A DNA stretch of 40,431 bases from Oceanospirillum beijerinckii DSM 7166 (GTDB lineage Bacteria > Pseudomonadota > Gammaproteobacteria > Pseudomonadales > Halomonadaceae), in assembly GCF_000422425.1 (NCBI RefSeq), contig NZ_AULT01000054.1:1-40431 (forward strand). Reading direction: 5' to 3'. A program made the position numbers and the translations under genes. The notes under the pieces are model-generated. The model was given only the letters and a program-made list of their open reading frames with translations. It did not search any database and was not told the DNA's origin. Position 1 is the first letter of the stretch; each line of letters begins with the position of its first letter. This document shows positions 1 through 40,431 of the stretch, in pieces.

Positions 1-1
1 A

Positions 2-295
2 CATACAGGCGCATCACTTTACAAAGCATTCAAACCCGAAGTGGCAAGGGCTTTGTTGGATAAACTGGAGTTTGTTTATACACCAAAGCATGGTAGCTGG
101 CTGAATATGGCAGAGTGTGAGTTCAGTGTATTAGCACGGCAATGTCTGGACAGACGATTGCCAGATATTGAAACAGTCGAGCGTGAGGTAAGTAGCTGGG
201 TTGAAGAGAGAAACCGGGGAAAACAAAGAGTGGACTGGCGTTTTACAACGGAAGATGCCCGAATTAAGTTAAAACGCCTTTATCCTAATTTATAA
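2..295 (+). CDS. IS630-family transposase, C-terminal part, cut by the window edge
   Basis: The reading frame is open from base 2, so the gene starts outside the window; the GTG at 41 is only an internal codon. The protein carries the IS630/Tc1-mariner type DDE end: a YTPKHGSWLNMAECEFS segment that supplies the last acidic catalytic residue (the E of MAECE), followed by a basic C-terminal region ending in KRLYPNL. This enzyme cuts and joins the ends of its insertion sequence and usually targets TA dinucleotides. What lies downstream is a broken LysE-type gene, which suggests the element or a rearrangement around it destroyed that gene. The right end of the element should lie between about 296 and 314, but I could not define an inverted repeat. 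Whether the element is intact cannot be judged here. Confidence 0.85.
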   Translation, partial: HTGASLYKAFKPEVARALLDKLEFVYTPKHGSWLNMAECEFSVLARQCLDRRLPDIETVEREVSSWVEERNRGKQRVDWRFTTEDARIKLKRLYPNL

Positions 296-313
296 GACTG
301 ATGGACTACTAGT

Positions 314-560
314 ATGCTGTTAGCCCTTTCCCACGGTATGCAATACGGTTTATTGACCCCAATACCCATTATCTAGTGCAATCGAGTATTCTATCGGCCT
401 TCATGCCGTTATCGCATTTATCTGTTTTATGCTCTATGGGATGATAGGCCACAAATTGGTCGCACTTTTTTCCAAGGCCAAAATAAGACAACGCATCAAC
501 CAATTGATTGGTGGCGGCTTTATCAGTGCCGGTATCGGGCTAGCCAGCAGCAATCGATAA
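314..560 (+). pseudogene. Remnant of a LysE/RhtB-family amino-acid exporter
   Basis: Two fragments of a LysE/RhtB exporter can be read in different frames. From 314 the frame gives MLLALSHGMQYGLL, matching the segment that follows the PGPN motif near the N terminus of the family, then stops at 374. From about 357 to 560 another frame gives a C-terminal piece with a hydrophobic helix (AVIAFICFMLYGMIG) and the usual ending GGGFISAGIGLASSNR before TAA at 558. The family is normally about 205 residues with six membrane helices; here the extreme N terminus and the whole middle are gone. The left break coincides with the end of the IS630 fragment, so insertion plus internal deletion is the simplest history. 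No function is expected. Confidence 0.7.
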
Positions 561-581
561 TCTCTGTTTTAAGGAAGCATC

Positions 582-1262
582 ATGAATCAAGGTGTTAAGT
601 GGTTGGCCTGCCTCGGCTTAGCCACCGGATTAAGCGGTACAACTTTTGCTCAGAATCTGCCACAAAGTAACCCTCAAACAAAACCAGTTGTATCTGCCGT
701 TAATCAACCCGAAACCTGTGTCAAACTCAGCACGACTAAGGGTGATATCCTACTGGTACTGGACCGCCACGCAGCCCCTCAGACCAGTGAAAACTTTCTG
801 GGTTACGTTAACGATAAGTTTTACGACGGTACTATTTTTCACCGTGTGATTGACGGTTTTATGGTTCAGGGCGGCGGTTTTGATCGCTCTTTCGACGAAA
901 AAGAGACCGAGAAACCGATCAGCAATGAATCCAACAACGGCATGAAGAACCTGCGCGGCACCATCGCAATGGCACGTACCTCAGCGCCTCATACCGCGAC
1001 ATCTCAGTTCTTTATCAATACCGTCGATAACCCAGGCTTGGACTTTGGTGCCCGTGGCGCCAACAGTTGGGGCTATGCGGTGTTTGGCAAAGTCGTACAG
1101 GGTATGGAAGTGGTTGATGCCATGAGCAAAGTACAGACCGGCATGTACCGTCGCCACAGAGATGTACCTGCAGAGCTGCTACTGATTAACTCAGCCACCT
1201 CTTTTGGCTGTGTAAAGCAACCCGTAATGCAGCCACAACAACAGAAACCACAAGCTCAATAA
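582..1262 (+). CDS. Periplasmic cyclophilin-type peptidyl-prolyl isomerase
   Basis: This 226-residue protein begins with a signal peptide (residues 1-23, cleavage likely after TFA before Q24), so it should act in the periplasm, where cyclophilins speed cis-trans isomerisation of Xaa-Pro bonds during folding. The cyclophilin domain runs from about residue 46 to 212. It has the FHRVI motif at 86-90 (R88 is the expected catalytic arginine), MVQGG around 94-98, and the ARTSAPHTATSQFFIN segment around 131-146. The C terminus is a glutamine-rich tail (PQQQKPQAQ). The ATG at 582 follows AAGGAAG at a good distance. It resembles PpiA of enteric bacteria, but the short tail and early cysteine are its own. 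ytoQ follows 41 bases later in the same direction, so the two may be cotranscribed. Confidence 0.9.
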   Translation: MNQGVKWLACLGLATGLSGTTFAQNLPQSNPQTKPVVSAVNQPETCVKLSTTKGDILLVLDRHAAPQTSENFLGYVNDKFYDGTIFHRVIDGFMVQGGGFDRSFDEKETEKPISNESNNGMKNLRGTIAMARTSAPHTATSQFFINTVDNPGLDFGARGANSWGYAVFGKVVQGMEVVDAMSKVQTGMYRRHRDVPAELLLINSATSFGCVKQPVMQPQQQKPQAQ

Positions 1263-1303
1263 ACCGATTTGATTTTAGCTAAATACAACAATGAGGAGAT
1301 AGC

Positions 1304-1744
1304 ATGATCTGGACCGTTTACCTTTCCGGCGAGATTCACACCGATTGGCGCGAGCAGATTGAACAAGGTGCGAAAGCACTGGATCTGCCTGTAACCTTTA
1401 CCTCTGCAGTAACGGATCATGATGCCAGCGATGCCGCAGGTGATGTCTTAGGTACTCAGGAAGATAACTTCTGGCGTGATCATCAGTCTGCCAAAGTGAA
1501 TGCGATCCGCACTAAAAACCAGATCGAAAAATGTGATATCGCCGTCGTGCGCTTTGGCAACAAATACAAACAATGGAACGCGGCGTTTGATGCCGGTTAC
1601 CTGGCTGCGCTGGGTAAACCCTACATCACCCTGCACGATGAAGAGATTGTTCACCCACTGAAAGAAGTGGATGCTGCTGCCATGGCCTGGGCTAAAACCC
1701 CAGAGCAAGTGGTTGAAGTACTGAAGTATGTTACCACTCGCTAA
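1304..1744 (+). CDS. ytoQ: YtoQ family protein (nucleoside deoxyribosyltransferase-like fold)
   Basis: The 146-residue product begins MIWTVYLSGEIH and continues with WREQI, the pattern of the YtoQ family, which is related in fold to nucleoside 2-deoxyribosyltransferases. Other family signatures are the DNFWRDHQSAK segment, ...IRTKNQIEKCDIAVVRFG, and KYKQWNAAFDAGYLAALGKPYI. The length is the family's full length. The biochemical role is not established to my knowledge; a nucleotide- or nucleoside-binding role is inferred from the fold only. A strong ribosome binding site (TGAGGAG) sits 7 bases before the ATG. No membrane segment or signal peptide is visible, so it is cytoplasmic. It probably shares a transcript with the upstream isomerase gene and converges on the small membrane-protein gene ending at 1812. 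Confidence 0.85.
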   Translation: MIWTVYLSGEIHTDWREQIEQGAKALDLPVTFTSAVTDHDASDAAGDVLGTQEDNFWRDHQSAKVNAIRTKNQIEKCDIAVVRFGNKYKQWNAAFDAGYLAALGKPYITLHDEEIVHPLKEVDAAAMAWAKTPEQVVEVLKYVTTR

Positions 1745-1759
1745 GTATTGATCCAGTAG

Positions 1760-1811
1760 GAGGGCTTGGGCTTGACTGGCATTAACCCTTGTTATTCAAG
1801 CTTCTGCCCTC
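1760..1811. terminator. Possible bidirectional terminator between convergent genes
   Basis: GAGGGC (1760-1765) pairs with GCCCTC (1806-1811), and inside that CTTGA (1771-1775) pairs with TCAAG (1796-1800). It lies between two convergent genes. There is no strong T tract on either side, so this is a weak call. Confidence 0.3.
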
Positions 1812-2054
1812 TTAGCGCTTAAACCGTGTCCTGATTTGCTCCCATGTCAAAAGAATCAATAAAGCAAATGAGATGTAGTACACACCGTGCACAAGCCTTA
1901 CAACAAAGACATACACCTCTTTTGAGGGAAAACTAAAGCCTAACGTATTACGGGCACCCTCCACCAGATAGCTGGGACTCACCGCATTAGCAAACAGCAA
2001 AATCAGCACCCATAAAACAATCAGAACCGGCAGCCCTAAATGGGGAAATCTCAT
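1812..2054 (-). CDS. Small two-helix membrane protein of unknown function
   Basis: I do not recognise this protein. From the ATG at 2054 it is 80 residues with two clear membrane spans: one near the N terminus (LPVLIVLWVLILLFANAV) and one near the C terminus (VHGVYYISFALLILLTWEQI), and a basic tail RTRFKR. An in-frame TTG at 2090 would add 12 residues, but the ATG is preceded by AGAG at a usable distance and directly precedes the usual short N terminus of such proteins, so I prefer it. The gene converges on ytoQ and lies downstream of the ABC exporter gene on the same strand, separated from it by a terminator. Its reality rests on the hydrophobic pattern and the absence of any competing gene. 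Confidence 0.5.
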   Translation of the reverse strand: MRFPHLGLPVLIVLWVLILLFANAVSPSYLVEGARNTLGFSFPSKEVYVFVVRLVHGVYYISFALLILLTWEQIRTRFKR

Positions 2055-2121
2055 ATCGATATCTCTAAATAACCAATCAAAATAGAGCAACAGCAGTATA
2101 GCAGCATCCTCTCATCGAACA

Positions 2122-2178
2122 GAAAAACAAAAAGCTGCCTGCAAGAGACTGGCTTATCGCCAGTCCAGAAGACAGCTT
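2122..2178 (-). terminator. Rho-independent terminator of the ABC exporter gene
   Basis: Read on the minus strand, AAGCTG (2178-2173) and then GACTGGC (2165-2159) pair with GCCAGTC (2153-2147) and CAGCTT (2137-2132), followed by TTTTTGTTTTT. It lies 28 bases after the stop of the exporter gene. Confidence 0.65.
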
Positions 2179-2205
2179 CAGGCTATCATCAAGGCAGGAT
2201 TATAA

Positions 2206-4053
2206 TTACTCCTCGCCCAGGAAACCGCCGGTTTGATGGTCCCAGAGTTGTGAGTAGATTCCTCCCTGCTGGATCAGCTCACTGTGTTTACCCTGTTCGG
2301 AGATTTCACCCTTATCCAGCACCACTAAACGATCCAGTGCGGCAATGGTGGATAAACGGTGGGCGATAGCAATCACCGTTTTGCCTTCCATCAGCTTGTA
2401 TAAACTGGCCTGAATCGCCGCTTCTACCTCTGAATCCAATGCGGAGGTCGCTTCGTCCAGAATCAGAATGGGGGCATCTTTTAGCAGGACGCGGGCAATA
2501 GCGATACGCTGGCGCTGACCGCCGGACAGCTTAACGCCCCGTTCACCCACATGAGCATCATAACCACTACGACCCTGAAGATCGGTCAGGCCAAGAATAA
2601 AGTCATGGGCTTCCGCTTGCTTTGCGGCTTCTATCATCTCTTCTTCGGTCGCATCCGGGCGACCATAAAGAATATTGTCCCGTACCGAGCGGTGAAGCAG
2701 GGAGGTATCCTGAGTCACCATACCGATCTGGGCACGCAGAGAATCCTGTTGAACCTGTTGGATATTCTGACCATCGACCTTAATGGCACCGGTCTCGACA
2801 TCAAAGAAACGCATCAGTAGATTCACTACTGTGGATTTACCCGCACCTGAACGCCCCACCAAGCCGACCTTTTCGCCGGGTTTGATTTTCAGATCCAGGC
2901 AATCGATGATTTTTTTATTTTCACCGTGCTTTTCATTCTCACTATAATGGAAACCTACCTTATCAAAGTGAATTTCGCCGTGATCCACCCGAATCGGTTT
3001 GGCATTGCTCTGATCCTGAATCTGTAGGGGCTCAGACAGGGTGTTCATACCGTCTGCTACGGTGCCAATATTTTCAAACAGGGCGCTGACCTCCCACATA
3101 ATCCAGTGAGCCATACCGTTCAAACGCAGAGCCAGTGAAACCGCAATAGCGATAGAGCCCACAGATACTGCGTCCTCGGTCCATAACCAGATCGACAGCG
3201 CTGCGACACTAAAGGAAAGTAGGTGATTAATGCTCTGTACGCTTAGGTTTAACTGGGTCACCAAGCGCATCTGCTTATGTACTGTATCCATAAAAGCATC
3301 CATACCTTCTTTGGCGTACTCCGCTTCACGATCGGCATGAGAGAACAACTTTACGGTGACGATATTGGAATAAGAGTCGACAATACGGCCGCTCATAATG
3401 GAGCGGGCATCGGCTTGTTTTGACGAAATATCCTTCAGCTTAGGTACAAAGTAATACTGAATGCCTACATAACAGATCAGCCAGATTACCATCGGCATCA
3501 CTAGCAGATAATCTGCCTGAGCTACCAGCACCAGCATAGAAATAAAGTAGACAGAAATAAATACCAGCACATCCAACAGCTTCATCACGGTTTCACGCAC
3601 CGACAATGCGGTCTGCATCACCTTGGTAGAGATACGCCCGGCAAAATCGTTGGCATAAAAAGATACGCTCTGCTTAAGCAGATAGCGGTGTGCCAACCAG
3701 CGAATGGACATGGGGTAGTTGCCTAACAGCGTCTGGTGTGTCAGCAAAGAATGCAGAAAACCTGCTGCCGGTAACGCGACTAAAGGAACCATAGCCATCC
3801 AAAACAGCGTGCTGGATTCTTCTGCCAGGAAGGTCGCTGGGTCTTTACTGGACAGCCAATCCACCAGTTGCCCCATAAAACTGAATAGTGTCACTTCTAA
3901 AACAGCGACGATAGCCGTCAATAACGACATCAAAAGCAGTGGTTTTTCCATGCCCTTGGAGTAGTGACGACAGAACTGATAAATCCCTTTAGGTGGCTGA
4001 GTCGGTTCAGCCGGAGGAAAGGCAGGAATTAACCTTTCAAAAAAAGCAAACAT
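2206..4053 (-). CDS. ABC exporter half-transporter (fused membrane and ATPase domains)
   Basis: This 615-residue protein has the layout of a type IV (MsbA-like) half-exporter that works as a homodimer or heterodimer in the inner membrane. Residues about 35-330 form the membrane domain with six helices. The nucleotide-binding domain follows: Walker A GRSGAGKS at 400-407, the Q-loop near VTQDT (446-450), the ABC signature LSGGQ at 509-513, Walker B LILDE ending at E534, and the switch histidine in AIAHR. All catalytic residues are present, so it should hydrolyse ATP. The substrate cannot be read from sequence; relatives are called multidrug or lipid exporters. The ATG at 4053 is preceded by only a weak purine stretch. 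It stands alone, with a terminator at 2122-2178, and is divergent from yhhQ across 382 bases. Confidence 0.9.
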   Translation of the reverse strand: MFAFFERLIPAFPPAEPTQPPKGIYQFCRHYSKGMEKPLLLMSLLTAIVAVLEVTLFSFMGQLVDWLSSKDPATFLAEESSTLFWMAMVPLVALPAAGFLHSLLTHQTLLGNYPMSIRWLAHRYLLKQSVSFYANDFAGRISTKVMQTALSVRETVMKLLDVLVFISVYFISMLVLVAQADYLLVMPMVIWLICYVGIQYYFVPKLKDISSKQADARSIMSGRIVDSYSNIVTVKLFSHADREAEYAKEGMDAFMDTVHKQMRLVTQLNLSVQSINHLLSFSVAALSIWLWTEDAVSVGSIAIAVSLALRLNGMAHWIMWEVSALFENIGTVADGMNTLSEPLQIQDQSNAKPIRVDHGEIHFDKVGFHYSENEKHGENKKIIDCLDLKIKPGEKVGLVGRSGAGKSTVVNLLMRFFDVETGAIKVDGQNIQQVQQDSLRAQIGMVTQDTSLLHRSVRDNILYGRPDATEEEMIEAAKQAEAHDFILGLTDLQGRSGYDAHVGERGVKLSGGQRQRIAIARVLLKDAPILILDEATSALDSEVEAAIQASLYKLMEGKTVIAIAHRLSTIAALDRLVVLDKGEISEQGKHSELIQQGGIYSQLWDHQTGGFLGEE

Positions 4054-4345
4054 GAGGCGGTCCTATTGGATCTGACATCATTGGAAATGTGCAGCAGCAG
4101 AGTGGTTAAAACACAACTTTCCCTACAGCGCTATTGGCATTATGGAAAATATTGTGCAGAACCTCTGTGTCAGTGGAAAGGCGTTATAATAGTGGAAAAG
4201 TTAACCCGATAGCAGGCCTTTCAGGGTAAATTACTATCAACTTTTAGGAATAAGCAATTAAACCAGTGCGATGAAATAATTCATTCCGATGTTTGCTCAT
4301 GCCTTTAAGCCACCACTTTTGTCTAGGCATATCCGAAGCTTTCTG

Positions 4346-4351
4346 TATAAT
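4346..4351 (+). promoter_or_regulatory. Likely -10 box of the yhhQ promoter
   Basis: A perfect TATAAT lies 90 bases before the yhhQ start, which would start a transcript at about 4358 carrying the riboswitch at 4399-4429. No convincing -35 box is seen at 17 bases. Just downstream TGTCGA (4365-4370) and TCGACA (4380-4385) form a small hairpin. The rest of the 4054-4435 gap holds no gene I can support; another TATAAT is at 4185-4190. Confidence 0.45.
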
Positions 4352-4398
4352 CTGCCGCCGGTTATGTCGATGTATAGCGTCGACAGATAAATTTTAAC

Positions 4399-4429
4399 TT
4401 GGGTTCCCTCACCCCAATATACAAAAAGG
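4399..4429 (+). promoter_or_regulatory. preQ1 class I riboswitch (translational) before yhhQ
   Basis: TTGGG (4399-4403) pairs with CCCAA (4413-4417) as stem P1. The loop TTCCCTCAC ends with C4412, which matches the cytosine that pairs with preQ1 (C15 of the Thermoanaerobacter tengcongensis aptamer). After P1 comes an A-rich strand (TATACAAAAA) and then GG at 4428-4429. These GG bases are the core of the ribosome binding site, 6 bases before the ATG, and can pair with the CC at 4411-4413 to form the P2 pseudoknot. From memory the T. tengcongensis aptamer has the same order: CTGGG, 10-base loop, CCCAG, A-rich strand, AAGG. The gene behind it imports queuosine precursors, the expected target. 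Ligand binding should block translation. Confidence 0.85.
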
Positions 4430-4435
4430 TGCAAT

Positions 4436-5107
4436 ATGACTGCGTTTTCTTCTGTGCAACAGCGCAAGGCTTTGTCTTTTCTGGTTCTTTTTCACCTGTT
4501 GGTGATTAGCTCAAGCAACTATCTGGTACAGCTACCGTTTACCCTGTTTGGTTTTCATACGACTTGGGGTGCGTTTACCTTTCCTTTTATTTTTTTGGCC
4601 ACAGACCTGACGGTACGGATTTATGGTGCGGAACTGGCCCGTAAGATTATCTTCCGTGTGATGCTGCCGGCGCTACTGGTCTCTTATGGCCTATCGGTAC
4701 TCTTCTTTGAAGGTCAGTTCCAGGGTTTGGGTCAGCTAAGCGAGTTTAATCTGTTTGTCGCCCGTATCGCCATTGCCAGCTTTATGGCTTACCTGTTGGG
4801 GCAGATTTTGGATGTGCATGTGTTTAACAAGCTACGTCAGACTAAACAATGGTGGGTGGCTCCAAGCTTGTCGACGTTGTTAGGTAATGCACTGGATACC
4901 TTGGCATTTTTTGCGATTGCCTTTTATCAAAGTTCAGACCCGTTTATGGCGGAGCACTGGACTGAAATTGCTCTGGTGGATTACGGCTTCAAACTCCTGA
5001 TCAGCCTGGGGCTGTTTGTGCCTATGTATGGCGTGCTACTCAATACACTGGCAAGCCGTATTACTCAAGTTAATAATAACGTTGAGACACAACAGGCAAG
5101 CGTTTAA
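4436..5107 (+). CDS. yhhQ: Queuosine-precursor (preQ0/preQ1) transporter YhhQ
   Basis: The 223-residue product is a hydrophobic integral membrane protein of the YhhQ (VUT family) type with about six helices. Recognisable parts are the early SSSNYLVQLPFTLFG segment, TWGAFTFPFIFLATDLTVRIYG (conserved family block with acidic and arginine residues in a membrane setting), and SLSTLLGNALDTLAFFAIAF near the C terminus. Family members in Escherichia coli import the 7-deazaguanine precursors preQ0 and preQ1, which feed queuosine modification of tRNA wobble bases. The preQ1 riboswitch overlapping its ribosome binding site supports the same role here independently. The start at 4436 is set by AAAAAGG six bases upstream. 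No other queuosine genes are in the window, so whether the cell salvages or also makes the precursor is unknown. Confidence 0.92.
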   Translation: MTAFSSVQQRKALSFLVLFHLLVISSSNYLVQLPFTLFGFHTTWGAFTFPFIFLATDLTVRIYGAELARKIIFRVMLPALLVSYGLSVLFFEGQFQGLGQLSEFNLFVARIAIASFMAYLLGQILDVHVFNKLRQTKQWWVAPSLSTLLGNALDTLAFFAIAFYQSSDPFMAEHWTEIALVDYGFKLLISLGLFVPMYGVLLNTLASRITQVNNNVETQQASV

Positions 5108-5355
5108 GGTTCTCTGTCATCAGTAGCCCCCAGCAAAAAGCCGGAATATTCTACTCAGCTTATGAGTGTCTTATTTCTGTCCAAACATAGTATGACTCCT
5201 AAACTAAGGTAATGATCGACTTTATCTCTGACGTAGCATTCTGATGTTTTCTATATACTTGTTACCAGGCGGCACGACTTATGCTTGTATGTATAGAAAC
5301 ACTATGCACACGGCAGAATGTACCCTATTAAGGTGTCGCTTAAGGATTTGAATTT

Positions 5356-6492
5356 ATGACTGAATCAACCCGGGATCATAATGTTACAGCCCTTTATACA
5401 GAAGATCAGGCTCAGGTATTACAGGAACTGTCTGAGCAGTTGGGTGAGAGCGGTTCTGCAGTCTTGTATCTTGCTGCACAGATGGCAGCAGCTCCATTGC
5501 AGGAACAGTTAGTCAGCTGGGTTTTTGAACAGAGTGGGCAAGATATTGCCGCTGAGGAAGGGTTCGCTGTTTGTGCAAAGCTACATCTTGCTGAAGAGAT
5601 AGAGCCAGGCATCTGGTCTATCGATTGTGAGGTGGCTTCACATCTGACTTCAAGCCTTACGGAAACCGCGCAAGAAAAAGCCTTGAAGCTTAGACAGATA
5701 GCAGTGCAGTTTTTTAACCTGTCAGTTGACGGGCATATTCAAGCCCCTCTTATTGCCTCTGATCTGGAACATATACGCTTTTTAACTTCACAAGTGACTA
5801 GCGAGGTGGAATGTGATCTTTTGATCTGGCTGGCGGATTTTGCCTATAAAAACAATGATACTGCGACTTCTGCGCAAAGCTGGCAAACTATCTATCAGTA
5901 CCTGAGTGAAACATTTGGTGAAGAGCATGAAAATACTCTTATTGCCATGAATAACCTGGCCGAAAACTTGCGCGCGTTAGGACATTATGATGAGGCATTG
6001 GCACTTTATAAGGATCAGTTAGATATTTGTAACCGAGTATTTGGTGAAGATAATGTATCCACGTTGACCTCTGTGCAGAATTTAGCCTCTGTGCTGCGCG
6101 AATCCGGAGACCTTTTAGCAGCCCGGGATTTTGAACTCAGGGTTCTTGAGCAACGCAAGGTGAGTTTAGGTGAGGATCACCCTGATACTTTAGTATCGAT
6201 GAATAACTATGCTTCAACGCTAAAAGGCTTAGGTGATCTGGATCAAGCGAGGGCAATACAACAGAAGGTTTTGATTAAGCAGAAAGCTTATCACCGTATT
6301 GAAGATCCTGAAGTTACAGAAGCGGCATGGAACTTGATACAGACATTCCTACTGCAAGATGATTATGATGCAACACAAGATGTCTTGTTCGATGATTTAT
6401 TTTGGTTGATGGATGATAACGCTGTTCTTCAAAGCCATAGCCAAGCAAAAATTAAAGACATGTTGATGGAACTATTGAACCAGAAAGCCTAA
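5356..6492 (+). CDS. Tetratricopeptide-repeat protein, kinesin-light-chain type repeats
   Basis: The 378-residue protein has no signal peptide or membrane span. Residues about 180-320 contain at least three 42-residue repeats of the kinesin-light-chain TPR type, each with the pattern F-G-E-D/E-H then TL-MNNLA...L...G...A; examples are FGEEHENTLIAMNNLAENL and LGEDHPDTLVSMNNYASTL. The first 130 residues contain a leucine-rich helical region and a segment (VCAKLHLAEEIEPGIWSID) that reads like the winged-helix linker found between the NTPase and TPRs of STAND proteins, but no P-loop is present. TPRs bind other proteins; the partner is unknown. It stands alone, with 248 bases before it and no clear terminator after it. 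A role in signalling or scaffold assembly is inference only. Confidence 0.75.
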   Translation: MTESTRDHNVTALYTEDQAQVLQELSEQLGESGSAVLYLAAQMAAAPLQEQLVSWVFEQSGQDIAAEEGFAVCAKLHLAEEIEPGIWSIDCEVASHLTSSLTETAQEKALKLRQIAVQFFNLSVDGHIQAPLIASDLEHIRFLTSQVTSEVECDLLIWLADFAYKNNDTATSAQSWQTIYQYLSETFGEEHENTLIAMNNLAENLRALGHYDEALALYKDQLDICNRVFGEDNVSTLTSVQNLASVLRESGDLLAARDFELRVLEQRKVSLGEDHPDTLVSMNNYASTLKGLGDLDQARAIQQKVLIKQKAYHRIEDPEVTEAAWNLIQTFLLQDDYDATQDVLFDDLFWLMDDNAVLQSHSQAKIKDMLMELLNQKA

Positions 6493-6707
6493 CTTTTAGT
6501 ACCCGAGAGATTCAATAGATATGATCATTTCTGTTGTATGGCATAAAGAAAGGTTGTCAGCGTATCCTGCAAGCACACGGCTTTATGGCAATAAACAGGA
6601 TGATGGCGGTAGAGCCGTAACGGCTCATCGTCAATGCGGACTAGCTGGTAAAGTTCGGAAAATAACAACCTCGCAGAAGATAAATAGTATGAATATTCTG
6701 TGTTTTC

Positions 6708-7457
6708 TTACAGTAATTGCAGTTCATTAGGCACTTTTTTACTTAACTCAGACTGCCTTTTCAGCACAAATTCAGCCAGCATTTGAGTATAGTTTTCTGC
6801 CACGGCCTGCTGGACAGATTCACAACGGCTCAGATGATTCCGCCATTGCTTAACTTTAGGCACTGAGGCAAAGAAATCTATTCCGCTGATTTGATCAAAC
6901 AGATCAAAGTAGCGGAATACCGGTGCAAACACCGCATCGACCATACTGAAGTGCTGCCCACTAAAAAAGGGACCATCACTGACTTCCGTTTCCAGTAGTT
7001 CAAACTTTTGCTGAATCAGTTCGGCCTGTAGGTTTAGCTGACGGGAATCTTTCGCATTATAGTAACTGCCAATCGCATTCAGAGTGGCACTACCAAATTC
7101 CAGCCAACCCCGATGACGGGCACGGGCAATGGGGTCTTCCGGGTGCAGCCCTGGCTTAAACACATCATCCAGATATTCACAGATTGCGGATGATTCAAAT
7201 ATCGCCTGCTGGCCAATAAGCAGTACCGGCGTTTTCCCTAACGGAGAGATATTTAGAAACCAGTCCGGTTTATTTGCCAGATCAATATACTCCCTTTCAA
7301 ATTCAATGCCCTTTTCCGCCAGCACAATAGCAGCACGCTGCACATACGGGCATAACGTATGTGAGATTAACGTAATGGTTTCTTGAATGGGCTGAGACTG
7401 AATCGCCGTTTCAGGCTGAGCGCCCGGTTGTAACTGATTGATAGATTGAATGCCCAT
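6708..7457 (-). CDS. Glutathione S-transferase family protein
   Basis: This 249-residue protein has a roughly 25-residue extension followed by a thioredoxin-like GST N-terminal domain. That domain has a CPYVQR motif (C36), the pattern of cysteine-type GSTs of the omega-like group, then the cis-proline GKTPVL and the glutathione-binding ESSAICEYLDD stretch. The all-helical C-terminal domain (about 110-225) has the F-S-M-V-D-A-V-F-A-P segment with its conserved capping aspartate. It likely acts as a glutathione-dependent thiol transferase or reductase in the cytoplasm; the substrate is unknown. The ATG at 7457 has AGGAG and GCAGGAT upstream. It is divergent from a decayed LysR gene 83 bases away, which was probably its regulator, so control of this gene may now be changed or lost. 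Confidence 0.9.
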   Translation of the reverse strand: MGIQSINQLQPGAQPETAIQSQPIQETITLISHTLCPYVQRAAIVLAEKGIEFEREYIDLANKPDWFLNISPLGKTPVLLIGQQAIFESSAICEYLDDVFKPGLHPEDPIARARHRGWLEFGSATLNAIGSYYNAKDSRQLNLQAELIQQKFELLETEVSDGPFFSGQHFSMVDAVFAPVFRYFDLFDQISGIDFFASVPKVKQWRNHLSRCESVQQAVAENYTQMLAEFVLKRQSELSKKVPNELQLL

Positions 7458-7500
7458 ATCCTGCTCCTTTTGACTGGAATGATTGATAGCGCCAGTCTAG

Positions 7501-7510
7501 TATTGCAATA
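7501..7510. promoter_or_regulatory. TATTGCAATA palindrome, probable LysR operator
   Basis: A perfect 10-base palindrome lies midway in the 83 bases between the GST gene and the divergent LysR remnant, and a related ATGCAATA occurs at 7553-7560. A T-centred palindrome in a shared divergent promoter is the usual place for a LysR operator. The regulator it served is now a pseudogene. Confidence 0.45.
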
Positions 7511-7540
7511 CCGCATTTAAAATAAGCAAAATTACAATCC

Positions 7541-7901
7541 ATGAGTGCAAAAATGCAATACAAGCTAACGGCTTCGGACTTGGAAATCTTGCTGGATTGC
7601 ACCGGACGAAGCCCTGCCTGATCACCCATCAGTCTCCTGGCGTAAGCGCTACTACCCTAAGGCCAATGTAGCCTATCGGGTTGATAGCATTCTGACCGTA
7701 GCAGAGTTTATTCGACTGGGATTAGGTGTCGGGATTATTCCGCTGTTTCTGGCACAAAACTACCCGGATCTGGTGCAACTCACCGATGTACTGGACGAAT
7801 GCCAAACGGAACTCTGGCTGTTAGCCCACCAGGAATCACGACATTTACGCCGGGTTTCTGCTGTTTACGGACATCTGTCTCAAACCATTGTGCTGGAATA
7901 A
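7541..7901 (+). pseudogene. LysR-family regulator destroyed by a large internal deletion
   Basis: The N terminus is present: from ATG 7541 (or 7553) the frame reads MQYKLTASDLEILL, the first helix of a LysR DNA-binding domain, then runs to a stop at 7619. In a different frame from about 7590 to the TAA at 7899 the C-terminal effector-domain end is present: IAPDEALPDHPSVSWRKR, then VDSILTVAEFIRLGLGVGIIP and ELWLLAHQESRHLRR. LysR proteins have about 300 residues; roughly 180 residues, including the recognition helix and most of the effector domain, are missing, and the join shifts the frame. The junction falls around 7585-7600. It lies divergent from the GST gene in the classic LysR-target arrangement, so it was probably that gene's regulator. 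Confidence 0.8.
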
Positions 7902-8103
7902 AGAAGTAATGGTCGATAGGCCTGAAACTCTGTAACTGAAAGTAGTGTGGATATCCAGGAAATAACCTTATAAATCAATGAGTAAAAATTGGATGTCCCG
8001 TATTTTTCTATTCAACAGACCCCATTCAGGTGCTGTTGTTTACTTCGGTCGTTTTTATTTTATTGCTTAGTTTTGTTCTGAAACTGGCAGTGAGGAAATC
8101 TTA

Positions 8104-9474
8104 ATGATTACAAAACGCTTAGCAAAACTTTTTCCCCTTACCCTGTTGGCGATCAGCTCTGTATCAACTCTGGTGGTTGCATCAGACGATACCTTTATGG
8201 TTCAGCGTGGCATTGTTGGATTAGGTGAAGGTAATGATGTTTATGTTATTTCTGCCAACTTAATTGATCAAAATGCTCAGATAACGATTTCGGATACAGA
8301 GGGCAGCGATAGCTTACAGCTGATCAGTGGCCTTGCGATTACCAGTTCAATTGTTGCAGAGAATACTGCACAGCTGACACTGAGTAATGGTGCGGTAATC
8401 ACAATCTTAGATGCCAGCTCAATGAGTTATATTCTAGGTGGGGATCCACTCAGTGGTGTGGCTGGTGTAAGTAAGGATTATCAGAGTTTTGTGACGGATG
8501 CTTTGGGAGTATCTGTGCCCGTATCCGGTACGGTCAGTGGCAGTGCTTCTTCGGTCAATGCCGATGGTTCTGTTGATATCTCCGCAGAACGTAGCTTGCC
8601 TGATGGGATTTTATTAAAAGATATTCCGGCAGGCAGTTTTACCATGGGAAGCACGGTAGAAAATGATGCGCCGGAAACCAGCGTCACGTTATCCGCCTTT
8701 CAAATATCAGACAAAGAAATCACAAATCAACAGTATGTAACTTTTCTGAACGCGGCTTATCAGGAAGGTTGGTTAACCGTGTCTCCTCAGCAAACAACAG
8801 ATCCTTGTGGCACATATACCGAGCAGATGATAATCGGTGTAGGTAGTGCACCTAATAGTGGTGAGATCTTCTTACAACTGGGTGAAACCGGAGGTTGTAC
8901 CAGTAATGGGGAAGAAGAACATATCGATAATAAAAGCTGGATCAGTTTTAACAGTAGTAGTAACCAGTTTGAACTATTGGATCAGACTAAAGCTAATTGG
9001 CCCGTTAACTGGGTGAAATGGTATGGTGCTCACGCCTTTGCTCAATTCTACTCTGTGGATCTACCCAGTGAGGCCCAGTGGGAATATGCTGCCCGCGGAG
9101 GTCAGCAGCTAGAGTATCCAACGGCTGATGGCAATATCAGCTTGGAGCAGGCGAACTATAATGGTGATTTGCCCAATGTGCATAGTGAAACAGGACATGC
9201 GGTAGAGGTTGGTAGTTATGCTCCCAACCCCTATGGTTTGTATGATATGGGCGGCAATGTTTGGGAGTGGTGCAGTGACTATTATTCCGCGACGTTTTAC
9301 GGCCAAAGCAGTGTAGAAGACCCAGTGAATGAAGTAGCCGGTAGTGAGAGGCTGCGTGTACGTCGAGGTGGATCCTGGAACTATCATGCGGCGACTTTGT
9401 TGACTTATGCTCGTGCATCTGATCATGCAGATCATGGTAATAATCACTTTGGCTTTAGAGTTGTAAAAAACTAA
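8104..9474 (+). CDS. Secreted protein with FGE-sulfatase (SUMF1-like) domain and N-terminal beta-rich module
   Basis: The 456-residue protein starts with a signal peptide (residues 1-26, VVAS). Residues about 28-135 form a beta-rich module with GEGNDVYVIS, ITISDTEGSDSLQLISGL and LTLSNGAVITIL, a pattern I associate with secreted RTX-type and adhesin-like proteins. From about residue 175 comes a formylglycine-generating-enzyme fold: GSFTMGS at 177-183, the TNQQYVTFLNAA segment, LPSEAQWEYAARGG, GLYDMGGNVWEW, and the end RRGGSWNYHAATLLTYAR...FGFRVV. The cysteine of the enzyme's RGGS-x-C motif is tyrosine here and the second active cysteine is also absent, so it is unlikely to convert sulfatase cysteines; a binding or structural role is more likely. 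Two other cysteines (around 240-265) may form a disulfide. It appears monocistronic. The 202 bases before it hold nothing I recognise. Confidence 0.8.
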   Translation: MITKRLAKLFPLTLLAISSVSTLVVASDDTFMVQRGIVGLGEGNDVYVISANLIDQNAQITISDTEGSDSLQLISGLAITSSIVAENTAQLTLSNGAVITILDASSMSYILGGDPLSGVAGVSKDYQSFVTDALGVSVPVSGTVSGSASSVNADGSVDISAERSLPDGILLKDIPAGSFTMGSTVENDAPETSVTLSAFQISDKEITNQQYVTFLNAAYQEGWLTVSPQQTTDPCGTYTEQMIIGVGSAPNSGEIFLQLGETGGCTSNGEEEHIDNKSWISFNSSSNQFELLDQTKANWPVNWVKWYGAHAFAQFYSVDLPSEAQWEYAARGGQQLEYPTADGNISLEQANYNGDLPNVHSETGHAVEVGSYAPNPYGLYDMGGNVWEWCSDYYSATFYGQSSVEDPVNEVAGSERLRVRRGGSWNYHAATLLTYARASDHADHGNNHFGFRVVKN

Positions 9475-9563
9475 CGCTGTAAGGGGTTGTGATTGCAAGG
9501 ATATTTGGCCGGTAGATGTTACTTGAACCCAGGCGTTCCTATACAGGATCGAGCAAATAATAA

Positions 9564-9586
9564 GAGATGAGCCTTAAGCTTATCTC
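9564..9586. terminator. Hairpin between convergent genes, possible terminator
   Basis: GAGATGAGC (9564-9572) pairs with GCTTATCTC (9578-9586) around CTTAA, with one G-U pair. It lies between the FGE-like gene and the convergent AraC gene and overlaps the AraC stop codon region. T-richness follows only weakly on either strand. Confidence 0.4.
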
Positions 9587-10602
9587 ACAGGGCTCTTTTG
9601 GGCTTTCTGACGGATATAGTCAGAAGGCGTCAGCCCCGTCCACCCCTTAAATGCCCGTGACAATGAGCGGGGTTCGGTATAGCCCAACGAAAAAGCCACT
9701 TCCGATATACTGCGCCTTTGGGAGATCAGCTTCTCAATGGCCAGGTCTTTACGAATCTCATCCTTAATCACAGGATACGAGGTATTTTCCCGTTTTAATC
9801 GCCGTCTCAGGGTTTGAGCGCTCATGTTAAAAGATTCCGCTAGTTGCTCGAATGAGGGACATTGCAGTACTTCGCTATCCTGATTCAGTAGTAGTAAGCG
9901 GATGCGCCCCCGGTAACTCTGTTCTTCACCGGGAATAGTGATCAGGTCCGCAGGGGAGTGGCGCAGGAACTGAGAGAGATCCCTCTGTGTGCGTGCCGGT
10001 GGCAGGGCGAGAAACTCACTGCTGAAACTAAACTTCATCACTGGCCGGTTGAAATAGTGCTGGCAGTGGAACAGGCGCTTTAACGGATGATGATGTTCCG
10101 GCTTGGCGTAGGGAAAGTAAACCTGAGTCAGGGTGATCTTTTTGTTGATAATCCAGCTGGCAAAACGGTGCCAGATCACCATCCAGAACTCCTGATAGAA
10201 GTGGTCAGGATCCAGCTCCGGGCGTGTAAATTCGATCTCTATACTGACAATCTTTTGCTGGCGCACCAGTTTCATCTGAATATCAGAGGTAAACAGGTTG
10301 TAAAACAAAATGCCCTGCTCCAGTACCGCTTCCAGGGATTTGTAATGCATCACATGACGGGCCATAAAAGCAAATGCCCCCTGTTTGCATGGGGTTTCGG
10401 TGCAGCCCATAAACTCATCTTCCAGCTTGGCCCACACTAACTGAATCAGGCGGGTGTATTGATCGCCCTGAATCTGGCCTTCGGATTGCTTTAGTTGTGC
10501 CTGATTGATGCCTATCTCCTGCAGCAAACCCTGTGTGGAAATGCCTTTCCTTTGGGCGCAATTAAGCGCGGCTTTCAGGTAGTGGATATCAACGGTTGCC
10601 AT
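9580..10602 (-). CDS. AraC/XylS-family regulator with arabinose-binding-type N-terminal domain
   Basis: From the ATG at 10602 the protein has 340 residues, the usual length of this subgroup (OruR/ArgR-like AraC regulators). The N-terminal region (LKAALNCAQRKGISTQGLLQEIGI, then EGQIQGDQYTRLIQLVW) matches the ligand-binding domain of that group. The C-terminal 100 residues carry the two helix-turn-helix motifs: FEQLAESFNMSAQTLRRRLKRE and SISEVAFSLGYTEPRSLSRAFKGWTG-TPSDYIR. A GTG at 10680 would extend it by 26 residues that look unlike a folded start, so I reject it; the ATG lacks a clear ribosome binding site. It is divergent from the thiolase gene across 264 bases and may regulate it. The inducer is unknown. 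Confidence 0.85.
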   Translation of the reverse strand: MATVDIHYLKAALNCAQRKGISTQGLLQEIGINQAQLKQSEGQIQGDQYTRLIQLVWAKLEDEFMGCTETPCKQGAFAFMARHVMHYKSLEAVLEQGILFYNLFTSDIQMKLVRQQKIVSIEIEFTRPELDPDHFYQEFWMVIWHRFASWIINKKITLTQVYFPYAKPEHHHPLKRLFHCQHYFNRPVMKFSFSSEFLALPPARTQRDLSQFLRHSPADLITIPGEEQSYRGRIRLLLLNQDSEVLQCPSFEQLAESFNMSAQTLRRRLKRENTSYPVIKDEIRKDLAIEKLISQRRSISEVAFSLGYTEPRSLSRAFKGWTGLTPSDYIRQKAQKSPVR

Positions 10603-10866
10603 AGGGTTTCTATACTTTTGTGAGTGGTGCTTATAAGTGGCACTGGTGGGCGAGCCGCTGCCAGCGCAGAGACATGACACCTGCTATTATCCACTAAGTG
10701 CTAACAGAGGTGTAATATTTTGTGCCTTAGATGGTCACTTAATGACATTTTATGATACGGCGTGTTCAGACATAGTAGGGAAATAACCATTTATTTCAGT
10801 GCATGCCGTCCTCAGGTTAACGCGTTTTCTTTTTTCTTATTCAGCAGGCATGCCAGGAGAAGATTG

Positions 10867-12054
10867 ATGTCCAATACACAAGATCCAGTAGTTATTGTTT
10901 CCGCAACCCGTACCCCTATGGGCGGCATGTTAGGTTCTCTGAGCGATGTACGCTCCCCTGATCTGGGTGCAACAGCGATTAAAGCGGCTGTTGAGCGCGC
11001 GGGTATTCAGGCTGAAGATGTTGATCAGGTGATCATGGGTTGTGTACTGCCTGGTGCTTTGGGTCAGGCTCCGGCCCGTCAGGCATCTCTGGCGGCAGGT
11101 CTGCCTCTGAGTGCCGGCTGTCTCACCATCAATAAGATGTGTGGTTCCGGTATGAAAGCGGTAATGGACGCTCACGACCAGATTCTGGCTGGTAGCAGCA
11201 ACGTTATGGTTGCCGGTGGTATGGAGAATATGAGTCAGGCACCTTACATGCTGCCTAAGGCGCGTAGCGGTATGCGTCTGGGTCACGGTGAAGTACTGGA
11301 TTCCATGTTCTTCGACGGTCTGGAAGATGCGTACGAAGGTGGCCTGATGGGTACTTTTGCTCAGGCATCTGCAGATGAGTACAGTGTAACCCGTGAAGCG
11401 ATGGATGATTTCGCCATTGAGTCTCTGAGCCGTGCTAACCGTGCGATTGCTGAAGGTTGGTTTGAAGCTGAGATCGCCCCTGTCACCATCAAGTCCCGCA
11501 AAGGTGAAGTTCAGGTTGCCATTGATGAACAGCCTGGCAATGCTAAGCCAGAGAAGATTCCTACACTGCGCCCTGCGTTCAAAAAAGACGGTACAGTGAC
11601 CGCAGCTAACTCCAGCTCGATTTCTGACGGTGGTGCGGCGTTGGTATTGATGCGTGAAAGCGAAGCGAAAGCCCGTGGCCTACAGCCTCTGGCCCGTATC
11701 GCGGGTCATACGACTCACGCACAAAAGCCTGCTGAGTTTACTATTGCACCAATCGGTTCTATGCAAAAACTGCTGGATAAAGTGGGCTGGAGCACAGAAG
11801 ACGTTGATCTGTTTGAGATTAACGAAGCGTTTGCGGTTGTGACTATGCTGGCGACTCAGGAATTAGGCCTGGACCCGGCTAAAGTGAATGTGAACGGTGG
11901 TGCTTGTGCTCTGGGTCACCCAATTGGTGCGTCCGGTGCGCGTATCATGGTTACTCTGATCCATGCGCTGAAGCGTCTGGGTAAACAGCGTGGTATTGCT
12001 TCTCTGTGTATCGGTGGCGGTGAAGCGACTGCGGTAGCGATTGAGATGATCTAA
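10867..12054 (+). CDS. Thiolase (acetyl-CoA C-acetyltransferase)
   Basis: From ATG 10867, which follows CAGGAGA, the protein has 395 residues, the standard thiolase length; an upstream in-frame start at 10762 would add 35 unlike residues and is rejected. The active-site cysteine is C92 (INKMCGSGMKAVM), the histidine is H351 in GGACALGHPIGASGAR, and the second cysteine is C381 in SLCIGGGEATA. The NEAF motif is also present. It should catalyse reversible condensation of two acetyl-CoA to acetoacetyl-CoA, or cleavage of acetoacetyl-CoA from ketone-body, fatty-acid or leucine breakdown. Neither phaB nor beta-oxidation partners lie next to it. It stands alone between the divergent AraC gene and a strong terminator, so direction of use cannot be told. 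Confidence 0.93.
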   Translation: MSNTQDPVVIVSATRTPMGGMLGSLSDVRSPDLGATAIKAAVERAGIQAEDVDQVIMGCVLPGALGQAPARQASLAAGLPLSAGCLTINKMCGSGMKAVMDAHDQILAGSSNVMVAGGMENMSQAPYMLPKARSGMRLGHGEVLDSMFFDGLEDAYEGGLMGTFAQASADEYSVTREAMDDFAIESLSRANRAIAEGWFEAEIAPVTIKSRKGEVQVAIDEQPGNAKPEKIPTLRPAFKKDGTVTAANSSSISDGGAALVLMRESEAKARGLQPLARIAGHTTHAQKPAEFTIAPIGSMQKLLDKVGWSTEDVDLFEINEAFAVVTMLATQELGLDPAKVNVNGGACALGHPIGASGARIMVTLIHALKRLGKQRGIASLCIGGGEATAVAIEMI

Positions 12055-12082
12055 ACAGACCTCAACTCGTGTCTTGCAAGAT

Positions 12083-12115
12083 AAGGCAAGCCCAAACGGG
12101 CTTGCCTTGTTTTTT
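12083..12115 (+). terminator. Rho-independent terminator after the thiolase gene
   Basis: AAGGCAAGCCC (12083-12093) pairs with GGGCTTGCCTT (12098-12108) around an AAAC loop, an 11-base-pair stem followed by GTTTTTTT. It ends the thiolase transcript 29 bases after the stop and may also serve the ATPase operon that ends at 12167 on the other strand. Confidence 0.9.
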
Positions 12116-12166
12116 CCTGCGTAAAATCATGAGTTGGAAGTTGATCCTGTTCAGTGAAGAGGAAAT

Positions 12167-13996
12167 CTAAATCTCCTCATTCACCGGGAAGTGATTCAGC
12201 TTATGAATCTCACGCCAGTAACGTTTAAAGTCCGGGCCATCTTCGTGACTGTAATTCAGGTTGCGGAAGAACCCAGCCAGTTTGGTAAAGTGCTCGCGGA
12301 TACTGTCTTTATCACTCATTTCAGGGTGTTCAAACAGGCAACGTTTTAGCAGGCGGAAAACCCGCATCTGACGCTTCATGGGTGTGGAGGCATCCACGTC
12401 ATCAAATGCATCCTGTTGCAGATACACCTGGTCCAGACACTGAGCACGGTTAAAGGTGAGGAAGTCCTGGAGGGTAACGCCCTCTTCACCGGTTACCTGC
12501 ATCATCTGCTGAATATCTTCACCTTGAGTGAGCAGTTTCTGCATCTGCCGGACGTCATCCACCCATTCGCTGTCCAGATTGTTACCATACCAAGCGCTCA
12601 ACTGCTCCAGATAACGGGACCAGGAGATCAAAGGATCAACTGCCGGGTAGGCCCGTTTATAGGCACGATCTGCACTTAAACCCAGGAAGGTTTTAACGGT
12701 ACGCAGGGTTGACTGGGTTACCGGCTCTTCAAAGTTACCCCCGGCTGGAGATACCGTACCGATTAGCGTCAGACTGCCTTGCTCACCCTCGTTGTTGCGA
12801 ATCAGTCCCGCGCGCTCATAAAGACTTTTCACAGAGGAATCCAGATAAGCCGGGAAGGCTTCTTCACCCGGAATCTCTTCCAGGCGACCGGAGGTTTCCC
12901 GCATCGCCTGAGCCCAACGCGAAGTAGAGTCTGCGATCAAGAGAGTGTTGTAACCCATCTGTCGGTAGTACTCACTCAGAGTAATACCTGTGTAGATGGA
13001 CGCCTCTCGTGCCGCAACAGGCATGGAGGAAGTGTTACAGATAATGATGGTGCGGTCCATCAGGGTGCCGCCCTTAGGGTCGGGCAAAGCCGGGAATTCG
13101 GTAATGGTTTCCACCACCTCACCGGCCCGTTCGCCACAGGCGACAATAATCACGATGTCCACATCGGAGAAACGGGAGATCAGACCCTGCAATACGGTTT
13201 TACCCGCACCAAACGGTCCTGGAATACAGGCCGTACCGCCTTTGGCAATCGGGAAAAAGGTATCGATCAGGCGGATTGAGGTCAGCAGAGGCTGTTCTGG
13301 GTATTCTCGCTCACTGTAACGCTGAGCCAGCAACGGCTGGCAAACCGGAATACGCACGGGCCATTTCTGCTGCATAGTCAGTTCATGCTCGTGGCCACTG
13401 TGATCTTTAATACGTGCGATGGGCGTTGTTGTGGTAAAGGTGCCCTCCTGAATCCAGGTCACCTCCACCTCTCCAACCTGATTAAAGGGCACCATGATTT
13501 TGTGCTTGAAGCGGCCTTCCTGCACATGGCCGATAGGGTCACCGGCTTTCACCCGCGAGCCGACTTTGACGGAGGGTTGGAAGGCCCACTGTTTCTGGCT
13601 ATCAATGCCCTCAACCTGTAAGCCCCGGGGCAGGAAGAAACCATGCTGACCAGCAATAATCTCCAGGGGGTTCTGCAGGCCATCATAGACCTGACCCAAC
13701 AGGCCCGGACCCAGAGTGACCGAAAGCATTTGTCCGGTTTGACGCACCGGGTCACCCACGGCGACGCCGCGGGTATTTTCAAACACCTGCACGTCAGCCT
13801 CACCATGCCGGACGCGCAACACTTCGGCCTGAAGGTATTCCTGACGATTATCTGACGGTACACGGGATGGACAGATGTACACCACCTCGTTTTTAATCAG
13901 AGGGTAAAAATCACCCTGTTCATCCTTTTCCTGACGCAGAGTTACGATATCATCGCGTACACCGATAACCCGGGCAGTAATTTTTACATCCTTCAT
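12167..13996 (-). CDS. atpA: V/A-type ATPase catalytic subunit A
   Basis: The 609-residue protein is the ATP-hydrolysing subunit of the V1/A1 head. It has the N-terminal beta-barrel, the non-homologous insert typical of V/A-type A subunits (about residues 115-190, with RVKAGDPIGHVQEG), a P-loop GPFGAGKT at 260-267, a GER motif (ACGERAGEV) and the Walker B-type strand LLIADSTSRWAQAMRE. All key catalytic residues are there and the length is normal. Its ATG shares one base with the stop of the DUF2764 gene (TAATG), so translation is coupled. It is the last gene of the seven-gene operon B-D-I-K-E-DUF2764-A, whereas in the order known from Chlamydia it follows DUF2764 and precedes B. The reading frame ends close to a convergent terminator. 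Confidence 0.96.
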   Translation of the reverse strand: MKDVKITARVIGVRDDIVTLRQEKDEQGDFYPLIKNEVVYICPSRVPSDNRQEYLQAEVLRVRHGEADVQVFENTRGVAVGDPVRQTGQMLSVTLGPGLLGQVYDGLQNPLEIIAGQHGFFLPRGLQVEGIDSQKQWAFQPSVKVGSRVKAGDPIGHVQEGRFKHKIMVPFNQVGEVEVTWIQEGTFTTTTPIARIKDHSGHEHELTMQQKWPVRIPVCQPLLAQRYSEREYPEQPLLTSIRLIDTFFPIAKGGTACIPGPFGAGKTVLQGLISRFSDVDIVIIVACGERAGEVVETITEFPALPDPKGGTLMDRTIIICNTSSMPVAAREASIYTGITLSEYYRQMGYNTLLIADSTSRWAQAMRETSGRLEEIPGEEAFPAYLDSSVKSLYERAGLIRNNEGEQGSLTLIGTVSPAGGNFEEPVTQSTLRTVKTFLGLSADRAYKRAYPAVDPLISWSRYLEQLSAWYGNNLDSEWVDDVRQMQKLLTQGEDIQQMMQVTGEEGVTLQDFLTFNRAQCLDQVYLQQDAFDDVDASTPMKRQMRVFRLLKRCLFEHPEMSDKDSIREHFTKLAGFFRNLNYSHEDGPDFKRYWREIHKLNHFPVNEEI

Positions 13997-14691
13997 TAGG
14001 AAAGTTCCTCAAAGGCTGATGCTATATGTTCTCTGATGGTAGGCGTGGCAATCAATCCCTTGGCCATAGTATCAAAGGCTTCAAGGGCCAGGTCTGCATC
14101 GTTACGGATCTGCTTCTCCGCCAGCCCCCAGCGCAATACAAAACAGATCACGGTTTCCAGAGCAAAGTGATGGCTGCGTTCAACACGCAGCAGCTGCTGC
14201 CACAAGGTTTGATTAATCTGGTGCTCCACCTCTCCGGCAGCCCCTTTTTGCATCAAGGGTTGTAACTCCGCCAGCAGAGGCAGCGCCGTTTCCAGACCGA
14301 AGGTCGGTTCTTGCCAATGTTGGCGGATACGGGTCGTCCAGCGACCAAAGCCGTAAAACTGCTCGGGTCCTTTGTCTCCCTGTTGCCTCTGGCGCATGGC
14401 GGCTAACAGGCTTTGCCACTCCAGGCGTTCCTGAATGCACTGTCGTATCTGTTCTGATTCAATCTCATTGAGTTGATACTGCCACTGGTAGACCCGCCTT
14501 TGATCCGACAGGCCTTCCAGCTGTTGGGCATCGAAATAGTAAAGACTTTCGGCCCGTTTCAGCTGTTGCAGATCTTCTTCGCTGAGCATGGTCAGGCGAC
14601 GATCCAGAGCAATGCGTGAGATTGGCATCTGTCTGCACTTGGCCAAAGCCGGTAAATCCGGCAGGGCGGTTACCAGGGTGTAATAACTCAC
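13996..14691 (-). CDS. DUF2764 V-ATPase-associated subunit (C-like)
   Basis: The 231-residue protein begins SYYTLVTALPDLPAL, the typical opening of the DUF2764 family that sits between E and A in bacterial V-ATPase operons. It is mostly helical, with KRAESLYYFDAQQLEGL and repeated basic-acidic helices. Its place in the operon and the absence of any other candidate suggest it acts as the C-like subunit that links the head to the membrane rotor; that is inference from context. It begins with GTG at 14691, which overlaps the TAG stop of the E gene by one base (TAGTG), and its stop overlaps the ATG of subunit A by one base, so all three are translationally coupled. Confidence 0.8.
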   Translation of the reverse strand: MSYYTLVTALPDLPALAKCRQMPISRIALDRRLTMLSEEDLQQLKRAESLYYFDAQQLEGLSDQRRVYQWQYQLNEIESEQIRQCIQERLEWQSLLAAMRQRQQGDKGPEQFYGFGRWTTRIRQHWQEPTFGLETALPLLAELQPLMQKGAAGEVEHQINQTLWQQLLRVERSHHFALETVICFVLRWGLAEKQIRNDADLALEAFDTMAKGLIATPTIREHIASAFEELS

Positions 14692-15374
14692 TATCGAATC
14701 ACTCCTTCGAGCAGGGCACGAAAGCGGGGTTGCAGATGGCGTAGCAGCAGCTGGGAAACCGCGCTGTCGCTGAGATCCACTTCCACATCTTTATCCACCA
14801 GACGCACGCGAATACCTGAGCCTCCGTGGCTGTTAAAGCTGATGCCTTCCCGCAGTAGCTCAACCGAGATCGATTGTACAAACTGACTGAGACGGCCTGT
14901 TTTATACTCATCAGCATTACGGCGTAGCTCATCGAGTCCAATGGCGCTTTCCGGCAGCAGTACTTCAACCTGACGGGTTTCATCCAGCTGGGCGGAGCGA
15001 CGGGTTCGACCAACCAGCTCCAGAATCATACGCTGGACAAATTCCGGGTTATTCATCTGCTGCTCAATCAGGCGTTCAACCTGATCGGTAAAGCTGCGCG
15101 CCAGGTTTTCTTTCACGTCCAGCAACAGATCACGGGCCGCCATTTTTAAGGCATCTTCACCCGCTTGCTGCTTTTGAGCCACTTCACGGTTTGCCTTTTT
15201 AATCATGGCATCCGCTTCTTCGCGGGCTTGCTTTAGCAGCAGGTCCGCTTCTTTTTCCGCGTCCAGCAGGATCTGCTCCGCTTCAGAGCGGCCCTTATCC
15301 ACGCCTTCCTGACGCAGTTTGTCTATCAGCGCTTCAATACCGGAGGATGCGTGGTTCTTCTCTATATCGGTCAT
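14691..15374 (-). CDS. atpE: V/A-type ATPase stalk subunit E
   Basis: The 227-residue product has the two-part form of V/A-ATPase subunit E. Residues about 10-110 are a long charged helix rich in lysine, glutamate and alanine (EAEQILLDAEKEADLLLKQAREEADAMI), expected to form the peripheral stalk coiled coil. The C-terminal part (about 115-227) is a globular domain with VELLREGISFNSHGGSGIRVRLVDKDVEVDLSD and ends LLRHLQPRFRALLEGVIR, which binds the head. A strong ribosome binding site (TTAGGAG) precedes the ATG at 15374. It follows the proteolipid gene by 9 bases and overlaps the next gene by one. No subunit G/H partner gene is visible, so E may pair with itself or with a subunit encoded elsewhere. 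Confidence 0.9.
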   Translation of the reverse strand: MTDIEKNHASSGIEALIDKLRQEGVDKGRSEAEQILLDAEKEADLLLKQAREEADAMIKKANREVAQKQQAGEDALKMAARDLLLDVKENLARSFTDQVERLIEQQMNNPEFVQRMILELVGRTRRSAQLDETRQVEVLLPESAIGLDELRRNADEYKTGRLSQFVQSISVELLREGISFNSHGGSGIRVRLVDKDVEVDLSDSAVSQLLLRHLQPRFRALLEGVIR

Positions 15375-15383
15375 GGTGTGCTC

Positions 15384-15830
15384 CTAAGCCGGTAAACCGG
15401 CACTGATCACCAGAGCGAAGATAAAAGCAAATACCGCAAAACCTTCTACGATAGCCGCCGGGGCCAGCGACATACCAAAGATCTCAGGGCGGATTTTGGA
15501 GACATTGATCGCAGAAGCACAGCTACGCCCCTGATAGATGGCACTGAACATCAGGGCCAGACCACACAGCAGACCGATAGCCGCAAGACCCGGGGCATTA
15601 CCCAGCGTCAGTTCACGGTTCAGGGCAAACATCACCACGATGCCGTAAATCGACTGAGAGGAGGGCATGGCGGATATACCGATATAACGGCCATGGCCTG
15701 TTTCTGTTTCCAAGAGCGCGCCTGCAGCGGCTTGTCCTGCGAGAGAACATCCGATCATACTGCCAATTGCGCCCAGTGCCATCGGTCCGTATAAACCGGC
15801 CCATCCCAGGGCTAAGATCAGGTTGTCCAA
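15384..15830 (-). CDS. atpK: V/A-type ATPase proteolipid subunit K (rotor ring)
   Basis: The 148-residue protein has four membrane helices, i.e. two fused hairpins, like Enterococcus hirae NtpK. It should form the ion-carrying rotor ring. Compared with the NtpK sodium site (L61, T64, Q65, Q110, E139, from memory) it has M55, S58, Q59, Q100 and E129 in matching motifs: MPSSQSIYG, SAIYQG and AIVEGFAVF. Only the last helix pair has the ion-carrying glutamate. This pattern fits sodium rather than proton transport. The start is TTG at 15830: it is preceded by AGGAGGT at an ideal distance, and no ATG fits. The gene starts 13 bases inside the end of subunit I. Confidence 0.93.
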   Translation of the reverse strand: MDNLILALGWAGLYGPMALGAIGSMIGCSLAGQAAAGALLETETGHGRYIGISAMPSSQSIYGIVVMFALNRELTLGNAPGLAAIGLLCGLALMFSAIYQGRSCASAINVSKIRPEIFGMSLAPAAIVEGFAVFAFIFALVISAGLPA

Positions 15831-17599
15831 GGTGTTACCTCCTGTTTTGCAAAAGGCTGGAAGGGGTAGCCTTCATCAGCCAAACTCCAGTTATAAAACT
15901 CGATCAGATTAAGACGTAAGCCGTGAATAACACCACTGACTACCGTCAAGACAAAATTCAGCAGGTGGCCTGTCAGCAGAATCAGAAGATGCAATAATAG
16001 CCCGATACCGGGCAGCGCATTGCCCACATCGGCGGCCAACTGATTAAAGGTGATCGCCAGAGAAGCACTGGCAAGGCCGAGAGCAAACAGGCGCAGATAG
16101 CTGAGTACATCGCCAAAAATTTTAGTCACGTTGGTGAGTGCCAGCAGGCCAGACAGTATCCGGCTGACACTGAACTCGTTGGCCGGTGTGGAAAACAGCA
16201 GCACCATCAGCAGGCCCACTGTAAATATAAACCAGTGCAGCAGGTTAAAGCCCATAAGCCAGCCCATCAGCGCGGAGAAAACCGCAATAGCCCAGCCGAC
16301 AGAGGAGAGACTTTGATGGTTACCCCGCCTGACCCAGGCCATCAATAGATTGGCCAGTACCAGGTGTAAGGCTCCTATGGTGATAGAGAGCGCCATCATG
16401 GTGTCAAAATCGTTCAAGTCGAGCAGCTTCATATTCCCGAGCAGTGATACAGGGGCTGATGCACCGAAGTAGCTGCCCACCAGTATGCCCCAGAACACAC
16501 CGGCTCCGGTCAGGGCTGCGCCCATAAGACGCAGGCGTCGGCCTGTTTCACTGCTGCCCATCGCCTGCCATTTCCAGGCGATGACCGCCCCAAACAGCAG
16601 GGAGTAGCCCGCATCCGACATGATGATGGCGAAGAAACTGACAAAAGAGAAAAACACCACACGGGAGGGGTCCCAGCTGCGATAGTTGGGTGTTTGGAAA
16701 AAGCTCACCACTTCCTGACCACCACCGTATACTTCCGGGTTATCGAGTAAAGTTGGTGGGTTCTCATCATCCCGTGGGGCTTCTTCCAGCAATACCAGTC
16801 CTTGCTCAGTGGCAAAGGCTTCCAGTTGTGGCAGATCCCGTTCAGCAATCCAGCCCTGTAAGGCAAACACCTCACCATAATCACGGGTTTTGGTCGAGAT
16901 CTCATCCAGCAAGGCCTGGTCTTCTGTTCTGGCAACACTGTGCTGAAGCAGATAGATCCAACGGGTCAAGGCTTCCCGTTCACCGTCGGCAGCCTCTAAC
17001 TGAATTTCAGTCTCTTCCAGCTGCTCTTTCAGTTGGCTAAGAGGAACGTAGCCGGTATGAGTGCGTGGCACCGGCATAACAGTGCTATCGGGTTCCTCAG
17101 ACGCAATGACAACGATATAGGTGTGACGGTTATCCCGGTGTACCTGCATCCAGGGAAGATGTGAGTGCTCAACATCCTGCATCTTGTAATTGGGCACCAG
17201 ATAGAACCAGAGTTTATGATGGTTCAGATCAGATAGTTCAGGTAGGGTAAATTCACCCCAGGGTTCGAGATCCTTAATACGTTTATCAAGAAAATCCCGT
17301 TTTTCACTCAACCGGATACGATGCTGACGGTTATGATCCACCTGCTTCAGCACAGTATCCAGGTTTAGCTGATCCGCCCGGGTCACCTGACGCCTTTTCT
17401 GTGGACTGCTGAGCAGGTACTGAAGAGAGCGTTTCAGCAGCTCAGGATTGGTTTCTTCCACATCCGCACTGGGTTTGGTGACCGCATCCGCTAACGGGAT
17501 AACATGCAGCAGTCCCAGGGATTGCAGGGCATCCAGGATTGAGGTTTTATCATGACTCAGCCCCACGATAGAGGCTTTTTTAAGCTGGAGGATACTCAT
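15818..17599 (-). CDS. atpI: V/A-type ATPase membrane subunit I (stator, a-like)
   Basis: The 593-residue protein has the two halves of subunit I: a soluble N-terminal half (1 to about 310) with long helices that contact the peripheral stalks, and a membrane half with about eight helices from VVFFSFVSFFAIIMSDAGYSLLFG onward. The membrane part contains the family's DAGYS/YG segment, the FGDVLSYLRLFALGLASASLA stretch with the arginine that faces the rotor ring (SYLRLFALG), and HGLRLNLIEFYNW near the end. It forms the ion channel path with the K ring. The ATG at 17599 overlaps the stop of subunit D (ATGA), and its 3' end carries the ribosome binding site for K. Confidence 0.94.
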   Translation of the reverse strand: MSILQLKKASIVGLSHDKTSILDALQSLGLLHVIPLADAVTKPSADVEETNPELLKRSLQYLLSSPQKRRQVTRADQLNLDTVLKQVDHNRQHRIRLSEKRDFLDKRIKDLEPWGEFTLPELSDLNHHKLWFYLVPNYKMQDVEHSHLPWMQVHRDNRHTYIVVIASEEPDSTVMPVPRTHTGYVPLSQLKEQLEETEIQLEAADGEREALTRWIYLLQHSVARTEDQALLDEISTKTRDYGEVFALQGWIAERDLPQLEAFATEQGLVLLEEAPRDDENPPTLLDNPEVYGGGQEVVSFFQTPNYRSWDPSRVVFFSFVSFFAIIMSDAGYSLLFGAVIAWKWQAMGSSETGRRLRLMGAALTGAGVFWGILVGSYFGASAPVSLLGNMKLLDLNDFDTMMALSITIGALHLVLANLLMAWVRRGNHQSLSSVGWAIAVFSALMGWLMGFNLLHWFIFTVGLLMVLLFSTPANEFSVSRILSGLLALTNVTKIFGDVLSYLRLFALGLASASLAITFNQLAADVGNALPGIGLLLHLLILLTGHLLNFVLTVVSGVIHGLRLNLIEFYNWSLADEGYPFQPFAKQEVTPWTT

Positions 17600-18201
17600 G
17601 CAATACCTGCCTTCAGCCGTTTGTTCTTGGCAATTTTGGAGGTGACTACCCCGGCCCGCTCAGAGTCGGACAGAGCAATACGGATTTTACGGATGTTTTT
17701 CTCTGCCTGAGGAATCAGTACTTTATCAAACAGATTCAGGCGTTGGGTTGTTTTGCGCAGGCCGACATCCAGCAGCTCTAGCCGCTTATTCAGAATCTGT
17801 TGAGTCAGTTGCAGTTCAACACTCTCTTTCAGCAGGTCGACCATAGGATCAAGCCAGTGTTCGGTCGCTAATGTTGAGTAGGGCTGCACTTTAAGGGAGA
17901 CACTTTCCAGCTCTGGTAAGCGAATACCCACAAGGTTGATCTGGCGTAGGGAGAAATGCTCGATTGTCACCAGCTGGTCTACATTGCCCTGATAGTTGGA
18001 CAACATCGGTAGTTGCTCCCTGACCCGCTGGCGGATCGTTTCCAGCGAGTGCTCCAGTTCGGTCAGTGTCCTGCGTGATTGTGCCCGTTCGGCCAACAAT
18101 TGTTTCCGCTTCAGATCAAGGGCAGGAACAAACTTCCGGTATGCCTTGACCTTGCGGCCCTCCTTGTTAAGGGTGCTTTTATTTAGTGCCAGCTTACCCA
18201 C
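17596..18201 (-). CDS. atpD: V/A-type ATPase central-shaft subunit D
   Basis: The 201-residue protein is the rotating central shaft. It has the usual pattern: a basic N terminus (KLALNKSTLNKEGRKVKAYRKFVPALDLKRKQLL), a long first helix, a middle domain (LVGIRLPELESVSL), and a second long helix ending with LNLFDKVLIPQAEKNIRKIRIALSDSERAG, which matches the C-terminal block of D subunits. The start is GTG at 18201 with a good AGGAG six to seven bases upstream. It overlaps the subunit I start by four bases and lies 13 bases after subunit B. No subunit F, which normally binds D, is visible in the operon. Confidence 0.93.
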   Translation of the reverse strand: MGKLALNKSTLNKEGRKVKAYRKFVPALDLKRKQLLAERAQSRRTLTELEHSLETIRQRVREQLPMLSNYQGNVDQLVTIEHFSLRQINLVGIRLPELESVSLKVQPYSTLATEHWLDPMVDLLKESVELQLTQQILNKRLELLDVGLRKTTQRLNLFDKVLIPQAEKNIRKIRIALSDSERAGVVTSKIAKNKRLKAGIA

Positions 18202-18214
18202 GCGTTAACTCCTG

Positions 18215-19594
18215 TCAGACGTTTTCCGGAGAGTGGTCAGTTACGCTTGCTTTGGGAAAGTATTTATCGATCAAGTGCTGCTTCATCAGCAACTCTTCTT
18301 CCTTAAAGCATTGAGCCAAAATAGACCAGCCGGTATCCAGTGCCTCTTCCAGAGGCATGCTGACCTCAATATCCATAAAGGTTTGCTGGAACAGGTGACC
18401 AAACTTTAATACCCGCTCATCAAACTCGCTGAGTTCAAAGGACATCGCCTGCTTCTGTTCCGCATCCTGTGAGGCTGCATAAAAACGGATCAGGGTGTTC
18501 ATAATCTGGCTGTGATCTTCACGGGTTACTTTACCAATCACGTGCTGTTTCAGGCGGGATAGAGAACCAAACGGGTCGATAACGCCATTGTGCAGATAGA
18601 ACTGCCCTTCGGTGATATAGCCGGTATTATCCGGTACCGGGTGAGTGACATCATCACCCGGCATGGTCGTTACCGACAAAATCGTTACCGAACCTGCGCC
18701 CTTGTAATCACAGGCCTTTTCATAACGACGGGCCAGCTGGGAGTAGAGATCACCAATATAACCCCTGTTAGAGGGTACGTGCTCCATGGAGATGCCGACC
18801 TCTTTTAACGCATCGGCATAAGCGGTCATATCGGTCAGCAATACCAATACCCGTTTGCCTTCATTTACTGCATAGCGCTCTGCCACAGCCAGCGCCATAT
18901 CCGGTACCAGCAGCGCCTCAACCGTAGGGTCAGAACCCTGATGCACAAACATTACGGTACGGGCTGAAGCTCCGGCTTCCTCAAAGGTACGCTTAAAGAA
19001 ATGGTAGTCATCAAAAATCAGACCGATACCACCAAACACCACAATATCCGCATCGGCCTGGGCACCAATTCGAGCTAATAGCTGGTTATAGGGCTCTCCG
19101 GCAACCGAGAAAATAGGGATCTTCTGGCTTTCAACCAGACAGTTGAAAACATCAATCATAGGTACATCGGTGCGAATCATATGAGATGCGAGAATACGTC
19201 GTGCGGGGTTAACCGTTGGACCATCAATCTCAATACGGGGTTCATCAGTCAGGGCCGGGCCACCATCAATAGGTTGACCTGTGCCAGAAAAGGTACGACC
19301 CAAAATATTCGGTGAGAAAGTCACCTCCATAGGGCGCCCCAGAAATCGTACGACTGAATGGGTTGATAAGCCTTTTGTGCCGGAAAAAACCTGCAGCGAG
19401 ATCTCTTCGCCATCCAGCAGGATGACCTGAGCGGAGCGGGGGAGAATAGCCTGGTCTTCATCCCGGCTTTCGATTAGCGCAAGATCACCAAAGCTGATTT
19501 GAGATGAGCCGGTGTCAGAGGTAGGAACATGAACTTTGACGATATCGCCAACAATTTCAAGAATTCGGGAATAACGAATCAAAAGCTGGGACAC
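18215..19594 (-). CDS. atpB: V/A-type ATPase subunit B (non-catalytic head subunit)
   Basis: The 459-residue protein is the B subunit that alternates with A in the hexameric head. It lacks a P-loop: the corresponding place reads SVAGEPYNQLLARIGAQ. Conserved B features are GTKGLSTHSVVRFLGRPMEV, ILGRTFSGTGQPIDGGP, NPARRILASHMIRTDVPMIDVFN, VLLTDMTAYADALKE and PSNRGYIGDLYSQLARRYE; the RG of the last motif includes the arginine expected to reach the catalytic site. The start is GTG at 19594, preceded by CAGGAGGTAGTC, a strong ribosome binding site. It is the first gene of the operon; the 281 bases before it are AT-rich and should hold the promoter, but no box pair is convincing. Confidence 0.96.
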   Translation of the reverse strand: MSQLLIRYSRILEIVGDIVKVHVPTSDTGSSQISFGDLALIESRDEDQAILPRSAQVILLDGEEISLQVFSGTKGLSTHSVVRFLGRPMEVTFSPNILGRTFSGTGQPIDGGPALTDEPRIEIDGPTVNPARRILASHMIRTDVPMIDVFNCLVESQKIPIFSVAGEPYNQLLARIGAQADADIVVFGGIGLIFDDYHFFKRTFEEAGASARTVMFVHQGSDPTVEALLVPDMALAVAERYAVNEGKRVLVLLTDMTAYADALKEVGISMEHVPSNRGYIGDLYSQLARRYEKACDYKGAGSVTILSVTTMPGDDVTHPVPDNTGYITEGQFYLHNGVIDPFGSLSRLKQHVIGKVTREDHSQIMNTLIRFYAASQDAEQKQAMSFELSEFDERVLKFGHLFQQTFMDIEVSMPLEEALDTGWSILAQCFKEEELLMKQHLIDKYFPKASVTDHSPENV

Positions 19595-19803
19595 GACTAC
19601 CTCCTGGTACTGTCATCCGTTTAAAAGTCTGCTTAAGCCATTCACCATAGCACAGCTTAAAAAAGTAACCCTTATCAGGAATACCTTAAAATATTTATGC
19701 TTATCATGCCTCTGTCGGGAAATAGTGTAAACAATGAAATAGTAATATTATGTTGCAGATGCGAAGATTGATGATTGGGGGGATTCAGGCAATCTGTATT
19801 GGT

Positions 19804-19849
19804 GCCAAGCTTGATCTAGAACAATGACCTTTATCAGACCAAGCTTGGC
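19804..19849. repeat. Perfect 10-base inverted repeat (GCCAAGCTTG / CAAGCTTGGC)
   Basis: GCCAAGCTTG at 19804-19813 and CAAGCTTGGC at 19840-19849 are exact reverse complements 26 bases apart, and each arm holds the palindrome AAGCTT. They lie between the chemoreceptor stop (19876) and the start of the ATPase operon on the same strand. It could be a terminator for the chemoreceptor gene or a two-site operator; no T tract follows on the minus strand. Confidence 0.6.
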
Positions 19850-19875
19850 TTGTTACAACTCAGGCGTATTCGATC

Positions 19876-21831
19876 TTAAATCGAGTTCGCTACCTGTTTC
19901 ATCTGTTCGCCTGCATAGGCAATCTGCTGGCTCTGTTCACGGATATCATCGGTTTCACCCTTTAGAATACCCACGGCATGAGCCAGTTGACTCATGTTTT
20001 TATTGACCTCATCCATGGTCGCCTGTTGCTCTTCGGTTGCGCTGGCGATCTGTAGGTTTTTCTGTTCCAGCTGAGTTACCGCTTGTTGGATATCGCCCAG
20101 AGCACGCTCCGCTTCCTGTGAACGGGTGACGGTCTGCTGAGCCTCAATAGCGCCTTTGTCCATAGTCGCCACGGCACTATTGATCAGCTGTTGTAGGCCT
20201 TCAATCACACTTTGAGTTTTCTCAGTGGACTGACGGGTTTGCTCGGATAGGGTACGAACTTCATCGGCTACTACGGCAAAGCCTCTGCCATGCTCACCAG
20301 CGCGGGCGGCTTCAATGGCAGCGTTCAGTGCCAGCAGGTTGGTCTGTTCGGCGATACTGGTGATGCTGGATAGTACTTCTCCGATTTGTTCGCTGGATTG
20401 ATGCAGTTGTTTCAGTTCATCAGCAGCCTCGCCAATATGAGTGGACAGAGCGCTGACTTGTTTCTGGTTATCAATGATGGCCTGATAACCCAGTTTTGCC
20501 TGCTCTTTCACTTTTACGCTTTCATCGGATGCCATTTGAGCGCTACGGGCAACTTCATCAAAGGTAGCCGTCAGCTGATCAGCGGCTACAGCAACCTGAT
20601 CCATCTCTCTGGATTGGCTATCGATCTGTCGTACAAGTGTGCTACCGGTACTTTCCAGGCGGGAGGCTTGACTATTAAGGCTATCTGCCACGGACTTCAT
20701 GGTGTGAACTGAGTTGCTGAGCTTCTCCATAAAGGCGTTAAAGTTCCGGGTGACAGCCTGTATTTCCAGCGGGCCTTCAGCTGTCAGGCGGGCTTCAACG
20801 CCGTTATCATTCTGAGCTACCTGCGCCATGGCCCGTGCAAGTGCACGAATGGGTTTAGCCAGATGCAGGCTGGAAGCAATAACCAGAATAATAACCATGA
20901 CCAGAGTTGTCAGCATGGCGATGATCAACAGGCGGGACAGATTGTTAGCCGAGGCGTACAGATCAGCAGAGGGAACTGATATACCAAAGGTCCAGCCTGG
21001 CGTGCTGGGGATTTGAGAGTAAATCATGGTGACCGGTTCTTTCTGAATATTCAGAATTTCACCCACGCCGGATTCTCCTGATACCATTTTTCTACCGTAA
21101 GCATCCAGACCCGTAAAGCCATGTTTATCTGCATCGGTGACATTGACGCTCATCCTGGCTTTGGCCGAGGGGTGAGCAATGATCAGGCCCGTGCCATCAA
21201 TAATCCAGCCGTAGCTGCTATCGGTCAGGCTGGAAGCTGCCGCAATCTCGCTTAATACATCCAGAGTGATGGTAATTGCCAGAATTCCTGAGATCTGGCC
21301 TTGCTGATCTTTGACAATATGAGCTATCACCGAAATAGGTAATTGAGTCGCTTTGGAGATAACAGGGTTGGTCATCAGTTGCTGCTGTTTACCTGCCAGT
21401 AATGTTTGTACATAACCCCTTTGGCTTAGGTTTGCCTGTCCAGTTTTTCCACCTGCGCTGATGTAGGTGGCGTTACCATCCAGACCAACAAAAAACATCA
21501 TTTCGGCGCTGGGTAAGGCTGTCAGGTTGTCCCGCATCCAGGGGATCAGTTGACCCTGGCGTTTAGGGCTGGCAAGCATGTCATTGGTCGCTAAAATAGC
21601 GACATCTTCCTGCAGGCCATGCAAAATAGCACCAATTTCAGCACTCTTGGCACTATTCAGCTTCTGTCCGGAAGTGAGAATCTGCTGCGAAGTATCCTGT
21701 TTGATCTCCTGATAAAGCCAGACGGTCAGTGCTGTCATAATAATCAGGATGGGTAGTAGCACAGTGAGCATCATGCGGGTAACCAGCGAGGTGCCCTGTG
21801 CTGAGGAAAGCGCATTTCCATTTGGGCTCAT
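19876..21831 (-). CDS. Methyl-accepting chemotaxis protein with dCache-type sensor domain
   Basis: The protein has about 651 residues. It has a first membrane helix near residues 17-40, a periplasmic dCache-like sensor to about 300 (with [24 protein letters not shown] and [19 protein letters not shown], typical of dCache domains that bind amino acids or organic acids), a second helix ([21 protein letters not shown]), a HAMP domain, and a cytoplasmic signalling domain with the conserved hairpin tip [34 protein letters not shown]. There is no C-terminal tethering pentapeptide for CheR/CheB. Of two near starts I prefer the ATG at 21831, because the CGGAG motif lies directly against the ATG at 21840, too close, but nine bases from the second. 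The ligand is not predictable. Confidence 0.93.
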
Positions 21832-21886
21832 ATATTTCATCTCCGTGATATTGGCCGGGTGGCCAAGAACTCCTGCGACTCAGCTC

Positions 21887-21912
21887 TGGTCATTATAATT
21901 ATTGTTTGACCA
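21887..21912 (-). promoter_or_regulatory. Possible promoter/operator of the chemoreceptor gene
   Basis: On the minus strand a perfect TATAAT (21897-21892) lies about 60 bases before the chemoreceptor start, inside an inverted repeat TGGTCA-N14-TGACCA (21887-21892 and 21907-21912). No good -35 box. The rest of the 21841-22213 gap is AT-rich with no gene I can support, ending in the hairpin at 22166-22194. Confidence 0.35.
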
Positions 21913-22165
21913 TTGTTGCGTGTCTGTTGGCGTTTCTATCAATCCGATAATTGCGGTGCCAACTATCCTGATACAGTGGGTTCTCGACGAACACCGGAGT
22001 AGGCATGCAGTGCCTGTCTAAGTTGATTTTTAATTACCTAAATCATAATAAAATAATGTTTTACATAGTAAATTCTCTTTTAGTGTTAATCCCTTAATCT
22101 TTCATGGGGTTGTCATAATCAGCGCCAATGTTTTAGCTGCTGAACGATAGAATGGTTAACAATAG

Positions 22166-22194
22166 GCTGTTTAACGAGTAAGCCGTTAAACAGC
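22166..22194 (-). terminator. Hairpin after the methyltransferase gene, likely terminator
   Basis: GCTGTTTAACG (22166-22176) and CGTTAAACAGC (22184-22194) form a perfect 11-base-pair stem with a 7-base loop, 20 bases past the methyltransferase stop on the minus strand. The T tract after it is poor (CCTATTGTTAACC). Confidence 0.5.
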
Positions 22195-22213
22195 AGTCCG
22201 TCAACGGGCGGCC

Positions 22214-23086
22214 TTATCGCTTAATCAGCACTGCCTGCACGATAGATATTTTGCTATCGGCCAGATTCTGTTGAATATTTTTTCCCATAGCCAGGAATTG
22301 TTCGCCAAATACCAGTAGCGGGCTCAGTGGTGAGCGCTTTTGGGTATCGCCTTGTTGGCTTTTACCGGCTTCCCGTTGGGTATGTTTATTGCGCCATTGC
22401 AGTGCGGAGTCGGTAATATCGTCCCACATCACAACATCAAATCCTGCTTGAGCCAGCTGGTGTTGGAAGCTTTCACCGTCGGGTAAGTGGCTTAGGGAGT
22501 CGCTGCTGGCCCAAGGCACGGGCAGCTGCAGTGGCTCTGGATTGCTACCGGCAATCACTTCATGCAGCAGCAGCTTACCACCCGGTTTTAGTACGCGATT
22601 AAGAGTCTCTAGCAGGCGATCTTTATCCGGAATATTCATTATGGTGTGCTGACTCCAGATTGCGTCCTGGCTGTTATCTGGCAGTTGATCCAGCTCACAG
22701 GCGTCGGCACAAATAGAGTGGATGCAACTGTAGCCCAGAATGTGGTTAATCTGCTGACAGGCAAAGGTAAAGCTGGGCGTGATATCCACGGCGGTGATAT
22801 GGGCATCCAGGGTATCGGCCAGTAAACGTGAGGCTCCGCCCAGACCTGAACCTATTTCCAGAATATGGCTTTCCGGTGTTAATGCGGCTTTTTCCAGTAA
22901 GCGCGTTGTTGCCTGGCGACCACCGATATGTAGCTGGTCAACCGGGGCCAGTAAAGCGCTATTAAGCTCACCGGATTGCATGCCTGCATTTTCCAGCGCG
23001 TCACTGATCCGTTGCCAGAGCTGGGTTTCGTCGCTGCCATTTTGATAATGGGCGGTGAGGGACGCTTGGCTGGTATTAGAAGTCAT
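22214..23086 (-). CDS. SAM-dependent class I methyltransferase, substrate unknown
   Basis: From ATG 23086, preceded by AAGAGG, the product has 290 residues. It has the class I Rossmann motifs: motif I ILEIGSGLGGASRLLAD, the acidic end of strand 2 (HITAVDITPSF), motif II/III around ADACELDQLPDNSQDAIWSQHTIMNI, and LNRVLKPGGKLLLHEVIAG after it. This places it with the UbiE / sarcosine-dimethylglycine methyltransferase-like group that acts on small molecules. The substrate is not evident. An upstream in-frame start at 23146 would add 20 residues and overlap a terminator hairpin, so it is rejected. It lies downstream of the acyl-CoA synthetase gene on the same strand, but that terminator (23134-23166) separates them, so it is probably transcribed apart or only by read-through. 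Confidence 0.85.
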   Translation of the reverse strand: MTSNTSQASLTAHYQNGSDETQLWQRISDALENAGMQSGELNSALLAPVDQLHIGGRQATTRLLEKAALTPESHILEIGSGLGGASRLLADTLDAHITAVDITPSFTFACQQINHILGYSCIHSICADACELDQLPDNSQDAIWSQHTIMNIPDKDRLLETLNRVLKPGGKLLLHEVIAGSNPEPLQLPVPWASSDSLSHLPDGESFQHQLAQAGFDVVMWDDITDSALQWRNKHTQREAGKSQQGDTQKRSPLSPLLVFGEQFLAMGKNIQQNLADSKISIVQAVLIKR

Positions 23087-23133
23087 AATCGCGGCCTCTT
23101 TGTGATTGCTGATTATAAATAGATGTAGGGCAT

Positions 23134-23166
23134 AAAAAAGCGGCAATGGGTTGGCATTGCCGCTTT
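23134..23166 (-). terminator. Rho-independent terminator of the acyl-CoA synthetase gene
   Basis: On the minus strand AAAGCGGCAATG (23166-23155) pairs with CATTGCCGCTTT (23148-23137) around a six-base loop, and TTTTTT follows directly. It is 70 bases past the acyl-CoA synthetase stop and 48 bases before the methyltransferase start. Confidence 0.88.
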
Positions 23167-23236
23167 GATCTCTTCAGACACTTCATCGGTGTTTGATACA
23201 GAAAAGAACGTATCAGGTAAAGGTAAGGCGATATCC

Positions 23237-24916
23237 TTACAGACCCAGCTCTTCTGTACTGATTTCACGCATCTTGAACTTCTGGATCTTACCGGTCACT
23301 GTCATTGGGAAATCACGGGTGATCTTGAAGTAGCGTGGAATCTTGAAGTGAGCGATCTTACCCTTACAAAATTCACGCAGTGCTTCTTCGCTCAGGTCTT
23401 TGCCTTCATGCAGAGAAACCCAGGCCATCACCTCTTCACCGTATTTCTGATCCGGTACACCGATCACCTGAACATCACTCACGTCTGGGTGGGTATACAG
23501 GAACTCTTCGATTTCACGTGGGTAGATGTTCTCACCGCCACGGATGATCATATCTTTGATACGGCCCGTGATCGCAACGTAACCTTCTTCATCCATCTCG
23601 GCCATATCACCGGTGTGCATCCAGCCGTTGTCGATAGATTTAGTGGTCGCTTCTTCGTTATTCCAGTAGCCCAGCATCACGCTGTAACCACGGGTACACA
23701 GTTCACCTTTCTCGCCACGCTCAACCACGCGACCGGTTTCAGGATCAACCAGCTTTACTTCCAGATGTGGGTGAATAGTACCTACGGTAGAAACACGTTT
23801 CTCGATCGGGGCGTCCATCTTGGTCTGGAAGCTAACCGGGCTGGTTTCTGTCATGCCGTAGCAGATGGTCACATCTTTCATGTTCATCTTGGCGATAACA
23901 TTCTTCATCACTTCGATTGGGCAGATGGAACCGGCCATAATACCGGTGCGCAGGGTGCTCAGGTCATAATCATTAAAGGTTGGGTGCTCCAGCTCGGCGA
24001 TAAACATGGTAGGTACGCCGTACAGTGCCGTGGCTTTTTCTTCTGCGACAGCTTGCAGGGTAGTGACCGGATCAAAGCCATCAGCCGGATAGATCATGGT
24101 TGCACCGTGAGTGACACAACCCAGGTTGCCCATTACCATGCCGAAGCAGTGGTACAGTGGTACAGGAATCACCAGGCGATCCTGATCGGTAAAGTCCATA
24201 CCGCGAGCAACAAAGTAGCCGTTGTTCAGGATATTGTGGTGACTCAGAGTTGCACCTTTAGGGGCACCAGTCGTACCTGAGGTGTACTGAATATTGATCG
24301 GATCATCAAACTGCAGAGTTGCTTGCTGATCGCGCAGCTCGGCATCGGTCGTCTGATCATGCATCGACATCAGATCAGACCAGGTCCACATACCTTCGGT
24401 GGCCAGATCTTCATCCAGACAGATCACACGCTTCAGCTCGGGCAGGCGCTCAGAGGTGAACTTAGCCGGAATCTGGCTGCGCAGTTCAGGGGCCAGTTCA
24501 CAGATGATGTTGACGTAGTGAGAGGCTTTAAACTCACCTTGTAGGATCAGCGTGCTGGTGCCAGATTGTTTCAAGGCGTATTCCAGCTCATGGGTACGGT
24601 AGCTCGGGTTTACGTTTACCAGAACTGCACCAATTTTTGCTGTCGCAAACTGAGTGATGCACCACTCTGCGTTGTTAGGCGACCACATACCTACGCGATC
24701 ACCTTTTTTAACGCCCATGTGCATTAAGGCTTTTGCACATTTGTCGACCTCTGCCTGCAGCTCTTTATAGGTGTAGCGCAGATTTTGGTGACGGGAGATC
24801 AATGCATCATTATCAGGATATTTGGCTACAGTTTCATCAAACATGTCACCAATGGTCATTCCGATAAGAGGCGTTTCGCTGATACCGCTTACATAGCTCA
24901 ATGCTTTTGTAGTCAT
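23237..24916 (-). CDS. AMP-forming acyl-CoA synthetase (fatty or branched short-chain acid)
   Basis: From ATG 24916, with AAGGTGG just upstream, the protein has 559 residues; a longer frame to 25051 is rejected because the added residues look random. It is an ANL-superfamily adenylating enzyme. The AMP/P-loop motif [11 protein letters not shown] is at 211-221, [11 protein letters not shown] is the A5-type motif, and [40 protein letters not shown] covers the A7-A8 hinge. The C-terminal catalytic lysine is K543 in [11 protein letters not shown]. It activates a carboxylic acid to acyl-CoA. Its place next to liuR suggests a branched or short-chain acid from amino-acid breakdown, but the sequence alone does not settle the substrate. 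No LiuR box lies directly before it. Confidence 0.92.
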
Positions 24917-25124
24917 AACCCACCTTCTAGGTTGAACTTTTTTTGTTGTTTTCTCTGAAGCAATCCTGCTTCGTGATTTTGGGATTGTTTTTATTCTTGA
25001 CTCGTTGGAGCGTAATTCGGTGTATTCAGGCAGACAAGGTTCTTTTATCAAGAGCGGATTGATTAAGAACCCAATGATTTAAAAGCTATACAGTTAACAT
25101 GATCCTATTAAATAGCAGCAAGGC

Positions 25125-25532
25125 TTAAGCAGATTTCTGTTTTTTACTCAGCACGTCGTCCAAAGCACGTTCGCAGCGCTCAGTGTAGTTTTCCAGCTCC
25201 TGTTTAACCTTGATGATATCGTTTAACTGCTGTTCCAGGCTTTCGTGCTTTTCACGCAAAATACCCAGAATCAGATTGAGCTGCTTTTCATCACCTTCCA
25301 AAGTGGAATCGTACAGATCAAACAGCTCTTTGGTTTCCGCCAGGCTAAAGCCCAGGCGTTTACCGCGTAGGGTCAGCATTAGACGAACCCGGTCCTTTTC
25401 ACTGTAGATGCGGGTCTGGCCATTACGGCTAGGGTTAATCAGACCTTGCTGTTCATAAAAGCGAATGGTTCGGGTCGTAACGGCGAACTCTTTTGAAAGC
25501 TCGCTAATACTGTAGGTTCTTTTTGTAATCAT
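25125..25532 (-). CDS. liuR: MerR-family regulator, LiuR type
   Basis: From ATG 25532 the protein has 135 residues, the LiuR length; the frame extends to 25703 but the extra 57 residues look unlike a protein start. The N-terminal winged helix reads YSISELSKEFAVTTRTIRFYEQQGLINPSRNGQTRIYSEKDRVRL, with the MerR pattern TTRTIRFYEQQGL. A long dimerisation helix follows (ILGILREKHESLEQQLNDIIKVKQELENY). LiuR controls branched-chain amino-acid and short-chain acid breakdown in many proteobacteria. A palindrome at 25572-25587, 40 bases upstream, matches two others in the window, which suggests autoregulation. It has no cysteine cluster for metal binding. Confidence 0.85.
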   Translation of the reverse strand: MITKRTYSISELSKEFAVTTRTIRFYEQQGLINPSRNGQTRIYSEKDRVRLMLTLRGKRLGFSLAETKELFDLYDSTLEGDEKQLNLILGILREKHESLEQQLNDIIKVKQELENYTERCERALDDVLSKKQKSA

Positions 25533-25542
25533 TTTGTCTACC

Positions 25543-25558
25543 TGTCTGAATACAGACA
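25543..25558. promoter_or_regulatory. Inverted repeat in the liuR leader (TGTCTG-AATA-CAGACA)
   Basis: A perfect six-base inverted repeat with a four-base centre ends 11 bases before the liuR start. It would form a small hairpin near the ribosome binding region, or serve as a second operator. No such repeat was noticed at the other LiuR boxes. Confidence 0.4.
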
Positions 25559-25571
25559 ACTCTATCCAAAG

Positions 25572-25587
25572 TTTACGTTTACGTAAA
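25572..25587. promoter_or_regulatory. LiuR-type box 1, upstream of liuR
   Basis: TTTACGT-TT-ACGTAAA is a perfect palindrome of two 7-base arms around TT, 40 bases before the liuR start. Its inner 14 bases are repeated exactly at 35455-35468 and with the core ACGT-NN-ACGT at 28592-28605. It fits what I recall of LiuR sites in gammaproteobacteria. Confidence 0.75.
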
Positions 25588-25810
25588 GGTGAAAATATAC
25601 GAGATAACTTTTTGACTCTCCCTGCCGGGTTTGGTTTATCTCGTGGTATATTACTAACTTTTTGAAAAGGCGGGATTTTAGCAAACGTGAAATGGGAACA
25701 CACCCGTCGTATGTGGCGCTGCGGTATTAATACGTCGGGTAGTAGGGAATTGCTGATATTTGGGTTGAGAGATATCAGGAGGTTAAGTGTTGCAGCCCAG
25801 AGAAAAGGAT

Positions 25811-26692
25811 TTACCGCAACTGATTACGCCGATATTGCGTTGGTGCAATCCCCATCACCTTTTTAAATAACCGGGAGAAGTAATAGCTGTCCTCATAACC
25901 CAGGCTATAGCTGATCTCGCTGACACTCTGCTGGGTGATGTCTAGCAGATAGCAGGCGCGTTCGATTTTCATATGCAGGAAATGCTGAATCGGAGTGAGG
26001 CCCGTCATCTCTTTGTACTTATTTACAAAGTGAAATTTGGACAGGTTGACCTTGCTGGCCAGGGTTTCCAGATCCAGCCGGGCATGCAGATTTTCCTGCA
26101 TTAACGCATGCACGGTATCCAGGTTTAACTGGGAGCTGCGGTTGCTGTGGCTGACCGGTTTTAACAGGGCGATAAAAGAGAGTATCTGACGCAATAAACT
26201 GGCGGCATAAACGGAGGTATTGAGGTTATAACCGTTGGATCGGCAGTCGATCAGGCTATCAAAATCCTGAATCATTTTAGGGTGGCTGCCATAATGTCTG
26301 AGCACAATATCTTCCGAAAATCCAGCATGCTCTACCGCAAGTGCACAATCCTCTCCAGACATATGCAACCAGTAAATAGTCCAGGGATCATCGTCATGAG
26401 TTTTATAATGGTGTTTCACTCCTGGTGGCAACATCAACATATCGCCCCCTTGTATCAGATGGTACTGATCTTTTAACCACAGGTCAGCTTTGCCGTGAAT
26501 GCAGTAAATGATTAAGTAATCATCATGGTTCTGGCGTTTCATCTCATGACCCTTGGCCTGTTTGTAGTTGCCAAATGAGACTGGGTAGAGACCGCAGGTC
26601 AAGGGGTGTTGACGCAGATTGTCACACAGAAATTGAGGCACCAGATAACGGATACTGCCAGAGGGGAGGGGCCAATCTGAGGTTTGCGACAT
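25811..26692 (-). CDS. mmsR: AraC-family regulator of mmsA, MmsR type
   Basis: The 293-residue protein has a cupin-type sensor domain in the N-terminal half (FGNYKQAKGHEMKRQNHDDYLIIYCIHGKADLWL...LMLPPGVKHHYKTH) and an AraC DNA-binding domain in the last 100 residues. That domain includes DLETLASKVNLSKFHFVNKYKEMTG and SVSEISYSLGYEDSYYFSRLFKKVMGIAPTQYRR. It is divergent from mmsA. In Pseudomonas aeruginosa MmsR sits in the same place and activates mmsAB in response to valine. The name here rests on that context together with the domain layout. Direct repeats at 26724-26753 in the shared region are candidate operators. The ATG at 26692 is the only good start. Confidence 0.85.
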   Translation of the reverse strand: MSQTSDWPLPSGSIRYLVPQFLCDNLRQHPLTCGLYPVSFGNYKQAKGHEMKRQNHDDYLIIYCIHGKADLWLKDQYHLIQGGDMLMLPPGVKHHYKTHDDDPWTIYWLHMSGEDCALAVEHAGFSEDIVLRHYGSHPKMIQDFDSLIDCRSNGYNLNTSVYAASLLRQILSFIALLKPVSHSNRSSQLNLDTVHALMQENLHARLDLETLASKVNLSKFHFVNKYKEMTGLTPIQHFLHMKIERACYLLDITQQSVSEISYSLGYEDSYYFSRLFKKVMGIAPTQYRRNQLR

Positions 26693-26723
26693 TAGTCTAT
26701 GCTCTTAGCTGTTGACCACAATA

Positions 26724-26753
26724 TAGTCCATCAAGTGGGCAATTTAGTCAATC
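26724..26753. promoter_or_regulatory. 21-base-spaced direct repeats, candidate MmsR operator
   Basis: TAGTCCATC (26724-26732) and TAGTCAATC (26745-26753) differ at one base and start exactly 21 bases apart, two helical turns, the normal spacing for AraC-family half-sites. A looser copy (CTGTCATCC) begins at 26783. They sit in the mmsR-mmsA divergent region, nearer mmsR. Confidence 0.5.
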
Positions 26754-26967
26754 CTTGCCCCTGTTCGGCTGTGCTAATTTTACTGTCATCCAAGCAAACG
26801 CTAGGTTTTTTGTAACAAGGCATAGCGTTCAAGTGAATTTAAACAGCGCCTTCTAGTCGTTAGACTGAAGCTAACTGGAACTAAAAGACGCTGGAAAAGA
26901 GCTTGCTAAACACTAACAGCTACAACAATAAGAAGCCGGTCTACCGGAAAGTCGAAAGGTGAATATT

Positions 26968-28461
26968 ATGACAAAACGCGTACCTCTCTTTATTGACGGT
27001 GAATTTGTTCAGAGTAAGTCTGAGCAGTTTATCCCTGTGACTAACCCTGCGACGCAGGAAGTACTGTGTGAAGTACCTTTCGCGACTCAAAGCGAAATGG
27101 AAGCCGCTTACGAAAGCGCTAAAGCTGCTTTCGAAACATGGAAAGAAACTCCGGTTTCTGAGCGTGCCCGTGTAATGATGCGCTACCAGGCGCTGCTGAA
27201 AGAGCACCATGATGAAATTGCCGAGATTCTGAGCTCAGAAACGGGTAAGACTTTCGAAGACGCTAAAGGCGATCTGTGGCGCGGTATCGAAGTAGTTGAA
27301 CACGCTGCTAACATCCCAAGCCTGATGATGGGTGAGACGGTAGAAAACGTAGCACGTGAGATCGACACCTATAGCTATATTCAGCCTTTGGGTGTATGTG
27401 CAGGTATTACGCCGTTCAACTTCCCTGCGATGATCCCGCTGTGGATGTACCCAATGGCGATCGCGTCCGGTAACACCTTTATTCTGAAGCCTTCCGAGCA
27501 AGATCCGCTGACGCCAATGCGTCTTGCTGAGCTGTTTGTAGAAGCAGGCGCACCAAAAGGGGTACTGCAGATTCTGCACGGTGGTAAAGAGCAGGTAGAC
27601 TTCCTGCTGCACCATGAAGATATCCGTGCGATCTCCTTCGTAGGTTCTGTGCCAGTAGGTCAGTACATCTACAAGACCGGCACCGACAACATGAAGCGTG
27701 TACAGAGCTTCGCTGGCGCTAAGAACCACATGGTTGTAATGCCAGATGCGGCTAAACAGCGTGTCATCAACAACATCGCGGGTGCTTCTGTTGGTGCTGC
27801 GGGTCAGCGTTGTATGGCGATCTCTGTAACGGTTCTGGTGGGTGAAGCCCGCGAATGGAAACATGAGATTAAAGAGGCTCTGATGCAGGCGCGTCCAGGT
27901 GCGTGGAACGACCCGGGTGCCAGCTATGGTCCTGTTATCAGCCCGCAAGCGAAAGAGCGTATCTGTGGTCTGATCCAGAAGGGTGTAGACGAAGGTGCTG
28001 AGCTGCTGTTGGATGGTCGTGACTGTGTTGTAGAAGGTTATCCTGATGGTAACTGGGTTGGTCCAACCCTGTTCGCAGGTGTTAAGCCTGAAATGACCAT
28101 CTACCAAGAAGAGATCTTCGGCCCTGTGCTGTGCCTGGTAGAGGTTGATACCCTGGATGAGGCGATTGAGCTGATCAATAACTCACCATACGGTAACGGT
28201 ACGTCCATGTTCACTGCTTCCGGTGCGGCTGCGCGTAAGTTCCAGCACGAAATCGAAGTAGGTCAGGTGGGTATCAATGTACCAATTCCTGTGCCACTGC
28301 CATTCTTCTCTTTCACTGGGTGGAAAGGTTCTTTCTACGGTGATCAGCACGCTTATGGTAAGCAAGCGGTTCGTTTCTACACTGAGACCAAGACGATTAC
28401 AGCCCGTTGGTTTAATGAAGATATTGAATCCGGTCCAAACTTCTCTATCAACCTGAAATAA
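26968..28461 (+). CDS. mmsA: Methylmalonate-semialdehyde dehydrogenase (CoA-acylating)
   Basis: From ATG 26968 (ribosome binding site AAAGGTG at 26954-26961; a GTG nine bases earlier overlaps it and is rejected) the protein has 497 residues. It is an aldehyde dehydrogenase of the MMSDH subgroup, with ITPFNFPAM (N151 for the oxyanion site), [13 protein letters not shown] for NAD binding, FVGSVPVG, and catalytic C282 in [12 protein letters not shown]. The general-base glutamate of ordinary aldehyde dehydrogenases is not at its usual place, as known for this group: the segment reads SFAGAKNH. It turns methylmalonate semialdehyde, the last valine intermediate, into propionyl-CoA with NAD and CoA. 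A hairpin at 28492-28521 follows, so it is transcribed apart from the genes after it. Confidence 0.95.
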
Positions 28462-28491
28462 GGTTGTCGGAAGGCTCGTATAGAGCGAAAA

Positions 28492-28521
28492 GAACAGAAG
28501 AGGCTGCCCCCTCTTCTGTTC
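28492..28521 (+). terminator. Hairpin terminator after mmsA
   Basis: GAACAGAAGAGG (28492-28503) and CCTCTTCTGTTC (28510-28521) form a perfect 12-base-pair stem around CTGCCC, 30 bases past mmsA. The sequence behind it is only moderately T-rich. The remaining 28522-28847 gap holds LiuR box 2 and a long AT-rich leader with no gene. Confidence 0.65.
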
Positions 28522-28591
28522 CCTGCTTCAGGTTTCACATCTTCCCCCCTACCAAGAGGTTAATTTTTTAATTTAAACGACTTGTTTCAGT

Positions 28592-28605
28592 TGACGTAAA
28601 CGTCA
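28592..28605. promoter_or_regulatory. LiuR-type box 2, upstream of the acyl-CoA dehydrogenase operon
   Basis: TGACGT-AA-ACGTCA is a perfect palindrome sharing the core ACGT-NN-ACGT with boxes 1 and 3. TTGACG at 28591-28596 could double as a -35 box, with TAAAGT at 28614-28619 as a weak -10 after a 17-base spacer. The start codon is 242 bases downstream, so the leader would be long. Confidence 0.65.
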
Positions 28606-28847
28606 GCTATTTTTAAAGTTTAGGTATCAAGCCTCTGATGCGTGAGTTTTAAAAAGCGTTGGCCTAACTCTCTGGATTTTATTTAGTTTTTAAACATTAG
28701 AAATATTAGAGAGTGACAAAAGGTTGGTTAGAGGGTTATCCAAATTAACAGGTTTTTCAGCACCGATCTAAAGCCATAAGCGCTTTGTAGCCGGTGTTGA
28801 ACAGAAAGATCTGAATTAGAAGAACAATACAGCAGGCGGTACTGACT

Positions 28848-30014
28848 ATGGATTTCAATCTTAGTGAAGACCAGATCGCATTTCGTGATGCGGCACGGGC
28901 CTTTGCACAAAACGAAATGGCACCTCACGCAGCTCAATGGGATGCTGAGCATATTTTCCCCGTTGATGTGATCAAAAAAGCCGGTGAAATGGGCTTTTGC
29001 GGTATCTACGTACCGGAAGAAGCGGGTGGCATGGGCCTGAGTCGTCTGGATGCCAGCGTGATTATTGAAGAGCTGGCCATGGGTTGTACCTCTACAACGG
29101 CCTATATCACCATTCACAATATGGCTACCTGGATGATCGCCTCTTTTGCCGATGAAGCGCTGCGTGATGAGTTTGCACCGGCGATGGCGATGGGTGAAAA
29201 ACTGGGCTCCTACTGTCTGACTGAGCCGGGTGCCGGTTCCGATGCCGGTTCTCTGCGTACTTCTGCCCGTCGTGATGGCGATGACTTTGTCCTGAACGGC
29301 AGCAAGATGTTTATCTCCGGTGCCGGTAGTACCGATGTGCTGGTGGTTATGGCTCGTACCGGTACTCAGGAAGACGGTCCTAAAGGTATTTCTGCCTTTG
29401 TTGTCCCTGCGGATGCGGAAGGCATTCACTATGGTAAAGCAGAAGAGAAAATGGGCTGGAACAGCCAGCCGACCCGTCTGATCACTTTCGAAGATGTACG
29501 TATTCCTGCCCGTTATATAATAGGTAACGAGGGGGATGGCTTTAAGATCGCGATGAAAGGTCTGGACGGTGGTCGTATTAATATCGCCACCTGTTCACTG
29601 GGTGCGGCTCAAGCGGCGATTAATGATACCCAGCGTTATATGCAGGAGCGCGAGCAGTTCGGCAAACCGCTGGCAAGTTTCCAGGCGCTGCAGTTCAAAC
29701 TGGCCGATATGGTGACTAATCTGGTGGCATCCCGTCAGATGGTGCGTTTGGCGGCAACCAAGTTGGATGAGAAAGACACCGAAGCAACCCTTTACTGCGC
29801 CATGGCAAAACGTTTTGCTACGGACGCCTGTTTTGACGTGACCAGCGATGCGATTCAGCTGCACGGTGGTTACGGTTATATCAAAGAGTACCCGCTTGAG
29901 CGTTATATGCGGGATGCCCGTGTGCACCAGATTCTGGAAGGCACCAACGAAATTATGCGTTTAATTGTATCTCGCCGTGTCATGATGGACGGCGTGCTGG
30001 AGGTCATTCGATGA
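28848..30014 (+). CDS. Acyl-CoA dehydrogenase, probably isobutyryl-CoA dehydrogenase
   Basis: The 388-residue protein is a flavin-dependent acyl-CoA dehydrogenase of full length. The N-terminal helical domain begins MDFNLSEDQIAFRDAARAFA. The FAD-binding middle includes YCLTEPGAGSDAGSLRTSA, and the C-terminal domain has the RMQ-like helix EREQFGKPLASFQALQFKLADM. The catalytic base is E364 in QILEGTNEIMR, the position used by isobutyryl-CoA and most short-chain enzymes. The genes behind it carry out the remaining valine steps, so isobutyryl-CoA to methacrylyl-CoA is the likely reaction; substrate is inferred from context. It is the first gene of a four-gene unit, and its stop overlaps the next start (ATGA). 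Confidence 0.92.
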   Translation: MDFNLSEDQIAFRDAARAFAQNEMAPHAAQWDAEHIFPVDVIKKAGEMGFCGIYVPEEAGGMGLSRLDASVIIEELAMGCTSTTAYITIHNMATWMIASFADEALRDEFAPAMAMGEKLGSYCLTEPGAGSDAGSLRTSARRDGDDFVLNGSKMFISGAGSTDVLVVMARTGTQEDGPKGISAFVVPADAEGIHYGKAEEKMGWNSQPTRLITFEDVRIPARYIIGNEGDGFKIAMKGLDGGRINIATCSLGAAQAAINDTQRYMQEREQFGKPLASFQALQFKLADMVTNLVASRQMVRLAATKLDEKDTEATLYCAMAKRFATDACFDVTSDAIQLHGGYGYIKEYPLERYMRDARVHQILEGTNEIMRLIVSRRVMMDGVLEVIR

Positions 30015-30823
30015 GCGGTTCTAATCAATCAAGTGTGAAGTCTACAACTGAAAAACTACTGCTGGAAGTTCAGGGCAATACAGCGATCCTGACCATCAAC
30101 AATCCTCCGGCAAATACCTGGGATGATGAAAGTCTGCCAGCTCTGAAAAAGCTGATAGAAGACCTGAATGCGGATCTGGATATCTATGCACTGGTTGTGA
30201 CTGGCCAGGGCGAGAAGTTCTTCTCTGCGGGTGCCGACCTGAACAAGTTTGCCGATGGTGATAAAGCCGTTGCCCGTCATATGGCGCGTATCTTCGGTGA
30301 AGCGTTTGAAACTCTGTCAGAGTTCCGTGGTGTTTCTATCGCAGCAATTAATGGTTATGCCATGGGTGGTGGTTTAGAGTGTGCTCTGGCATGCGATATT
30401 CGCATCGCTGAAGAACAGGCTCAAATGACCCTGCCTGAAGCGGCGGTTGGCCTGCTGCCATGTGCCGGCGGTACTCAGAATCTGGCTTGGCTGGTGGGTG
30501 AAGGCTGGGCAAAACGCATGATTCTGTGTGGTGAGCGTATCACCGCAGAGAAAGCTGAGAAAATCGGCCTGGTAGAAGAAGTGGTAGCGAAAGGCCAAGG
30601 TCTGGAAACCGCTATCGCACTGGCTGAGAAAGTGGCTAAGCAGAGCCCGGTTGCTGTTACCGCATGTAAGACGCTGGTACACAACGCCCGTGGCAATAAC
30701 TCTCTGGCCACTGGCTGCATGCAGGAGCGTGAGCTGTTTGTTGATCTGTTCGACACTCAGGACCAGAAAGAAGGTGTAAACGCCTTCCTGGAAAAACGTA
30801 AGCCAGAATGGAAGAACGCTTAA
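30011..30823 (+). CDS. Enoyl-CoA hydratase (methacrylyl-CoA hydration)
   Basis: The 270-residue crotonase-fold protein has both catalytic glutamates of true hydratases: E123 in MGGGLECALACD and E143 in LPEAAVGLLPCAGGTQ. The oxyanion-hole segments FSAGADL and NGYAMGGGLE are intact. Next to the isobutyryl-CoA dehydrogenase gene it should add water to methacrylyl-CoA to give 3-hydroxyisobutyryl-CoA. Methacrylyl-CoA is a reactive toxic intermediate, which may explain the tight coupling: the start overlaps the previous stop by four bases (ATGA), and its own stop overlaps the next start by one base (TAATG). Length is normal for the family. The substrate is inferred from neighbours. Confidence 0.92.
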   Translation: MSGSNQSSVKSTTEKLLLEVQGNTAILTINNPPANTWDDESLPALKKLIEDLNADLDIYALVVTGQGEKFFSAGADLNKFADGDKAVARHMARIFGEAFETLSEFRGVSIAAINGYAMGGGLECALACDIRIAEEQAQMTLPEAAVGLLPCAGGTQNLAWLVGEGWAKRMILCGERITAEKAEKIGLVEEVVAKGQGLETAIALAEKVAKQSPVAVTACKTLVHNARGNNSLATGCMQERELFVDLFDTQDQKEGVNAFLEKRKPEWKNA

Positions 30824-31935
30824 TGTCTGATATGCCTGTTATTTTTGAAGAACTGGCAACCAAAGACGGTCATATTCTTGGGGTTGCCACCCTGAATGCA
30901 CCTAAAGCGCTGAACGCGCTGAGCCTGGAGATGATTGATCTGCTGTATCCAAAGTTATTGGAGTGGCAGGACAACGACAAGGTGGTTGCGGTTTGGCTGC
31001 AAGGTGCCGGTGATAAGGCTTTTTGTGCCGGTGGCGATATCGTTCAGCTGTATAACTCTATGGTTGAGCACCCGGGTGGTCCGAACCCTTACGCCGAGAA
31101 ATTCTTTACCGACGAGTATCGTCTGGATTATCTGATCCACACCTTTAACAAGCCATTTATCCTGTGGGGTAACGGTATTGTGATGGGTGGCGGTCTGGGG
31201 CTGACTGCTGGTGCCAGTCACCGTGTTGTGACCGAATCCTCCCGTTTTGCGATGCCAGAGATCACCATCGGTCTGTACCCGGATGTGGGTGGTAGCTTCT
31301 TCCTGAACCGTATGCCAGGTCGTACCGGTCTGTTCTTGGGCCTGACGGGTGCCAATATCAATGCTGCAGATGCACTGTTTGTTGGCTTAGCTGATCGTTT
31401 TGTTACTCATGACAAACGTGATGCGGTGATGGATGAGTTGCGGTCTGTGAGCTGGAACGGTTCTGCAGAACATATAGTGAGTGCTGTACTGCGTCAGCAT
31501 GAGCGTCACAGTCAGGATCAACTGCCGGAATCCAATGTACGTAAGCACTATGATCTGATTCAGCAGCTGACTGATGCCGATGATGTGGAAGGTGTGGTCG
31601 ACAATATCACCTCCCTGAGCACAGACGATAAGTGGCTATCCCGCACTTCCGGTGCACTGGCTGCAGGTTCGCCAACGGCGATGCATCTGATTATGCGTCA
31701 ACTGAACTACACCCGTCAGATGTCTCTGGCCGAGGTGTTCCAGGCGGAGCTGGATCTGTCTGTACAGGCGGCTTACAAGGGTGAGTTTGCTGAAGGTATC
31801 CGCGCGCTGCTGATCGATAAAGATCGTGAGCCAAAATGGCATGCGGCGACTCTGGCAGATGTTGAAGACGAGTGGATCGATAGCTTCTTCCAAAGCCCTT
31901 GGGAAGGTGAACATCCGCTAGGTGATCTCTACTAG
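30823..31935 (+). CDS. 3-hydroxyisobutyryl-CoA hydrolase
   Basis: From ATG 30823, overlapping the previous TAA by one base, the protein has 370 residues, longer than a plain hydratase, as is usual for HIBCH-type hydrolases. It has the crotonase fold with FCAGGDI (68-73) and GNGIVMGGGLGLTAGASHR for the oxyanion hole. The hydrolase signature is FAMPEITIGLYPDVGGSFFLNR, with E146 and D154 as the expected catalytic acids. The C-terminal extension (TRQMSLAEVFQAELDLSVQAA...FAEGIRALLIDKDREPKW) is typical of the family. It releases free 3-hydroxyisobutyrate from its CoA ester. An ATG at 30808 would add five residues, but GGAAG sits better for 30823. Confidence 0.93.
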   Translation: MSDMPVIFEELATKDGHILGVATLNAPKALNALSLEMIDLLYPKLLEWQDNDKVVAVWLQGAGDKAFCAGGDIVQLYNSMVEHPGGPNPYAEKFFTDEYRLDYLIHTFNKPFILWGNGIVMGGGLGLTAGASHRVVTESSRFAMPEITIGLYPDVGGSFFLNRMPGRTGLFLGLTGANINAADALFVGLADRFVTHDKRDAVMDELRSVSWNGSAEHIVSAVLRQHERHSQDQLPESNVRKHYDLIQQLTDADDVEGVVDNITSLSTDDKWLSRTSGALAAGSPTAMHLIMRQLNYTRQMSLAEVFQAELDLSVQAAYKGEFAEGIRALLIDKDREPKWHAATLADVEDEWIDSFFQSPWEGEHPLGDLY

Positions 31936-31989
31936 TTGAATAGCAGTACTGGTTTTGACCCGTTCTGACTAAGAAGTGATGACAAAACG

Positions 31990-32052
31990 GGCTCTCAATC
32001 ACTGAGAGCCTGACGAGCACAACAGAATTTCTCAGGATCGACTGAACGATCC
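31990..32052 (+). other. Two hairpins between the hydrolase gene and mmsB
   Basis: GGCTCTCA (31990-31997) pairs with TGAGAGCC (32003-32010), and GGATCG (32035-32040) pairs with CGATCC (32047-32052). Neither has a T tract, so they may tune RNA stability or partial read-through inside the operon rather than end it. The gap between the genes is 158 bases. Confidence 0.45.
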
Positions 32053-32093
32053 GTAAAGAATCCAGAAAAGAAAAACAAAATCGGAGAATTAAG

Positions 32094-32984
32094 ATGGCCA
32101 CAATCGCGTTTATCGGTTTAGGTAATATGGGCGGCCCTATGGCGGCCAATCTGGTCAAAGCAGGTCATGAGGTGACTGTTTTTGATTTAGTACCTGCTGC
32201 AGTAGAAGCTCTGGTTGCAGAAGGTGCTAAAGCGGCTGCGACGGTTGAAGACGCAGCAAAGGGAGTTGATTTTGTGGTTTCCATGCTGCCAGCCAGTCAG
32301 CATGTGGAAGGTCTGTATATCGATGGCACTGGCCTGCTGGATATTGTTGATAAAAACACTGTGATTATCGATTCCAGCACAATTGCTCCTGAGTCTGCCC
32401 GTCGTGTGGGTGAAGAAGCCGCTAGCCGTGGCATTATGATGGTTGATGCGCCGGTTTCCGGTGGTGTGGGTGGTGCTAAAGCAGGTACGCTGTCCTTTAT
32501 CGTTGGCGGTAGCGCAGAAGCGTTTGAGACTGTTAAGCCGATCCTGGAAGCGATGGGTAAAAACATCTTCCACGCAGGTGATGCAGGCGCAGGTCAGGTT
32601 GCTAAGATCTGTAACAATATGATGCTGGCGATCCTGATGGCGGGTACGACTGAAGCGATCGGTCTGGGCGTGAAAAACGGTCTGGACCCTGCGGTACTGT
32701 CTGACATCATGTCTAAGAGCTCCGGTAACAACTGGTCGCTGCAGGTTTACAACCCATACCCAGGTGTAATGGAAGGTGTACCGTCTTCTAACAACTATCA
32801 GGGTGGCTTTATGGTTGACCTGATGGCGAAGGATCTGGGTCTGGCGTTTGATAACGCAGTGAAATCCAAGGCCAGTATCCCTATGGGCTCAATGGCCCGT
32901 AACCTGTTTGCCCTGCATGCGGCAAACGGCAACGGTGGCCTGGACTTCTCCAGCATCCAGAAGATGTTCGCTGATCTGGATTAA
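32094..32984 (+). CDS. mmsB: 3-hydroxyisobutyrate dehydrogenase
   Basis: The 296-residue protein has the beta-hydroxyacid dehydrogenase plan. The Rossmann motif GLGNMG is at 8-13, and an aspartate ends strand 2 (VFDLV), indicating preference for NAD over NADP. The substrate motif APVSGGVGGAKAGTLSFIVGG is present, as is catalytic K171 in GAGQVAKICNNMML. It oxidises 3-hydroxyisobutyrate to methylmalonate semialdehyde, which MmsA uses. A ribosome binding site CGGAG precedes the ATG. It is the last gene of the unit and is closed by the terminator at 32994-33023. Unlike Pseudomonas, mmsA and mmsB are not adjacent here: three genes and a LiuR box lie between them. Confidence 0.95.
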   Translation: MATIAFIGLGNMGGPMAANLVKAGHEVTVFDLVPAAVEALVAEGAKAAATVEDAAKGVDFVVSMLPASQHVEGLYIDGTGLLDIVDKNTVIIDSSTIAPESARRVGEEAASRGIMMVDAPVSGGVGGAKAGTLSFIVGGSAEAFETVKPILEAMGKNIFHAGDAGAGQVAKICNNMMLAILMAGTTEAIGLGVKNGLDPAVLSDIMSKSSGNNWSLQVYNPYPGVMEGVPSSNNYQGGFMVDLMAKDLGLAFDNAVKSKASIPMGSMARNLFALHAANGNGGLDFSSIQKMFADLD

Positions 32985-32993
32985 TTGTTTTAC

Positions 32994-33023
32994 AAAAAGG
33001 CCTGTTTTTACAGGCCTTTTTTT
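32994..33023 (+). terminator. Rho-independent terminator after mmsB
   Basis: AAAAAGGCCTGT (32994-33005) and ACAGGCCTTTTT (33010-33021) form a 12-base-pair stem around TTTT with further T bases behind. It starts 10 bases after the mmsB stop and could also work on the opposite strand. Confidence 0.92.
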
Positions 33024-33075
33024 GTCATAAAAGAAATGCATAAGAGTGCCAGTGAGGGTGCTCTTTTAAATAGAA

Positions 33076-33145
33076 GTAGGTCGGATAAGCGAAGCGCCAT
33101 CCGACGGTGTGTTATCGTCGGAAGGTGCCCACGGGCTTTTCCGAC
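33076..33145. repeat. REP-like element: GTAG head and two hairpins
   Basis: GTAG (33076-33079) is followed by a hairpin with arms GTCGGAT (33080-33086) and ATCCGAC (33099-33105). A second hairpin follows with arms GTCGGAA (33117-33123) and TTCCGAC (33139-33145). A GTAG head in front of a short GC-rich hairpin is the known form of REP sequences moved by RAYT transposases. It sits in a 267-base gap between two same-strand genes, a typical place. No second copy was noticed in this window. Confidence 0.65.
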
Positions 33146-33251
33146 CGACTCCAAATGGTATACACAATTGATATTTTAGGGGATAGGACTACAGCCCCTG
33201 TGGCTTAGCGTCTCCTACGGTTTATCACAAAAATAAAAATGGAAGGCCGAT

Positions 33252-35150
33252 ATGAGTTATGCAAGTGAACACCAGCGTTCTTTGAACGAGCCGGAAAAAT
33301 TCTGGGGCGATCAGGCGGATCAAATTGCCTGGTTCAAAAAACCGGAAACCGTTCTGGAAAACCTTTCTGATGGCACCCACCGCTGGTTTGGCGATGGCGA
33401 GCTGAACAGTGCTTATCTGGCACTGGATTATCAAATTGAGCAGGGTCGCGGCGATCAAACCGCGCTGATCTATGACTCTCCTGTTACCGATTCCAAAAAG
33501 CAATACACCTACAATGAACTGCGTGATCAGGTGGCACAGTTTGCCGGTGCGCTGACCAATCTGGGTGTAGGCAAGGGTGATGGCGTGATTATCTATATGC
33601 CGATGGTGCCTGAAGCCGGTATCGCCATGCTGGCTTGTGCCCGTATCGGTGCGGTGCACTCGGTGGTATTTGGTGGTTTTGCCCCACACGAGCTGGCGAT
33701 CCGTATTAATGATGCCAAACCTAAGGTGGTACTGACCGCATCTTGTGGTATCGAATTTACCAAGGTTATCGAATACAAGCCTCTGGTCGACGAGGCGATG
33801 AATCAGGCGGAGCATAAGCCTGAGAAGATTGTGGTGCTGCAGCGTCCGCAGGCTCAAGCTGAGCTGCAGGAAGGTCGTGATCTGGATTGGTACGAGTTGT
33901 TTAATCAGGCGGAACCTGTGGGTTGTACGCCGATGAAGAGTACCGATCCGCTGTATATTATGTACACCTCAGGTACGACGGGTAAGCCGAAAGGCATTGT
34001 GCGTGATAACGGTGGTCATGCCGTGGCCCTGCACTATGCGCTGCGTAATATCTACAATATGCAGGCTGGTGATGTCTGGATGGGCTGCTCTGACGTAGGC
34101 TGGGTAGTTGGTCACTCCTTTATCATGTATGGCCCGCTGATGGGTGGTTGTACCACGGTATTCTTCGAAGGTAAGCCTGTGCGTACCCCGGATGCCGGTA
34201 CTTTCTGGCGTGTGGTGGAAGAGTACAAGGTGAACGGTATGTTTGCTGCACCGACCGCCTTCCGCGCGATTCGTAAGGAAGATCCAGAGGGTGAGCTGTT
34301 CCGCAAATACGATCTGTCCTCACTGAAACATATCTTTGTTGCCGGTGAGAAGCTGGATTCTCCAACTTACCATTGGCTGCATGAGATCTCGCAAAAACCA
34401 ATTTTTGATCACTGGTGGCAGACTGAAACTGGCTGGCCGGTAACGGCACCCTGTACGGCGCTGGGTTCTACCGATATCCGTGTCGGTTCTACCAATAAGC
34501 CGGTTCCGGGTTATGACGTTCAGGTACTGGACCCTATGGGCAATCAGCTGGATGCGAATACCAATGGTGGTATCGCCATTAAGCTGCCGCTACCTCCGGG
34601 TTGTGCGCAAACGCTGTGGAATGATCACGCGCGTTATCTGAGCTCCTATCTGGGCGAATTCCCAGGTTACTACCATACCGGTGATGGCGGTTATATCGAT
34701 GAGAATGGCTTTGTATATATCATGGGCCGTACCGATGATGTGATTAACGTCTCGGGTCACCGCCTGTCTACCGGTGAGATGGAGGAGCTGGTTGCTAAAC
34801 ATCCGGCTATCGCTGAATGTGCAGTGATTGGTGTCCATGATAGCCTGAAAGGTCAGGTGCCTGTCGGTCTGTTACTGCTGAAAGATGGTGTCGATGTTGA
34901 CCATAAAGAGCTGGAGAAAGAGTTGGTCGGCATGATCCGTGAGCAGATCGGTGCCATCGCTTGCTTTAACCGGGCTCTGGTGGTTGATCGTCTGCCGAAG
35001 ACCCGTTCCGGTAAGATCCTGCGTGCGGTGCTGAGAAAGATCGCTAACGGTGAAGACTATGCGATGCCATCGACTATCGATGACGAGTCTATTCTGCCGG
35101 AAATCACAGAGAAAATGGTTGAGGAAGGCTTAGCACCTGAAACAGCCTGA
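33252..35150 (+). CDS. prpE: Propionyl-CoA synthetase-like AMP-forming acyl-CoA synthetase
   Basis: The 632-residue protein belongs to the acetyl-CoA/propionyl-CoA synthetase group and resembles PrpE. It has the N-terminal ACAS-type segment (FWGDQADQIAWFKKPETVL), the phosphate-binding loop YTSGTTGKPKG at 238-248, DVGWVVGHSFIMYGPL, WWQTETGWPVTAP, YHTGDGGYIDENGFVYIMGRTDDVINVSGHRLSTGEME, and the C-terminal lysine K588 in LPKTRSGKILRAVLR. PrpE makes propionyl-CoA from propionate. Its place next to the valine genes, which end at propionyl-CoA, fits C3 metabolism, but the methylcitrate genes are not in view. Acetate or another short acid is also possible. Ribosome binding site GGAAGG precedes the ATG; a terminator follows. 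Confidence 0.85.
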   Translation: MSYASEHQRSLNEPEKFWGDQADQIAWFKKPETVLENLSDGTHRWFGDGELNSAYLALDYQIEQGRGDQTALIYDSPVTDSKKQYTYNELRDQVAQFAGALTNLGVGKGDGVIIYMPMVPEAGIAMLACARIGAVHSVVFGGFAPHELAIRINDAKPKVVLTASCGIEFTKVIEYKPLVDEAMNQAEHKPEKIVVLQRPQAQAELQEGRDLDWYELFNQAEPVGCTPMKSTDPLYIMYTSGTTGKPKGIVRDNGGHAVALHYALRNIYNMQAGDVWMGCSDVGWVVGHSFIMYGPLMGGCTTVFFEGKPVRTPDAGTFWRVVEEYKVNGMFAAPTAFRAIRKEDPEGELFRKYDLSSLKHIFVAGEKLDSPTYHWLHEISQKPIFDHWWQTETGWPVTAPCTALGSTDIRVGSTNKPVPGYDVQVLDPMGNQLDANTNGGIAIKLPLPPGCAQTLWNDHARYLSSYLGEFPGYYHTGDGGYIDENGFVYIMGRTDDVINVSGHRLSTGEMEELVAKHPAIAECAVIGVHDSLKGQVPVGLLLLKDGVDVDHKELEKELVGMIREQIGAIACFNRALVVDRLPKTRSGKILRAVLRKIANGEDYAMPSTIDDESILPEITEKMVEEGLAPETA

Positions 35151-35161
35151 TTTTCTTCCCT

Positions 35162-35192
35162 AAGAGAGGCTAACCAGCCTCTCTTTCTATTT
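35162..35192 (+). terminator. Rho-independent terminator after prpE
   Basis: AAGAGAGGCT (35162-35171) and AGCCTCTCTT (35176-35185) form a 10-base-pair stem with an AACC loop and a T-rich tail (TCTATTT), 12 bases after the stop. Confidence 0.85.
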
Positions 35193-35454
35193 GTTGCTGT
35201 TTTTTAGTGATCTTTGCTGGTTGCTAGTTATCTTTTGTTTATGCGGATATCTGTTCTTGCAGCTTTTGTTTACAGGATCAGGCACTTATTTCATGTGTGG
35301 ATTTTTCGTACGGATTTTATGTGACTATATGGTCGCGTTTTAGTGCTGTTTTTTCTGAAAATCATCACAAGAATTGATCGGGTTTCAGTGCTTCTAAGAC
35401 TTTGGTCTACAGGGTAAAAAAAGGGATTGTCTGACCAATTTAAACCCTTTAATG

Positions 35455-35468
35455 TTACGTTTACGTAA
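35455..35468. promoter_or_regulatory. LiuR-type box 3, upstream of the Liv transporter operon
   Basis: TTACGT-TT-ACGTAA is identical to the inner 14 bases of the box before liuR. It lies 227 bases before the first ATPase gene, inside a 544-base gap (35151-35694) that otherwise holds the prpE terminator and an AT-rich leader. I see no gene in that gap. A promoter just downstream of the box would give a long untranslated leader. Confidence 0.72.
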
Positions 35469-35694
35469 AGGTTATTAATCATCAAAAAGTGTCGTGATTG
35501 TTAGTCGCGTCCAAGTGAGAGACAAGCAAACGCGATAGCCACAAGGATGAAGATAATAGCCCGACATGGACGAGATGAATGACTGCAAGAGCCGACAATA
35601 AAAACAACAGGCCAGGATCAGTCATCAAGACACAACAATAACAATATTCAGGGAAACAGCGACGGACTGTCTCCCGGCTAACGAGGACTTTGGA

Positions 35695-36462
35695 ATGAGC
35701 CAAGATTTTGTGCTGGAAACCCAAGGGTTAACCAAAGAGTTCAAGGGCTTTACTGCGGTTGACGACGTTAACCTGCAGGTTCAACGTGGCCATATTCATG
35801 CTCTGATTGGTCCAAATGGTGCGGGTAAAACAACATGCTTTAACTTGTTGACCAAGTTTCTAACACCAACCCGCGGTACCATCCTGTTCAATGGCAAGGA
35901 CATTACTCAACAGACACCGACCGATATTGCCACGATGGGTATGGTGCGTTCCTTCCAGATCTCTGCTGTTTTCCCTCACCTGACCGTGATGGATAACGTG
36001 CGTATCGCCCTGCAACGTAAAATGGGCACCTCTTTCCACTTCTGGAAATCAGACAAAACACTGAATGTATTAAACGACCGCGCTATGGAGCTGCTGGAAG
36101 AGGTAGACCTGGCGAAGTGGGCGGACACCATTACGGTTGAGATGCCATACGGTCGTAAGCGTGCACTGGAACTTGCCACCACTTTGGCACTGGAACCTGA
36201 GCTGATGCTGCTGGATGAGCCAACTCAGGGTATGGGTCACGAAGACGTAGAGCGTGTGATGCACCTGATCAAAAAGGTATCCGCAGGCCGTACCATTCTG
36301 ATGGTTGAGCACAACCTGCACGTGGTTTCCAACCTGTCTGATCGTATTACCGTACTGCAGCGTGGTGCTGTACTGACCGAAGGCCCATATGAAGAGGTTT
36401 CTCAGAATCCTGATGTGCGCGAAGCTTATATGGGGAGTGAAGCAGAGGACAAAGCAGCATGA
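35695..36462 (+). CDS. livG: Liv-type ABC transporter ATP-binding protein (LivG-like)
   Basis: The 255-residue ATPase has the LivG pattern. Walker A GPNGAGKT is at 39-46, the long insert after it carries FQISAVFPHLTVMDNVRIALQ, and the signature region reads MPYGRKRALELATTLA in place of LSGGQ, as is normal for LivG-type proteins. Walker B is LMLLDEPTQGM and the switch histidine is in MVEHNLHVV. It powers uptake of a branched-chain amino acid or similar carboxylate together with the four genes behind it. Its ATG is preceded by GAGGA, and its end overlaps the next start by four bases (ATGA). The order ATPase-ATPase-binding protein-permease-permease differs from the E. coli liv operon. Confidence 0.92.
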   Translation: MSQDFVLETQGLTKEFKGFTAVDDVNLQVQRGHIHALIGPNGAGKTTCFNLLTKFLTPTRGTILFNGKDITQQTPTDIATMGMVRSFQISAVFPHLTVMDNVRIALQRKMGTSFHFWKSDKTLNVLNDRAMELLEEVDLAKWADTITVEMPYGRKRALELATTLALEPELMLLDEPTQGMGHEDVERVMHLIKKVSAGRTILMVEHNLHVVSNLSDRITVLQRGAVLTEGPYEEVSQNPDVREAYMGSEAEDKAA

Positions 36463-37205
36463 ATGCAGAGGTGAAAATGAGTGAGACACATGATCATAAA
36501 AACGCCGTAGAGCAGCTGCGTATTGCTGATCTGCATGCCTTCTACGGTGAATCTCATATCCTGCACGGCATAGATATGAAGGTAAACCGCGGTGAGCTGG
36601 TGACCCTTCTGGGTCGTAACGGTTCCGGCCGATCCACCACTCTGAAATCCATTATGAATATGGTGGGTAAGCGTACCGGCTCCATCATGATCAACGGTAA
36701 CGAAACCGTAGGTATGCCTGCGCACCAGATCGCTCACCTAGGTGTAGGCTTTTGTCCGGAAGAGCGTGGCATCTTCTCCAGCCTCAACGTTGAAGAGAAT
36801 CTGATGCTGCCGCCGACGGTACGCAGTGGTGGTATGTCGCTGGATGATATCTACGAGATGTTCCCTAACCTGTACGAGCGCCGTATGAGTCAGGGGACTC
36901 GCCTGTCTGGTGGTGAACAGCAGATGCTGGCCATGGCGCGCATTTTGCGTACCGGTGCGAACCTATTGTTACTGGATGAGATCACCGAAGGTCTGGCACC
37001 GGTAATCGTGCAGACGCTGGGCGAAGTCCTGCTGAAGTTAAAAGATAAAGGATTGACAATTGTACTGGTGGAGCAGAACTTCCGTTTTGCAGCACCTTTG
37101 GCGGATCGTCACTACCTGATGGAACACGGTTCTATCGTGGAAGAAATTGCCAGCCATGAGCTGGAAGAAAAAATGGATTTGCTTAACACCTATCTGGGTG
37201 TGTAA
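36459..37205 (+). CDS. livF: Liv-type ABC transporter ATP-binding protein (LivF-like)
   Basis: The 248-residue ATPase carries LivF features: GFCPEERGIFSSLNVEENL, the signature LSGGEQQMLAMARIL, Walker B LLLLDEITEGLAP and VLVEQNFRFA. Its Walker A reads GRNGSGRST (52-60), with arginine R58 where the ATP-binding lysine usually is (codon CGA). I recall the same lysine-to-arginine change in some LivF relatives of proteobacteria, so it may be a subfamily trait. LivG has the normal lysine, so one ATP site may work differently. The start at 36459 overlaps livG (ATGA); a second ATG at 36477 has a stronger ribosome binding site (GAGGTGA) and could be the main start. Confidence 0.92.
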   Translation: MNAEVKMSETHDHKNAVEQLRIADLHAFYGESHILHGIDMKVNRGELVTLLGRNGSGRSTTLKSIMNMVGKRTGSIMINGNETVGMPAHQIAHLGVGFCPEERGIFSSLNVEENLMLPPTVRSGGMSLDDIYEMFPNLYERRMSQGTRLSGGEQQMLAMARILRTGANLLLLDEITEGLAPVIVQTLGEVLLKLKDKGLTIVLVEQNFRFAAPLADRHYLMEHGSIVEEIASHELEEKMDLLNTYLGV

Positions 37206-37224
37206 GTCGCGGTTACTGCCTTAC

Positions 37225-37250
37225 TTTCACCTAAGCTTTGCTTGGTGAAA
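37225..37250 (+). other. Hairpin between livF and the binding-protein gene
   Basis: TTTCACC (37225-37231) plus AAGC (37233-37236) pairs with GCTT (37240-37243) and GGTGAAA (37244-37250), with one bulged T and a TTT loop. There is no T tract. It may mark an RNA processing point that lets the binding protein be made in larger amounts. Confidence 0.5.
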
Positions 37251-37382
37251 CTGAAAGCAAACGTGACAGGCAAACAAAAATAAAAAGTGCCTAACCTTGG
37301 TTTGATCTCCAAACGAATCAAACCGCTTAACAAACCACAAAAAGATACAACAACAATAAATCGCAAAGCGATGGAGTGGACT

Positions 37383-38603
37383 ATGAAAATGCTAAAAAAA
37401 CTGATGTGCAGCGCAATTGTATCGGCTATGGCGGCAGCGGGTGCGGCCCAGGCTAAAGGTATTTCCGACGACGAGGTTCGTATCGGTTACCTGGCAGATA
37501 TGTCCGGTACTTATAGTGCACTGGCAGGTCCTGGTGGTCTGGAAGCCGCTAAAATGGCGATCGAAGACTTCGGTGGCACAGTGAATGGTAAAAAAATCAC
37601 CATCGTAAGTGCTGATGACCAGAACAAGCCAGACATCGGTGCCAACAAAGTACGCCAATGGATCGATGTTGATAACGTTGACATGGTCGCGGGCATGGTT
37701 TCCTCTGCGGTAACCATCGCAGTAAACAAGGTTGTTGAAGCAAAAGATAAGATCTCCATTGTTTCCGGTTCGGCTTCTTCAGCGATCACCAACCAGTACT
37801 GTACCGCTAACTCTGTACACTATGTATACGACACCTATGCGCTGGCACATGGTACCGGTGAAGCGGTAGTAAAAGAGGGTGGTGACAGCTGGTTCTTCCT
37901 GACGGCAGATTACGCCTTTGGCCACGCAATGGAAGGTGACGTAACCTCTGTTGTTAAAGAAAGCGGCGGTAAGGTCGTCGGTGGTGTACGTCACCCACTG
38001 GCAACCAACGATTTCTCCTCGTTCATCCTACAGGCTCAGGCTTCTGGCGCGAAAATCGTAGGTCTGGCTAACGCCGGTGCGGATACCACCAACGCTCTGA
38101 AAACGGCGAAAGAGTTTGGTGTTGTACAAGCAGGTCAGAAAATTGCAGGTCTGCTGATCTTCCTGACTGACGTTCACAGTCTGGGGCTGGATACCACTCA
38201 AGGTCTGCAGCTGACCACAGGTTTCTACTGGGATCGCACTCCTGAAACACGTGCATGGGCTAAGCGTTACTCCGAGCGTACAGGCAAGATGCCAACCATG
38301 GTACAAGCGGGTATCTACTCCTCTGTTAACCACTACCTGAATGCGGTTAAAGCAGCGGGTACTGATGAGTCTGGTGCTGTAATGGCGCAGATGCAGAACA
38401 CGCCAATCAATGATTTCTTTGCCACTAACGGTAAGATTCGTAAAGACGGTCGTATGATCCACGATATGTACCTGGCTGAAGTGAAGAAACCTTCCGAGTC
38501 CAAAGGCGAGTGGGATCTGTATAAGATTCTGCGCACCATCCCGGCAGATAAGGCGTTCCGCCCTCTGTCCGAGTCTAAGTGTAAGCTGGTTGCAGGTAAC
38601 TAA
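37383..38603 (+). CDS. Periplasmic substrate-binding protein of the Liv-type transporter
   Basis: From ATG 37383, seven bases after GGAG, the protein has 406 residues; longer starts at 37287 or 37371 are less likely. It opens with a signal peptide (MKMLKKLMCSAIVSAMAAAGAAQA, cut before KGISDDE). The mature protein has the leucine-binding periplasmic fold: VRIGYLADMSGTYSALAGPGGLEAAKMAIEDFGG at the front, then ITIVSADDQNKPDIGANKVRQWID, and GDSWFFLTADYAFGHAMEGDVTSVVKESGGKVVGG. Relatives are annotated for branched-chain amino acids, but some serve carboxylates or aromatic acids, so the ligand is open. The upstream LiuR box favours a branched-chain substrate. Hairpins lie on both sides of the gene. 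Confidence 0.92.
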   Translation: MKMLKKLMCSAIVSAMAAAGAAQAKGISDDEVRIGYLADMSGTYSALAGPGGLEAAKMAIEDFGGTVNGKKITIVSADDQNKPDIGANKVRQWIDVDNVDMVAGMVSSAVTIAVNKVVEAKDKISIVSGSASSAITNQYCTANSVHYVYDTYALAHGTGEAVVKEGGDSWFFLTADYAFGHAMEGDVTSVVKESGGKVVGGVRHPLATNDFSSFILQAQASGAKIVGLANAGADTTNALKTAKEFGVVQAGQKIAGLLIFLTDVHSLGLDTTQGLQLTTGFYWDRTPETRAWAKRYSERTGKMPTMVQAGIYSSVNHYLNAVKAAGTDESGAVMAQMQNTPINDFFATNGKIRKDGRMIHDMYLAEVKKPSESKGEWDLYKILRTIPADKAFRPLSESKCKLVAGN

Positions 38604-38623
38604 TCTCTAGCTTATCTGTTACT

Positions 38624-38651
38624 CAGTGGGTGGTTGTATGGCCACCCACTG
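38624..38651 (+). other. Stable hairpin between the binding-protein gene and livH
   Basis: CAGTGGGTGG (38624-38633) and CCACCCACTG (38642-38651) form a perfect 10-base-pair stem with an eight-base loop, 20 bases past the binding-protein stop. Without a T tract it is more likely to protect the upstream RNA or reduce read-through than to stop it fully. The remaining gap to 38932 is AT-rich and holds no gene I can support. Confidence 0.6.
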
Positions 38652-38932
38652 TGATCACGGATGGACCGCCTGAGATGACTATCAGGGATGATCTTTCTAA
38701 GAGATATGCAGCACATCTAAACAAAGGTCTTTCGATTTTGCCTAGTTCATTTGTTCAGCTAATAAGCTTAAATAGCTCGATTATGAGTGGTGAGCAAGGT
38801 GGCAAAAAAAAGCGATAAACAGCAGAGAAGCTTTTGTTTAGGTGCTTACGTTTTGCTTTAAGAAAATAAAAATAACTACACCTGTGTTTTGAGGGTGATA
38901 GCGTCTTCTAAGAGCGTTATAAGGGTTTTGTT

Positions 38933-39820
38933 ATGGCTGAGTTGCTGGGTTTTCCGCCACAAGTATTATTTGGTCAGCTACTGATCGGACTGATTAATGG
39001 TTCGTTCTATGCGCTGCTAAGTCTTGGTTTGGCTATTATTTTTGGTCTGTTAAATATTATTAACTTTGCACACGGTGCTCAGTACATGCTGGGTGCGTTT
39101 GTGGCTTGGTTAGGTTTGAACTTCCTGGGTGTTAACTACTGGGTTTCTCTGTTATTTGCGCCTCTGGTGGTCGCTGCAATCGGTATTGCTCTTGAGAAGA
39201 CTATGCTGCGCCGTCTGTATAAAGAAGATCACCTGTACGGTCTGCTGCTGACCTTTGGTTTGGCTTTGATGATCGAAGGCTCCTTTATTCACTTCTTTGG
39301 TGTATCCGGTCAGCCATACTCTGTACCTCAGGCGCTGACGGGTGGTAACAACCTGGGCTTTATGTTCCTGCCGACCTATCGTGCCTGGATTATCGTAGCC
39401 TCTCTGATTATCTGTTTTGGTACCTGGTACATGATTGAGCGTACCAAGCTGGGTTCCTATCTACGTGCGGGTACTGAAAACCCACAACTGCTGCAGGCGT
39501 TCGGTATTAACGTGCCGCTGTTGATTACCCTGACTTATGGCTATGGTGTAGCGCTGGCCGCCTTTGCCGGTGTATTGGCCGCACCCATCTATTCGGTAAG
39601 CCCAGTAATGGGGTCTAATTTGCTGATCGTAGTATTTGCGGTGGTCGTAATTGGTGGTATGGGGTCTATTCTCGGTTCCATTGTCACCGGCTTGTTGATG
39701 GGGCTGATTGAAGGTCTGACGAAAGTGTTCTACCCGGAAGCATCCACTACGGTGATCTTCCTAGTGATGATTGTTGTACTGCTGGTTCGTCCTGCAGGTC
39801 TGTTTGGTAAGGAGGCATAA
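38933..39820 (+). CDS. livH: Liv-type ABC transporter permease (LivH-like)
   Basis: The 295-residue protein is a hydrophobic permease with about eight helices. It starts with the family pattern LLIGLINGSFYALLSLGLAIIFGLLNIINFAHGAQYMLGAF, which matches LivH and its relatives closely. Later landmarks are the cytoplasmic coupling loop TKLGSYLRAGTENPQLLQAFGINV, then GVALAAFAGVLAAPIYSVSPVMG, and a last segment with VVIGGMGSILGSIVTGLLMGLIEG. It forms one half of the channel with the next gene. The ATG at 38933 has a weak AAGGG before it, and livM begins three bases after its stop with GGAGG at the gene's end, so those two are tightly coupled. Confidence 0.93.
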   Translation: MAELLGFPPQVLFGQLLIGLINGSFYALLSLGLAIIFGLLNIINFAHGAQYMLGAFVAWLGLNFLGVNYWVSLLFAPLVVAAIGIALEKTMLRRLYKEDHLYGLLLTFGLALMIEGSFIHFFGVSGQPYSVPQALTGGNNLGFMFLPTYRAWIIVASLIICFGTWYMIERTKLGSYLRAGTENPQLLQAFGINVPLLITLTYGYGVALAAFAGVLAAPIYSVSPVMGSNLLIVVFAVVVIGGMGSILGSIVTGLLMGLIEGLTKVFYPEASTTVIFLVMIVVLLVRPAGLFGKEA

Positions 39821-39823
39821 AGT

Positions 39824-40431
39824 ATGACAACGGAAGCCTTAAACAGTAATGCGACGGATAAGTCTATGTCTAAGTCAAAAATGCTATATGTGATTTTGTT
39901 GGTAGTCGGTCTGGTAGCCCCGTTTGCTATCTATCCTGTTTTCCTGATGAAAGTGCTATGTTTCGCACTGTTTGCCTGTGCTTTTAACCTGATGCTGGGT
40001 TATGGCGGTCTGCTTTCTTTTGGTCACGCAGCCTTCCTGGCCACAGGCGGTTATATTACTGGTCATACCGTGATGGCGTGGGGGGTTACTCCTGAAGTTG
40101 GAATTCTGATAGGAACGGTTTGTTCTGCGGCGATGGGGTTTGTATTCGGTAAGCTGGCGATTCGTCGTCAGGGTATCTACTTCGCCATGATTACGCTGGC
40201 ACTGGCCCAGTTGGTGTTTTTCCTCTACGTTCAGGCACCCTTTACCGGTGGTGAGAACGGTCTGCAGGGTATCCCGCGTGGTGAACTGCTGGGCTTGATT
40301 AGCCTGGAAGACAATCTGCCGATGTACTACTTCGTATTTGCCATCTTTATCTTTGGCTTTGCGCTGATCCATCGCACCATCCACTCGCCATTTGGTCAGA
40401 TCCTGAAGGCGATCCGTGAGAACGAGCCTCG
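39824..40431 (+). CDS. livM: Liv-type ABC transporter permease (LivM-like), cut by the window edge
   Basis: An open frame runs from ATG 39824 to the end of the window without a stop (202 codons seen; the family has about 330-430). The start follows AAGGAGG at a good distance. The product has a charged N-terminal tail and then membrane helices. LivM landmarks are FACAFNLMLGYGGLLSFGHAAFLATGGY, the conserved RRQGIYFAMITLALAQLVFF, and FTGGENGLQGIPRG. The last part, SPFGQILKAIRENEPR, is the coupling loop that touches the ATPase. It pairs with livH. The rest of the gene lies beyond the window. Confidence 0.93.
   Translation, partial: MTTEALNSNATDKSMSKSKMLYVILLVVGLVAPFAIYPVFLMKVLCFALFACAFNLMLGYGGLLSFGHAAFLATGGYITGHTVMAWGVTPEVGILIGTVCSAAMGFVFGKLAIRRQGIYFAMITLALAQLVFFLYVQAPFTGGENGLQGIPRGELLGLISLEDNLPMYYFVFAIFIFGFALIHRTIHSPFGQILKAIRENEP

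Follow-up and report, generated by a model that had tools for sequence, protein, structure and literature searches.

A 31-base element in the leader of yhhQ in Oceanospirillum beijerinckii DSM 7166 is almost certainly a type III class-I preQ1 riboswitch, through which preQ1 would repress translation. The element lies at positions 4399–4429 of the window (the whole stretch of DNA analysed, 40,431 nt), six bases 5′ of the yhhQ ATG, and is an ordinary member of an already known riboswitch type, one solved in E. coli. The observations behind this assignment are the sequence, its conservation before yhhQ, covariation in helix P1, and the tgt, queF and queC genes of the same genome. A literature search found no paper joining a preQ1 riboswitch and Oceanospirillum; the assignment places an expected regulator of queuosine-precursor uptake in this genus. 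The element reads TTGGG TTCCCTCAC CCCAA TATAC AAAAAGG, its first 19 bases (P1 and loop) forming the hairpin TTGGGTTCCCTCACCCCAA. The parts of the leader and the gene behind it are as follows.

4324–4351, plus strand: promoter-like site TAGGCA-16-TATAAT (consensus scan, 10/12); weak evidence for a promoter, the region holding 3 such sites versus 2.1 in shuffles
4365–4385, plus strand: hairpin upstream of the aptamer, 9 pairs with a loop of 3 (z −1.5); a candidate part of the riboswitch by position only
4399–4403, plus strand: P1 5′ strand UUGGG, from the sequence and from covariation among relatives
4404–4412, plus strand: loop UUCCCUCAC (DNA letters TTCCCTCAC), the same as in E. coli K-12
4404 and 4412, plus strand: U4404, equivalent to U7 of the E. 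coli (Eco) RNA, and C4412, equivalent to Eco C15, the specificity base (roles as given in PMC10622847)
4407–4409, plus strand: putative anti-Shine–Dalgarno CCU, the P2 5′ strand, complementary to A4427, G4428 and G4429; pairing predicted from Eco
4413–4417, plus strand: P1 3′ strand CCCAA, from the sequence
4418–4422, plus strand: linker UAUAC (TATAC), from the sequence; varies among relatives
4423–4429, plus strand: A-rich strand and Shine–Dalgarno sequence AAAAAGG (AAAAA 4423–4427, GG 4428–4429), from the sequence
4436–5107, plus strand: yhhQ, queuosine precursor transporter, 223 codons with start ATG at 4436 (NF008406, 375.3 bits against a cut-off of 252; TIGR00697, 200.4 against 50.95; PF02592, 126.4 against 27.2)

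Type III preQ1-I riboswitches are reported in PMC10622847 and PMC11625349 almost only from (gamma)proteobacteria and before yhhQ. The marks published there concern the loop, rich in pyrimidines with UU following P1 and AC preceding the P1 3′ strand, and the tail, an A-rich AAGG; PMC10622847 adds three G–C pairs where P1 adjoins the loop and four to five conserved adenines, followed by a Shine–Dalgarno GG that can pair with the loop. The window element has five P1 pairs (TTGGG 4399–4403 with CCCAA 4413–4417), the three at the loop end being G–C (GGG 4401–4403 with CCC 4413–4415). Its loop is short (9 bases) and pyrimidine-rich, with UU after P1 and AC before the P1 3′ strand, C4412 lying directly 5′ of that strand. 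The tail carries the AAAAAGG, its AGG complementary to the CCU of the loop. The placement before yhhQ in a gammaproteobacterium is a further type III feature found here (NF008406, TIGR00697), and 4436–5107 matches the NCBIfam equivalog for the preQ0/preQ1 transporter.

According to the original prediction, the ribosome-binding site of yhhQ is occupied by a class-I preQ1 riboswitch. The type III marks, together with the conservation and the model match described below, bear this out, and the predicted coordinates, 9-base loop, 31-base total, P1 strands TTGGG and CCCAA, C4412, A-rich strand and GG all agree with the sequence. The prediction had also called the switch very compact, with loop and third strand shorter than the reference, but both are of normal type III size. 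Of 65 distinct elements, 34 have a 9-base loop and 31 a 10-base loop, and five to nine A precede the GG.

The E. coli yhhQ riboswitch of type III stands before the same gene, with the same 19-base hairpin TTGGGTTCCCTCACCCCAA, the same AAAAAGG tail and the same six bases between GG and ATG. The leader of strain K-12 reads ATTGGGTTCCCTCACCCCAAT GGTTAATC AAAAAGG. It differs from the window element in having six P1 pairs rather than five and a linker of 8 nt (GGUUAAUC; DNA GGTTAATC) rather than 5 nt, and its linker GGTTAATC is the one printed in PMC10622847 for the Eco RNA that was crystallised and tested. The review PMC11625349 gives the structure of that RNA as PDB 8FZA. As reported in PMC10622847, Eco RNA binds preQ1 at 58 nM, prefers preQ1 over preQ0 133-fold and, in E. 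coli, gives 6.1-fold repression of a reporter; when U7, C15 and A33 are each changed, only 1.0- to 1.3-fold repression is left. On the Eco 36-mer, these three positions correspond to U4404, C4412 and A4426 of the window. In the same paper, cutting the linker to 5–6 nt gave higher affinity. The 5-base linker of the window element resembles these shortened variants, and by this analogy the window RNA may bind preQ1 more tightly.

Helix P1 is supported by comparison among relatives. In the 65 distinct elements (61, plus four more from a loose-pattern genome scan), with pairs numbered from the loop outwards, standard pairing is seen in 65, 65, 65, 62 and 61 elements for pairs 1 to 5, and in 33 for pair 6. 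Pairs 2, 4 and 5 covary: pair 2 is AT instead of GC in 4 elements, and pairs 4 and 5 each occur as five standard types (pair 4, TA 33 and AT 24; pair 5, TA 33, GC 15 and CG 8), the window having TA at both. The register of these elements was set by the core, with the loop length picked for most pairs, and the core letters GTTCCCT were required, so the invariance of the loop and first pair is partly by construction. With the P1 3′ strand slid one base in either direction as a control, standard pairs were left in 3 or 39 of the 65 at pair 4, and in 49 or 37 at pair 5. A second, model-fitted alignment (A2) gave a covariation score of 0.297 versus 0.160 in shuffles, a value reached by 0 of 500 and exceeding all six slid registers. 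The −1 slide came second, at 0.216, with 77.3% of cells paired versus 81.6% in the true register. A2 showed no excess of pair changes on both sides (3 versus 3.0 in shuffles) or of further pair types (14 versus 12.2, reached by 84 of 500); it contains one chance match (L072 at 2696–2720, 15.1 bits) and some incomplete rows. For P2, pairing is possible in these elements, but the bases are invariant and the core letters were required in the search, so covariation gives P2 no support. The nested fold of the window element has no stability beyond that of shuffles (z +0.82); single-sequence folding was set aside as a test, being uninformative for a pseudoknot.

Covariance models give two different pictures. 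The Rfam model RF00522 (PreQ1) has no match in the window at its gathering level, a cut-off of 39 bits, and none at that level in the loci of 12 relatives. In a permissive search, the alignment of the window element spans the full model but scores 12.6 bits (E 2.5), far below the cut-off, and in a genome scan at E up to 10, in which 150 of 796 candidates were scored, the element is absent from the 4 matches, the best of which reaches 18.5 bits. The E. coli K-12 leader is likewise unmatched at E up to 10. RF00522 is thus blind to the type III subtype, and its miss at the window is uninformative because the E. coli type III element is missed too. The original prediction had named a lack of covariance-model hits in this or related yhhQ leaders as grounds for rejection. 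Such hits are indeed lacking with RF00522, but the test is without power given the result on the K-12 element. A model built from outside the genus did match. This model, R1, was made from 48 elements, none of them from the genus and with seven distinct elements longer than 42 bases also left out. It finds the window element at 32.4 bits (E 2.8e-6; next 9.6 bits) in the window and at 32.4 bits (E 3.6e-4; next 16.8) in the 5.3 Mb genome, where 150 of 856 first-look candidates were scored. R1 rests on an unmodified MAFFT alignment (A1), with P1 drawn for a 10-base loop; A1 places no gap between 9- and 10-base loops or in the linker, which leaves the tails out of register. Annotation that relies on RF00522 will overlook type III elements, the E. 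coli one included.

Could the hairpin simply have arisen by chance beside a Shine–Dalgarno sequence? Its geometry is common enough to allow this. A loose preQ1-I descriptor matches 4 times on the two strands of the window (the element and 3 sites on the minus strand) and on average 0.63 times in 60 dinucleotide shuffles, with a maximum of 4; the descriptor is unspecific and geometry alone is weak evidence for the element. That RF00522 does not call the element points the same way. However, a chance origin is refuted by conservation and its probability is practically nil. In 115 of the 123 yhhQ-homologue loci, the gene is preceded by the core, namely in all 80 kept from a wider set, 34 of the 42 relatives' matches, and K-12. 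These 123 loci comprise 42 protein matches among 58 relatives (own genome included), 80 loci kept from at least 575 confirmed in a genome contig collection, and K-12; they are partly non-independent, L041 and L112 carrying element sequences already counted in L006 and L009. The counts require the letters GTTCCCT and AAAGG, and more diverged elements are missed by them. The core is absent before the gene in 8 of the 123, L034 and L119–L121 (53–63% identity) and the remote L124–L127 (27–33%). It is present in all six genomes of the genus, whose leaders have a mean pairwise identity of 95% in the 19-base hairpin (lowest 84%) versus 30% in the 40 upstream bases (ungapped). Thus, the element is real, beyond chance geometry.

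The remaining alternatives accept a conserved element and differ on what it is. The original prediction had likened it to the T. tengcongensis (Tte) aptamer, which PMC11625349 assigns to type II, and an element of that type would share much with the one described here: the layout of an H-type pseudoknot, an AC just 5′ of the second P1 strand, an A-rich strand and a Shine–Dalgarno GG in P2. This class-I layout holds, but the subtype does not. According to PMC10622847, Tte has purines in the loop and differs in its P2 and pocket ceiling, the type II P2 using loop purine contacts, whereas 4404–4410 of the window is free of purines. Furthermore, the UU that follows P1 and the AAGG tail point to type III, and the hairpin is identical to that of the type III Eco element, making type II extremely unlikely. 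The conserved hairpin could also work without a metabolite, for example by setting basal translation as the target of a protein or small RNA, since conservation and P1 covariation alone are no proof of ligand binding. This is very improbable, although slightly less so than type II, given that the same E. coli hairpin with its Shine–Dalgarno sequence binds preQ1 and represses expression at the values cited above from PMC10622847. The type III preQ1-I riboswitch is therefore the preferred reading.

How would such a riboswitch act on yhhQ? The ligand, the pseudoknot and the direction of control described for the window RNA are carried over from its E. coli homologue, and the Eco mechanism is very likely shared because the hairpin, the Shine–Dalgarno sequence and the gene are the same. 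When preQ1 is plentiful, it would bind between P1 (4399–4403 with 4413–4417) and the pseudoknot helix P2, in which C4407, C4408 and U4409 would pair with G4429, G4428 and A4427. The Shine–Dalgarno sequence would then be buried, and less YhhQ transporter would be made. When preQ1 is absent, AAGG would be free and YhhQ would be made. In a profile search, tgt, queF and queC score above their cut-offs in the same genome, which therefore appears able to make and use preQ1.

Several features vary among the relatives. The loop of Vibrionaceae elements (L035–L114) tends to be 10 bases long, against 9 in E. coli and Oceanospirillum (L005–L010, L115). Among the 31 distinct elements with a 10-base loop, 25 carry CC in place of AC just 5′ of the second P1 strand. 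In L017, L018 and L021, the linker between P1 and the A-rich strand is ~24–44 bases versus 5 in the window, leaving room for an extra stem. L034, L119, L120 and L121 are within-family homologues that lack the core before the gene. A loose pattern for elements away from yhhQ matched 85 of 293 genomes, many of these by chance, as a backward control also matches often; 5 of the 30 loci examined for the gene behind precede yhhQ. One candidate, L156, looked partly formed but has no long frame behind it and was rejected as a chance match.

The sequence upstream of the element also tends to fold. In 105 leaders, which are related and hence non-independent, the 45 bases before the element have a mean fold z of −1.57 (38 under −2), whereas three windows farther upstream give −0.26, −0.04 and −0.31. 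Stem sequences vary between leaders, L014, L015, L020, L025, L116 and L117 having stems of 10–12 pairs, and the hairpin is missing in some leaders (z 0 or above in L006, L061 and L097). Some yhhQ leaders from two other families of the same order (f2 and f8)—L012 (the same place as L135), L136, L153 and L155—have a P1 of only 3–4 pairs (GAG/CUC) and elements of 26–27 bases, those of L136 and L155 having 26. A speculative and rather doubtful idea is that the yhhQ leader combines two parts: an upstream hairpin that changes quickly and sets message stability or folding so that a tiny switch works, and a fixed type III aptamer whose P1 is worn to 3 pairs in some relatives, giving natural aptamers of ~26 bases, below the smallest reported. 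The natural 5-base linker and the relatives with a 3-pair P1 are test cases for the minimum size of a preQ1 aptamer.

In a tree of 33 proteins, the yhhQ products of the genus form two groups beside or among those of Vibrionaceae, apart from the rest of their own family, with E. coli YhhQ at an open fork next to them. This placement suggests a transfer of yhhQ, the key forks having supports of only 80–85. As for the neighbourhood, the TPR-repeat protein downstream of yhhQ (5356–6492) is matched in none of the other loci, for which the flanks span only 0.5–2 kb, and of the five other genomes of the genus, three (L006, L008 and L009) have a match to the divergent upstream ABC transporter (2206–4053) beside yhhQ.
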